In this document: positions 1 through 64,000 of the stretch, piece after piece | Layout of the letters: the number at the start of each line of letters is the position of its first letter | Position numbering within the stretch: the first letter of the stretch is position 1 | Source of the DNA: Sorghum bicolor | Taxonomy: Eukaryota; Streptophyta; Magnoliopsida; Poales; Poaceae | Direction of reading: 5' to 3' | Length of the DNA: 64,000 nucleotides | NCBI RefSeq assembly: GCF_000003195.3 | Contig: NC_012873.2 | Location: 3,867,894 to 3,931,893, forward strand | Made by a program: the position numbers and the translations under genes | Notes under the pieces: generated by a model | The model's database searches: none | What the model was told of the DNA's origin: nothing | Seen by the model: the letters and a program-made list of their open reading frames with translations, nothing else

Positions 1-2942
1 AAGCTCATCAACACTAGGAGTGGCCTGCAATCTCTGCGCATAGAGTTCACGCGCACGGTTCATTGTCTGCATGAGCGCTTGTTCACCACCTTGAGATCTT
101 ATGGCCAGGAGAACCTGCATAGTTTCATAACATGAGAATCAATATAACAGATACAGATGAATGGGCATGAAATGAGACAAATGAGTCTCAACGAAACAAG
201 ATAAAGTTCAAAAGGTTAATAATTACCACAAGGCTCATCATTGGGATCTATACGAACAAAATTGAAACAGCCTTCCAGAAGGAATCAAAATAGAAATTAT
301 GCATTTCAATAGACCAGAATGCTTGTCACATTACCAATGTTTGATTCATTACCAGAACAAATCCTACAGTGTTATTATGAGGGACACATCAATCATAAGA
401 TCCCACAGGAAACAGCTAAGGCATAATCTTATATTGCGTAAATGTTGGTCTAAAAAAATCAGTTACACTAACATAGGCACATAGCTATGGTGCAGGCAGG
501 AAGCACTAATGACAGAGTGTGGTGTTGCAGTTGAGAAGTAATTAGCCTACTACTCCAATCCACAGAGAAGACGTGCATTTCATTCGATCCATGTGATACA
601 TCAGGTAATATGCTATACATGTCTAATCCAAACAAGATACGGAAATTCCAATTTAACCATCGCACACTAATACATATAGAGAAAGATTTGTTTAGGCCTA
701 TATTGCCCTGTACTCCTGTGTAAATTTAGTACAGTATACTCAAATAATTTTATGAGGGTACCAAACACTAATTGTGGGCTGTGGCTTTCTTCTTCAACTT
801 TTCCCAAACCAACCTTCTACTTTTACCCTTACTCACCAATATAAGGGCTCGACGGTCATTTTTAACAGGTCAAATCCAAAATGATTGATATTGAATGGAA
901 GAACAAACATTATCAACTGTGCCCTGCACATATGGGATAGGACACCAGTTTTACACAAATATAAGACCACGAAGCAAGCTAAGGTGTACCCAAGCTGTCG
1001 TGAGTCTAGATCACATTCCGCTGTGTTAAGCATTTTATCCAAATCAAAAGTCTCTGATGAACTCTTAATGTTCAACCAACAGGAACATAAATTTGCTAAC
1101 TAGTAAAGTTCACCACATAGGGCTAGTTAGTCTGAGTGGTTCCTTGAGGCAGCCCTCAAGCCGGTGACCCGGGTTCGATCCCCGGCATTGGCACCCGGAG
1201 GCCCCTGTGTTGGCCTTCCTTGTGAAAGAAAAAAAAGAGGGAAATAAGACCTCTTAAATCTCGATTTGACTTGGCTGCTTGAGCTTAAGTAGCAGGCCCT
1301 TACATGGGACACCATCAATGGTCAGATAATGCATTGCCGTCTTAAACTCTGCATCACAAACAAAATTACAGTCTACAAGTTCTACAGATAAAACACAGAC
1401 CATACCCAGAGTTGCGAGAACATTTAAAATCCAATAGTAAGCTAAAAAGAAAAGTAAATGAATTCCCATGTTATATAGGGGAAGGAAAAGTGTACTTTCA
1501 CAATATGCCACCACCCCAAAAGTTTCAGGATATGCTACTTCATGCCTCATTGTCATACCGAAAAGGGCCGATTCAGTGGGATATGGAAGTGACAATGCCT
1601 TATTCTTAAGTTTTAGAGGAGTGTCATATATCCTCATAAGACCCAAAAGTAAATATAAAGTACACATGGAGACAGGTAGAATTAACATTGGGACCTTAAA
1701 AAAAGGTTAACCTTATGGCAGTGCGAGAGCTGACAAGAAGTCAGGCAACCAAACATCGACTGTATTTAATTAAAGCCGTATGGACAACAGGCTTACAGAT
1801 GGTAGTCATTGATTTTTCCAGACCGTTCATGTTCAGAATTGGAAAAAAAAAACAAAAAACGGATAAAACTCTAACGGAAAGGGCTTGGACTGTATTTGAA
1901 ACACGACTTACGTCCCAAATCAGCCATGCATGCAATGCCAGCAGAGCTAGGCACAAATGCACGGAGAGCACATAAATCAAAAGTATAGCGAGGGATACGA
2001 TACATGAGTTGACAATGATCAAAACGGCAGCTTTTCATTACTTGGCAACTACATGTGTCTATCAACATTCACCGATGCCTTTGGTTCTTACTCGCTGTGC
2101 CACTGAAAATTTGATGGTGAATCACATATTGAAATGGTGAGGTACATGATGCGCTTAAAAGACCACGAGCAAACAGCACACTGCAAGTGAGGATTCTGGA
2201 AACACACATTTTGGTAAGGATAAGTTACAAGAGTTCCAGACAAAGGATAAATGCAGTAGTTAGGATGTGTGTGCATAAAGCCACGATTTCCTTTCTTCCC
2301 TTCTTGAGGAGAACCTGGAAAGTACTCCTTTCGCTCGCCCAAGAAACAGGCAGACAACAACAACATATTCGGAAGGGATAGCTGCAAAAGTAGCAAGGCA
2401 CCTAAGCACCTACCCGTAGCATCATCCTCTAGAACGAATCGTACCTAATCAATCCCAAACCCTAAGACCTAGAACGGATCACACCTAAACCTCCCTTCGG
2501 CCTCTCCGCGCGAAACCTCAAGCCGGATGGATAACGCCATCGGGAGCACGGCCCAAAACGAGATCGAACCAGGGGAACCTCACCGCGAATCCGCGATCGT
2601 CTAACCACGCGATTGATCAGCTTCCAATACGTACGATACGTGACGGGAAAAAACACCACGGATTCCCCATTTCATCGCCGGACACCGGGCAACGGTGGAG
2701 ACGAACGCGAGACTGACAGCACGTGAAATGGAGACCGAACGGAGAAGGGGAGAGAGGGGGAGGGTTCTCACCGCCTGCAGAGCGAGGGACGGCTTGCCCT
2801 CCTCGAGCAGCCCGCGGGCGCGGGACAGCATGCTCCACCCCTCCCCAACCGCTGCCGGCGCCGGAGCGACCGCCGGAGCCGGAGGCTGGGGCGCGGGGTC
2901 CATCTCCATCTCGACGTCGGGCGGGTCCATCGGCGGCGCCAT
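1..2942 (-). CDS. Unrecognised conserved plant protein, 5' portion (two exons, runs off the left edge)
   Basis: Exon 1 is 2942-2772 (57 codons), starting MAPPMDPPDVEMEMD, then an Ala/Pro-rich stretch, then a helical segment ending KPSLALQA at a strong donor (GTGAGA from 2771). Exon 2 begins at 114 after an AG at 116-115 and reads VLLAIRSQGGEQALMQTMNR and onward, phase 0, open to the window edge. The join SLALQA/VLLAIRSQGGE is smooth and looks like conserved plant sequence, so I believe the model, but I do not know the family's function. The N-terminus is acidic and proline-rich with no signal peptide or membrane segment. The 2.66-kb intron carries a SINE-like element and otherwise nothing I can identify. 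The remaining exons and the stop lie outside the window. Confidence 0.75.
1117..1240 (+). mobile_element. tRNA-derived SINE-like element in the intron of the first gene
   Basis: The segment has a pol III box A-like motif (TAGTCTGAGTGG near 1128-1139) and a perfect box B (GGTTCGATCCC near 1171) on a CCGG...CCGG stem. A short GC-rich body and an A-rich tail (GTGAAAGAAAAAAAAGAGG, about 1222-1240) follow. The D and anticodon arms do not fold as a real tRNA and there is no plausible anticodon loop, so I call a SINE rather than a tRNA gene. I could not find a target-site duplication, so the edges are approximate. Confidence 0.55.
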
Positions 2943-3189
2943 CGATCTCGCTCGCCGCTTCTCTCCTGTGCTTCGCCGCCGCGGGGAACAGTTCGCTGCT
3001 GGGTGCTGGCGGACGACGGCTGCGGCTGCGGCTGCGGTGCCAGCGCCACGCCTCCAGATGCTTCCAGCCAGGTGTGCGTGGCGGCTTTTATGGGTTGTCG
3101 AGTCTTTGGTCTAGTTCCAGATTCCAGACTGAGAAACAAAGGAAGCTACCGCCCGTTTTCTTTGGATAAAACGCCTAAAAAAATCAAAA

Positions 3190-4490
3190 TGTCCGTTCAT
3201 AGAACTTTCGATGCTAGAGACTAGCAATGTAGGGTTTAAGATGTAGAAGAGGTGTGTAACTATCTCTATTAGATATGAACCGAGCTTCAGGTAGGGAAGA
3301 AACATGTGACATAAGTAATAAAGACAAAAAGATGGCGGAAGTATTGCGCGCCACAACTGAGTAACACACGGCGGTGGTAAATGAGATAGTAAGGTGATAA
3401 GAACTTACCCGCCACCGGTGATGGATATCCAGTTAAATGGTGAAAGGGTAGTAAATATGGGACGCGTCTAGATCCTTCGCTATGGTACTTTGTTGAGCAA
3501 TAACGTGTGTTTGATTCCCTCGTTCAAGCTTCTCGGAAACTATATTGCCAAGGTTTGCTCATTCACGTAGGAGAGCCAGATCAGCTCGCCCGAGAGGGCA
3601 AGATCCTTGTTTCATGCAGCGAGCATAGCGAGGCGAGGCAATGTGTCACTAGAACCAAGAACACTCTATATGATGGTTAGGACAATTGCATACTTCTCTT
3701 TGACCTTTTCTTTTGACTCCTCTTCATATTCCTCTTTTTAATCTCTGCCATTTTTATCCATAGGCAGCAATTGTTGTGTGTGTGCTTGTGTGTGGAGAGG
3801 AAGGTTGGCTTGAGAGGAGTCTCATTGTTCAAGCTGGGAAGGATGACTTGAATCCCCATCCACCGCCCATTTGAAAAACCCTCACTCTAATGTCTTGATC
3901 ACCACTATCCAAAAAGATCAGTTTAGCTATACATTACACCTAGGTGGTTAGGAAATTTCATTGTTCTCTTTTCTAAAAAAATCATCGTTCTCTATAGAAC
4001 TTTCAAGGGTAAGTTAGGAATTAAGGGTTTAAGATAAGTAAAAGGAGTTAGTGTAACTATCTATAGTAAACCTAAACGGAGCTTTGGAGGCAATAGAGTA
4101 ACACATGACGGTGATAATTGAAACAACTTTGTGGCGACGACGTTGCCCACCACACCTGAGTACACATGTGGTAGTGGTAAATGAGAAACCAAGATGATGG
4201 GGACATTGCCTGCCACATATGATTAACACGTGGTGATGGTAAAGAGACAGCAAGGTGGCAAAGATGTTTCGCGCGGTAGGCAATAATGGAGATTTGGTTA
4301 GACGATGGAAGAGTAGTGGCAACTACTAGTAGCAAATATAGGATGACCGATTATAATGGTTCGGTACTTCTCTTTGATCTTTTATTTTCCCTCCTCTTCA
4401 TATTCATATTTTTTTCTCTTCGCCTTTTTATCCATACATAGAAGTTGTGTTGCGCGTGCTTGTGCGTGGGCTTTGTAGAGCCTTTTTTAG
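3190..4490. repeat. Diverged tandem duplication, two copies of about 500-690 bp
   Basis: Copy 1 (about 3190-3880) and copy 2 (about 3985-4490) share a series of blocks in the same order: ATAGAACTTTC, GGGTTTAAGAT, GTGTAACTATCT, GAGTAACACA, GGTAAATGAGA, TACTTCTCTTTGA and CCTCTTCATATTC, then TTTATCCATA before a GT-rich run. Copy 2 also contains internal subrepeats of roughly 60 bp built on TGGTGGTAAA-like text. I see no coding potential. It is probably an old non-coding tandem duplication or part of an unrecognised element. Confidence 0.6.
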
Positions 4491-4579
4491 ATTAGCTAGA
4501 GGTAAAAACTAGTATAAATTAACTAGGCTAGCCAATAATTGGTTAAAATTTTGGCTCTAGAATTAGCTCAATTATTAGG

Positions 4580-5600
4580 TGCTTGTTCATAGGTAAAACC
4601 TATTTTACCTCACTAAACTATCCTTGAAGTTTAGTTTTCTCACTTAATTCTAAAATCAGGTAAACCACCACTCTTAACATTTAAAACCGTTTATTTTACC
4701 TCCCTGACTCGGTTATAGGTGGGTTCAAAGGTGGTTTTTATCCTTTTTATTTATTTTGGCTAAATTTTTAAAAAACCATAGTAAATCATAAAAAAATAAT
4801 TTTTTTGGACTCCACATGAGTAGATATACACAGTGAATATACAAAATGATATGTTTTAGTATAAAGTTTTTGTTGTAGCTTTAGATCTATGCTTTCTTGT
4901 AATTAATTCAAAGCTGCAGTTTCTATGATCCAATTATGGTGAAAATCTTATGATGGTATAATTAGTATATGATTGATACGTAGTTAAAAATTTATGTTCA
5001 TTGGATCATGTATAAATGAGTTATAAATTTTTTTAGTTTTATGCATGTTAAAGAGTTTTAAAATAGTTAAAATTGTGTAATAATAGAAATGCATATGAAA
5101 TTTTTACTACAGTTAAAGCATACAATATTGAGACTACCATAAAAATTTGCCATAATTGGACTATAGAAACCACAATTATGAATTAATTACAAAAAAAGCA
5201 ATAGATCTAAAGCTACAGTAAAAACTTTATACTCAAACATAACGTATTATATGTTTATTATGTGCATCTAGTCATGTGGACTCCAAAGCAATATATTTTA
5301 TATTTCTTTTGCTGTGATTTACTATGATTTTTTAAATATTCAGCTAAAATAATAGAAAAAGATAAAACTATCGTTGAAAATCACGTATAACTGGGTCAGA
5401 GAAATGATTTCAAAAGTTGAGAGAGGTGATTTACCCGATTTTCAAGTTTAGAGAGGAAAATTGAACTTCAAGAATAGTTATGAGAAAAAAACAAAAATAC
5501 AAGTCTATTTAGTTACAGTCTTATCCGGTTTTCGAGTTCACGAGAAAAACTAAACTTTGAGAATAGTTCATGGAGAAAAAGACAAAAGTATAAGCCCATC
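4580..5600. repeat. Large foldback (inverted-repeat) element, arms of about 450 bp
   Basis: The reverse complement of about 5065-5500 aligns along its length with 4590-5030. Shared landmarks in order are GAAGTTTAGTTTTC, the GACTCCACATGA block (left 4809, right arm inverted near 5270-5282), TATAAAGTTTTTGTTGTAGC, TTTAGATCTATGC, TGTAATTAATTCA and CCAATTATGG. The short spacer is near 5030-5060. The right end carries a second partial copy of the outermost segment (about 5480-5590). It is AT-rich and non-coding, and it ends about 300 bp upstream of the O-fucosyltransferase start. This is the architecture of a foldback MITE. A transcript through it would form a long imperfect hairpin. Confidence 0.75.
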
Positions 5601-5864
5601 ATGTTACAATCCGGAGGTTTCACAAAGTAAGCCCACTTCAAAAAAAAACAGTAAGCCCAAAGAAAACATGGCCTTTACTCGGCCCATCTCCGCCGCCATG
5701 CCGTGCTGCTCACTCACTGTCAGCCTGCCGCCGGTCTGGTCTGCGGTCTGCCACAGCTCGCCACGGCCGCGAGCGGCGAGAGCGACAGTGCGAACAGGCT
5801 CGTCAGCCAACAGGAATCAAGTGCACATTCCCACTCCCGCGCGCCGCGGCCGGTGGCGGCGGCC

Positions 5865-8800
5865 ATGGCTGAGCTGCGGCACTCGGCGGCGGCGCGTGCG
5901 TCCAACTCCCCCGCCAAGCGCGACTCCGACGCCTCCGCCGCGTCGTCCCCCTTCCTCCCCTCCCCCTCCACCCGCGGCAGCCGCGGCGGCGACGACGACG
6001 ACGACGGCAAGGACGTCCACCGCTCGTCCCCTCTCCTGTCGCACCACCACCACAAGCGCGCCCACCTGCTGACGTCCCCGTTCCGCTCCCTCCTCGCACT
6101 GGAGGACCCCAGGTCCCCCGCCGCCTCGTCCTCCTACCGGATCCTGCTTGCCCTCCTCGCGCTCCTCCTCGCCGCTGGGATCTTCTGCGCGCCCTTGCTC
6201 TGGTCCCGCCTTGTGAGCTCCTGGCCCCTCCAGTGTCTTCCCAATGCTATTCAATTTCGTCAGGATTACGACTTGTCACTGACATTCTGTGTTGGTGTTG
6301 CCCGTCTGATCCTAGAACACGCCGTACTTGTGCCACAAGGAGGGGATCACGCTCCACTGCCCTGAGGTGAAGTGTGCTTCATTGCTCCAAGGGTTTTGGG
6401 ACTCATGCTTGCTTCAGGAGCATTTTGTCTGAAGAATTTCTGCTTTGGGTGCAGACGAAGGAACCCCCATCTCTATGGGAGAATCCACGTGCTGCCACTA
6501 CATCTTGGAAGCCCTGTGCAGAGCGACGCAGCAATGAGCCCTCAGGCGAGTATACCTTTCATGCTTCTTATAAAGACAGCCATGTAGCATACATATATTG
6601 CATCCCTACTTTATACATCACCCTGATCACTTTGAGGTCAATAACCTACATTGTGCAAATTTCGATCTCCCAGAGCTAGTGTTTACTGATCTAGTTCAGA
6701 AACTGAATTTCCTATGTCTCAGGAACTCGTCTAATTGTTATATGTAGTTTCATGTTAGATGATGGATTTATGAGACAGCACATCTAATGTCTGTTTCCTT
6801 TCATGACTGGGTCCCTACTAAGTGATGATATCATAAATTTCTATATCATGCAGATGTCCCATCAGTAAATGAAACCTCTGGGTATATTTTTATCCATGCT
6901 GAGGGAGGACTAAACCAGCAACGCATAGCTGTATGTATGCACTTCTGTCCCTCAGCCTTCCTCATCTAGTTGTGTGTGAGTGCTAATTGCAATATACAAG
7001 CCTAGGTTTGATTATTTTCCTGTTGGCGTGGCTGCTGCTCATTGCTCAACCATATAAGTACAATACCCCTTGAATATAAGTTTTTTGGTTCTCCCTTGGC
7101 AGATCATGCCAGTTTCTTGAGCTTGTCCATTAGTTTTCTAATAAATGGAATTGGGTTTTAGCTACTTCTCTCAAAAAGTGAACAATTTGAATTTCAGATG
7201 TCTGTTGTTTTTGCAGATATGTAATGCTGTTGCAATTGCCAAAATAATGAGAGCAACGCTTATTTTGCCTGTTCTGAAGCAGGACCAAATTTGGAAAGAC
7301 CAGACGTAAGTATTATTTCCTGTTCCGAATTCTAATGTATTCTTCTTGTCTATTTCCCTGCCGATATTTAATAGATAATTGTATCATATAAAGTCTTGTT
7401 AACTAGAACTTAAGCTGTCCACAAAACTAAGACGACTATTTTAGGTCCTACTTTCATTGAAAGTTTTGCTCAAAATATGTGTAATGGAATTTTGTTAGCT
7501 TAAAATCCTTGTAACACTTAATGATTTTTCATACTATCATCTATAGATGATTGTATCTGTCATTCTGTTACAGAGACATCAAAGTATGCTTCTGGAAATG
7601 GAAGTCAGTGCTTCATTTCTCATGCTTCACCTGTGATTGTAGTATTGTCCTATCATATAACGTCCTTCAATGAGGAAATCCGCTATGATGCTTCTGTGCG
7701 TTGCTAGTAAACTAGTGATTATTGGGACATCAAACAAAAAACATATGTGTTATTTGCAGTTGGGGTTTCCCCCCTGCTACTACTCTTCAGAAAAAAAGTG
7801 TTAGTTGCTGTTGTGGTTTCCCCCCTGCTACTCCTCTTAAAAAAACGTGTTAGTTGATCGGACCAAATGCAGATCAATGTACTTTTACCTGAAAAATCTG
7901 TCACCGTTCTTAAATAGTTTAATTTGTAATTGATAAACAGCCAAGAAAAATAATAAACTATGCTAATTTTGGTTGCTCCAAACCACTTTACGGAGTATAA
8001 TGATAATAATTAATAGATAGTTGAATCATTTGGCATCTTTGAACTAGGTTATGTAGTCACAAAACTTGCAAGGACAGGAATTTCCAGTATCAGGCATATT
8101 TAGTCTGAACTTTTCTTGATCTCATACTGACCATCCTGTACTGAAGTAATTCCTTTGAGCACTTTGACATGATATGACCTACTTAAATACATTATTTACT
8201 TTCTGCCAGATTGTCATGGTCTGAGAACTTATATCTTCTCTGCAGGAAATTTGAAGATATCTTTGATGTTGATCATTTTATAAATTATTTGAAGGATGAT
8301 GTACGGATTGTCCGAGATATCCCTGACTGGTTCACAGAGAAGGATGAGCTGTTTACCAGTATAAAGTAGGTGTTTTTTTACTCTCTGTTTCAATTACCTG
8401 AATTTTTGTTGGCAATGAATGATGTATTAATATTTGCTACTTTATATCATCAGGAATAGTTCTTTATGGTTTTGATGGTATTATCTCAATAGGGTGGGAA
8501 AATTTAAAGAAATTCATGTTGCTATATATGACATAAATCTCAACTGCCCATGCATTCTAAGCTGTTGTTTTGAACCAGTCTTTCCTTGTTTTTTTTCACA
8601 GAATAAAATCTTGATGAGGTATGACAACTGTTTGGTTATATTATGTCCTCTATGCAGTTCAGTTTAAAATGTGGCCAATTGAACAATATTATCAGGTATA
8701 ACTAGATGAAGTGAAGTATATACATGCCAATAAAAATATTTGGTTATATACAGCTTATCCAACATTCTGCTATATTAAGACAATTTTGTGAACTTCTCCT

Positions 8801-10532
8801 GAAATCAAAGTGAAGACAACTCTTTTCTTTCCATTAGCTGCTGTGCTGTTGTCTTATGTTCGATGTTCTAAAAATATGCTCTCTGCACTCATCCTTATAT
8901 GACTGGAAATTTCTTTATGCTTGACTGAATATTCATATTTCCATGATATGCATTGAATTATGGGTCTGTAACAGGCGTACTGTGAAGAACATCCCAAAGT
9001 ATGCTTCAGCACAGTTTTATATTGACAATGTACTTCCAAGGATCAAAGAGAAAAAGATAATGTCTATCAAGCCATTTGTCGACAGGTTGGGGTAAGTAAA
9101 CTTTTGAGTGCAACATTTTGGTGTTTTTTTTTCCAGTTCATGTTAATTTTGTGATTCAGAACACCTGGTCAGCTTAAAGTGCTGTGGTAAAGGGAGCATT
9201 ATTCTTTTCTTTTGTTCTTTGTTCTGTGCAATGGTCATATCTTTTGCATTGATATGCTGTCAATGGAACAATCTGAAGCTAATGTGAAATTTCAATGTCC
9301 AGATATGATAATGTACCAATGGAGATTAACCGGCTAAGATGCAGAGTAAACTATCACGCATTAAAGTTCCTACCTGATATTGAGGAAATGGCCGATAAGC
9401 TTGCAGCAAGAATGAGGAACAGAACTGGCAACATAAATCCATACATGTATGTTATTAACTATCCTTTTTGTTGGATGATATTGTGTACAGTAGAGCTTGT
9501 ATCTAACCAAGACATTATCCAATGCAGCTGAAGTTCACAATCAAACACTGACATTTTTTTTTATTAAAGGGCTCTTCACCTGAGATTTGAAAAAGGAATG
9601 GTGGGGCTTTCTTTCTGTGATTTTGCTGGCACACGGGAGGAGAAGGCGATGATGGCCGCTTACAGGCAGAAAGAATGGCCAAGGCGCTACAAGGTGACGC
9701 AAATCTTGACTAGATATATCTGTTACATTGGACTGAGAAAGAAGACCTGGGAGAAATGAAGCACGGACATTTTTTTGAGCAATCTATGAAGCACGGACAT
9801 TATAATGCCATTCTAACGATTTTCTCTTCTTTTTATCTGCATGCAGAATGGATCCCATCTGTGGCCACTGGCACTGCAGAAGAGAAAAGAAGGCCGTTGC
9901 CCTCTTGAGCCCGGTGAGATTGCTGTGATCCTGCGCGCACTGGGGTACACGAGCGGAACACAAATATACGTCGCCTCAGGGCAAGTGTACGGCGGCAAGA
10001 ACCGGATGGCTCCCCTCAGGAACATGTTCCCCAACTTGGTAGGCACAGGCACAAATCCACAGCTCAGTGGCAACACATTGTTTGCTTGAACCCGTGAAAC
10101 CAAATGGACACCCTATAATTATAATTATTCTATCAAAGCTGAAACCAGTAAGCCATTGCCGTGCATTTGCAGGTGACGAAGGAGGAGCTGGCGAGCGCGG
10201 AGGAGCTGGCGCCATTCCGGCGGCACGTGACGAGCCTGGCGGCGCTGGACTTCCTGGTGTGCCTGCGGTCGGACGTGTTCGTGATGACGCACGGCGGCAA
10301 CTTCGCCAAGCTCATCATCGGGGCGCGACGCTACGCGGGGCACCGCCTCAAGTCGGTGAAGCCCGACAAGGGCCTCATGTCCAAGTCCCTGGGCGACCCC
10401 GACATGGGCTGGGCCTCCTTCGCGGAGGACGTCGTCGTCACGCACCGCACGCGGACGGGCCTCCCCGAGCCCACCTTCCCCAGCTACGATCTCTGGGAGA
10501 ACCCGCTCACGCCCTGCATGTGCAGGGCCTGA
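5865..10532 (+). CDS. O-fucosyltransferase family protein (GDP-fucose protein O-fucosyltransferase, plant DUF246 type)
   Basis: Eleven exons give 570 aa: 5865-6212, 6316-6366, 6455-6545, 6854-6930, 7217-7305, 8246-8365, 8975-9091, 9303-9446, 9570-9693, 9847-10038 and 10173-10532. All phases agree across the joins. The protein is a predicted type II Golgi membrane protein: a Ser/Asp-rich cytosolic tail, one membrane segment (about residues 91-113, RILLALLALLLAAGIF), then the lumenal catalytic domain. Family hallmarks are FIHAEGGLNQQR, HLRFEKGM, GGKNRMAPLRNMFPN and FVMTHGGNFAKLI. These proteins are thought to transfer or bind fucose in cell-wall or glycoprotein metabolism; the substrate of this member cannot be read from sequence. 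The start at 5865 is preferred (context GGCCATGGC). An in-frame ATG at 5703 would add 54 low-complexity residues. Intron 3 is a GC-AG intron. Confidence 0.93.
6546..6853 (+). other. GC-AG intron (intron 3 of the O-fucosyltransferase gene)
   Basis: Exon 3 ends ...GAGCCCTCAG at 6545 and the intron opens GCGAGT rather than GT. Joining 6545 to 6854 gives the conserved reading PSDVPSVNETSGYIF. The nearest GT donor, four bases downstream, shifts the frame and meets a stop within a few codons. The CAG/GCGAGT context fits the strong consensus expected of GC donors. Confidence 0.8.
7741..7857 (+). repeat. Two-copy tandem repeat of about 55 bp inside an O-fucosyltransferase intron
   Basis: The block GGTTTCCCCCCTGCTACT, followed by CTCTT, an A-run and GTGTTAGTTG, occurs twice in succession (first from about 7758, second from about 7817). 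The repeat lies in the long intron between exons 5 and 6. I see no function. Confidence 0.6.
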
Positions 10533-10799
10533 GAGGTTGGCCCTCCTGCTGTGCTGAGTCCTCCGTCTTCTCGAGCCTTCTTCCCCTAGGTAGTAGTCCG
10601 TAGCCACTCCCATCAGCATTTCAGCAAGTACTATATGCTTCCATTTGTTAAGCACCTACGATTTTCTATGTATTTTGCTGGCCTAATCTGTAGTTTCACA
10701 TAGTAGATCAGTTCTTGCTGAAAATGTCTTGGACAAAGCAGTGAATGAAGATAATATCAGTAACCTGCTTTCCCAAAACACCTTTGGGATTTACCAAAT

Positions 10800-10996
10800 T
10801 AAGATCCTATTTGGTTTCCAAAAATTTATAAGATTCTTCGATTTTTATAGAGTATTAAATATAAATTTAAAAAATTAACTAATTACGTAATTTATATGTA
10901 GTTTATGAATCTGATTATTTTATAATTAGACAGTAATTACTAAATAATGAAACTACTACTGAACAAAAATTAAAATTTTGGGGAACTAAACGAGGA
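10800..10996. mobile_element. MITE-like element upstream of the PV42a-like gene
   Basis: An AT-rich segment begins CCTATTTGGTTTCCAAAAA and ends TTTTGGGGAACTAAACGAGG, so its ends are imperfect inverted repeats related to the TTGTTTAGTTC family found elsewhere in the window. The interior (AGTATTAAATATAAATTT) also resembles that family. It is more diverged than the other copies and I could not define a target-site duplication. It ends about 250 bp upstream of the next gene's start codon. Confidence 0.45.
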
Positions 10997-11244
10997 GCCA
11001 AGAAATGACTCTGAGATTTGGCTGCCGACATGATGTGGGATACCGTGAACTCGCTAGTCGTGACGTTTCTTTCCACGCGGCAGCTCGGGAGAGCCATGCG
11101 CCTCTCCGCTCGCCACGTTCTCCTGCAACTCGAAGCACTCAAAAGCTATTAAGAACTGGATTGGTTCTCGATCGAATCCAACAAGAACAGAAGAGAGACG
11201 AGAGTAGCAGAGCAGCTAGAAAGGAAGGAGTGGTCAGGTCAGCA

Positions 11245-12792
11245 ATGGCGCAGCTTAGAGCACCCGCCGACGAGGAGAGGCTGCAGCAGGAGGCGCCGCA
11301 CGGCGTGGCCGGCGGCGGGGACGTGAGCAGCAACAAGAAGGCGCGCGCGGGGCTCTGCGGCGTGCTCCGCGAGCGCAAGGTGGTGGAGCTGGCGCGCGCC
11401 AAGCGGCGGCTGGTGGAGGTCCCCTACACCGCGACGCTGGCGCACACGGCGAACGCGCTCCTTGCCGCGCGCGTCTCCGGCGTGGCCGTGGCCGCGCCGC
11501 CGGGCCACTGGATCGGCGCCGGCGGGTCCATGATCCTCGAGTCCGACCCGGCCACCGGCGCCGTCCGCAAGCACTACATCGGCATGGTCAACATGCTCGA
11601 CATCCTCGCCCACATCGCCGAGGCCAGCGACGACGCCGAGGCCGACGGCGAGTCCGTCGACCTCGACCGCCGGATGGCCGTGCCGGTGTCCTCCGTCATC
11701 GGCCACTCCCTCGAGGGCCTCACTCTCTGGACGCTCCATCCGACAACCAGGTACGCCGCCCCGATCTCCAGTTCACTCTCTTTTTTTCCTCCCCTTCGCA
11801 TTGTATGCAACGAACGACACGATATGTTCGTTCCGCCAGCGTGCTGGACTGCATGGAGACGTTCAGCAAGGGGGTGCACCGCGCGCTGGTGCCGCTGGAG
11901 AGCTCGGCGGACAACGTGGTGGCGGTGGAGCTGGTGGAGTCGGCGCCGGGGTACCGGATGCTCACCCAGATGGACGTGGCGAGGTTCCTCAGGGCGCACG
12001 GCGCGGAGCTGAGGGACGTGCTGTCGCGCACCGTGCGCGAGCTCGGCGCCGTGAACGACACGGTGTTCGCGGTCGCCGGCGGCACCAAGGTGATCGACGC
12101 CATCAGGGCGATGCGGGCGGCGTCGCTGACCGCGGTGCCCGTCGTGGACCACGCCACCGCCGCCGCCGTTGGTAGCGGTACAGAGACCCTTCAATACGTG
12201 AGTCCTGCACGCACCTCCGATGATCCGAACATGCCGGCGACGACGCCATGTATATGTATCTCTCGCTGTGTCTCCTGTCCTGTGGTAAATGAAATTCCTT
12301 TCGCCTGCTGTGCTGCTGCTGCTGCTGCTGCTGCAGGGGAACGGGCAAAGGGCGATCGAGACGTTCTCGGCGACGGACCTGCGAGACTGCCCGGTGGCGC
12401 GGCTGCAGCCGTGGCTGGGGATCAGCGTGACGGAGTTCAAGAGGAAGGTGGCGGAGTACCGGGCGAGCACCAAGCCCGTGGTGCCCGGCGCCGACGCCAC
12501 GGACACCGGCACCCCGGCCGACGACACCCCCGCGGCCGTCGTCGCCGCGGACGACGAGCCGAGCGGCGAGCAGCAGGAGGAGGAGGAGGAGCCGGCGGCG
12601 CTGGTGACGTGCTCCCCGGAGAGCACCCTCGGCGAGGCGATCGAGGCGGTGGCATCGAGGCACGTGCACCGGCTGTGGGTGGTCGACGAGGAAGGGCTCC
12701 TTCACGGCGTCGTGTCGCTCACCGACATCCTCCGGGCGGTGCGGGACGCCGCGCTCGGCGAGGACCGGGAGCTGCACAGCATCGTGTCGTGA
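11245..12792 (+). CDS. PV42A: CBS-domain protein, SnRK1 regulatory gamma-subunit / PV42a-like
   Basis: Three exons give 439 aa: 11245-11750, 11840-12197 and 12337-12792. The joins THPTT/SVLDCMETF and ETLQY/GNGQRAIETFSATDLR are in frame. The body is four CBS motifs in two Bateman pairs, as in AMPK/SNF4 gamma subunits. Recognisable pieces include VPYTATLAHTANALLAARVSG and YIGMVNMLDILAHIAE (pair 1), then HRALVPLE, MLTQMDVARFLRAHG, and near the C-terminus VHRLWVVDEEGLLHGVVSLTD with the closing ILRAVRDAAL. Such proteins bind adenine nucleotides and modulate SnRK1-type kinases, in the cytosol or nucleus. An acidic Ala/Asp/Glu linker (about residues 345-380) separates the last motifs. The start at 11245 is the first ATG in good context; upstream in-frame codons look like leader. 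A (CTG)n run forms the last acceptor. The symbol follows the closest family I recognise. Confidence 0.87.
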
Positions 12793-12828
12793 GTCGTGAC
12801 TCGTGACGTTTGGCAGTAGTAGTGTCAT

Positions 12829-12893
12829 CCGCCTGCCGTGCTGCTGCAGGGTACGTACGCGGCAGCAAAGGGCGATCGAGACGTGTTCCGACG
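12829..12893 (+). repeat. Partial duplicate of the intron 2/exon 3 junction, placed just 3' of the PV42a-like stop codon
   Basis: GCCTGCCGTGCTGCTGCAGG (12832-12851), followed by GGGCGATCGAGACGT and TTCC-GACGG, repeats the text at 12304-12377: the CTG-rich acceptor, then AAAGGGCGATCGAGACGTTC at the start of exon 3. The duplicate starts 37 bp past the stop. It therefore carries an acceptor-like CTGCTGCAG and the first dozen codons' worth of diverged exon 3 sequence into the 3' UTR. Confidence 0.65.
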
Positions 12894-15410
12894 GCCGGCC
12901 GGCCGGCTGGCTGGCGGGCCGGTCGCCGGCGAGCTTTGTTTTGCCTTGTTGCTTTTGTTAGGCTCGTGGCTCCGATCCAGGCGTTGTGTTTCGTCTACAC
13001 GCCTTCGCTGTTTTTGCATCGTTTTATTAATCAACTATAAATACGTGCTGCACTGCCGGTGTTTTCCAGCGATAGACAGCAGGGCACTGTGGCTGGTTCT
13101 TTTGTGCGACCCTTCTTGATAGGAAAAAAAAAACCCCAAAACAAATGATGGTCTTTTGTGCGAGATGACCGGGCCGGGGAGGCTTCTTGTTGTCGATCAA
13201 GACATGGGGGATCTAGCTAGCTGGCCGGCGATCGAGCGTCTGGAACACCGGCCATCTCGATCGGCTTCTTCCAGTGCAGTCCGTCGATTGCCACGATCGA
13301 CTATGAAGAAAAAGTGGATCGACGCGCACTAGGCGGATAGATATATAGATCCATCTCTTGCCTGTTGCGGAAGAAGGGCGGGAATAAATAATCGATGGGT
13401 GACGCTGATGATGTGCCGATCGCGCTCGGTCATCGCACGACGCGTGCAATTGCCGATATATACGCTGGACCGTGGAGAGGTGGAGACGCATGGGAGACAT
13501 GGTGGTTGTCTCGTTCATGTACGTACAGCCATGGACTGAGAGAGAGAGAGAGAGACGTGCACGCGCGGCGGCACCACGCATCAGGGATGGGCAACGAGGC
13601 AGGCTTCCGAGCTGATAAATGAGGAGGCGAGCTCACGCTGGCGCCCTTTTCTTTTCTATAAAAAGAGACAAAAATCCCGACTGATGACTTGACAGCATCG
13701 ACACGACACATGCGGAGACGACTGCAGTTACGCCGGTTCGCTCCCGTCGATGGACATCATCGATCGCGTCGCCTCGTGGTGGCGCTCCAGCGCCGGCGCC
13801 GCCGAATGTCCGAATCCAACTCGGGGCGTGACGAGACGTCGAGACGGCACTGGGGCGAGTGCTGCCCCCACACGCCAAGCCAAACCTTGGGCTGTGTGGC
13901 GGCGGCCTACTCCGGAGTCGCGAGTCCCGGCCCATTAGTTTCGTGGTGTGGGGCCCACATAGGCCCATCAGCGACGTGTACTACGCCGGGACTGGAACCT
14001 GGAGGCCTGCCTGGTCTCGGATAAAAAGCCGAGACAAGAGGCGCGCGCATGGCCCGTCATTTTCCCTGGCCGGATGCCCCCCCCCCCCCCCGCGGTTCCG
14101 GTCGACCGTTGCGCGCAGCCGTACCGTACGCCGTCGCTCTCTGCGTGGGCCTGGGTGTACAGTAACTTCTTCGTCCACCTTGAGATTTCACATTTCAGAC
14201 CGAGCCAGGGTCAGAACGAGGCCGCCCAAAATCGCGCAGTCAGTCCCATCCCATCTCTCAACCCCGGCCGGCGAGCCCGGTGTTCTATTCGTACGTACGA
14301 CGACGAGGACGGGTAGTACCTCTCGACGCGGCTGCACTGCAATCCCCTCGGTTCATGTACAGCCATGCCAGAGATTTTTGTGGGGGTTCCAGCCAGGTTT
14401 TGTTGCCGCCCTAGCCAAGCCAACTCCCCTTGCCTGGATAGGACAGATGGCCGGCCATGTGTGGTGGTGCACTGGTGCCCGGCCAGGATCCGCTGGCCCC
14501 GCGCGTCCCGCCGCCAAACTGCCACGCGAAAGAGATACTACCCGACGGGGGAGGGTAGGCGGGTGGTCCCTTTCCGGCTCTGCCGGTCTGGCCGTTTGGA
14601 CCACAAGCCGAGCCCGAGCGAGAACGAGGCCGCGACAGAGCGCGCGCGCGCCCACGTCTCCCCACCACCTCGGTTTTCCCCGTCCGTGCCGGCCCCGCTG
14701 TGCTCCCCATCGTTTCCGGCCCCGGGACGACCGTTGCGTTGCGCCCGGGCAGGCAGCCTTTGCTTCCAGCTTCTTCTTGCCTTCTTCTGTCCTTCTTCCA
14801 CATCAGGCCTGTTTTTCCCACCCTGGCTGGCCCTGCTACGCTGCTTCTACAGAGTTGCGATAGTTTTTTTTTTTTTTTTTTTTTGCTCGATCAAGCAAAA
14901 CAGTGGGGAGGGAAACGTTAAAAATCCATGCTTCGGGATAGAGTTTCGTCTTTCACGGGGAGAGAGGAAGAATAGAAGATTCACGTGGTGCAGGCGCAGG
15001 CAGCAGGCTCGCCGACTGTGCGGAGAGCATGTGGCGGCGGCAGCAGCAGCAGCAACAGCGGCGCTCCTGCTGATCATCACGCTCACGCCCTGTCTGTGTG
15101 TGTGTCCTGGCACTTTTGCAGGGGCTCATTAACATCATAGTACTACAAGTAACATGGTTGGCTAATGGTTATGGTTAGGTGGTACAGATAGCACAGTAGT
15201 ACCTTGGATCGCGCGATTACTCCCACTCCGAGTACGCGTTCATAAATCAATCCTCTTTGCATCGTGGAGTGGAACTGTGGAGAGGCGCTTAATTAAGGAG
15301 CCATTGACATGTGGGCCCACTCCCCCTAGCCCACATGTGACGTGCTAGCGACTCCTTTTTTTTTTCTCATCAAAAAGCCTAACGGGAGTGTCTGGTACGG
15401 CCGCTGCGCC
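12894..15410. other. GC-rich intergenic stretch with simple sequence, no gene recognised
   Basis: This stretch separates the PV42a-like gene from the first TTGTTTAGTTC MITE. It holds a (GA)n run near 13539-13555, a 15-base C tract (14077-14091), a 21-base T tract (14864-14884) and a CAG-rich run near 15038-15060. Long open frames here (for example 13859-14863) are Arg/Pro/Ser-rich, overlap in several frames and resemble no protein I know. I take them as chance openings in GC-rich DNA. Confidence 0.6.
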
Positions 15411-15646
15411 GGGTTTGTTTAGTTCCAAAAAAAAAAAATTTGTAAATTTTTTTAGATTCCCCATCACATCAAATCTTTAGACACATGTATGAAGTATTAA
15501 ATATAAACAAAAATAAAAACTAACTGCACAGTTTGGTCGGAATTGACGAGACGAATCTTTTGGTCGGAATTTACAAATAGTACCAAAGTTGAATACAAAC
15601 GAAAGTGGTACTATTTTTATTTTACAAAATTTTTTGGAACTATGTC
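15411..15646. mobile_element. MITE of the TTGTTTAGTTC family
   Basis: It starts GGGTTTGTTTAGTTCC and ends ...TTTTTTGGAACTATGTC, so the termini are inverted. The interior carries the family signature ATCACATCAAATCTTTAGAC, then GAAGTATTAAATATAAAC, ACAGTTTGGTCGGAATTG and ACAAACGAAAGTGGTAC. It is non-coding. The 3' terminus is degraded, so the exact end is uncertain. Confidence 0.75.
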
Positions 15647-16357
15647 TAGCGCGTCCAACCCCCTACGAGGCTACGACTGCGACGACGAGGCTCTTTTTGA
15701 GTGTCGCTGAACCGCCATTTGTCAAAAAAAAAAAAAACCCAGCCAGGCAGCCACTCCTCCATCTCAAGCTTTTAATCCGGAGCTCCTGCTTCCATTAGCA
15801 CTGTCTCGCATGCATGGGCACGCAGGGTCGTACCTCTTCTGCTCTCTGGACATCTGCCACGTGTGCAGTTAATTAACACACTCGTGCTAATCCAGATCAG
15901 TACAAACCAAACCACAGTTGCAGTCGTCGAGCAGGATGAAGATGGCTTGGATTATTAGATGTCGTGTCGTCGTGTTGTACTCACTCTACATGACTGGAGC
16001 TGCTGCACTCGTTTGGTGCTGTCACTGTCAGTTAATTATTCCATCTGTGGAGCAGATTTAGTCAGCAATTGTGTCGGGTGGAGTGGAGATAAGGGCGTGG
16101 GTGCCGTTCTATTCTACGGGAGTAATCTGGTAGCACCTGTCACAGCCTTAATATCGTTAATTACTTATAAAGAGCTCTACTCTACATGAGTGTGATTAAG
16201 ATTCTCCACCTGCAACCATTGCATGTGAAGTTGGAAGTGGGCATTTGGGGTGATGCACTGCACGTAGCACTGCTACGTTGGACCTTTTACTCTTCTTTAT
16301 TTTTTCCATTTTTTTTTGCCCGTGGGGCCCACGTTCTGGTGGTGAGTGCACCACTAA

Positions 16358-16563
16358 GGCCAGTCTCAATGCATAGTTTTATGGCACAGTTAATAAGACT
16401 ATAAACTAGGTAACCAAGCCACAGGAGTTTTATAGGGATGAAACTCCTCTCTCCTCTGATGAAACTCCTTCATTTAATGACCCTGTCAAGTCAGCAATTT
16501 TGCTTATGTGGTATCATATTTAATGTACATAACACTCTCATAAAACATACATTGAAACTGGCC
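16358..16563. mobile_element. Tourist-like MITE with TAA target-site duplication
   Basis: The left end is GGCCAGTCTCAATG and the right end is CATTGAAACTGGCC, a 14-bp terminal inverted repeat with one mismatch. The element is flanked on both sides by TAA (16355-16357 and 16564-16566). Length is 206 bp, with no coding capacity. The TAA duplication and size fit PIF/Harbinger-derived Tourist MITEs. Confidence 0.9.
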
Positions 16564-16566
16564 TAA

Positions 16567-17930
16567 TTGTGTTTTGTGCGCGCGCACAAGCGTACAATGG
16601 GCATATTCAATGCAGTTTCTTTTTTCCATTTCTTTTTTGCGCTTTTACTTCATGAGAAAGGCAAGGGAAAAGTGTGGCTCGAATTAATTCAGCGAAAACT
16701 GAGACAGATCATGCAAACAGACGGTGCTCCATGGTTCCTTAACTCCTCTAATTAGAGAAGAGTACTATAGCTTCATATCTATATAATTCTTTTTTCTATA
16801 CCATAGTCATAAGAGTACCATTTCATATCTATAGTATGGAATTAATATCAACACGTATAACATGTTACGCATCACTATCCCCATGAGACGAAACATTATA
16901 GCAATAGTAAGTTGTGGCTTAGCTGACTTTCTTTTTAGCACAACAGCAACCATAACTCGTTATTGCTATAGTGTTTCGTCTCTCATAGTGATAGATAATG
17001 TGCAGCGGCTACAATTTGGTGCAACCAAACATGCCCACACAACTATTTTGATTCTAGATGCTTCCAAGTTCCAAAGCTACTCACACATTTTAGAGTCCCT
17101 TAAGAACACAGAATATCCAAAACGTAAGAATAAGACAAATATGATTAGAATTGTATGTCACTTGTAATGCTACAAGAATGAAAACATAGAAAATCCTGTA
17201 ATGGAGCATTTGGAGACAATATAGAAGAAGCATAGGAATTATAAGAGAGATAGACATAAAGGAAAGTAAGAGATAGACACAAAGGAAAGTTTTCAAGGTT
17301 TAGGCCTCATGTTAGATTTCCTTCAAAATTTTGTAGAATTTTAGAATGACCAATCTTTTGTTCTAAAGGCCACGTAGGAAAATTTCCTATAGGATTCGAA
17401 GCCTCATGCCTAGGTAGCTTGATTAGCGAGTAATAGTGTTTGATCTCCTTTGCTAAGGAGGACAAAGCCGTCATTATCCCCTCTAGTGTGCTATTTGTGA
17501 GGCGTCGTTATAATTTTCACTTTTTCTCCATCTTAATATAAAATTTACGTAAATCTTTTATGAGAAAAAACCCTACAAATTTCTTCAATTAATCCTTTGT
17601 TCAAAGGGGACCAAAAGGAACTTAACTGAACAAAAGGATCCTTGGATTCTCTTTCCCCTTTTTTCTGCACTTTCCACGGCCAGTTATACAGATTTACTTA
17701 CACCACACCCCTTACTCACGTGGTAATTGCATCACAAACTGCAGTTAAAGAACTTAAATTTCCGGCAACAGTAACCCCTGTTGGCTGTTGCTTCTTCACC
17801 CTTTATAAAATCTGGAATCTGACCACTACAGTAAAAAATAGCTTATTTTTACCCATCTTGACTGCCAAAATTTCTTCACCATTTCTGGTGCATGCCATGC
17901 AACAGAATGATATCCCTCATGAGTCATGGC
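16567..17930. other. Intergenic, AT-rich, with a short imperfect hairpin; no gene seen
   Basis: About 16868-16911 and 16955-16996 form an imperfect inverted repeat (ATGAGACGAAACATTATAGC against GCTATAGTGTTTCGTCTC). The remainder is AT-rich and I recognise no element boundary or coding exon. The last part, from about 17640, leads into the pyrimidine-rich leader of the IST1-like gene. Confidence 0.5.
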
Positions 17931-18242
17931 CACCTGGCTTCTCCTCAGAAACAGCTCATATTTTTCTTTCTTCTCCACTACCTCCACCCAGCCCAGCCAT
18001 CTTCCCCACCCCACCACCTCCACCACCTCTCTCTCTCCTTCCTTTTTCTCTTCTCTTTCTGATGCTTTGACGCCACAGCTCGCAGCTTTGGCCGCCTCTG
18101 TTGTCTGCCTCCCACCACTACCACCACCTCCTCCTCCTCCTCTGCCACTGGTTAAAGCAGAGGGAGGAGCTGCAGGAGGAGAACCGAAGAAGGCAACAGA
18201 GAAGCGCAGGAGAGGGGGACCGAGGGAGCGGCTGCGGGCAAG
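17931..18242 (+). promoter_or_regulatory. Probable 5' leader of the IST1-like gene
   Basis: A CT-rich stretch (18005-18062, with repeated CTCTCT and TTCTCTT) and CCACCACCT/CCTCCT runs precede the ATG at 18243, followed by an A/G-rich segment directly before it. This composition is typical of grass 5' untranslated exons. No clear TATA box was identified, and the transcription start cannot be placed. Confidence 0.4.
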
Positions 18243-21200
18243 ATGTTTGACAGTTTGCTCAACTCCAAGTTCTACAACAAATGGTATAGGAATCTTCCCC
18301 GTTGTTTCGGTTTGGTGCGTGATTGGGAGCTTCGGGCCCGGCTGTTCTCGAAGTTCGTTGCCTGTTTTTCTGGACAGCCGAGTTCGAAATCGGTTGTTTT
18401 GAGTTTTATTTCGCCGATGATTCGTTCAGCCTTTCGATTTGCACGGAGAAAAGGGGGGCGGATGTTTAGCCGCATTCGGTCGCTTAGTTGGATAGCTGCG
18501 TCCCTCGGTTCTTCCGTTCCTCGGATTCCGAATTGTTTAGCTCCACTTCTCATCTTCTTCATCTGCGAATTCAAGGAACTGCTTCCCGGACTTGCGAGCC
18601 CTTCCCCCCCTTCGTTTTTGTAGCAGGGAATCTGGTCCTGTTCTTGATCTGTGTTCAGCTTTCCTGCTGTCTGTCCAGATTCCTACATTCTCGATTTGGC
18701 CTGTGTTTGTTTGATTGCTGCTATTCCCCCTCCTAACCGCTGAATTTGTTGTTGTTTGGTGCAGCAAGCACGCAATCAAGTGCACCCGGACTCGGCTGGA
18801 TCTGCTGCGGCGGAAGAAGCAAGCCATGGTCAAGTTCCTCAAGAAGGACGTCGGCGACCTCCTCACCAGCGGCCTTGAATCGCACGCCTTCGCACGGGTA
18901 CTGTCTTCACTTCTCAAGGCTTGAACCTGAATTGTTTAGTGGTATCGGACGGATTTACCTTGCTGCGAATTTGACGAAATGGAAGCATTCTTCGAAGTTG
19001 AATTGCATCTTTATGACGAAATGCAGGGCCATGTGATGGTGTTTGTAGTGATATGTTGTTCCTGATTGCTGTTACTTATTTGTTTCCCCTGAACTGCAGA
19101 TGGAAGGGCTGATAGTTGAGATGAACCAAGCATCGTGCTATGATATGATAGAGCAGTACTGCGAATATATTGTGAAGCAGCTCAACCACATGCAGAAAGA
19201 GAGGTAAATGTCAGTTGTCACCCTTCAAGTGATGCACTGTTTTCATCGTGTGAATATCTGTCTTAGTGCTGCTTACACATGTGCTCTGCATGTGTTTGTG
19301 TTCTTGCTAGGAAGAAAAAGGGAAACATCATAATCCATCCAATTTTAGTTGCAGTAGCTCTGATTTCTAGTATGCTGTAGCTTGATATATATAATTTGAT
19401 TTTCTTATTTGGAGATAATTGCTTCAGTGCATAGCTTGATAGATATAACTTGATTTTCTTGTTTATTTGTGCTCAAGGCATGCCATACTCTTGTTGTCAT
19501 GCATATGTCCCATTTAAGATTGAAAATTCTTTCAGTCAAGGTAGCTAATCACTGACTTTTGATTTTTTTTGTGGTTTAGCAATTTGCATAGTATCCCAAG
19601 ATTGTACAAGATTTGGTTATTCCTACATACACCAGATCCTCCTTTTGCATTTTGCTTACTATAGTCATGTGTACTGCCATTGTTCTCTCAGCCCAAAAAT
19701 GCCACTATTCACATTTAGGGATATGCCGATGATAGATATTTCTTACTTTGGTTGTTTCTACTTTCTAGTTGTATCAATTCAATTAATATTACAAACTGAA
19801 TCTGTGATGTTCCTTAACAGTGAATGCCCTCAGGAAGCCTTGGAAGCTGTGTCTACTCTAATATTTGCTGCTGCTAGATTTCCTGATTTGCCTGAACTGT
19901 GTGACCTCAGACATATATTTACAGAGAAATATGGGAGTTCTGTCGAGCCTTTTGTTAATTCTGAGGTGCTGAAATGCTTTTACTTTTCTTATATTTGAGC
20001 TGATCTCCACTATGTTATGGATTAACTTAACTTTTCTGTTAAACAGTTTGTTCAGAACCTCCAGAGTAAATCATTTACTAATGAAGAGAAGTTGCGAGTA
20101 ATGAAACGTGTTGCTGAAGAATTCTCAGTTCCATTTGATAGCAGGGCATTGGAATGGAAGATAACTTGTGGCTCTCAAAATAAGCATGTAAGGTTTTAGT
20201 AAACTTTTTGCATTATCTAATATATGCAATGACTTATCAAATAATCATTTGGTAAGCATATAGGGGCCACTCAATCCTAATCTTCACATTCTTTTGCCAT
20301 CAGGATCTTCCAAAGAAGAGTTCACTTAAACAGGAGATGGAGGCATCAGCACGAGAAATCCAAGGAAGAGTTCATGAAAGAAAAACTAAAGCTATGCCTG
20401 AAGGCTATGAACAGAAGCAGGAAATAAACGTAAAGCCCAAAGATATCCATGTTGTTCCTGATGGCATTGGTCAGCTAGGCGAAAAAAGCAGAAAGAAGTA
20501 CTCAGATAAACCTAGTGAGAAAAAGCACATGGATAATCCTTTGCCTCCTTTGGACATGAAAGAAAAGAATGGTCAGAAAGAAATGAAGAAATATGACAAA
20601 AAAGATAGTCACCATCGGAGGGAACTGATGGATGCGGAGGTGTTGGACCTCAATGGCTTAAAAAAACAGGATGTTGGTGTAGTGAAACTTTCTGGTGGAC
20701 CTGATCGTAGTTGGGGACATGCTGACTTGGGGCTTAAAACTCTGGGCCTAGAAAAGCAAGAAATTGATTCAACTTGCACCTTGAATGGTAAAACAGTGAA
20801 CAGGGCTCCTCCTTATTCTAAGCCCTACAGGGCATCAATGGGTGAGAAGGTTGCTGAAGATAGGCAGCCTGTGCCAGAGAAGGCAGCCAATATGCGTCCT
20901 CCTTATGTTAAGCCAAATTTTGAAAAGCATGCAAATCAAGGTGCAAATGGTTACAAGCTTAGTGGCACTGAAGAAATAGGCCACCAGAAACGTGAACCTA
21001 TTTATGACCCAGTTTCGGTCAGAAGTAGGATTCCAAAACCACCTGCACATGTTGATGATTATGCTGGAATGGCTAATGAGGAAAAGATGGCAAACCAAGC
21101 AACTGATGGCCGAAGAAGACATTCAAGCAAGAGGAATGGTGCCTATGACAATTATGATCATAAAGGTGGTCATGTGCTACCCTTAGAAGGCATGGGGGTC

Positions 21201-21791
21201 GATGATGATATCAACAACGCAAGGCCTTTTCACCGAATTCCTAGTGAGCGAAGAAAGCACAGAAGCAGGCGGAACGGATCAACAAGTGGCAGTGACTACA
21301 ATGGGGCTAGTGAAGACCACGAGTCAGATGGCGATGATGCAAATACAGCAATTGATTTTGGCAATCTTCTGCCCCGGGCCCCTAGTTCACATAGGAAACA
21401 CAGGAGTCGGAGTGCTGATCCTCGCAAGGGAGGCCGTGATGAGGAGGAAAAGATGATGGATAAGCTTCTGATGCACTACAGCAAGAAAGGGCTGGATAGG
21501 GAGGAACACAAAGAAAGAGTCAAATCCCGGATCCCACGGCCTCGAGCTGATCAACGTGCTGATGATGGAGCTGGAGAACTGTCTAATAACAAAGAAGTGG
21601 CATCTGCACATCGTCCTGAAAGAGCTGTATCTCTACCTTCAGAATCCGCAAGCCCGAAGGCGAAGCCAAAGCCGAAAGCCCCTGTTCGGTCCTTGTCCAT
21701 GCAGCCAGAAATGTCAAGAGGGAATGTGCATCCAAGCATGCCAGATTTCGACGAACTGGCTGCGCGGATCAGTGCTCTGAGGAACGCATGA
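18243..21791 (+). CDS. IST1-like protein (ESCRT-III-associated regulator of Vps4)
   Basis: Six exons give 683 aa: 18243-18283, 18765-18897, 19100-19203, 19821-19965, 20047-20187 and 20304-21791, all phases consistent. Residues 1 to about 188 form the IST1 domain: MFDSLLNSKF, KCTRTRLDLLRRKKQAMVKF, then a series of helices. IST1 domains resemble ESCRT-III subunits and recruit or regulate the Vps4 ATPase during multivesicular-body sorting on endosomes. Residues 189-683, encoded by one large exon, are charged, low in complexity and probably disordered, with Arg/Lys/Ser-rich patches. The extreme C-terminus, DELAARISALRNA, fits a MIM1-type MIT-interacting motif (LxxRIxxLR at 673-681), which binds Vps4/LIP5 MIT domains. 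A broken copy of exon 3 lies about 20 kb downstream. Confidence 0.93.
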
Positions 21792-22764
21792 GCTGCCACA
21801 GTAGTGTACTGTCTTCTGCAATGCTTCTGTTCTTTCAGGAACTTGTACCATTGGAATCTGAAATCTGATGGTGCCTGCGAGTCACGGGAATAAGGGGACG
21901 GACACTCTAGATGTAATTGGCCTGCTCTTGCAGCATTTTATCTTGGTGGTATACTTGTTTGTCTTGCTCTGAGTGTGTCTTGGTAGGGTATTGTCATCAG
22001 GAAGAGTTAAATGCGGCAATTCATAGGGATACCATATACTATACCAGTAGCCAGCTACAACGATTTGGATGTGGTTGTTTCTTGTTGTACTCATAGAACA
22101 AAGATTGTTGGTGTATAGATGCGGCTATGATGATAAAAGATTTTCTTCTTTTTATATAGTTTTCCCTCCATTTGTTGATGAGGCTAGAGCGGATGCCATT
22201 TTCTTGAGCAACAATTAGGCAGCCTGGCGGCATTGTCTGGTTTCTTATTTTAATTTCTCCTAGGAGAGGATCAGAGGAAGGGCATGTGACGGTTGCCGCA
22301 TCTTGCGGTGCCGACGCCGACAGCTGCTGCTGAGCAGAACTGCGAAATCATTCTGGGCACGTTCTTGCGTCGTGGATTCGCGATCAATGGCTGCCAACTA
22401 TATTCTTCTTTCTTGAATATTCCAACCAGTCTTTTATATTTATTAATACAGGAAAAAAACAATTGGGATCTTCGAACCAATCTTACTGCTGTACTACTAA
22501 ATTTTCAACCAAAGCAACCGCTGGTCTTGTTTCAGTTTTATTTATAGATAGAAAAGTAAAAGAAATCGTGGAAATACCTTTTTTCCTCCTCTATAATTTT
22601 GATGGGTTCAGAACTTTCAGAGACCATTGACGCTGAGGCCAAACTGCTAGCTAGGTCATACTAGTTTGTCAATCAATAGAGAGGGAAAAGGGGGGAAAAA
22701 AAGGAAGGGGAAGCAAAGTCAGCAGCGCATGTCTTGAACTCCGGCCGTGCAGGTGCAGGTGTGG
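21792..22764. other. 3' flank of the IST1-like gene and AT-rich intergenic DNA
   Basis: The 3' untranslated region of the IST1-like gene probably extends to about 22100-22150 (T-rich, ending near TTTTTATATAG). The rest shows no exon, terminal repeat or known element that I can recognise. Confidence 0.45.
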
Positions 22765-22993
22765 CTAGCCCAAGGACCTCATGACGCCGACGACGAAATG
22801 CAGGATGCAGTCGTCGTCGCCGCCGGCGGCGTCGAGCATGTCGTCGCAGACCAGGCGCTCCAGCGCGGGGTCCCTCGGCAGCGCCCCGGCGTGGTACAGC
22901 ACGGTCGCCGCCGTCTCGGACACCGGCCGGGTCGCCACGCACGCCGCCAGCCTCGCGACCGCCCGGAGGAACAGCGGCAGGAGGCCCTGCTTG
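22765..22993 (-). CDS. Possible isolated terminal exon of an unknown protein
   Basis: A sharply GC-rich island in AT-rich surroundings is open on the minus strand. It reads from an acceptor-like AAGCAG/GGCCTCCTG through LLPLFLRAVARLAACVA, VSETAATVLYHAGALP and ALERLVCDDMLDAAGGDDD to VVGVMRSLG and a stop. Composition and third-position GC look like real grass coding sequence, and the amphipathic helices suggest an alpha-helical domain. I do not recognise the family. No convincing upstream exon or polypyrimidine tract was found, so this may be a gene fragment. Confidence 0.3.
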
Positions 22994-23637
22994 TGCCGTG
23001 CACCGTGCACCGTGCGCGCACGCAACAACGCCGACGCGCGCGTTAGCAAACTGATATAGGTATTAGGTAGCACAAAATGCAGTGAGAACGAAACCACGTG
23101 CTCACCATGCGAGATCGTCGCCGGTCGGCTGCGTTCGACGACGACGACGGCGATGCATGTGAGACCTGAAGCCTTCGCTGGTGTTAGTTTTTATATATAT
23201 ACATACAAGTAGTAGGTAGCATGCATCGGAACCATCTACTGGGAGGCGGAGGCTGCAAACGGGAGGCGGTGGCAACGACGGGCGCCCATTGTCGCGTTGG
23301 GCACCGTACCGTACCGTCAGTTGCTTGTTTGTCTCGTCGCTGTGCTGCTTCTCCAGCTCTCGGTTTTGGACTCTTCCTCTTACTCTTCGCGTGAGTGGCG
23401 CTGCGTTTTTCCTCGTCGGGGTCGCACGCCACGACGCTGACAGTTGACAGCGACCGAGGTACATTGTTTAGGGGTTCGTCGATCTTGGTTTGGTAGCCCT
23501 CGCCGCCTACTTTGGGTCCTTGTACGGTTGTACCTTATTTCTTCACCTCTTAATGAAATACAGGTTCAACCCGATCATGAAAAAAAGCAATGCAAGGCTC
23601 TGGCAACAAGAAAGGCCGGTCAGAGAGGATTGAATTG
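22994..23637. other. Intergenic; possible LINE 3' tail near 23500-23587
   Basis: The text CTTATTTCTTCACCTCTTAA, then TGAAATACAGG and GATCATGAAAAAAA (23530-23587), has the look of a plant LINE 3' terminus ending in a short A tail. I could not find the 5' edge or a target-site duplication. Nothing else is recognised before the hAT element. Confidence 0.3.
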
Positions 23638-23654
23638 GGCTTCTATAAAGATTT

Positions 23655-23860
23655 CCAAACGTGCCGGCACGGCACTACACGGCCCTAGCACGGCTAGGCA
23701 TGGCCCGTCTGGGCACGGCACGGCTGGCACGGTAAAAGAAGCGTGCCGTGCCACCGTGCCGGGAAGCAGCCACTAGCACGGCCCTAAAATCCTAGGACCG
23801 TGCCAAACGTGCCGTGCCAGCACGTCGGGCCAGCGTGCCCCGTGCCGGCCCTGGCACTAA
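23655..23860. repeat. Left subterminal repeat array of the hAT element
   Basis: About a dozen copies of GCACGG or its complement CCGTGC occur in about 200 bp, for example GTGCCGGCACGGCAC and CGTGCCGTGCCACCGTGCC. The array lies beyond the 3' end of the transposase gene. By analogy with other hAT elements these are candidate transposase-binding sites. Confidence 0.7.
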
Positions 23861-24194
23861 AACTTCACAAGTCTTTATATATTCATTCAACTTGAAATTT
23901 CACAGTGCAAATTTATAGTATTTGTAAACTACCAGAAAAGAACAGAAATTGCACAGAAAAGCAAAGAATACACAGACAAATTTGAAACTAAAACTAATTA
24001 AAGTAGGAGCTGTGCAATGGCTGCCTCATTAAAAACTTGTTAGGTAAAACTCACCCTTGTGAGAAACCCTAACAAAAAAAGAGTACAACCAGCTCCTAAT
24101 ATAGTTTATAAGTTCATTACATCCATCCAGGCATCCAGCCACCAAAATGTTCCAAGTCCCAAGCTATTACATAACTGTTACAAAAATGGAGAAC

Positions 24195-26423
24195 TTAATC
24201 AACATCAAGATAAAGAGCTTCAAAGGCCTCCTCAAGGTACTTGTCCTCCACCATGTGCTGCAGTCTTGCTTCAGCATTCTCCCAGTCCTTGATGCAGGTA
24301 AGTGCCTCCACAGTCTCAGGGTTCAGCCTCCGGCGACGCTCCTCGATGATCCTGCCAGTAGTGCTAAAGGTAGATTCTGAAGAAATGGTTGACACAGGCA
24401 CAGTAAAGATATCTTTTGCAAGAACAGAAAGCACAGGATAAGTAAGCTTGTGCTCATGCCACCACTGCATGAGGTCAAATTCATCATCTAACTGGCTGAC
24501 TGTGTCAGAGTCCAAGTAGGATGCAAGCTCACTAGAGTTAGAAGCAGAAGCTGCATGTAGTAAAGAGGTGGCAGAAACACCCCTGGACTCATCAAGATTA
24601 GAAGGGAGGGAAGAACAACCAGCTCCAATGTCAAGCTCATCATCATCATAAATGTCAGCCCAAGCTGTTCTTTTCTTACCAGAAAGGGATGTAGGTACAA
24701 CCCTTTTGAGCCTAACAGAGCCATACATTGCATCATACCTGTTGTACATCCTGAAAAGAAGAGCTCTAGTGTCCAACAGCGTGTTAGTGTAACCAACATT
24801 AAAAAGAGAATTAAACTTTCTTAGGACTTTGTTAAAGCCCTTAATCTTAGCTCTTGGATCCAGTATGAATGCAATGGAGTAAAGATCAGGTATGTTCTTC
24901 CAGTATTTGTGATACTTGTCAATCATGGACTGCACAACAGATCTCAGATGCTCATCATGCTGATATTTATGCAGATGAATAGTAATTTTGACAATATGAT
25001 GGATCATAAGTGGAGAAGTAGGATAGTACACACCAGATAATGCAACAGTAGAGTCATAAAACAGTTCCAGAAATTGTAACATCTTCTCAGCCATTTCCTA
25101 GTGATCATCAGTCAACAGGAAAGGACCACCAGGTGCTCTAGGATAATTAGCCTCAATAAAAGTACTAAAAGTACTCCTATGAGGTAACAATGTTTTCAGC
25201 ATAAGGTAGGTGGAGTTCCACCTCACATCCATGTCTAGTGAGAACTTCCTAGGTCTAACAGATGAAGCAATGCAATAACTCTTGTATGCAGCAATTCTTT
25301 GATTAGATGAGTTCAAAAAAGAGATTGCAGTTCTAAAGTTGTCAATGAGAGGAGTAACAGCAACCAATGCTTCTTTAACAATCAGGTTAATAATATGACA
25401 AGCACATCTTTGATGCAAAAACAGATCAGCACCTAAATACTCTTTCAGTATAGGTTTCAATTTATCCATTGCATTTTTATTGGCAGATGCATTATCCAAA
25501 GTCACAGAGAAAACCTTGTTGAGTATACCATACTCAGCAAGGACAGTTTTAACACGCTCAGCAATGTTATCAGCATTATGTGAGACATCAATCAACCTTA
25601 AACCAAGCACTCTTTTCTCTAATTGCCAATCAACATTAATGAAATGAGTCACAACAGACAGATAATCTTCTTTGGCCTTTCCAGACCAAATGTCAGAGGT
25701 AACAGCAACAGATGACACAGCATTATCTTGCAAACAAGCAATCAACTTTTCACGTTGGGCATTAAAGTACTTAAACAGATCTCTACCAGTTGTTTGCTTA
25801 GACACAGGATTAAAAGCAGGATTATGAGCCTTTTTAATGAATTCTTTAAACGCGTCTGTTTCACCAATCATTAAGGGCAAATCTAGCCTAGCAAGCATAC
25901 GAACAAGCTCAACACGAGCAAGGTCAGGATTGTAACTCCAGCTTCTAACAGTTCCATCAGGATTAAAACCTATATGAGTTTGAGACATGCGACACTTCTC
26001 ACGACGCCGAACACATACCTTAATATGTCGAGTAAGATGCCCAGTTCCATTAGCAGAATAAGCAGAGTATCGTCTCTTGCAGTGTTTGCAAATAGAAGCA
26101 TACCTGACGGGGTTTTTTTTACCTGGCACCTTCTTGAAAAGCTTCTCAAAATCCTCCCAGACAGCAGAGGTAGAAGGCCGATTGGAGCCTGCTACCTCAC
26201 TGTCGCCACCGTCGGCATCAGGATCGGCGGCACCATCCACCTCGATCGGGACCCCAGTTTGGTCACCGGGAAGGGGATCAGCAGCAGACCGGCCAAATAG
26301 CTCGTTCATGTCATCGGCGACATTGTCATCCTCGTCATCCCCGGTTAACCCGCACATCCGCAGCTCGTCGTTCTGGGTGTGGTCAAACTCCCCTTCATCG
26401 GCATCGGCTATGCCCGGAGCCAT
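24195..26423 (-). pseudogene. hAT transposase with BED zinc finger and C-terminal dimerisation domain, one internal stop
   Basis: The frame is open from ATG at 26423 to the terminal stop at 24195 except for one in-frame TAG at 25100-25098, giving 741 sense codons. Domains in order: an acidic N-terminus; a BED zinc finger (about residues 87-137) with CKHC followed by H-x3-H-x3-C; an RNase H-like region with TSDIWS and VTLDNASAN; an RCACHIINL block; and the hAT dimerisation domain (VPVSTISSESTFS, RRRRLNPETVEAL). The protein would cut and paste its own element in the nucleus. An intron probably precedes the start: donor GTAAGC just below 26530 and acceptor GATGCAG at about 26451, placing a non-coding first exon upstream. 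The stop sits mid-protein with both flanks fully conserved, so the lesion looks young. Confidence 0.9.
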
Positions 26424-27109
26424 CTCTGCCGTCTCCGGTTCCTCGACGGCTGCATCAAAGAACACAAATTAGGGTTAGGCTAGGGTACGGGATTAGAGTT
26501 AGGGATTTGGGGTTAGGGTTTTGCTTACCTCGAACGCCGGAGCACCGGAAACGAGGACGAGATGGACCGGAGGCACACCTCCGGTACCTCAACGGAGTCC
26601 GGAGCCCCGGAGGTGGCCGCTGCCGGCGATGTGAACGATAGATAGAAGACGGAGATGCGACGGGGAAGGGAGCAGATGGAGGATCACGGCTTGAACCGGC
26701 AGATCTGATGCTGATGGAGAAGATTAAGATTGAAGACAGAGAGGGGGACAAGGAGATGGAAGACGGATGCCACCGGCCCTTACCCGCCGGAGAACACCAT
26801 GGTCACGGCGGAGCAGGGGAAAGATTTCCAAACGAGCAGGCCAACGACTGAGACGGCGGGCCGGTGCCCGGCGGCGAGAGGGAGGATGGAGTTGGAGACG
26901 AGAGCGGCGCGAGGAAGACGAGCGAGGCAGCGAGCGAGTCGAGAGCAGAGAGCGGCGTGTCAGCGTGCGGCGAGAGGGGCAGAGGGCGAAATGACCTAGG
27001 GTTAGGGTTTGGGGTGGAGGACGGCCGCACGTCGGCTTATATACGCCGACCGGCCGACGCCCTGGATCGAAGGGCTCTCCTTCAACGCCCCCCGATCCAA
27101 CGGCTACAA

Positions 27110-27290
27110 GCCGTGCCGGCTGTTTAAGCGGGCTGTGCCGGGCCGGCACTACGGGCCGCTTCCTCGGCCCGGGCACGGGCACGGTATCGGGCCAGGCCAG
27201 GCCCGGGCACGGCTGGGGCGGGCTAGGGCCGGATTAGGGCCGGGCTTTTTCGCACCGGGCCCGTGCCAGCCCGTTTCAGTCGGCCTATTT
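27110..27290. repeat. Right subterminal repeat array of the hAT element
   Basis: Repeated GGGCACGG, GGGCCGG and GGGCTAGGGCCGG motifs lie directly inside the right terminal repeat, upstream of the transposase start. They mirror the left array and are candidate transposase-binding sites and promoter context. Confidence 0.7.
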
Positions 27291-27309
27291 GGAAATCTTT
27301 AGGCTTCTA

Positions 27310-28185
27310 GAAACTTCTATTCTAAACTTAGTCTCTAATTCCACTTAACAAAGCCTATGCAAAATAAGTAAAATATCTATATTAAGATTTTGCTATCTCT
27401 ACTAAAAAACAAAAAACCTTACTCTTATGAAACAACTCCATATTCTTAGCTTGTTCAAGATTATTTTTCCATGAAAAGAATGATATCATCTTCATATTGC
27501 AGAATAGATAGTCCGATATCTAGCCGACTATTGGACCTTGGAGCATGCGCTCTCGTTGACGAAGCAAGGGTGTATTTTTGCAAAAAAAAAAAGATCATGA
27601 CAAAGACGGTAAAAATACGTACGTACCTGATGCCAGAAAATGTTAAACCTATCTGCAGCAAGAACAAAGAGGCTCGTCGTTTTATGGCTTGCTGGTGGTG
27701 GCTAATTTCTGCTTTTCATTTTAAAGTTTGCATACATGTGTACTTTCATTATTTTTTATGGATTGTTTTATGTGTGTTGTGAATTGTTCGTACTGAAATC
27801 TGTACATTTGTGTAGATTTAGTGGCACAGTTAATATTGTAAAATATTCTACAACAATGCCATTGCTGCTTTAGGTTCTATTATGTTTTTTTGGTTTTGAA
27901 ATTTACAAAAGGTGCAGCAGACATTGTTGAGATTTATGTTTGTGTACGACTGTAGGTAATAGAAGCGATGATGGACATCAGGTGTTTCTTGACAAGGATG
28001 AGGAGAAAGGAGTCTTGATGAGTCTAACATTTGGGAAGGCTTCTGGATACTGAAATGAGATGGTGGCAGTGCCGACTCTGGTAACAGATGCACTTATCTC
28101 TTGGAGTCTTTTCATTCAGATGCTGAGAGCAATGCTGGTCCTGATCTCAATGGTGCTAGAGCCTTGACCATGTGAATAACTACTA
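27310..28185. other. Intergenic AT-rich DNA, no feature recognised
   Basis: This lies between the hAT element and a LINE-like tail. Open frames are short and unlike any protein I know. A short segment near 27960-28120 has slightly higher GC but no splice structure or motif I can support. Confidence 0.5.
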
Positions 28186-28188
28186 CTT

Positions 28189-28340
28189 TTTTTTAGATAA
28201 AGGATAATTTATATCCGGCTTCATCTATCGTCCGATAGAATCAGGCCAATTATTACAGAATTCAGCCCGTAGGCTAGCAAACGAGCTGTATAGTGTTCCA
28301 ACTTACAGCAAAACACAAGAAAAAACAAAAAATTGCTTTC
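28189..28340 (-). mobile_element. 5'-truncated LINE-like 3' end on the minus strand
   Basis: Read on the minus strand the segment ends AATTATCCTTTATCTAAAAA plus further As (tail at 28190-28198), which is a typical plant LINE 3' terminus. Upstream text carries no coding motif. The other edge is guessed from where similarity in style fades. No target duplication was identified. Confidence 0.35.
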
Positions 28341-28482
28341 ACTTGTTGAACGAAGTGGTTTTCAGGCTCAGCGTTTTGTTCGTCTTAATTCGCTAACCTA
28401 TAAGCTGCTCAACTTTAGACCGAGATGTCATGACTCTTTATTGGAAGGGAAAAGGGTACTCTGTACTCATATCTGAAACATC

Positions 28483-28511
28483 GGGGGGGGGGGGGGGGGG
28501 GAGGGGGGGGG
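28483..28511 (+). repeat. Poly-G tract
   Basis: Eighteen Gs (28483-28500), then GA (28501-28502) and nine more Gs (28503-28511). Such a tract is rare in plant DNA and prone to sequencing and assembly length error. It lies directly before the hAT transposase relic. Confidence 0.85.
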
Positions 28512-28860
28512 TTGAGTTTTGCTGTTGATAAGCGGAGGTATAAAGAAACTGGTGATAACTATAATGATGATATTTATCTTTGTGTCACTGTTTGCTTTGT
28601 TGATGCTGACTGGAAGTTGCAGAGAAGAATAGTGGGTTTAAAATTCATGGAATTTCTGGAATTTCCTAATGGTGCCATATCTGTTGCTGAGACTAGAGTA
28701 TAAGTTTTAGTGAATTGGAAATTTGACAAGGTCATAGCCATAACTTTGAATAATGTTACTCTGAACAATGTTGAATATGAAGGTTCAATGCCTGATTCAC
28801 TCAATGACTGTTCTGCATGATAAGTGCAAGTTATTGTGGGATGGTGAATTATGTCAGGTA
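28512..28860 (+). pseudogene. hAT transposase relic (central region)
   Basis: The reading DDIYLCVTVCFVDADWKLQ, then RRIVGLKFME, lines up with the EDYLSVVTHFINVDWQLEKR, VLGLRLID stretch of the intact hAT transposase in this window. After a stop near 28703 the downstream ITLNNVTLNN and DGELCQVHCF correspond to VTLDNASAN and the CACH block. Stops and frameshifts interrupt it, and no terminal repeats are visible. It is on the plus strand, opposite to the complete element, and belongs to a different, older hAT lineage. Confidence 0.65.
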
Positions 28861-29069
28861 CATTGTTTCACATTGCTCCCTGAGGAAGTAGAAGTTTTAG
28901 AAACAGAAAGGCAAGGTGCACTTGGCACTCTTATTACCAATATCTTCAGCTTAGGAACTATCTGGACTGCTGTAAGTTACCTAGAATCATTGGTCTGCTG
29001 TAATTTAAGAATGGCTTAGGAGAATTGAGCAAGTTTTCTCTTGTGCTCATCTTTGCTTAATTTGTTTTT

Positions 29070-29560
29070 CAGGGATCTTAGCTGGAATCAGTTGAAGGGT
29101 CACATCGCAGGCTTACTGTCCTGTGCTGCAAGGAAATCACCAAGTTGGGCCACACAACCAGCATTGTGCTGTGGGATGGACATCCGCGGCGCTGTCCCTG
29201 TCACCTGCCTCCAGACTGCATGCCGCGCAGCTGAGCTCAAGGAATTCCTGGAGGACCCTGCTAATTTTGACACTCTACCCATGGTCTTCAACAGGTGAAT
29301 TCCAAAACTACAAAGGTTGTGTGGGATTATTTAGCTTGACATGGTGGCTGAACTGTTTGGAAACTATGAAACATGAGCAGGTCGAGCAGGTTCGTCAGCC
29401 TGCAAGGGTTGCAATGCGAGATGGGGACATGAGATTCAGATGCAGCACATGGGACGCCATGAAAATGAATATGGTCTCAAAGGACATGCATGATGTGCTG
29501 AATTTTCTTCAGGATGACTTCCCTGACATGGATGCCATTAGCATATCAGGTTGGTTTGCT
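29070..29560 (+). pseudogene. HMG-CoA reductase gene fragment
   Basis: Several pieces match the catalytic domain of plant 3-hydroxy-3-methylglutaryl-CoA reductase, in order but in shifting frames: TTSIVLWDG (family ATSVVLRDG), [20 protein letters not shown] followed by VFN, then [20 protein letters not shown] and [17 protein letters not shown]. An active enzyme needs the STGDAMGMN NADPH-binding signature; here it reads STWDAMKMN. There is a frameshift between the first two pieces, and intron-like boundaries survive after VFN (AACAG/GTGAAT at 29294) and after SISG (CAG/GTTGGT). The N-terminal membrane region and the C-terminal exons are absent. It is a dead fragment retaining introns, so it was copied through DNA, not by retroposition. 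Confidence 0.8.
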
Positions 29561-29579
29561 CTCTTGCTTTTTTGGTAAG

Positions 29580-30236
29580 TTGAATTATCTCACCTGAGTC
29601 ACATAGTAGCTGGCATTCTTATACTGTCAAAAATAAAGCCAAAATTCATTCTCAGATTTAAAGTAAAGGGTACATTGGACGCCAATATTCTTTATCAGTT
29701 GCTCTTGGATACTTGCCTAGAGCCTTTTCATGTATGTATGAATTGACAGTCTGGTGGCGTTGCCATGATTACATTTTTGAGATTGTGGATTTTGGATAGC
29801 ATGATACGTCAAGTTTATTTGCAGTAGCAGTATCTCACATTCGCACTACACACTGATAATAGCTAATAATAACGTGTGCAATTGTGCATAGGGATCTAAT
29901 CAGGGTAGTGGCAGTAATCTGATTCTATCACCTGGTGCTATTTAAGCTTTGGGCTCGTTTATAGAAATTGACATGCATAGGAGTATCAAACTACGTAAAA
30001 CTTCTGTACGCTAATAATTTTTTTTATCTACCAAGAAAATATATAATAATATTACTTGAAAATATTTTATGATCTATGAAAACATTGAAGCCCTGAATGT
30101 TCCAATGCAACAACAAAGCCCCTATTCAGCGTATCAGTAGATTGTTATTCATCTGCGTGAATATTTATAAACACGAGCGTGCTATAATACTGTTAAAATA
30201 AAAACGAAAGTGATATAATATTAAAATTCAATTTTT
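29580..30236. other. Intergenic AT-rich DNA, possibly old MITE remnants
   Basis: The text near 30180-30236 (AAAACGAAAGTGATATAATA) resembles the interior of the adjacent TTGTTTAGTTC MITE, so the MITE probably inserted into or beside an older relative. Otherwise I see nothing. Confidence 0.4.
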
Positions 30237-30239
30237 TTA

Positions 30240-30482
30240 GGACTTGTTTAGTTCCGAAAAATTTTTGGATTTTACTACTGTAGCACTTTCGTTTTTATTT
30301 GACAAATATTATCTAATCATGAACTAACTAAGATCAAAAGATTCGTCTCGCGATTTACAGATAAATTATGTAATTAGTTTTTGTTTTCGTCTATATTTAA
30401 TGCTTTATGCATTTACCGCAAGATTCGATGTGATGAAGAATTTTGAAAACTTTTTAGATTTCGGGGTGAACTAAACAAGGCC
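30240..30482. mobile_element. MITE of the TTGTTTAGTTC family with TTA target duplication
   Basis: The left end is GGACTTGTTTAGTTC and the right end GAACTAAACAAGGCC (inverted, one mismatch), flanked by TTA at 30237-30239 and 30483-30485. The interior shows the family signatures ACTACTGTAGCACTTTCGTT, GATTCGTCTCGCGATTTACA and ATTCGATGTGATGAAGAA. Length is 243 bp. The 3-bp TTA duplication suggests PIF/Harbinger ancestry. Confidence 0.88.
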
Positions 30483-30485
30483 TTA

Positions 30486-30965
30486 TCTAAACAAGGCCAA
30501 ACAAGGCCGTAAATGAAAGGGACCTCTCCCATTACGGTCCGTCTCCAGCTTTTCCTCATCATCAGTCATCACGCTCAGCTACTCCTCCCGTCACTGTCTC
30601 GATTCTTCCTCTCCGTGCTACACTCCTCCTCGACGCCCAGCTCCTCCTCCGCGCCGTCGCCGGCCTCCTCCCCGCGCTCTGCTCTTTCTCCTCGCGTTCT
30701 TCCGCGCCGACGCCGTTCTCCTCCCCGCGCTCTAACTCCACGCCGCTGCCGGCCGTTCCCCTCCCCGCGCCGTTGGCATTGCTGCGCGCGGCGGTGGGGC
30801 GGCATGGGAGCATGCGGCGGTGTGCTATGGGAGCGCGCGGCGGCGGGGTAGACGAGAAGCGCGCGGTGATTGGGGACTCACCGGAGGAGGCGGCGGCCTC
30901 GAGCCCTACTAGCAGCGCGCAGCGGTGGGGTAGACGAGCAGCGCGGTCACTGGTGACTCGCCGGA
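30486..30965 (+). promoter_or_regulatory. GC-rich upstream/leader region of the LRR gene, split from it by a retrotransposon
   Basis: A pyrimidine-rich then GC-rich block (30530-30965) ends in GGTGACTCGCCGGA. The text CACCGGAGGAGGCGGCGGCC, then TCGAGCCCTA (30880-30911), recurs as GGAGGCGGCGGCGGCTTCGA, GCCCTAGCAGCGCG at 36333-36366 on the far side of the LTR element. The 30880-30965 segment is thus one copy of a short tandem duplication, and the LTR element landed inside the second copy. It is probably the original promoter and leader of the gene at 36406. Confidence 0.5.
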
Positions 30966-31239
30966 TGTTATGCTCTAAGATAGCTGAAGAGGAATTGAGA
31001 CTGGGATAAGCATGTATTGAGGAAGAAACAGAAGGAACACGGCGGGACTCCGTGGGTTGGAACTCGACCACGACGGTTACGAGTTTGTTACAGGGGGAAG
31101 GGAAAGGTTTCTGTTCTTCGATATCTCTACAACCCGGCAAGCACAGCTTATATACGCTGTCCGCCTTACAACGCCACTCACATACTCAGCCCAGCATAGA
31201 CGAAAACCGTACACGGCCCATAGGCCCAATACCCTAACA
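30966..31239 (-). repeat. 3' LTR of the gypsy element
   Basis: 274 bp, beginning TGTTATGC and ending CCCTAACA on the plus strand. It pairs with 36064-36331. A purine-rich tract (AGCACGGGAGTA on the minus strand, 31251-31240) lies next to it as the likely plus-strand primer. Confidence 0.93.
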
Positions 31240-31286
31240 TACTCCCGTGCTTAAACGAAAGCTTGTCCTCAAGCTTTATCAGCAAC

Positions 31287-34200
31287 TCACTCGTTATGTA
31301 GTTGCAGAGCATCAGAGATAAGGGAAACATCTTCCCAGGTTGCTAGTTCTGATGGAAATCCATCCCACTGAATGAGCATTTGGTCAACCAACTTGGCACC
31401 ACGCAGGATAGAACGACGAGCCAACACCTTCTGCTGATTTGCTTCCTGCGTTACTTCATAGCATACTGAAGCTAAATCTGTACTTACAGAGGTAGTCGGA
31501 GGGATATGCATCTTAAGCTGTGACACATGTACCACCGGGTGAATCTTTGCTCCTGCTGGCAAGTCAAGCTTATAAGCAACTTGTCCGACGCGCTGAAGTA
31601 TCTTGAATGGACCATAGAACCGAAAGGATAGCTTGTGATTCGATTTGCTGGCCACTGTTGACTGAACAAAAGGTTGAAGCTTTAAGAACACTGAATCTCC
31701 AACTTTGAACTGTCGTTCTGATCTATGTTTGTCTGCCTGTGATTTCATTCTCTGCTGTGCTCTGAGTAGTTGTTGTTTAATCAATTGAGAAAGATGTTCT
31801 CGATCAGTGAGCCATTGTTCCAGATCAGGCACAGTACATAACTGAAGATTTGCTACTCCCAGCTGCCGAGGAGTATATCCATAAAGCACTTCAAAGGGTG
31901 ATTTACCTAGGGCTGAATGAACTGAGGTATTGTACCAGAATTCTGCCACAGAAATCCACTTATTCCATTGGCGTGGACAAGAGTGTACTCTACATCGTAG
32001 GAATCCCTCAACACATTGATTTAAGCGCTCAGTTTGACCATCCGTTTGCGGATGGTAAGAGGAACTCATCATCAGTTTAGTGTCTCAAAATTTGAACAAC
32101 TGCTGCCAAACTGCACTCGTGAATACTGGGTCTCTATCAGAGATAATTGTCTTTGGTAATCCATGAAGTTTGTAGACATTGTTCATGAATAACTGAGCAA
32201 TTTGTAAGGCTGTGTAGGGATGCTTAATGGGTATGAAGTGTCCATACTTTGTAAACTTGTCGATGACCACAAGCAAAGCGTTGTACTGATCAGATGCTGG
32301 TAAACCTTCGACAAAGTCAAGACTGACAATTTCCCATGCCTGCTGAGGTACTGGAAGTGGCTGTAGTAGTCCTGGTGTTTTGATTCTTTCAGTTTTTGCT
32401 TGCTGGCAAGTTTGACACTGCTTCACAAAGTCTTGAACTGTACTTTTGAGATTTGGCCAAGCAAAGATTTGTCTCACTCTTGCATAGGTAGCACTGATCC
32501 CAGAGTGGCCACCCACACCACTGTCATGAAGGGCAATCAGTATATGATGTTGAGCAGTGCGATTGTTCCCCACCCAGATTCGTCCTCTGAACCTTAGCAC
32601 TCCATTGTGTAGTGTATAGTCTGGGTGACTGTCAGGAGCAATAGCTAATTCCGCGATCAACTGCTTAGCTTGATCATCTTCCTCATAGCCTTCCTTAAGC
32701 TTTTGCACCCAAGTAGGAATGCATTCAGAAATAGCCTGGACCTCTTGATCATGTTCCACTCTAGATAGAGCATCAGCCGCAGCATTGGTTGTTCCTTTCT
32801 TGTACTGAATGGTGTACTGTAGGTCCATCAACTTAATCATTGCCTTCCGTTGGAGTTTAGTTGCTAGTCTTTGTCCTGTCAGATGCTGTAGACTCCTATG
32901 ATCAGTTCTTATGATGAATGGCTGATGCTGTAGATAGGATCTCCATCTTTCTACTGCATGTAATATGGCCATACATTCCTTCTCATATACTGACAAGGCT
33001 TGATTTCTTGGTCCCAAAGCTTTGCTAAAATATGCTACTGGGTGCTGGTCCTGCATGAGTACAGCTCCAATGCCACAGTCACTTGCATCAGTTTCCACTG
33101 TAAACTGTTTTGCAAAATCTGGTATAGCCAGAACAGGAGCTGTGACTAACTGATGTTTCAGTGTTCTGAAAGCTTCATCAGCTGTTGATGTCCATATGAA
33201 CTGAACATTCTTCTTTAAAAGATCAGTGAGTGGTCTGCTTATTAACCCATAGTTTCTAATGAACTTTCTGTAATAACCAGTGAGACCCAGAAATCCCCTC
33301 AGTTGCTTCACTGTTTTTGGTGTGGGCCAGATGCTCACTGCTTGTATCTTAGATTGATCTGTGGCCACACCTTGAGCAGAAATGACATGGCCTAAATATT
33401 CCACAGTATTTGTTGCAAATGAGCACTTGGACTTTTTTATCAAGAACTGATGATGTTTCAGTATCTGAAACACCTTCTTAAGCAATGCCACATGTTCATC
33501 CAGTGTCTTTGCATAAATGAGAATATCATCCATAAATACCAGGACTCCCTTTCTCAATAGGTCAGCAAATATGACATTCATAAAACTTTGGAAGGTTGCT
33601 GGTGCATTTGTGAGTCCAAAAGGCATCACCAAAAATTCAAATAGTCCATTATGTGTCCTGAATGCAGTTTTATATTCTTCACCAGCAGCCATGCAGATTT
33701 GGTGATACCCAGACCTGAAATCTAGTTTTGTAAACCATCTAGATCCAGCCAACTCATCTAATAACTCATCTACTACTAGCATTGGGTGTTTATGCTTGAC
33801 AGTGATTGCATTCAAATGTCTGTAGTCTATGCAAAACCTCCATGTTCCATCCTTTTTTCTCACTAGGAGTACAGGTGAAGCAAAAGAGCTTGTACTAGGC
33901 CTAATTACACCTTGAGAAAGCATCTGCTTCAGTTGCCTTTCAATCTCAGTCTTCTGTATAGGAGAGTATCTGTATGGTCTAACTTTGATAGGTTGAGCTC
34001 CAGGTATCAATGGAATTCTATGATCAACAATTCGTTGTGGTGGCAAACCTGCTGGTTCAGCAAACAAGGCATCATATTCAGATAACAATTCTGTCACACT
34101 GTTAGGCATGTTAGCCATTTGTTCCTGGGACTCAGGTCTTGGTTCAATAGAGTCTACAACATGTACAGTAGGTGGAATCATCTGAATACAATGTGACACA

Positions 34201-35966
34201 GCTCCCTGTTTCAGTAACCCTTTGAGTTTTGCAGCACTGACAGGTTTGCATTCCTTGATGTTGTCAATCACACCTTGTAGTTTGACTGTTTTGCCATCCA
34301 CAGAAAATTGCATTGTTTTCAGCTTGTAGTCAATCAATAATGGACTGTAGTCCTCCAGCCAGTCCTCTCCAAGGATGAGATCGTAGCACTTGAGTGGAAG
34401 CACTCTAGCATCAGATACAAAAGTATGACCCTGCACAAACCATTTCAATTGTGGCACCTTTTGATCACACTTCATCAATCCCCCATCAGCAGCTCTAAAG
34501 GTAGTAGCATCACATTGTACAGTAGGTAACCGAAGATGGTTAACTAGAGTTTCACTGACAAACGTGCCCACACTGCCTGAATCAACAAGGACCAAGAGAT
34601 GATGTTTGCCAATTTGTGCCAATAGCTTCAGAGTTTGCCGATTTGCACGTTGAGTTGTAGGAATAGACTGAACTGCTAACACTTCTTGAGCTGATTCAGA
34701 TATCTCTTCATCGGTATCTTCGTCTTCTTGGGGATCCACTATATCTAATGCATCCAGTATCTCTTCAAGAACATGCAGAGAAATATGAGCAGGACACTTA
34801 TGGGCCGGGCTCCACTTCTCACCACACTTGAAACACAATCCATTTCTCCTTCTGAAGGATTTGAGACTGGCCAGTTTGTCATCAACTCTAGAATCTTGTT
34901 CCCCACTGCTTGTTTTTGAGGTATCCATCTTTGGACGAGGAACCCCTCTGGTGAAATCCCGCCCAGAGGACTTGCCTTTAGCGAATCCAATCTCCTGCTC
35001 CTGGATCAAAGCCAGGGCACTTGCTGTATCCACATCCCTCGGTCGATGAAGTAAGATTGCAGACCTGATATCCTCCCGAAGACCACTGATGAATCGTGTG
35101 ACAAACACAGTATCATCAATTTCTGGATTGTACAGCAGGATTCCATGTGCCAATTTCTCGAACTCAGTCTGATACTCCAGCACAGAGGAGGTTTGCTTCA
35201 GGGCATCCAGTTGTCGCAGCAACACCTGATAGCGATCCTTGTCGAACTTCGTGAGCACCATCTCTACCAACTTGCCCCAATCTGCAATTCGTCCTCGACG
35301 CTGCACCGTCTGCAGCCACACAGCCGCCGCGCCCTTGAAATTGAGCGCTGCGAACCTCGTCTTCATCGTCTCGTGGACGGCATAGACCTCGAAATAGAGC
35401 TCACATTGTTCACGCCAAAGACGCGGGTCAGATCCATCGAATTTTGGAAAGTCCATCTTAGGAAAAGGTGGAGAGTGATGCGAAGATTCAGCAGAACAAT
35501 GGTGTGGTAAGGCGAAACTCATGGGCGTACCATTGCCGTTACGAGGCGGAAGCGCTCCGAGGAGGCTTCCGCCCACGCCGTGCCCCATGGGCGAATCAAC
35601 CCGCGGTGGCGCCATACTTGACGAGGCGCCTGGCGCGGTATTGAGGTCGATCCCCGCGATCGGTAGAGGATGAAGCGGTGGAGGCGGTTCACGAGCTTGC
35701 CACTGCACTGGTGGCGGTGGAGGCGGAGGCGGAGGCGGAGGAGGTCGGAACTCCAATCGCTGGATCCGCGCCGCCGTGTCGTCGATCCGTGCCGTGGAGT
35801 CCGTGGTCCTCTTGAGCAGCGTCTCCATGGACTCTTGCGCGGTGGTGCGCCAGGCTTCCAGCGAACTCAACTTGTCCAGGGAGGTGGACATCATCTCTTG
35901 AAAGCCGGCGAACTGCTTCGCCATCTCTTGCATCGTCGTCTTCAGGTCATCGACCGAAGCCGCCAT
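31287..35966 (-). pseudogene. gag-pol polyprotein of the gypsy element, one internal stop
   Basis: The frame is open from ATG at 35966 to 31287 apart from an in-frame TGA at 32087-32085. The order from the N-terminus is a coiled-coil-like gag start (MAASVDDLKTTMQEMAKQ), a Pro-rich stretch, gag, and a CCHC zinc knuckle (CFKCGEKWSPAHKC, about residue 375). Next come the aspartic protease (VLVDSGSVGTFVS), reverse transcriptase (VFMDDILIYAK, about residue 808), RNase H (TDASDCGIGAVL, about residue 960) and integrase with an HHCC finger (CQTCQQAK) and LDFVEGLP. The segment after the stop holds YHPQTDGQTERLNQ and a C-terminal chromodomain (DQMLIQWDGFPSELATWEDV). The stop falls inside the integrase core. 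Everything else is intact, so the copy was lost recently or depends on read-through or partner copies. Confidence 0.92.
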
Positions 35967-36047
35967 CTCGACCTGGTACTTCGGGGGATTACGCTTCTTC
36001 GGCGCCAGGGAATCGATTTGGGAAAAAAAAAATTCCCCAAATCAATC

Positions 36048-36061
36048 GGCTCCGATTACCA
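36048..36061 (-). other. Primer-binding site of the gypsy element
   Basis: On the minus strand, two bases past the 5' LTR, the sequence TGGTAATCGGAGCC resembles the complement of the initiator methionine tRNA 3' end that most plant gypsy and copia elements use to prime reverse transcription. Confidence 0.7.
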
Positions 36062-36063
36062 AA

Positions 36064-36331
36064 TGTTATGCTCTAAGATAGCTGAAGAGGAATTGAGACT
36101 GGGATAAGCACGAATTGAGGAAGAACAGAAGGAACACGGCGGGACTCCGTGGGTTGGAACTCGACCACGACGGTTACGAGTTTGTTACAGGGGGAAAGGT
36201 TTCTGTTCTTCGATATCTCTACAACCCGGCAAGCACAGCTTATATACGCTGTCCGCCTTACAACGCCACTCACATACTCAGCCCAGCATAGACGAAAACC
36301 GTACACGGCCCATAGGCCCAATACCCTAACA
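36064..36331 (-). repeat. 5' LTR of the gypsy element
   Basis: 268 bp and collinear with 30966-31239. It ends 75 bp upstream of the LRR gene start codon, with its promoter pointing away from that gene. Confidence 0.93.
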
Positions 36332-36405
36332 TCGGAGGCGGCGGCGGCTTCGAGCCCTAGCAGCGCGTCGCCCGCGGCGTTGAAGACGAAGACTCGGCGA
36401 ACACA

Positions 36406-38763
36406 ATGCCCTCGCTCTTAGGCGCTGCCACGCGCCTCCTCCTCGTCTTGGCCCTCAGTGCCGCTGGCGAGACCGTGCACCACTACCAAGCCTCGCAGTC
36501 AGCCGCGCTGCTAGCGTGGAAGAGGAGTCTCGGCGACCCTGTAGCACTCTCCACCTGGACAGAGACCTCCAGGGCGTGCGACGCATGGCGTGGCGTCACC
36601 TGCGACGCGGCCGGCCACGTCACGTCAATTCGACTTGGGAATGTCGGCCTCAATGGCGGCCTAGCGCTCGACCTCGCAGCCTTCCCGGCACTGGCGGCTG
36701 TTGACCTTCACGGGAACAACCTTGGTGGCGCCATACCGCCGGAGTTCGTGCGTGGGAGAAGTGGCATCAGCTACCTCGACCTCTCTGGCAATGCGTTCAC
36801 AGGGCCGATACCAGATGCGTTGCCAAAGAGTCTGAAGCACCTCAACCTGACCGGCAACGCGTTCACGGGGCCCATACCGGTGTCACTGGCGAGGATGGCA
36901 CTCCAGGATCTGCATATAGGCTTCAACAACATCAGCGGCGGCGTCCCCGAGTTCTTGGGCTCGATGTTGCAGCTCAAGTCGCTGGTGCTTGGCTCGAACC
37001 CCCTTGGAGGGTGGCTCCCCTCTGCTCTCGGCAGGCTCTGCATGCTGCAGCACCTTGATATCAAGAGTGCTGGGCTCGTGGGCACTGTACCACGGGAGCT
37101 TGGCAATCTTAGGCTGCTCAGGTTACTGGATCTTTCCGGGAACAAGCTTTCCGGGGCCTTATCACCGTCGCTTGCCGGAATGAAGAAGATGCAGGAGTTC
37201 GGTATTTCATCAAACATGCTCACTGGTGATATCCCGGGGCTTCTGTTTGCGAGCTGGCCCGATCTGATCTCATTCCAAGTCCAATACAATTTGTTCACCG
37301 GCAACATCCCACCTGAGGTCGGAAAGGCAAAGGACCTGAAGATTGCTTACCTATTTGGCAATAATTTCAGCGGGTTTATCCCACAGGAATTTGGCGAGTT
37401 GGAGCAGCTGCGAGAATTGGATCTATCGGAGAACTCACTCACGGGGCCGATCCCCAGTTCATTTGGCCAACTAAAGAAACTAACAAGCCTGATGCTCCCC
37501 GCCAACACACTCACTGGTATGATCCCGCCAGAGATCGGAAACATGTCCGCGCTGCGGACCTTCGACGTGAATACAAACCAACTTGAAGGCGAGCTGCCAG
37601 CCAGCATATGCTCCCTGAGGAACCTGCAGTACCTCAAACTGTTCAACAACAAGTTGAATGGCACTCTCCCGCCGGACCTTGGTGCAGGGTTGCACTTGGT
37701 CGTAGCCATCTTCGCCAACAACAGTTTTTCTGGCGAGCTGCCCCGGAGCCTCTGCGATGGATTCGCGCTGCATAACCTCACTGCAGAACATAACAATTTC
37801 ACTGGAAAGCTGCCGCCTTGCCTGAAGAACTGCACCAAGCTGTGCCGGGTGCAACTAGAGGGGAACCACTTCAACGGAGACATCTCGGAGGTGTTTGGGG
37901 TCCATACCAGCTTGAAATACCTTGACCTGTCCGGTAACCATTTCACCGGCCAGTTGACAGATGATTGGGGCCTTTGCACTTCTATGGAACAATTGCGCAT
38001 CGACGGAAATAATTTATCGGGCAGCATCCCGGCTTCGTTCGGGAAGATGCAGGACCTCAAGGACCTTAGCTTGGCTGGGAATAGACTGACCGGAACAATT
38101 CCAACGGAATTGAGTCATTTGAACTTATTCAGCCTCAATTTGAGTGGCAATTCATTTTCGGGGCCAATTCCTGTGGGCAACAACTCCAATATGGAAAAAC
38201 TTGATCTGTCCAGTAACAGGTTCACGGGGACAGTGCCAGAGGGAATTGGGCAGCTCATATCACTAATGTTGCTGGATCTTAGCAAAAACTATCTTTCTGG
38301 TCCAATAACAGCTGATATTGGGAATCTTGTGCACCTTCAAATCCTCCTTGATCTTAGCTGCAACTCGCTAGCGGGAGACATCCCGGCAACTTTTAGCAAG
38401 CTCACCAGTCTGCAAAAGCTCAATCTGTCACACAACAAGCTTGTTGGTTCGATTCCATCGGGCTTGTTTCACCTTTGGAGTCTGGACACCTTTGACTATT
38501 CTTACAACCAGCTGGATTGTCAAATATCTTCTGGAAAGGCTCTCAAGCAAATCATACCGCCTTGCAATCAAAGTTCCAGCAGGCCCTCTTCATGGCACCA
38601 CAAGAAAAAAAGAGAACTTATTGCAGCAGGTTTCTTAGGATTTGAGGTAGTCTTGTTTGCAGTCCTTGTTGGTTGTCTTGTGTATTACTGGATAAGTTAT
38701 TGCAAGGAGAAAGCACCTGCAAAACTGGAAGAAGCTGGACAGAAACCACCTGATTACCTGTAA
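36406..38763 (+). CDS. Leucine-rich-repeat receptor-like protein without kinase domain
   Basis: A single exon encodes 785 aa. It has a signal peptide (about residues 1-21, LLLVLALSAAG), then an LRR N-terminal cap (about 30-72, SAALLAWKRSLGDP and a paired-Cys CDAWRGVTCD). More than twenty extracellular repeats of the plant type follow (LxxLDLSxNxLxGxIP), with many N-glycosylation sites. A juxtamembrane basic patch (HHKKKRE), one membrane span (about 742-768, FEVVLFAVLVGCLVYYW) and a short tail of about 25 residues ending PPDYL complete it. This is the layout of plant receptor-like proteins, which sit in the plasma membrane and signal through partner kinases in immunity or development. The repeats most resemble MIK2-type LRR receptor kinases, but no kinase motif is present downstream. 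It may be a natural receptor-like protein or a kinase-less derivative. A retrotransposon separates it from its probable leader. Confidence 0.9.
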   Translation: MPSLLGAATRLLLVLALSAAGETVHHYQASQSAALLAWKRSLGDPVALSTWTETSRACDAWRGVTCDAAGHVTSIRLGNVGLNGGLALDLAAFPALAAVDLHGNNLGGAIPPEFVRGRSGISYLDLSGNAFTGPIPDALPKSLKHLNLTGNAFTGPIPVSLARMALQDLHIGFNNISGGVPEFLGSMLQLKSLVLGSNPLGGWLPSALGRLCMLQHLDIKSAGLVGTVPRELGNLRLLRLLDLSGNKLSGALSPSLAGMKKMQEFGISSNMLTGDIPGLLFASWPDLISFQVQYNLFTGNIPPEVGKAKDLKIAYLFGNNFSGFIPQEFGELEQLRELDLSENSLTGPIPSSFGQLKKLTSLMLPANTLTGMIPPEIGNMSALRTFDVNTNQLEGELPASICSLRNLQYLKLFNNKLNGTLPPDLGAGLHLVVAIFANNSFSGELPRSLCDGFALHNLTAEHNNFTGKLPPCLKNCTKLCRVQLEGNHFNGDISEVFGVHTSLKYLDLSGNHFTGQLTDDWGLCTSMEQLRIDGNNLSGSIPASFGKMQDLKDLSLAGNRLTGTIPTELSHLNLFSLNLSGNSFSGPIPVGNNSNMEKLDLSSNRFTGTVPEGIGQLISLMLLDLSKNYLSGPITADIGNLVHLQILLDLSCNSLAGDIPATFSKLTSLQKLNLSHNKLVGSIPSGLFHLWSLDTFDYSYNQLDCQISSGKALKQIIPPCNQSSSRPSSWHHKKKRELIAAGFLGFEVVLFAVLVGCLVYYWISYCKEKAPAKLEEAGQKPPDYL

Positions 38764-39299
38764 AGCCATATATAAATAAGGCCATAGGGTTAAGTTACTT
38801 ATAACAAGGGAATCACCTGATTATCGATTTTGAGGTTAAAGGGTTTATTGCATTTTGAGGTTTATTACTGGAATCTGTTGTTGAATCTTTTTTTAAACGA
38901 ATAAACTGGGACTTCATTACCCACGAAACTCAAGCATTTCACCAGAGAAAATTATAATTTACAATAATAGATGCTGGTATTGGATGGAGCATTTCTGGAG
39001 GTAGGTGGCCATGTGGAACTTTTTTTCCTGCATTAGAACTGAAGCTGTTGAAGCATCCGCTTCAGGTTGGTGGCACCCAGGAGGCAGAGGAATGAACTGA
39101 TATCCGATAATCAGTGCTCGCTCATGATGGAGAGATATCCCTGTATTTGCTAATATAGTTTTGCAGCAAGCTTCCTTTAAGTTCCGAGTGAATTTCTTAT
39201 GTTTTCTCCCTGACATATGCTGACTGATGACATGTTGCTTTTGTTTACGATCAACTTACACCTGTATATGTTGACCTTTGGGAAAGTTTGCTAGAGGCA
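38764..39299. other. 3' flank of the LRR gene and a possible LINE 3' tail
   Basis: On the minus strand the text GTAATGAAGTCCCAGTTTAT, then TCGTTTAAAAAAAG (38925-38889), looks like a LINE 3' terminus with a short A tail. The sequence behind it, to about 39215, is modestly open but unlike any protein I know. No target duplication was found. Confidence 0.35.
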
Positions 39300-39341
39300 T
39301 GCTTTAATTGTGGCGAGAAAGGCCATATAGCTGCAGACTGT
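39300..39341 (+). pseudogene. Isolated CCHC zinc-knuckle fragment
   Basis: The 14 codons read CFNCGEKGHIAADC, a textbook C-x2-C-x4-H-x4-C knuckle, followed by PVEEEEI and then a stop within about ten codons. Such knuckles occur in RNA-binding proteins of the nuclear exosome/TRAMP type and in retroelement gag proteins. No neighbouring motif distinguishes them. It appears to be a captured exon fragment. Confidence 0.55.
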
Positions 39342-39619
39342 CCAGTGGAAGAGGAAGAAATCTTGCTTCTTTTGCAGATTGTTTAAGAATGATGTGAAAC
39401 AGGACACGCAGGTTGGTCTCTCTACTTATTAGGGAGGGATCTTCACTCAATGACATAGGTATGAAATTTGTCCGCAATGCCACACTTACCATGTTTTTTC
39501 ATTGTTTCAGTCATATGACCATCTCCATGCTGTCTTTGTTTTCTTCTCTGTATTTGTTGGGATTGGTGGAGCAGCATGGACAGAAGGCGAGGGTGTTGCC
39601 TGTTGATACACAGCCTGGG

Positions 39620-40050
39620 TTGTTGAGGTGCAAAGTATCCTTGCAGTTGAAATTTGTGATGAAATGCAGGACCATATGAGGGTTACTGTAACGATATGTT
39701 ACTGGTTGCTATTGCTTGTTTCCCTGAACTGCAGATGGAAGGGCTGGTTGTTGAGATGAGTCAAACATCGTGCCATGATATGATATAACAGTACTGTGAA
39801 TATATCATGAACTAGTTCCAGTACTCCAACTTGCAGAAATAGAGGTAATTACCACCCTTGTTGCAGTTACAAGTGATGCGCCATTTTCATCCTGCAATTA
39901 TCTATTTATCACTGTTTCGCAGCGTATATTTTGTTTTAACCATTCGTTGCATACACATTTGTTTGTGTTCTTGCTAGGAAGAAAAAGGGAAACATTACAA
40001 TCCACCCGACTTCAATTGTAATTGGATCTCTAGTATGCTGTAGCTGATTA
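39620..40050 (+). pseudogene. Duplicated fragment of the IST1-like gene (exon 3 plus flanking introns)
   Basis: This stretch is collinear with about 18980-19385. Shared blocks are GAAATGCAGG, TTTCCCTGAACTGCAG at the acceptor, ATGGAAGGGCTG at the start of exon 3, the donor AGAGGTAA, and intronic text including CTTGCTAGGAAGAAAAAGGG and CTAGTATGCTGTAGCT. In the copy, exon 3 has stops (ATATAACAG, AACTAGTTC, AAATAGAGG) where the parent reads EQYCEY, KQLNHM and KER. Introns are retained, so this is a DNA-level duplication in the same orientation, about 20 kb from its parent. Confidence 0.93.
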
Positions 40051-41809
40051 AGATGACATAGACATAATCCCTTTTGAACATTCAGTTTTAATTGGGGTTG
40101 CTCAGGTCATCTCATTGGTTCCTTGTCTAGAATCTAGATTTGAACATCTAAGGTACGTTGATATTTGCTATTCAATCCATTTAGCCGCGGCTTCATCCAT
40201 ATGTTTTATTTTTTTTCTTGATCGTGTGCAGAGACAGTAAGTGAAAACGTTACTTTAAAAAAAAACATTACTTATAGTGTAGAAATACATGAACTTTTTA
40301 TTTCGAAGTTTTTTCAACATGTTAAAGTGAAGCTACTATTTTTTTTTGTAGTTTAATTCAAATTTAAACTTACCTACTTATATAGGTGTTGTTTGGTTGA
40401 AGCACCGTTAGTGGATGTGCAAAGGGAATGAGTCATAGCAGTATCTGAAACGGAATCGCTATTTACTTGATCTGTTTGGTTCTGAACTTCCGACAATGGG
40501 GAGGGATATATCTGGACTTGAACATTAACGGGTTGGATCACTCTTAAATACCATCAGATCTGGGTGTTCCTCATGTGGCTAAAATTTAGGATCGTCCGGA
40601 AGTGATGGTCGAACTGTTCATAAGAATGCTGTTGCTGTGCAGGTTTCTTAGAAGTTCAAATCTGGAATTCATACCTAGGGTTCTAGCATGTTGATGTCAA
40701 TTTGTAAACATGTTCCTAAGGTCCTCTAGGTCACATCTAGCTAGGTGCATTGAGCTATATTACAGCGATATCAAAACACCTATTGGGAGAGTTTCTAGGT
40801 GAAAACTAGCTAGATCTAGATTTCTATGGTTTCTCTGTGATTGTGCTCGAGATGTACTTACAAGGGAAGTGAAGAAGATCTAGCACAAGCTTCCTTTTGG
40901 TGTGAGTGAGGCTCAACTCGTGCTCCTACTCCTTTTCTTGCTAGAGAGAGGGGATTCTATCCCCAATCTCCAACAAGCAAGCTCTTGGGGATGGGTCTTC
41001 ATGGCCACCATCTTGCTGCTCCTCCCCTCCAAATCCTCTTCTTTTGCTTGGTGTGGTGCTCTAGAAGAGGGGGGGGGGGAGATGAACGAGAGAGAATGTG
41101 GTGTGTGTGTGTGTGTGTTTGAAAGAGAGGGTGTGAGAGTGAAGAGGAGTGCTCTGACGTCTCCATCTCGTGGAGAGGTGAATAGGTGTTATGACATGTG
41201 GGTCTAGGGGCGAGCAGAACTGGACATGCCAACTCTGTGCATGGGATATTTTGGCACACCATTCGGTGGAACATGTCGTGTTGTCTGATAGAACCGTACA
41301 GGTTCAGACTAAATAAGTTTGAACCTATGTACTGCTGAATCGTCATATTGATTCCCAGACCATCTGAGCATACACTACACAGCCCAAAAAATAAAGAATT
41401 TTGTATGAAAGTTTTTGAAAAAACATGATATTTAAAAGATGCTTATGCTCATGATGTGGCTCTATTGGGGTGGGGGGAGTGCTAAGGAATGAAAACGCGA
41501 GGTTTGAGGTTTTGAGTTCATAGAGTTGGATAGAACAACCCTGAAAAAACATTCTAGCCATGGGTGGAGCAGACTCTAAAAATAGCTTTTTGTATAGTGC
41601 AGCACAATGATTCATGCATATAGGTTATATTTAATAAGTAACTGAACTTTGGCACTCGATTCACATTGGTCCAGGCAAACACGATGGCCTTAAATTTCCA
41701 TGAAGATGAATATGTCTGCTTATTAAAGTGCCAAAATAAATACTAGTTATTCTTTCACTATGATTACATTGCGCAACCAAGACAGTGATATAGAATTACA
41801 TTGGGTGGC
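40051..41809. other. Intergenic, simple sequence, plus the duplicated 3' flank of the defensin-like cluster
   Basis: The region 40690-41340 has transposon-like composition: a CT-rich stretch, a G tract near 41070-41079 and (GT)n at 41101-41120. I could not delimit an element. From about 41490 (CGCGAGGTTTGAGG) the sequence resembles the 3' flank of the third defensin-like gene (CACGAGGTTTGAGG near 54056), and from 41640 also that of the second. No exon was found. Confidence 0.45.
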
Positions 41810-43332
41810 TTATGCATAGCTGTCAAAAGACTTGAGGCAGAAGCAGTCGCTGGGGAGGCCATCGGGCAAGATATCGCAGCGCCCACCAGCATAACCTTTG
41901 TTCATGCACTGCTTGAGGCAGGATAGGGCATTGCTTTTGTTGGGGAAACATGCGCCAATCTTGATCATCCGGTGACCTTTGAGGTTGGCATTTATTCAAA
42001 GAATTTTAGTTCAAAAGGAATTGACAAAGAACCAGCTACATGCATTATTTAAGTGCATGTGCAACGACTTTATCTAAAACAATATGACCATGTTCTTACC
42101 ACTAGTTGATGCAGGTGGCTCCTCGGGGGGGTCGTCGTAACCCTTTGGCGGCGATGGGCCCGGAATAGCACGATGCGATGTTGATAGCTCATCAGGGTTG
42201 GCTTGACCACCTACATATATGCAACATAACCGAGCAAGTGAAATATAGTGTCTGTAGTATGGTCCAATAATTAGATCTGTTAGTGAGGTACTAGTTGAAT
42301 TGTCGAATGCTATCTAAAACAATATGACCATGTCATTACCTCCGGTTGATGCAGGTGGCTCCTCGGGGGGGTCGTCGTAACCCTTCGGTGGCGATGGCCC
42401 CGGAATTGCACGACGTGATGTTGATAGCTCATCAGGGTTGGCTTGACCACCTACATATATGCAGCATAACCGAGCAAGTGAAGTATAGCGTCAGTAGTAT
42501 GATCTAATAACTAGATCTATTAGTGAGGTACTAGTTGAATTATCGAATGCTATCTAAAACAATATAACCATGTTCTTACTGCCAGTTGATGCCGGTGGCC
42601 CCTCGGGGGGGTCGTCATAACCCTTCGGCGGAGATGGTCCTGGAATAGCGTGACGTGATGTTGATAGCTCACCAAAGTTGGCTTGACCACCTACATATAT
42701 ATATGTAGCATAACCGAGTAAGTGAAAGTGTATAAGTATGGTCCAATAATTAGATCTGTTAGTGAGGTAGTAGTTGAATTGTCGAATGCTATCTAAAATA
42801 ATAGGAAAATGTGATTACCGCCAGTTGATGCAGGGGGCTCCTCCGGAGGTTCGTTACTCTTCGGCGGCGATGGCCCCGGAACAGCACGGTGCGATATCGA
42901 TAGCTCATCGGTGTTGGCTTGACCACCTACATATATGCAGCATAACCGAGCAAGTGAAATATAGTGTTCGTAGTATGGTCCAATAATTAGATCTGTTAGT
43001 GAGGTAATAGTTGAATTGTCGAATGCTATCTAAACAATATGACCATGTTCTTACCGCCAGTTGATGCAGGTGGCTCCTCAGGCGGTTCGTCGTAACCCTT
43101 TGGCGGCGATGGCCCTGGAATAGCGCGACGCGATGCTAGTAGCTCACCAGGGTTGGCTTGACCACCTACATATATGCAGCATAACTGAGCAAGTGAAATA
43201 TAGTGTATGTAGTAGGTCTGTTAGTGAGGTACTAGTTGAATTGTCAAATGCATAATTCATACGCTTACCGGTGGCCAAGAGTAGCACGAGTAGAGGGACG
43301 AAGAGAGCCATGGTTGCAGATCGGTTGATCAT
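41810..43332 (-). CDS. Defensin-like secreted cysteine-rich protein with five tandem proline-rich exons
   Basis: Seven exons give 260 aa: 43332-43269, 43165-43055, 42926-42819, 42690-42580, 42450-42340, 42210-42100 and 41976-41810. Exon 1 encodes a signal peptide (MINRSATMALFVPLLVLLLA). Exons 2-6 are repeats of one 36-37 residue proline-rich unit (GQANPDELSTS, then RRAIPGPSPPKGYDDPPEEP, then PASTG). Every one is flanked by phase-1 introns and is a multiple of three. Exon 7 carries six cysteines spaced C-x9-C-x3-C-x9-C-x10-C-x1-C; C-x3-C, GRC and CFC are the CS-alpha-beta signature of defensin-like peptides. A secreted antimicrobial or signalling peptide released from, or tethered to, a proline-rich pro-region is a reasonable guess. 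The paralogues at 51673-52258 and 55140-55766 have one proline-rich exon each. Splice sites fit at all joins; there is no transcript evidence. Confidence 0.85.
42100..43165 (-). repeat. Five-copy tandem exon-intron array inside the defensin-like gene
   Basis: The unit is a 108-111 bp exon plus a 123-129 bp intron. Exon tops are 43165, 42926, 42690, 42450 and 42210, giving a period of 236-240 bp. Both exon and intron are conserved between copies, for example TTGGCTTGACCACCTACATA at each acceptor and ATCTAAAACAATATGACCAT in the introns on the plus strand. Copy 3 ends with A instead of G at the junction (Gly to Ser), and copy 2 lacks one codon. All five copies stay open with intact splice sites. 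Confidence 0.93.
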
Positions 43333-43375
43333 GAGGTGGAAGAGAGCAGATGTCCATTGGTGTCACTATGTGCGT

Positions 43376-43384
43376 CCATTTATA
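43376..43384 (-). promoter_or_regulatory. TATA box of the first defensin-like gene
   Basis: On the minus strand TATAAATGG is followed by ACGCACATAG, 44 bp upstream of the start codon. The same TATAAATRGACGC core lies 43-53 bp upstream of the other two paralogues, so it is conserved promoter sequence. Confidence 0.75.
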
Positions 43385-44100
43385 GGGAGGCCTCGACGGT
43401 ATATGGTAACTCTTGCTACATTGTTTATTGAATAAGAAAACATTAATTGATACTATACCTGCCTACGTGGGTACATCATTGGGAAGAAATTAATCTGTGT
43501 TATACTACAATAGTCTATTGTGCATTGCAATATTGTTGGCAGGAAATTAATGTTTGCCATTCCACACCTTATATATGGATGCATAATTGGCATGGCACTA
43601 AGTCTCTTGCCAGGCAAAATGCACCTGGTATGTTGCATCTTTAGTAGGAAATAATGTCTAACCCTCTACAGGTTAATATATCTAGCTAGCATGGGTCACT
43701 TGATTTTGCACATTCAATTCATACCAAACGTTGAGATTAGTGAATTAATCATTTCTAATTTCAGTTTGAGAGTGATTTCCTTTAGCTGCTAATAGTTAGG
43801 TACTAGCTAATAGACCAGCACTAACATTAGCTGCTATTAGCTAGTTTTATTCAATTAGTGAAATAGTTGTTAGTTTGGTTATTAGCTAACCCTATGTTTA
43901 GATAAAAAACTAATTATTAGCAGCTAACTATTATCTTCTTAAATCCAATGCCTTAGACCAGCTTCTAATTGTTGACAACATACAAGATCTTACTTCTGCA
44001 TTTCTGGGCTGCTCTGGACTAACAAGGACCCAAAAGAAATGGCATGGGCCGAACCACTCGTTGTTTCTATGCTCTCTTTCCTGCTCGTACACCTATCTTA
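43385..44100. repeat. Duplicated upstream flank of the defensin-like genes (copy A)
   Basis: Blocks shared in order with 55855-56745: a GGTACATCATTGG/GGTGCATCATTGG block, GTGTTATACTACAATAGTCT, CTTATATATGGATGCATAAT, GGTATGTTGCATCTTTAGTA, CACTTGATTTTGC and, beyond a MITE-like AT-rich stretch (about 43785-43960), GGCTGCTCTGG and ATGGCATGGGCCGAACC. Parts also occur upstream of the second gene (52630-52720 and 53405-53520). The duplication therefore carried about 700 bp of upstream DNA with the gene. Confidence 0.8.
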
Positions 44101-45518
44101 TCTTATATTCACCTATCAGTTTTTTTTTTTTTTAATAGCAGCTATCAGGGTTGGCTTGACCACTCGTTGTCCTGTCCCATACTCCCATCGCCTCGCTCGA
44201 TTGAACGCGTCCTGGTGGACCCACAGGATAGCGCTTCTCCGCCTGGCCCCTCCGGTAATCAGATTCCATCACGTGCCTCCCTCCCAAACCAGGGATATCC
44301 ACGAAGCGCCACAATGTGTTGCTCTCGATCGGCCGTCCGCTGCACGTCCAATCTTCCATTGCTTGTACTATGCAGTATAGGTTGGACTTGCTGCCTTAAA
44401 AATTCATCAAATTAAAATACGTAGAGGCATAGGAGCCATCGCAATGTGAATATGTGATAAGCTTAGACTTGGGAATATGTCAGTCGATAACAGATTGGGC
44501 CAAAGAAAGGGTCAAATAATGATAGATTATAAATGTGTAAGAAATGTTCGACCTCTAAAATTTTGAAATTCGACCGAAATGTTTTAGAGATTTGCACGTG
44601 AAGTATGTATTTTCTAAAAAAATAGATCTAAACAAATATTAGCATTGATTTCTGATTACACATCTATTGAGTAGAAGAATATGCAACATAAGCAATGGAA
44701 AATATGAGTAGAGTTATGTAGCATATGTATTAGTGTATTACAAATTTTTGGATTGTTTTCACTCACCATAGAAATTATTGAAATCACCGATATTTGCCGA
44801 AATTTTGAACCCTGGGTGCGATGCACGGGCATATATCTTTTACCCATCGTAAGCATGTAATCCATTTTTTTATTTGTTTCCTTATGTACACATGTTGTAG
44901 CTTGTGTATTTTATTTCCTTGATTGTACGATGAAATTTGGGTAGAAATGCATGCATTAATTTCTGCTGTTGCGCAGTACATGATGTGGGCTAGCCCGCGC
45001 ATCTCTAACAGCTATCTAGCTAGAGCCTTCTTTTTTTTCACATGTTCGCTTACGCGTCCGACTTGAGTTTCTCATAAAAAAACCGGAATTTCTATTTATC
45101 TTCCCGTAGATTTTTATTTCTGTTTTCTTCCACTTGTGTACGGTGTTGATGGTTTCAAAATTCGTGCTCTCTTTTCTGGTTTTTTGTGTGCCTTTTTTTT
45201 CGAAGCGGATGTCCATTGTTATTTTTCAAATACTATCCTGCTGGTTGTTCATTTCTGTATCTGAGTCGTGGACAGGTTAGGCAAGCGTCTCCTTGCCGGC
45301 GCCGGCGCTGGTGGCGTTCGCGCGGCCGCGTCCTCTCCATATCTCGGGTGCTCGTCGCTGCTTCGCTGTGCCAATCCCGTCCGCTCTCGTCCTCTTCCTA
45401 ACGTGCAGGAGTTTTTGCTCGTGCTCTGTACTCATCCGCCGTTGTCTTCGTCCTTCACTATGTGCCTTCGCGTCTCGTGATCTCCTCGCTCGTGCGTCCT
45501 CGCCCGCCACCCACAGGT
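44101..45518. other. Intergenic, with a 20-bp relic of a defensin-like exon and a GC-rich leader-like block
   Basis: Positions 44144-44163 are identical to the start of the proline-rich exon (antisense ATCAGGGTTGGCTTGACCAC) directly after a T tract, a stray fragment of the array. The block 45250-45518 is GC-rich and ends CCACAGGTGAGTG, a consensus 5' splice site. It may be the first non-coding exon of a lost or unrecognised plus-strand gene. Confidence 0.45.
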
Positions 45519-45523
45519 GAGTG

Positions 45524-47488
45524 TGAAAGGTCCTAATATGGCTAGAGGGGGGTGAATAGCCTATTTAAAAAAATCTACAAACTCACTAGAGCAAGAGGTT
45601 AGTAAAAAACAAAGCGTAGCTTTTTGCTCTAGCTCTAAAAGAGGGTGTTTGCAAGCCACCTATCCAACAATTCTAGTTACTATGATCACCAAGCACACAA
45701 GCTCTAGGTCTTCTACAAGTTACACTAGTGAGTTTAACTACACAAGACAAAACTAGCAACTAAAACTAGTTACACTACTTTGCGGTAAGTGAAAGGAGAG
45801 GAAAAGATATTTATACCGCAGTGTAGGAGATGAACCAATCACCAAAAATATCAACAATCAAGCACAGGGAGAATGCCAATCAATCACAATTGAGACACCG
45901 ATTTTTCTCCCGAGGTTCACGAGCTTGCCGGCACGCTACGTCCCCGTTGTGTCGACCAACACTTGGTGGTTCGGTGGCTAAGAGGTGTAGCACGAACCTC
46001 GTCCTCACTAGGACACCACAAGAACCTACCCACAAGTGAGGTAGCTCAATGACACGAGCAATCCACTAATGTTGCCTTTGGCACTCCGCCGAGGTAGGCA
46101 CAAACCTCTCACAATCACCGGGAGATGGCCACGAACAATCACCAACTCGTGCCAAAGCTCCTCCGCAGCTCCAAGCCGTCTAGGTGGCGGCAACCACCAA
46201 GAGTAACAAGAAAACCGCAGCTAGAACGATCCCCAAGTGCCACTAGATGCAATCACTCAAGCAAATGCACTTGGAATCACTCCCAATCTCACAAAGATGT
46301 TTTATCTATGAAGGAGATGAGTGGGAGGTGTTTGCTTAGGCTCACAAGGATGTCAAGTATGTTAGAATGCCAAGAGTGTGAGCCCCAAGCCGGCCAAACA
46401 CGTATTTATAGCCCCTCAAGCAAATAGAGCCGTTGGCTCTTTCACTGGGCAAAACACGGGGTCACCGGACGCTCTTAAAGGGGCACCGGACGCTCAACAC
46501 CTGCGTCCGGTGCTCCAACGTCAGCCGTGTGTCAGAATCTAACGGTCACCTGCAGTGCACCGGACGCTGAGCAAGTTAGCACCGGACACGTCCGGTGCAC
46601 ACCGGACTCATGCGCAGAGAGCTCCGCAAACTTGCAGGGTCACCGGACGCAAGCCACCGGACGCACCCTGAGCGTCCGGTGCTCACCGGACTCACACCCA
46701 GAGAGGTTTGCAAAACGCGCGGACACCGGACTCAGATCACCGGACTCTCCAGCTTGCGTCCGGTGCCTAGCGTCCGGTGCCTAACCCTAGCTGAGCCAGG
46801 CAGCCTGTACACCGGACGCTCAGACACAGCGTCCGGTGCCTCTGAGCCAGCGTCCGGTGAGTGTTCCTCAGCGAGAAACACTCTCGCGACTTCTCCAAAT
46901 TTCCCACCGGCGCAATAGAAAATATGCACTTCATTTTCTCGAAAAGCGCCGAATCCCGCTTCGCAAGCTCGGCGGGAGGGAGAGAGGAACCCATCCTCTC
47001 TCTACCTTTCAAACTCCACCTCCTTCTCAAAGTGTGCCAACACCACAACGTGTGTACCAACAAGTGCATGTGTGTTAGCATTTTCACAATCTTTTTCTTT
47101 GAAGAAGTTAAGTCAACTCACTAGGTTCTAAATGCATGCACATGAACAATGACACCTAGTGGCACTTGATAACCGCTTAGCCAAAGAATTCCCCTCTTTA
47201 TAGTACGGCTATCTATCCTAAATGTGATCACACCCTCTATGGTGTCTTGATCACCAAAACCAAAACCCTAAGCAATACCTTTGCCTTGATCTCCATAGGG
47301 TTTTTGTTTTTCTCTTTCTTCTTTTCCAAGTTGAGCACTTGATCATCTTGTGGTCATCACCATCATCACCATGATCATCTCTTGCTCCATTACTTGGCAT
47401 GTACCAACCTCATTAAGTCTACACACACTTAGCATAGAGGTTAGTACTAGGGTTTCATCAATTATCCAAAACCAAACTAGGGCTTTCA
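45524..47488. mobile_element. Solo-LTR-like element, 1965 bp, with 5-bp target duplication
   Basis: It begins TGAAAGGTCCTAATATGGC and ends CTAGGGCTTTCA. It is flanked by GAGTG at 45519-45523 and 47489-47493. TG...CA ends plus a 5-bp duplication are the hallmarks of an LTR. No gag or pol coding is present, so it is a solo LTR or a non-autonomous element. The opening GGCTAGAGGGGGGTGAATAG is a text I have seen repeatedly in Andropogoneae DNA. An internal 430-bp block is crowded with CGTCCGGTG motifs. Confidence 0.82.
46440..46880. repeat. Cluster of CACCGGACGC / GCGTCCGGTG inverted motifs
   Basis: Roughly twenty-five copies of CACCGGAC or its complement GTCCGGTG occur within about 430 bp of the solo-LTR-like element, at irregular 8-40 bp spacing and in both orientations, giving many short palindromes. 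Their CG dinucleotides, together with CCGG sites, make this a dense potential methylation target. Function unknown. Confidence 0.85.
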
Positions 47489-47493
47489 GAGTG

Positions 47494-49513
47494 TTCTTCT
47501 CTCCCTCCCTCCTCTTCTTCTATTGCATTTGTCTCCCCCAATCCCACTTCTTCCTGCTGTCATAGTACTTTTAGATCTGGATGTGTATTTGTGAGTTGTG
47601 GGATTTTTTATTCTCAGTTTCCAAAATTTAGAGTTAGTGAATATCATGTATGTTGTGTTACTAAACCGGTCTAAAGAGTTAAAAGAATCAGGGAAGGTAG
47701 TTTTCACTAAGAGCAAAAGGATATATCATTCAGGTCTAAAATCTGTTACTGGTCTGTCTGTTATGAGCTAGGACTATTGGTTATTGTTTGCTTTTTTGCC
47801 AAAAGGATGTTAATATCATTGCCTTTTTTATTTTGATCCATTCAAAACTGAGTAATTAGCTTTTTGGTTTAGTCATGCTGATTTTGCAGTAGCTACTAGT
47901 ACTAGCTAGGTCTCTCCATAATTTTATTCATAATCTGAATAACAAAGGGTATTCATTTCAGTATGAAAGGATGATCTGAAAATACTTCTGCTCTGTTTAT
48001 AGCTGATGATAAGTGTTTATGACCTATGTTTAGTTAAGCTATATCATTTTCTGTTTTATTTGTCATTTTTTATGTCTACATGTTTTTTCTTCTATGTGTG
48101 TGTCTATTTGTGTCTGCCTGTGTGTGTGTGTTTTTTGGTTGTTTTTGAGTTTCAGTTTAGTTTCAGTTTTGCTAGGTTCCTTGTTTGAGCTTCTTTTAGA
48201 ATTTATTTTCAGTTACACTTTAGGTTCAGTTTAATTTCAGATTTAGTTTAGTACAACATATATTCAGTTTAAGTTCAAGTTAGCTATACTTTAGGTTCAG
48301 TTCAATTTCAGTTATATTTTAGTAGGATCCATTTTTAGTTTAAGTTCATTCAATTATGTCTTGAATGTTCGGTGATTCAGATTCAGTTTTTTTAGTTTAA
48401 AGGTTGAGTTTGAGTGTTTCAGTTATCTCTTTCAAGGTTTAATGTTTATTTCAGTGTTATCGTTTTCAGTATGTTGGCATGTTTTCCTCTAATGCTCAGT
48501 GCAGCAGCAACCTGATAGTAGACACTGCCCAACTGCATGTTCTTTTCATCAATTTTCAAGAAGAAGGGGCTGCCAGCTCACTTTGATTTTTGTTCTGTGC
48601 AGATAAAGCAGGTTAGTAGCACATAAATCTTGTGGAGTTGGGCGCTCACAGGGGCTCATAGTCGGGTTGCAGGGAGTGTTATCTGCAGCCTTGTTTTTGT
48701 AATTTGGATTGTTTCTTTTTTTCTCTTGTATAATTAAAACCAGGCGAATCTCTTGTCGTCTTTTCTTAAAAAAATAACATGTTTTTCAGTGTTCTAATAT
48801 TTCAGAATTGTGTCTTATCTCGTCCTTGAATAGTCTATTTCAGTTTTGTTTGAAACTTTTGGTTTGGACGCAGAGCAATCCTTGTGCTTATTTTATTTTT
48901 TTTAAGTTTAAATTTCAATTTGCGTTCATTAATTTCAATTGTAGTGCTTATTTTAGTTTATGTGTGTGTGTGAAACTACTCTACTCTACTGCTTATACAA
49001 AGTATATATATGAGTCTGTTCATTCAGCCTCGGTTGATCTATTGCATACTGGTACCATTAGAAAACCTGTGGTCTGCCAAACAACCCCTGTGTGGTGTGG
49101 GTTAATTACTAGCTGCATTGGACTTAGATTATTGGCATATATATATGTAGTGCTTATTTAGTTTATTTAAAATTTAAATTTCAATTCTTTTATTGTATTT
49201 TCTGAATGTGAAGTACCTGATGCTCTTATCATGTATTATTCTCAGTCTGTCTCGTATTATTAGTGGTAGCAATAGTAGTTGCAAGTTGGAACTTATAAAC
49301 GATGGATGATCTGTGTGTAGTTGGAATTTGGCAAGATTTTGATGTGATCTGGCGATGCTTTTATAGTAATACTATTCTCAGTCCGTCTTTTATTCTTTTC
49401 TGCTACTTTGCCGCCGCCTCTGTTGCTACGCCGCCGCGGCCGCAGCCATCTAGGGTGTCATCTTTCTTTGGATCTTTGTGTTTGGATTTTCTTTCTTCTT
49501 GTTCGCTAAGTAT
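47494..49513. other. T-rich non-coding stretch with TTTCAGTTTA-type repeats and a LINE/SINE-like tail
   Basis: From 48150 to 48470 variants of TTTCAGTTTAG and TAGGTTCAGTT recur irregularly. Near 48600-48775 the text ending GGCGAATCTCTTGTCGTCTT, then TTCTTAAAAAAA, resembles a plant LINE 3' terminus. Possible imperfect duplications are CATGTTTTCC near 48479 and CATGTTTTTC near 48779. Together with the splice-donor-like sequence before the solo LTR it could be an old intron. No coding exon was found. Confidence 0.4.
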
Positions 49514-49758
49514 GGGCGTTGTTTAGTTCACCCAAAAACCAAAAAAGTTTTTAAAATTTCCTGTCACATCGAATCTTTCGGCACATGCATAAAGCATTAA
49601 ATATAAACAAAAATAAAAACTAATTAAACAGTTTAACTGTAAATCGCGAGATAAATCTTTTGATCCTAGTTAGTCCATGATTGGAAAATATTTGCCACAA
49701 ACAAACGAAAGTGCTACAGTAGCGAAATCCAAAATCTTTTCGCATCTAAACAAGACCC
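49514..49758. mobile_element. MITE of the TTGTTTAGTTC family
   Basis: It starts GGGCGTTGTTTAGTTCACC and ends GCATCTAAACAAGACCC, imperfect terminal inverted repeats. The interior carries CACATCGAATCTTTCGGCAC, GCATTAAATATAAACAAAAA, TAAATCGCGAGATAAATCTT and ACAAACGAAAGTGCTACAGT. Length is about 245 bp. No clear target duplication. Confidence 0.82.
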
Positions 49759-50205
49759 CTCTTGGCTGAGAATTGGCCACGTCACCACCACAATATTCTT
49801 TTCAGTTTTTTTTGGCGTACAGTTTTTTACCCTTTTTGTAAAACTGGAAGACAACTTATACAAAAATCTTATATAAAAAAAGTGGAAGAAAACAAACACA
49901 AAATTCTTCTACTCAAAAGTGGAAGACAACAAACACAAAAATCTTCCATGAGATGTGTAGTCAGTCCCACGTCCGACTCGACAAAATGATCATGCATGGG
50001 ATCCAGGAGCATTTCTAAGAGAATAAAATCATATTCTAAACTATAGATTTAGCCATTATATAAAATAAAAAACCATCTAAAATTTAGAGTTCCACAATAA
50101 ACTTTGTATAGAATAGTCAGTGAAGACAACGTGCTATCTATGGCAAGCGAACGTTTAAGAATGTCAAACTTGCTATTTTAGCAAACTAGATGACACATCT
50201 ATTGA
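49759..50205. other. AT-rich intergenic DNA with a short direct repeat
   Basis: AAAGTGGAAGA(A/C)AACAAACACAAAAT-type text occurs twice (about 49879-49905 and 49915-49941). Nothing else is recognised. Confidence 0.5.
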
Positions 50206-50216
50206 ACTTTAATTTT

Positions 50217-50723
50217 GATTGTGTTCTGGCTAGAATGACTTTGGCTTTCATAAAAGAAGTTTTTAGTTTGGGAGGTATTCCCCATTCCTTGCAAGAGTTT
50301 TCAGAGGTTTGGTTAAGTGGCAAGGGGCCTCTTCCAATCCGAATTCTCATGTTTCTTTTTGCTGGCTTTGCCTGGACTCTTTGGATTACCCGAAACAAGA
50401 TGGCTATTGAGAGACAATACCCTAAGACGCCCACTGACATTTTATACAATGTCTTGTCTTTAATGCAGAGATGGTTGCTACTTCTAAAAGAAGCTGATAA
50501 ATGGAAGGTGTCCCAGGTGAAGGAAAGGATGCTACAATGGCTGAGAGGCTTTAAAGCAAGCATGGTGATGGCTACAGATGTTTTTGAGATTTGAATGTTA
50601 GGCTAATTGTTAGTTGAGACGGTTTCTTTGCCTTCTTGTTTTGCTTGTCTGAGATACTGGTATCCCCAGTGTGTATCCAAACATGTTGCTTTCTAAAAAG
50701 CAGAGGTTTCTCTTTTTAAAAAA
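50217..50723 (+). mobile_element. 5'-truncated LINE with 11-bp target-site duplication
   Basis: The insert is flanked by ACTTTAATTTT at 50206-50216 and 50724-50734. It carries the last part of a non-LTR retrotransposon ORF2, reading LPIRILMFLFAGFAWTLWIT, then RNKMAIERQYP and VLSLMQRW, ending FKASMVMATDVFEI and a stop at 50593-50595. The W-(T/I)-LW-x-TRN motif is the conserved C-terminal block after the reverse transcriptase in plant L1 elements. A 3' UTR and a TCTTTTTAAAAAAA tail follow. Severe 5' truncation, a target duplication and a short A tail are diagnostic of L1-type target-primed insertion. Confidence 0.9.
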
Positions 50724-50734
50724 ACTTTAATTTT

Positions 50735-51672
50735 TTGCTTTAAAAATCTAATAAAAATAACCTATATATCATAGATACCATATGATGAGGATATCCTACA
50801 CTATTAAGCGCTGGCAAAGACGCAACAAAAAGGCCGTTGTAGTCGGCCGGCAACCGTGTGAGGCTCTGAATAATCTCACCTTGCTAAGTTTGGAAGGAGA
50901 TAACCACCTTAAAAGAGAGAGCCATCCTTTTCCTATTGGACTAGTTTTTTAGAGAGATTTAGCTTTTCCCCGTCGGGAGGCCTAATCCGATACGATTCCT
51001 ACGGTGCTAGGGACCTATGGTTTTACTCGCCTACATATATGGCTCCGGGACGATCTCTCTTTTTTATAGTCCATCACAACCATGAGTCATGCAAAGGCTA
51101 CTAGAGCATTTCCAACCATTTGATAAATAGACTTTGCATTCATATATTTGAAAAAAATCTAAAAAATATCTATCCAATGGTTTGGCAATTGGACTTTACA
51201 ATTTTGTTAACTTGGCAAATAAAGGGAAAGGACTCTCATATATGCCAAGCCCCTCCGCGCTTGGCATCGCGTCCCTCGCGTGAAATCCGTCGCCCTCGCG
51301 TGTGGTCGCGCGACTATTCACTCTTCCCGTCGTCGGATTTTATTTTTTAACAAGTGATTAATGCCAAATCATTGGAGATTGTCTCTTTTCACTTTTGCTA
51401 TATTTATTTAGGACTTGGTAAACTCCCTTATTTGACAAACGAACTATGCAAAACGGTTAGGGAGAGTAACGAACATTGGCATTTGATTCACTCTAGTCAG
51501 GCAAACACGATGACTTCAACATTCGACGCGGACGAATCTGTTTGCCCTAATGAAACTATCAAAATAAACCCTAATTATTTTTTCTGCCATGATTGCTACG
51601 TCCAAGCTTGTGGAACCGAGACGGTGATATAGAATTACATTGGGTAGCCTATGGCATATATATGCACAGCTG
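50735..51672. other. Intergenic; contains a copy of the TMA7-like promoter fragment and the duplicated 3' flank of the second defensin-like gene
   Basis: 50983-51048 (CCGATACGATTCCTACGGTG, CTAGGGACCTA, then CGCCTACATATATGGCTCC) matches 59640-59707 upstream of the TMA7-like gene. From about 51440 onward the text AGGCAAACACGATGACTTCA, TGAAACTATCAAAATAAACC and CAGACGGTGATATAGAATTA-like blocks match the 3' flanks of the other two defensin-like genes. The rest is AT-rich with no recognised feature. Confidence 0.55.
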
Positions 51673-52258
51673 TCAAAAAGTGAAGCAGTAACAGTCGCCG
51701 CGGAGGCCACCAGGCAGAGGGTCACAGTGCCCGCCAGCATAGCCTTTGCTCGTGCACAGCTTGAGGCAGGAGAGGGCATTGCCATTATTGCCATTGTTGG
51801 GGAAGCATGGACCAATCTTGATCATCCCTTGACCTTTGGGGTAAACAAATTTCAGTTAAAAAGGAATCAACCAAGAACCAGCTACATGCACTATATATTT
51901 AGATGCATATATATATGCGCAACAACTTTATCCAAATAAAAAAATGCAATATGACCATGTTCTTACCGCCAGTTGTTGTTGCCGATGGCCCCTCAGAGGG
52001 TTTGTAACCCTCCGGCAGCGACGGCCCAAGAACAGCATGGCGCGATGTTGATAGCTCATTGGTGTTGGCTTGACAACCTACATCCGTGCAGCATAAACAA
52101 GCAAGTGAAATAGAGTTTCTATAGTATGGTTCAGTAATCATATATGTTACTGAGGTACTAGTTAAATTGTCAAATGCATAATTTGTAGGCTTACCAGAGG
52201 CCAAGAGTAGCACGAGTAAGAGAGGGAGGAATGGAGCCATCACTGCGGACCGATTCAT
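51673..52258 (-). CDS. Defensin-like secreted cysteine-rich protein, single proline-rich exon
   Basis: Three exons give 111 aa: 52258-52195 (signal peptide, MNRSAVMAPFLPLLLVLLLA), 52077-51967 (one 37-residue unit, CQANTNELSTSRHAVLGPSL and onward) and 51833-51673 (cysteine domain). Introns are phase 1 as in its paralogues. The cysteines are spaced C-x12-C-x3-C-x9-C-x10-C-x1-C; the first loop is lengthened by Asn-Gly repeats (NNGNNGNALS). The unit lost several prolines (PSLPEGYKPSEGPS) and gained a cysteine at its first residue, making seven in the secreted chain. An unpaired cysteine could permit dimerisation or be a sign of decay. The frame and splice sites are intact. Likely a secreted antimicrobial or signalling peptide (family inference). 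Confidence 0.82.
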
Positions 52259-52300
52259 CAAGAAGAGAGCTGATGTCCATTGGTGTTACTATGAGCGTCT

Positions 52301-52307
52301 ATTTATA
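52301..52307 (-). promoter_or_regulatory. TATA box of the second defensin-like gene
   Basis: Minus-strand TATAAATAGACGCTCATAG, 43 bp upstream of the start codon, matches the promoters of both paralogues in sequence and distance. Confidence 0.75.
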
Positions 52308-52885
52308 ATGCCTGATGGGCTGCCATTTTTTCGGCTATGCTGTGGCTGCACTGCAGCTAACAGCTGTTATAGCTACAAGTATAATAGGCAGCCCTCAGAT
52401 CAGTCAATGGTCATTTGGTCAACACGAGGTGTATTGTTATTTATTGAATAAGGATTTTATATGATCAAATCTATCAGATTTTTTTATAAATGGGACCTAG
52501 TAATTAGCTATAGCATAAATCCTAAATCACAATTAAATATATAGAAATCTGATAAATTTAGTAATAAAAAATATGTCAATAGATAAATAGCAAAAGATAT
52601 TGAATAATATAAGGAGACATTAGTATGTACTAGAACACCAGGGTGCATATATTGGCAGGAAATTAATCCCTGCTATACTACAATATTGTACTATGCATTG
52701 CTGCATTGTTGACATGTGGCAGATTCGGCTGATAAACCCAAACGAACAAGGCTGTCAGGCCGCGAACTTAAACATGGAGAACTGTCAGCAGGCAAGTATT
52801 TCAGGCCGTTGATTTTGGTTGTCCGGCGACCAGTATCGATGCCTGCCAGGCCGCGAACCTAAACATGGAGCATTGCCATGCAAAT

Positions 52886-53389
52886 ATACATGGCCATGTG
52901 GTCCACGGCCCATTGATTTGGCCTGGCCTGAGCATGGCACGACACCGTGGGCACCGGGCCCGGCCCGGCCCGAGGGACCAGGCCGTGCTTGGGCCACCAC
53001 TCAGGCACGCAGCACGAGCACAGCCCGTTTCAATGGTCGGCCCGGTAGGTGAGCATGAAATGTTGGTGTAATTATAATTTGTATATATATGTTGGTAGTT
53101 GTTATAGTAGTAAAAATAATTGATGAAAATGATGAAATATTTTAACATTTGGTAAAATATTGATGAAAATGAGTTATTATTGGTTTGATGAGCCATGGGT
53201 CAGCACGGCACGACGAGTTTGACGGGCTGGCACGGCACGAAAACCGGCCCACGGGCCGTGCCTTGGACCAAAGACCAGGCACGAAGCCCGTAGAGACATG
53301 CACGGCCCGTAGCGGTCCGGCGATCTGCAGCACGATACGGCACAGCACGACGTTGGGCCGGCCGAGCACAGCCCGTTGGACATCTGTAT
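52886..53389. mobile_element. Non-autonomous hAT-like element, 504 bp
   Basis: It is flanked by ATGCAAAT on both sides (52878-52885 and 53390-53397). The ends are imperfect inverted repeats (left ATACATGGCCATGTGGTCCA; right, inverted, ATACAGATGTCCAACGGGC). Both subterminal regions are crowded with GGCACG, GCACGGC and GGCCCG motifs like those of the complete hAT element at 23646-27301, around an AT-rich centre. There is no coding. The 8-bp duplication and subterminal style fit hAT, but the terminal repeats are weak. Confidence 0.6.
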
Positions 53390-53397
53390 ATGCAAAT

Positions 53398-54330
53398 TAC
53401 AGCTAGAATGTTTGCATTTTTAGTAGGAAAATTAATTTTGACATTGTACATGTTAATATCTAGTAGGCGTCGCTTGATTTTGCACATTTCATTGGACACT
53501 AAAGGTGAGGCAGTGAATAACAAAATATTTTTTTTATTTCTAATTTTAGGAGCAACTTTTAGGTAGATTTTAGATACTTATATATATCAGCCTGGGCATT
53601 CAGTTCTTCGATTAAGTTCCTCAGTTACCAAAGAAATTTGGTTCCTGTCTTCCTGAGAAATCGCAACCAATTGGTTCTAAAAAAGCTGAACCGGCCAATT
53701 CAGTTTTTGGTTCTTTCAGTTTTGGTTCCAAGTGAAAAAAACCGAACAACAGAGATGGAGTGGAGCACTGCCTGCTTGCGGCGGTCGGTGAGGCGATGAC
53801 GTGGCCTCAAGTGGAGCTAGAGTGGAGGGCTTGCTCGCTTGCGCTTGGGGCGGCCCATGACATGGTGGCCTCATCCCTTAGGGCAGACCCAGAGGCTAGA
53901 GCACACGCTTGGGGCGACTAGTGATTTTCAAACTTCTTCAATTGATTTTATTTAGGATTTTAAATATTCAATACGACATTCGTTAAAGTGAATAAAAAAG
54001 TACCACTGGTCACTGATTTCGTAGTGGCTTAGGGTGTTAATGGTAAGAAGAAACACACGAGGTTTGAGGTTCTTTATTTGTTCAATCCCCCATATTAAGT
54101 CAGGCATGCACGTGAAAAATTTGCATTTTGGTTCGCTTCTAGAATCGATCTCTAGATAGTTACATACCTATATAGAAATCTTCTAGAGACACATATAAAA
54201 GCTGGCGGACCTCAAAAAACCATTCTATCATGAAGTGCATCACCATGATTCACGCATGGGTTTCTAGTAAGTATTTAATAGGTAAACGTTGGAACTTGAT
54301 TCACAGTTTCACACTAGTGAGGCAAACACA
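53398..54330. other. Intergenic: remnants of duplicated defensin-like flanks and a possible unclassified insertion
   Basis: 53405-53520 continues the shared upstream flank of the second gene (TTTTTAGTAGGAAAATTAAT, AGTAGGCGTCGCTTGATTTT). 53590-53930 has repeated TTTTGGTTC/GAACCGG text and a GC-rich core without known homology. From about 54055 the text is the 3' flank of the third defensin-like gene (ACGAGGTTTGAGGTT, GATTCACGCATGGG). Confidence 0.45.
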
Positions 54331-54338
54331 ATGACTAC

Positions 54339-54997
54339 TAAGGATGAAAACGGTCGAAAAACTTCTAAATTGTTTTCTATTTTTACATTTGAAATACGAA
54401 AACGAAAACGAAAACGGTAAAGTCAGACACGAAAACGAACGCGAACTTACGAAATATCAAGAATTTCGAAAACAAACCAATTCGAGCGGATTTATGTCGA
54501 ACACGGTCGATATACGAAAACTCAATACGAAATACCGATATGTAGTACTAAGTGCATAACTAAGTATATACACGATCAAGTTTAAGTGCATATAATAATT
54601 TAAAAGTACATGATTCTTGGTCTTAGGTATTTAATACAATAGCTCACACATAAATAAGAACAAGTAATTAATAGCTAGCAGGAACATAGCTAGCCACTAG
54701 TAGAAAGAACACAGATGCATGGTGAGTACTCTGTAATTGGACTGTGTGACCGTGCAGTTGACTAAATTCGGTTTAAACCAAATTGTGAATTCGAAATATT
54801 TCAAATTAAAAATAGAAAAGTAGAAAACGGTCGAAAAATGTCTAAACCGTTTTCTACTTTTACATTTGAAATACGAAACATCTAAAATACGAAAACGAAA
54901 ACGGTAAAGTCGGACAAGAAAATACGAATTCGATCGGATCCAATATAGAAAGCGGTTCGGTTCGGTTCGGGATATTTCCGTTCTGTTTTCATCCTTA
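54339..54997. mobile_element. Ac/Ds-like non-autonomous hAT element, 659 bp
   Basis: The termini are TAAGGATGAAAACGG and, inverted, TAAGGATGAAAACAGAACGG. Flanking 8-bp duplications are ATGACTAC at 54331-54338 and 54998-55005. The ends closely resemble the Ac terminal repeat family (..GGATGAAA). The interior carries several AAACGG motifs, the hexamer known to be bound by Ac transposase, in both orientations, plus CGAAAACGAAAACG runs. There is no coding. It splits the 3' flank that is shared by the defensin-like paralogues, which confirms it as an insertion. Confidence 0.92.
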
Positions 54998-55139
54998 ATG
55001 ACTACTACATTTTTCTATGGAGACGGATCTATCTGCCCCCTAGTGATGAAACTACCAAAATAAACCCTAGTTATTCTTCCTGCCATGATTGCTAGCTCCA
55101 ACCTCTTGCAGAACCGAGACAGTGATACCACTGGGTGGC

Positions 55140-55766
55140 CTATGCACGGCCATCAAGCGTGACGCAGAAGCAGTCGCCGGGGAGGCCGCCAGACACAGTG
55201 TCACAGCGCCCACCAGCATAGCCTTTGCTCGTGCATCGCTTGATGCAGGAGGGAGCATTGCCTTTGTCGGAGAGAGCATTGCTGTCTCTGCTTGGGAAGC
55301 ATGGACCAATCTTGATCTCCCGGTGACGGTGACCTTTAGGGATGAACAAGTTAGAAAGGAATCCACCAAGAACCCTCTACATGCATTATATATTTCAGAT
55401 GCATATATATGTGCAATGGCTTTATTATCTAAAAATTGTGTAATATAGGCCATGTTCTTATTACCGCCAGTTGCTGCCGATGGCCCCATCGAGGTTTCAT
55501 AGCTCTTGCTATGTGATGTTGACGGTTCATCGGCGTTGGCTTGACCACCTATATACATGTGGCATGATATAAGCAAGTGAAATGGAGTGTCTGGAGTATG
55601 GTCTAGTAATCAGATCTGTTACAGTAACGACAGATCTAATTTAACTAGTAATAGTGTTACTAATTAAATTGTCAAATGCATAATTCGTAGGCTTACTGGT
55701 GGCCAAGAATAGCACGAGCAAGAGAGGGAGAAGCAGAGCCATGGCTGCAGACCGATTGATCATCAT
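55140..55766 (-). CDS. Defensin-like secreted cysteine-rich protein, shortened proline-rich exon
   Basis: Three exons give 115 aa: 55766-55697 (signal peptide, MMINRSAAMALLLPLLLVLF), 55548-55465 (a 28-residue remnant of the proline-rich unit, GQANADEPSTSHSKSYETSM) and 55333-55140 (cysteine domain). Introns are phase 1. Six cysteines are spaced C-x17-C-x3-C-x9-C-x10-C-x1-C; the first loop is expanded by what looks like an internal SNALSDKGNAPS duplication. An extra HR pair (HRHREIKIG) precedes the domain. Conserved GYAGGRC, LPGDCFC and the final exon acceptor match its paralogues. Start 55766 is the first of two adjacent ATGs. The proline-rich exon has lost its PPKGYD core, so the pro-region seems free to vary while the cysteine domain is held. 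Confidence 0.82.
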
Positions 55767-55818
55767 GATGAAGAGGAAGAGAGCTGATGTATATTGGAGT
55801 CACTCATTATGTGCGTCT

Positions 55819-55825
55819 ATTTATA
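55819..55825 (-). promoter_or_regulatory. TATA box of the third defensin-like gene
   Basis: Minus-strand TATAAATAGACGCACATAAT, 53 bp upstream of the start codon; the core is shared with both paralogues. Confidence 0.75.
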
Positions 55826-55854
55826 AAGGCATGCAGTTAACACTAGTTGCATTG

Positions 55855-56280
55855 TCTATGAGATAAGATAAACATTAGCACTACAACAGGGTGCATCATT
55901 GGCAGGACATTAATTCGTGCTATACTAGTCTCTACTATGCATTGCAACATTGTTGGCAGCAAACTAATGCCGACCATATATCACTGTTACACCTTATATA
56001 TATGGATGCATCCTTGGCATGACACTGAGTCTAGCCACGCAAATTGCACCTAGTTTGGTATGTTGCATCTTTAGTAGGAAATTAATGTCTGGCCCTGTAC
56101 AGTATGTTAATTAATATATATAGTAGGCGTCACTTGATTTTGCTCATTTCATGATACCAAAAGTTAATCAGGTAGTGAATCTCTATATATTTTAATTTTC
56201 TAATTCTAATTCTTAAGCGCAACTTTTGGTAGACTTTAGATACTCCTCTATATTTCAAACTTCTAGTTGATAGTATATAA
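55855..56280. repeat. Duplicated upstream flank of the defensin-like genes (copy C)
   Basis: Collinear with 43385-43780: GGTGCATCATTGGCAGGA, ACTATGCATTGCAACATTGT, CACCTTATATATATGGATGC, GGTATGTTGCATCTTTAGTA and GCGTCACTTGATTTTGC. The match resumes past the MITE (CTGCTCTGGGC near 56652 and GTGTGGGCTGAACC near 56716). Confidence 0.85.
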
Positions 56281-56283
56281 TAA

Positions 56284-56613
56284 GGCCCTGATTGGATTTA
56301 TTATCTACTAATAGTTAACATATCTAATATTATATATGCTAACTAATTGTTAGCTAGCATATCTAATATTAGCTAGCTAACTATTAGCTACCTAGCTATT
56401 AGCTGAAGGATATGTTTGGATGCACTTAATGAAAAATGCTACTAAGATAATCATTATTAGTTAATTTTATCTCATTTGGCCCAATTAGTGAGATAATTAT
56501 TATCTAGAAGTCCAACTAACAATTAGTTACTTTAGTAATTGTATTATTTAGATCCAAAAGAGATACCTATCAGTAGATAACTATTATCTATATATAGGGA
56601 TCCAAATAGAGCC
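56284..56613. mobile_element. Tourist-like MITE with TAA target duplication
   Basis: Left end GGCCCTGATTGGATTT; right end, inverted, GGCTCTATTTGGATCC. It is flanked by TAA at 56281-56283 and 56614-56616. The interior is AT-rich and built of TAACTAATAGTTAG-like palindromes. An older element of similar composition occupies the equivalent place in the other duplicated flank (about 43785-43960). Confidence 0.85.
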
Positions 56614-56756
56614 TAACATATAAGATCTATATCTCCTGCATCTCAAGGCTGCTCTGGGCTTTTCATTGGCCATTATCATTATAATGCATACACCAAAAGG
56701 GCCCAAAAAAGGAATGGTGTGGGCTGAACCTCTCATTTGTTTAACATATATAAAGA

Positions 56757-58960
56757 TACTCCCTCCGTACATAAAAAAAACGGCTTTACTCGCGTCCGGA
56801 CGTCCGGCGCTTGAGACGCGTCCGGACGCCGGCGCCTGTTATCCGCACCCGTATTTAATTACTATATTCGTTAATCGCTGGTCCCCACAACTTCTGATAT
56901 TGTTTTATACAGTATATGGGCAGTGAGCTGCCAGACTCACTCGCATGCTCGCATGCATGGTGTTCTTTTGCTCGATCACTTCTTTTTTTTTGAATTTTCA
57001 ATCACTTTATTTACATACACGATTGCATATAGCTCCTGCCCACCTGGCCACGCGCTGCTGCGCCTAGCCGAGAGCTGCTACCGCACCTGCTCGCATGTCG
57101 TTGTTGTCACACTTGCCCACGCATTGCTGCTCCTGTTGCTGCCGCGCCCACTGGCCGGTCTCGCTTGCCGCTATGGTATGCATATTCCTGTTGCCGCGTC
57201 CACTTCGTTTTCCACGCACACGGAGGGCTCTATGCCTGTACGAAACTGTGTCCACTTCTAATGATCTACTAACACTTGTAACATGAAGTATTTGCTCAAA
57301 CATACGTCTAAACCAAATGGAACACAAAAAACTATGTAGTGCAACATCAGAATATAAATACTACAACACCGTAAAAATATATAGTGCAACATAAAAAAAA
57401 ACATGTACTGCAACAACGAAAAAATAAATACTGCAACATAGAAAATTATGTAATGCAACATCACAATAATATATAGTACAACATCGAAAAACATGTACTA
57501 CAACAACAAAAAAATTTGTACTGCAATATCAAAAATTATATACTGCAACATCACAAAAATAAGTAGTGCAACATCGAGAAAACATATAATGCAAAATCGA
57601 AAAACATATACTGCAATTGTGATGCAATATCGAAAATTATATACTGCAACATCACAAAAATATGTAGTGCAACATCGAAAAAACATATATTGCGATATCA
57701 AAAAAATTGTGATGCAATATTGAAATTTATGTACTGCAACGTCACAAAAATATGTAGTGCAACATAAAAAAACATATACTGCAACATTGAAAAAATATGT
57801 ACTACAACATCGAAAGTTATATGCTGCAACATAAAAAATTATGTACTCCAACATCTCAAATAGTACTACTGCAATATTGTAAAAAAAATATTACAACGTT
57901 CCAAAATCATCTGTTGCAATATTCTAAAACACCCATTGCAACACCGGCAATAAAAAAAGCATATAAAACAACCCTTGGCCCATCACCTTTGAGCTCGTTG
58001 TAGGGAGGAGGGAATAGGATCACAAAGCTTGTTAGAATCCTACGACCGCATTCCTCAGATCTAGAGGAGGAGAAGCACTCAGATCCAGATGAGAAGGAGG
58101 AGACGAGAGCTCAAATCTAGAGAAGGATCGATATACCTTATTACGGTCGTCCTTGTCTTCGGTGAGGGGAAGGAGGGAAGGAGCATGGTTGGACGGGATA
58201 ACAGCGAGCTGGCACGCGGGCGCGATGTTTGTCCCGGGGGCACAAGTAGGCCTTGAGAATGGTATTGCAGTGCAGCAACAAGTGGGCGTGGAGGAGAGTG
58301 TGGGCAGAGTGGGTGCATGGAGGAGAGGGGTCATGGGCAAGAGGAAGAGCGCGAGTGGAGTGGCGTACGAGTTGACGACGGATATCCTAATAGAATCATT
58401 ACCGTACAAATAACATATAGAGACCCATACGAAAATGATTGTTATTTATATTGACCATGCTAAGTTGGCTCAATATGATTAGACACTATATTTGTGGTTT
58501 ATAATTATTTTTAGACCAAAAGCATTTTTGTGCACATACATATAAGTATAGACGGTCGTCATACATTGCTCTAGCTGGTCTTCAGCACATTATATCTCTC
58601 CATGCATGTTGATTATGTCCTTTTGTAGTATGTATATAGTGTGTAGTACATACACGTGCTTATGCTACGTTGGCAAAGTTATGTCTATGAACCAAAATAT
58701 AACCAGACCCACTTTTTTATATTAAAAAACCAGCGCGGGCAAGAGCGGAGCGGGTCACCGAGCTATATGTTCTGACTTGCTATTTGGGTTAATACGGGGC
58801 TGTGCGGAGCGGTCCGTCCGGACGAACGAACGCCCGTGTCCAATCATTTCCGTAAAAAAAACGTCATCCTGGCTCGGAACGGAATTGCGAAAAAAACGTC
58901 GTTGTAGCACCGGAGCCCCTCCGTTGGACTTCTTTGCCCCTGCCTCATCGATCGCAGCTA
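56757..58960. repeat. Unclassified repeat region: Stowaway-like start, CGTCCGGACG motifs, tandem minisatellite
   Basis: The region opens CTCCCTCCGTACATAAAAAA, like a Stowaway terminus, and then GCGTCCGGACGTCCGGCGC and GCGTCCGGACGCCGGCGCC (56796-56835). A related GGTCCGTCCGGACGAACG occurs near 58811-58829 and could be the opposite end. Between them lie the minisatellite and a purine-rich block (58000-58420). I recall similar GCAACAT plus CGTCCGGACG assemblies in several grass genomes, probably a non-autonomous DNA transposon family, but I cannot name it or set exact ends. Confidence 0.45.
57335..57945 (+). repeat. Minisatellite of a GCAACAT-containing unit, about 610 bp
   Basis: About twenty-five imperfect units of 20-26 bp follow the pattern TAGTGCAACATCGAAAAAAC / TACTGCAACATCACAAAAAT, head to tail. 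Neighbouring pairs are more alike at two-unit spacing (about 48 bp), which suggests a higher-order dimer. Open frames through it are by-products of the repeat. Confidence 0.88.
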
Positions 58961-58967
58961 TACAAAT

Positions 58968-59240
58968 ACTCATAATCATAATTATGTTTAATCCCGTTCA
59001 TACAGCTGTACAAATACAAAAAAAATATAAACAAACATGGCATAATTAGCTTTGTGTGCAGCAAGCTTATATAATCAAATTTGTTCCTTTATCTAATTGA
59101 TAAATATACAGAAATACTCATAATTATGTTTAATCCCCTATACAAATACAAAAAAATATAAACAAACATGGCATAATTAGCTTTGTGTGCAGCAAGCTTA
59201 TATAGTCAAATTTGTTCCTTTAGCTAATTGATAAATATAA
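58968..59240 (+). repeat. Two-copy tandem duplication of about 132-142 bp
   Basis: The block from AATACTCATAATTATGTTTAA through AACATGGCATAATTAGCTTTGTG and CAGCAAGCTTATATA to GCTAATTGATAAATATA occurs at about 58968-59110 and again at 59111-59240 with few differences, including a TCTAATTG/GCTAATTG change. The first copy has a few extra bases (ATCATA, TTCATACAGCTG). It is non-coding and recent. Confidence 0.9.
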
Positions 59241-59935
59241 CGCATCAATGCAATGCCAATACTTCCAAATTGCATTATCTTTTCTTTTTTCACCGGTAGC
59301 TACTCTCACCCTGAGGAAATCAACTTTAAAGTGGTTTTGACTCCATAATTTGATTTTTTTTTGTTCAATTAAACACATGTACTTATCGAAACCATAATAT
59401 ATATGGTCATCACCATCCTTGCCAAGTTGCCATAAATGAAACACCTGAATGCTCTGTTAGTTTTAATGTATTATAATTTACATAGAATTTACTTTATCTT
59501 ATTGATGATTGGTCTACTACTTCATATTGCCATTGGATAAGTGCCATTTAACGATTTGCATCGTTGGAATGTATACTACATTCACAGTGGCATTACAAAA
59601 AGTTCACAAGCGGCAACGCCGCGCCCAAAGTTTTCTAGTCCGATACGATTCCTACCTACGGTGCTAGGGACCTAAGGTTTTAATCGCCTACGTATACACG
59701 GCTCCGGATTCCTCTTCTCTCTATATAAATATATACATATACATATATACATACGTAGCAAACAAGTTGCCCTCATCTTCCTCGTATACGTGTTCCTAGC
59801 TACTAGTAGCTACGCCACCTTAATTAGCCAGATCACGCAAGCTCTTCGTCGTCGTCGACGCTCGTAGCACACCTAGACACCGTACCGGCCGGCTGGGAGC
59901 ATCTACTCCATCGATCAGCAGCGGCGGCGGCGGCC
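59241..59935 (+). promoter_or_regulatory. Upstream region and 5' leader of the TMA7-like gene
   Basis: A TATA box (TATATAAATATATAC, from about 59722) lies about 210 bp upstream of the ATG, leaving a leader with CTACTAGTAGCTACG and a GCGGCGGCGGCGGCC run before the start. The block 59640-59707 is the one duplicated at 50983-51048, placed just upstream of the TATA box. The first 350 bp are AT-rich with no recognised feature. Confidence 0.55.
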
Positions 59936-60233
59936 ATGTCAGGCGGCGGGAAGCAGGGCGGCAAGCAGAAGCCCCTCAAGGCCCCCAAGGCACCCAAGAA
60001 GGAGTACGTACGACGAGGTACTATATGCCTTCACCTTGAATTTCAGCAGCTTGCAACGCAAATTGAAGCGTAACTAACATATATAGTATTTCTGGACGCG
60101 TGTGCAGACTGATCTGGAGAACCAGAGGAAGAAGAAGGAGGAGGAGAAGGCCCTCAAGGAGCTGAGGGCAAAGGCGGCGCAGAAGGGCCCGCTCGGAGGC
60201 GCTGGCCTCAAGAAGAGCAGCGGCAAGAAATGA
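59936..60233 (+). CDS. TMA7: TMA7-like translation machinery-associated protein, with a 4-bp insertion at the exon 1 donor
   Basis: Two exons encode a very small, Lys-rich protein: MSGGGKQGGKQKPLKAPKAP, KKEY, then TDLENQRKKKEEEKALKELR, AKAAQKGPLGGAGLKKS, SGKK. TMA7 (CCDC72) is a conserved protein of about 64 aa that copurifies with ribosomes. Family members read KKEYDE before the second exon. Here a GTAC is duplicated (TACGTACGACGAG), so splicing at the expected donor (60018) shifts the frame into an early TGA. Using the GTACGA created at 60008 restores frame, with exon 1 59936-60007 and exon 2 60108-60233, giving 65 aa without the DE pair. I annotate the latter, but a defective allele or sequence error is possible. 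The start has an excellent context (GGCGGCCATGTC). Confidence 0.8.
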
Positions 60234-62335
60234 CTTAGCTAGCTAGCTAGCTTGCTAATTCACTTCGGTGATTTTTATTTTTTCTGCAGCGGCAGCAGTT
60301 TAGTTGGTCGATCAACTAGTGTTGCATTGTGAATTTGTGACTTGAAATCTGTCTTCTTCTTTTCAAACGAACAGAGCTGGCGATTATATATTGTATTATA
60401 TTAATAAACAAGAAGATCTAGACGGGACAAACAACAATCCCTGAAGAAAATTACAACAGGAGAAAAGGACTGCAATTACCAACTGTCTCTGTCCTGATGC
60501 TGAAATTTTTCTTCAGTTTGGTTCGGTTCCTGTGCTTTTTATTATGAAGCTAGGAACGATTGATCCGGTAATGCTAAGAGAGCTCCATACTAATCTGAGC
60601 CTCTGAGGATTGTCGAAACAACTAATTCTAGAAATACAGACAAGAGAGACCAAGATTCTATATATGAATGGAATAAAAAAATGTTTTTAGAATTTAAATC
60701 TAACAAGCAAGTCCATTTATAATTAATAATGAGCTATATGACAGGCCATCATGTATTAGTAAATATATATAAAAACTTATTAATGCAGGAAAACAATGAA
60801 AGTGGAGCTTAATAAGGAGTATAAATAAAAAAAAGGTGTTGATTGGGTTTCTTATAGTGAAAATCAACCCACCTATAGGTTTAACTCCTCGACTTAGCAC
60901 AAGTATGAAGTATATATGGTGACTTCGACAATCTTCAAATTTGTCAGTTTATTCTTTTAAAAATGCTCATAGATGTAGAGTTTATATACATGTGTTCATA
61001 AAGTGAGCGTGCGTGCATATTATGGGCATCTACGTGGTCCTATGCATTGACCGGCTAACCAAACCCAAAGTTTCAACTCAATCAAGTTAATTAAAAGAGT
61101 TTGTTGTACGTTGGTTATGAGTTTCCATTTTTGGGTTATTATAAGATGGTTTGATCTAGTGGAGGTGAAACGGTATAGCCATGGGTTTGAAATCTAGCTA
61201 GTTGGCTAGTGCATGTGGCTGGAAGGGGAGATCTTCTTTCCTACTCCGAAGTTCAAATCTTAACTCAATGTCCCAAACCTCAAGTAAGAGCATATCTTTA
61301 GGTAGGTTTTGAGAGGAGGGAATTGGAAAATAAGAAAAATTTCATACAAAATAAGATCTTAACGGCTGGCAACCTACTGCAAAGCTGGCCACATCAAACT
61401 TATTACTGTGACCTTGGCTTTGACCCCTACCCCACGAAACCGGGATGCACCTGCGCCTCCTTTGTCCTTTTGCTCGTGATGTTTGGTCGCAAATTCTAGG
61501 CTGGGAACATTTCGTTTTGGATCTATGAAAAAGCTTATGTGAAATGTAAGCCGTGAAAGAGTAGTTTTAGACTATGTGCTTTAAAAAAACTATGAGCTAT
61601 TTGATTGAAACAATTATAAGTCACCCATTCTCTTTATCTTCATTGAAACAGTTGTAAAACATCTCTCTATTTCCTCCTGTTTAGAAAAGCAGGAAACTAA
61701 TTAAAGCAAAAGGCGGCTTCAGATTTCAATCGTTTAGTTAGCGTCCTATTAGCAGCTGAAACACTTTTCATAAGATGAACTGGACACAATCAAACTTGCA
61801 TGGAGCGAATAGGGGTGGTTGGAGGAATGCAGGGGCACTTGGCTTCCATTGGTCGGAAGCCAAGATTGGCGGGAAGAAAATGACTAAGACCGTTCAGGCA
61901 AAAGCCCAACAGATGCTATTGGGTCGCAAAACGGCCCATAGAGCAGAGAGGGGAGCAGCCGTATCATGGTTCTGAACTGAAATTCTGATCACTCGATCTG
62001 TGAAATTCCTGTCCTGCATTATAAACGGCGACGGAGCAGGAAGAAAGAAAGGGTTTTCAGAATCAATGGCCTCGTTGTCATATTAAGCTGGTATATGAAA
62101 CTATTCAAATAAAATTACATTCAGCAATGAACGCAGAAGTTTGCCATGACAAAAACGTGCACAAAACCGCAAGACGTGCACCGGAATCTGCTGAAATAAG
62201 CTGCCACGAGATTCAAATGTCATCAGAAATGAACAAGCAGCTGTTTATTGCCACTGTCATTTGGTCTTTGCTTGCTTTGATAAAACTCTCGGACAAATTC
62301 AGAAACAAGGCTGACATTGCAGAGTGGCAGTCCAA
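60234..62335. other. Intergenic; possible degenerate SINE near 61140-61275
   Basis: The TMA7-like 3' UTR probably ends near 60360-60420. Near 61146-61162 the text GGTTTGATCTAGTGG resembles a pol III box A, and AAGTTCAAATCTTAAC at 61250-61265 a degenerate box B, hinting at an old SINE. The short open frame at 61775-61975 has no recognisable features. The rest shows nothing. Confidence 0.4.
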
Positions 62336-63688
62336 CTACTGTTTCTTGTGCTCTTTAATTTCTTTAATGATACCGTCAGCAAGGGAATCTGTATCATAGT
62401 TCTTGCCATAAAACTTGACAAACTTCATCTCTGGGTTCATCAGGTACCTGAAAGTAGATCAACAACCAGTCAGTCAGTGTTTTGACAGAAAGCATAGGTA
62501 TTTTATCACTCTCACAATGGTAGCACATAGCAGTAGCAGAAAGAAATCAGCGAGCTTCCTATAGCTACAATGAGTTCAACTGTTCAAGGAGAGTACAACT
62601 GCCAGCCAGCATGTAATTCCAGTATTGTGACATTCCCTGTATTTCACATTCAGAGTCTTTACAGTGTCCAATATCATAAAATTTTCCTTTTAGATATGCA
62701 CTGGAGCCTCGCAAAATAATATTCAGAATTGGTTAAAAAAAACAATAGCCAAATTAGCGGGTTTCTTCATTTTGGTTTGCATGCTTATGCCATAGGGTAA
62801 AATAATAAAATAACTTGAACTAGACCATCCCAATTGCAGAACATTATCAAAATCAAAATTAGCTAAATGCCCAAAGCCATTGTGCAAGATGGAAGAGATT
62901 AAAAATAGCATACATGACAATTGAGTGATCAACAAGATAGTCAGAACCCTCCTCCTCTGTCTTCATATAGTAAACTCTGTAAGCACGTGCAACTTGTCTT
63001 ACTTCATCTGTCGTGCCTGTGAGTCCTATCAGATCTGGATGGAACTCTGTGAATCACAAATAATTCATCATCAATGAGCAATCAAAAGAATAAGATACTG
63101 CAAACTAACAAGAGGTCAAAGAGCTACAATTTTAAGTGATGACAAGCATTATGAACTAAGGGACAATTGCACAGACACACCTTTAACATAGTCCCGGACC
63201 TGCTCAACAGTATCTCTTTCAGGATCAACTGTGATGAAAACTGGCACAACATCCAGTTTTGCCTTTTCCTCTGCATATAATAACATATTATAATGACTGG
63301 AAAATATGCTAACTTAAACTGTCTACTAGCTCCACTGGCGCTTAAATGGAATGCAAGACAACAGTGTTAGATGAATACAAGAAGATATATTGAATTATTG
63401 ATAAACAATAAGCAGACACAACAGGATATACGAAGTTATTTGTACCCAAGGAACAAAAGAATCGAATTAACTTACTAATTTTGTCAATTGCTGCAGCCAT
63501 TTTCTGTAGTTCATCTGGACAAATGTCAGGACAGTGTGTAAATCCGAAATAAAGCAGAGTCCATTTGCCCATGAAATCCTTTTCAGTAACAGGTTTCCCA
63601 TCATGATTCAGAAGCTTGAATGGACCGCCAACGGCTGCAGTGCCTACTGATTGTCCAGGCTTCACAGCACTTGTTCTACTCTTCAATT
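62336..63688 (-). CDS. SCO1: SCO1-like mitochondrial copper chaperone for cytochrome c oxidase (3' exons; 5' end beyond the window)
   Basis: Four exons on the minus strand, 63688-63476, 63270-63181, 63046-62914 and 62445-62336, join in frame. They encode the SCO1/SenC thioredoxin-like domain. Visible motifs are [20 protein letters not shown] with the copper-binding CxxxC (CPDIC), [51 protein letters not shown] containing the third copper ligand His, and [18 protein letters not shown] before the C-terminal KEHKKQ. The protein delivers copper to the CuA site of COX2 at the mitochondrial inner membrane. All metal ligands are present, so it should be functional (Arabidopsis HCC1 type). The first visible exon begins mid-codon after TTACCCAG. 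The exons for the targeting peptide and membrane anchor are not found up to 64000 and must lie farther right. Confidence 0.93.
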
Positions 63689-64000
63689 CTGGGTAAGATG
63701 GAACAGAAAAAAAATTATGACAAATTAAACAGCTATCAGAATTCAAGGAGCTAATACCTCCGTGCTTCAGATAAATACTTCCAAAAGACACATGTATCCA
63801 TTTGTACTCATTTTGTGGTTTAATGTTGTCAAAACAAAAATACAAGTTATAATATCATATACAATTTGCACAAAGTGTTCTGACAATAGTTCCACAGACC
63901 ATTGGTGACTGGGGCCAAATTGTTGTGAAAGGCAAACCAGTATGTAAGGCAGGGCAAGCTTAGGCAACCAGCTGAGTTATGGCTCTCCGTTTTGCATACA
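63689..64000 (-). other. Intron of the SCO1-like gene, running off the right edge
   Basis: The preceding exon is not found between 63689 and 64000. The sequence is AT-rich without a donor preceded by recognisable SCO1 coding, so this is interpreted as intron. Confidence 0.6.

What the first reader, a model, noticed from the sequence alone, without database searches (positions are those of the whole stretch)
41810..43332. Defensin-like gene grown by in-frame tandem amplification of one symmetric exon
Five consecutive exons of 108-111 bp, each with its own intron, encode the same 36-37 residue proline-rich unit between a signal peptide and a six-cysteine CS-alpha-beta domain. Every unit has phase 1 introns on both sides and a length divisible by three, so copies can be gained, lost or skipped without breaking the frame. 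The paralogues carry a single unit. I do not know of a described defensin-like family built this way. It suggests a pro-region or stalk of tunable length, with copy-number polymorphism and exon skipping both possible. Repeat structure and open frames are seen directly; secretion and peptide role follow from family features; tunable length is inference.
Basis: partly seen in the sequence, partly recalled or inferred. Interest (0 to 1): 0.93.

Follow-up and report, generated by a model that had tools for sequence, protein, structure and literature searches.

The report
Sorghum defensin-like gene with five-fold exon
A sorghum gene for a small defensin-like secreted protein carries five in-frame copies of the exon for its proline-rich front section, where its relatives have one; the copying scar in the DNA is clear, but whether the extra length does anything is untested.

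Summary
A signal-peptide-like exon, five proline-rich exons (111, 108, 111, 111, 111 nt) and a six-cysteine exon splice into 260 codons. All six introns are GT-AG and phase 1; all 32 unit subsets stay in frame. Paralogues 8 and 12 kb away carry one unit each; the nearer equals Sorghum bicolor protein BDA96_04G053500 over all 111 residues, supporting the splice reading. A Miscanthus protein has one unit.

New here: 4 of 4 inter-unit introns share one junction, the start of the last intron fused to the end of the first. One ~240-bp tandem duplication founded the array. Changes among units lean synonymous (22 of 38; 14.4 expected, CpG-matched, P 0.003), but not significantly in CpG-free columns (7 of 18, P 0.15).

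The cysteine domain is defensin-like, below Pfam cut-offs. Transcription, secretion, exon skipping and copy-number polymorphism could not be tested. Animal antimicrobial-peptide genes grow this way; I recognised no plant defensin-like case in my searches. A new variant of a known kind.

The parts
43379..43384 (-). TATA-like element (TATAAA) about 50 nt upstream of the start codon
   Evidence: letters checked; the consensus is recalled, no eukaryotic promoter program was run
43269..43332 (-). exon 1: start codon (in-frame ATGs at 43332 and 43311) and hydrophobic signal-peptide-like core; phase 1 donor
   Evidence: signal peptide by inspection
43166..43268 (-). intron 1 (103 nt); its 3' part matches the 3' part of the inter-unit introns
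43055..43165 (-). unit exon U1 (111 nt, phase 1-1)
42927..43054 (-). fused inter-unit intron 2 (128 nt)
42819..42926 (-). unit exon U2 (108 nt, one codon missing; donor GTAAT)
42691..42818 (-). fused inter-unit intron 3 (128 nt)
42580..42690 (-). unit exon U3 (111 nt)
42451..42579 (-). fused inter-unit intron 4 (129 nt)
42340..42450 (-). unit exon U4 (111 nt; donor GTAAT)
42211..42339 (-). fused inter-unit intron 5 (129 nt); founding junction between 42311 and 42310
42100..42210 (-). unit exon U5 (111 nt)
41977..42099 (-). last intron (123 nt); its first ~29 nt match the 5' ends of the inter-unit introns
41810..41976 (-). terminal exon: six-cysteine CS-alpha-beta-type domain and stop codon
52195..52258 (-). 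paralogue B (BDA96_04G053500), exon 1
51967..52077 (-). paralogue B, its single unit exon (111 nt, phase 1-1)
51673..51833 (-). paralogue B, six-cysteine exon
55697..55766 (-). paralogue C, exon 1
55465..55548 (-). paralogue C, its single shortened unit exon (84 nt, phase 1-1)
55140..55333 (-). paralogue C, six-cysteine exon

Best explanation
This is a protein-coding Sorghum bicolor gene for a secreted six-cysteine defensin-like peptide. Its proline-rich, acidic N-terminal pro-region (or spacer) has grown from one exon to five. A single-unit ancestor had a symmetric phase 1-1 exon between two short introns. One ~240-bp tandem duplication with breakpoints in those introns made a two-unit gene with a fused intron that kept its splice sites (shown by the shared junction). 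Later unequal exchange or slippage between similar units raised the number to five (inferred). All units are probably spliced into one precursor (inferred). After signal-peptide removal the basic cysteine domain (net +3) carries about 184 residues of acidic (net -14), proline-rich, cysteine-free chain, most likely a disordered, possibly hydroxyproline-modified pro-region or spacer that is cleaved off or holds the domain away from a surface (inferred). Skipping units would change only the length.
For: Open spliced frame with six GT-AG phase 1 introns. The same splice reading of paralogue B reproduces annotated protein P0001 letter for letter, 111 aa. Single-unit relatives: 2 of 2 paralogues in the window and Miscanthus P0002, the latter known only as a protein. 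Same fused junction in 4 of 4 inter-unit introns. Unit changes 22 synonymous of 38, expected 13.1 (P 0.00135) or 14.4 with stricter CpG matching (P 0.003). Eight proline columns unchanged in 5 of 5 units although their codons hold 9 synonymous changes (base- and CpG-matched probability 0.004). The one length difference among the unit exons is a whole codon, whereas the inter-unit introns differ by gaps of other sizes. Beta-alpha-beta-beta model, mean pLDDT 74.7, best PDB match 2mz0. Unit net charges -2 to -4, cysteine domain +3; array 184 residues, 43 Pro, net -14.
Against: No transcript or peptide evidence was available. The 260-aa protein was not found in a collection of about 5.8 billion proteins (7,995 candidates scored, none at E <= 10), nor any protein of about 83-262 aa sharing three 5-residue words with its cysteine domain, although neighbour B is held there; so this gene model seems not to be in those sources. 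In columns free of CpG in every unit the synonymous excess is not significant (7 of 18, expected 4.6, P 0.15), and first+second codon positions of U1-U4 there differ about as much as the four inter-unit introns (0.096 against 0.106). The last acceptor (CTCAAAG) has a weak pyrimidine tract, though paralogues B and C have the same kind. No fold match reached E <= 0.001. No signal-peptide predictor was run.
Confidence: 0.66

Rival explanations
1. Drifting or dying duplicate: the array grew by slippage and has no function, the gene being little or not transcribed.
For: Protein not found in the collection while its neighbour is held; no significant selection signal outside CpG columns; symmetric exons can multiply without penalty.
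Against: No stop or frameshift in seven exons; six usable splice-site pairs; TATA-like element in place; CpG-matched synonymous excess P 0.003; eight prolines kept in 5 of 5 units.
Confidence: 0.2
2. Multi-copy peptide precursor: each unit releases its own small proline-rich peptide, the cysteine domain being one more product, as in apidaecin or caerulein precursors.
For: Tandem exons in a secreted-type precursor; invariant core PGPSPPK and PPE.PPAST in 5 of 5 units; such exon arrays exist in animal antimicrobial-peptide genes (passages).
Against: The candidate dibasic site RR before the core is intact in only 2 of 5 units (U1, U4), the others reading HR or RH. Likeness to known plant peptide families was not tested.
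Confidence: 0.12
3. Assembly or gene-model artefact.
For: Tandem repeats are prone to misassembly; the model is mine.
Against: The units differ from one another at 8.8-18.3% of 208-226 aligned sites, so they are not one unit duplicated in assembly; splice sites match those of the annotated paralogue.
Confidence: 0.03

Closest known systems
Single-unit paralogue BDA96_04G053500 (Sorghum bicolor) and Miscanthus lutarioriparius P0002
   Same: Signal exon, one unit and six-cysteine exon (gene structure seen for the sorghum copy, protein only for Miscanthus); same cysteine spacing apart from the first loop
   Different: One unit instead of five; the sorghum paralogue has four of the eight core prolines, the Miscanthus protein all eight (by eye)
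Plant defensin-like peptides with CS-alpha-beta fold (nearest solved: 2mz0, PDFL2.1 / Defensin-like protein 32, Arabidopsis)
   Same: CxxxC and CxC motifs, beta-alpha-beta-beta model, best hit by sequence (E 0.0054) and by fold (E 0.0052, TM 0.66)
   Different: Below the curated cut-offs of PF24552, PF00304 and PF10868; long multi-exon N-terminal region
Animal antimicrobial-peptide genes grown by exon repetition: honeybee apidaecin, Xenopus laevis caerulein and magainin
   Same: Tandemly repeated exons in a secreted defence-peptide precursor (passages in PMC3415428; PMC3731216)
   Different: There the repeated exon encodes the active peptide; here it encodes the region before a single cysteine domain, and the units have diverged, whereas the caerulein and magainin exons are near-identical
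Defensin-polyproline-linked proteins of Asteraceae pollen (Art v 1, Amb a 4, Par h 1)
   Same: Defensin-like domain joined to a proline-rich region (start of the abstract of PMC5771466, listing)
   Different: Proline-rich part follows the defensin domain there (recalled) and precedes it here; I know of no repeated exons there and did not look

Membership tests
Plant defensin-like (CS-alpha-beta) peptide | CxxxC and CxC within a CS-alpha-beta fold | tested here: met
   Spacing C9C3C9C10C1C; beta-alpha-beta-beta model, mean pLDDT 74.7, pTM 0.53, from 3 sequences; top Foldseek hit 2mz0, but no hit at E <= 0.001
Plant defensin-like (CS-alpha-beta) peptide | cleavable signal peptide | tested here: inconclusive
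   Hydrophobic core and GQA|N-like site read by eye; no predictor on hand
Classical plant defensin (gamma-thionin, PF00304) | eight cysteines | tested here: not met
   Six cysteines in the focal domain, both paralogues and Miscanthus P0002
Classical plant defensin (gamma-thionin, PF00304) | Pfam gathering score | tested here: not met
   21.9 bits against 25.1 for the cysteine domain; PF24552 22.4 against 27; PF10868 19.4 against 25.1
Multi-copy peptide precursor (apidaecin or caerulein kind) | tandem unit-coding exons | tested here: met
Multi-copy peptide precursor (apidaecin or caerulein kind) | processing site flanking each unit | tested here: not met
   Dibasic RR in 2 of 5 units only; sites of other plant proteases not testable
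Multi-copy peptide precursor (apidaecin or caerulein kind) | released unit peptides | not testable with these tools
   No peptidomics
Defensin-polyproline-linked proteins (Art v 1 kind) | proline-rich region C-terminal to the defensin domain (recalled) | tested here: not met
   The proline-rich array is N-terminal

The most novel reading that the evidence does not exclude
The array is a working length dial. Each unit exon carries its own splice sites and also the residues GQAN that, after exon 1, look like the signal-peptidase site (recalled rule). Every isoform that keeps at least one unit would then be secreted with an intact cysteine domain, and plants would set spacer length by exon skipping (units 2 and 4, with GTAAT donors, skipped first) and by unit number between accessions.
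Probability: 0.15. Interest if true: 0.75.

Novelty: new variant of a known kind. Interest (0 to 1): 0.5.

Why it matters
It is a clean case of a plant defence-peptide-like gene lengthened one exon at a time, with single-unit neighbours 8 and 12 kb away and a readable founding breakpoint. If transcribed, it would let people test whether the length of a proline-rich pro-region matters for a cysteine-rich peptide, and whether unit number varies within a crop. It is also a gene of short exons that the annotation behind the searched collection seems to have missed.

Tried and rejected
Protein database searches: the full 260-aa protein gave no hit at E <= 10 among 7,995 scored candidates; a cysteine-domain search framed by a 150-aa two-unit query found no candidate sharing three words (it also missed the Miscanthus protein, so it reaches near-identical domains only); paralogue B as query found 2 proteins among 9 candidates, itself and the Miscanthus one. 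Rfam on the whole window: 0 matches at gathering score. The sigma-70/terminator scan is not meaningful for a plant gene and is not used. First models of paralogues B and C were one or two bases off at exon ends and frameshifted; corrected. Intron limits for B and C are off by one or two bases, which does not touch the junction argument. Raw dN/dS of 0.12-0.33 among units is not used as main evidence, because synonymous divergence is inflated by CpG decay (third positions of U1-U4: 0.300 overall, 0.127 outside CpG columns). Unit phylogeny: order of duplication unresolved, best bootstrap 0.43 for U4+U5; the all-unit clade there is trivial because B was the root. No absolute date was computed.

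Literature considered: the grain-mould defensins of PMC8063297 as this gene (12 of 24 places seen: the defensin identifiers shown lie on chromosomes 1, 3, 5, 7 and 8; its one Sobic.004G05 gene is a reductase); PMC6972786 has the word defensin zero times. PMC7407236 (12 of 29 places) mined sequences with the 8-Cys motif, so it would miss this family. PMC5557327 holds the words exon, intron and proline zero times. Searches served for leads only.

The 8-Cys gene at C4:4553789 (L008, read; cysteines counted) is a distant relative (E 7e-4) in which a short pro-region shares the exon of the cysteine domain; not pursued.

Full report
Identity of the window. It maps to contig C4, 3867894-3931893, of a 709-Mb genome in 846 contigs. 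Paralogue B, spliced as I read it, equals protein P0001 (111 aa) letter for letter; a source names it hypothetical protein BDA96_04G053500 [Sorghum bicolor]. The plant is therefore Sorghum bicolor or a very close relative.

The gene. On the minus strand, exon 1 (43332-43269) ends in phase 1. Five unit exons follow (43165-43055, 42926-42819, 42690-42580, 42450-42340, 42210-42100), then the cysteine exon (41976-41810). Introns are 103, 128, 128, 129, 129 and 123 nt, all GT...AG. The CDS is 783 nt and the protein 260 aa without internal stop. A TATA-like element lies at 43384-43379. All 32 subsets of the five units, the empty one included, keep frame and the intact cysteine domain, while retaining any one of the six introns gives a stop before the cysteine domain.

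How the array arose. Introns 2-5 each begin like the last intron (28-29 nt, up to TTTAGATA) and then switch, at the same place in 4 of 4, to the 3' part of intron 1 (GCATTCGACAATTCA or a one-base variant; intron 1 has GCATTTGACAATTCA). The repeat finder, blind to exons, placed a boundary between two copies at 42310/42311, the same point. This is what one tandem duplication with breakpoints in both flanking introns leaves behind, and further copies inherit the scar. Paralogues B and C have unfused introns and one unit each, and Miscanthus P0002 reads as a single unit, so one unit is most simply the ancestral state. Over 208-226 aligned sites the units differ by 8.8-18.3% among themselves, and over 209-223 sites by 20.6-24.7% from B, so the amplification followed the split from B or the units have been homogenised since. 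The order of later steps is unresolved (best bootstrap 0.43).

Is it under constraint? Of 38 derived changes among the five units, 22 are synonymous; expected 13.1 with consensus CpG classes (P 0.00135) and 14.4 with any-unit CpG classes (P 0.003). At sites not CpG in the consensus: 14 of 27, expected 8.5, P 0.015. In columns with no CpG in any unit: 7 of 18, expected 4.6, P 0.15; in CpG columns: 15 of 20, expected 9.8, P 0.005. So there is moderate evidence of selection on the protein, most of it carried by CpG columns. Outside CpG columns, first+second positions of U1-U4 (0.096), third positions (0.127) and the four inter-unit introns (0.106) differ to much the same degree. Eight proline columns are invariant in 5 of 5 units although their codons hold 9 synonymous changes; base- and CpG-matched probability 0.004. 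Miscanthus P0002 has the same eight prolines, B four of them, C about one (by eye). The first 14 nt of all five unit exons are identical, which could reflect splicing needs, protein needs or youth.

The cysteine domain. Six cysteines, C9C3C9C10C1C; the focal gene, B, C and P0002 share all spacings except the first loop (9, 12, 17, 11). Pfam gives defensin families below cut-off (PF24552 22.4 of 27 bits; PF00304 21.9 of 25.1). The nearest solved chain by sequence and by fold is 2mz0, named Defensin-like protein 32 and PDFL2.1 of Arabidopsis thaliana. The model is beta-alpha-beta-beta with mean pLDDT 74.7 from an alignment of only three sequences, and no fold match reached E 0.001. In the whole genome the domain search scored five candidates: three close copies, all in this window, a distant 8-Cys gene at C4:4.55 Mb (E 7e-4; read) and a chance-level hit on C5 (E 1.3).

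Mechanism. Shown: gene anatomy, founding junction, frame-safe units. Inferred: transcription, secretion, one precursor with all units, and a pro-region or spacer role. The array has 184 residues, 43 prolines, no cysteine and net charge -14; the cysteine domain is +3. One unit (-2 to -4) already about offsets the domain's charge, so charge neutralisation alone does not explain five. A spacer, a graded pro-region, or drift remain possible. A unit-peptide precursor is disfavoured because the RR before the core is intact in 2 of 5 units only.

A prediction. Donors after U2 and U4 read GTAAT where the other four read GTAAG, and U3 ends in A rather than G. If exons are skipped, U2 and U4 (and perhaps U3) should go first. 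That these are weaker donors rests on recalled consensus.

Literature. Repeated peptide-coding exons are described for honeybee apidaecin (statement in PMC3415428, passages) and for Xenopus laevis caerulein and magainin (PMC3731216, passages). Searches for a plant defensin-like gene with repeated exons gave none that I recognised from the listings: 20 of 234 papers, 20 of 26, 7 of 7, 1 of 1 and 10 of 71 were listed. The library holds open-licence papers only, so this is weak evidence of absence. The identifier search found 0 papers with BDA96_04G053500 among 7 with any of its terms.

Verdict. The finding is real and correctly placed. Its evolutionary claim is strengthened by the shared breakpoint. 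Its functional claim (tunable length) is open. The kind of growth is known in animals; I found no description of a plant instance.

Noticed in passing
36406-38763 (+): 785-aa open frame with an LRRNT_2 domain and many leucine-rich repeats plus a hydrophobic C-terminal stretch and no kinase match: looks like a receptor-like protein, about 3 kb from the defensin-like gene.
   Followed up: partly
57329-57950: AT-rich tandem array with a 45-bp period (TGCAACATCgaaaaa-like), no coding sense apparent.
   Followed up: no
31287-35966 (-): Two long open frames that look like gag-pol pieces of a Gypsy-type retrotransposon (by eye).
   Followed up: no
24195-26465 (-): Two adjacent open frames resembling a hAT-type transposase by eye; 25098-26465 gave no Pfam match at 0.001, 24195-25094 was not scanned.
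   Followed up: no
63342-63845 (-): Coding stretch of a SCO1/SenC copper-chaperone-like gene (PF02630, E 3e-19).
   Followed up: partly
12289-12792 (+): Open frame with a CBS domain (PF00571, E 3.3e-12).
   Followed up: partly
43165-42211 (exons U1-U4 and introns 2-5): Third codon positions of U1-U4 differ 2.7 times as much as the introns between units (0.300 against 0.112); most of the excess sits in CpG columns (0.127 outside them), as expected of methylated exons.
   Followed up: yes
43357 (-): An out-of-frame ATG upstream of the start codon, near the expected transcription start; similar sequence in paralogue B.
   Followed up: no
L008 1127-1632: Distant 8-cysteine defensin-like gene on the same chromosome whose pro-region lies in the same exon as the cysteine domain.
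   Followed up: partly
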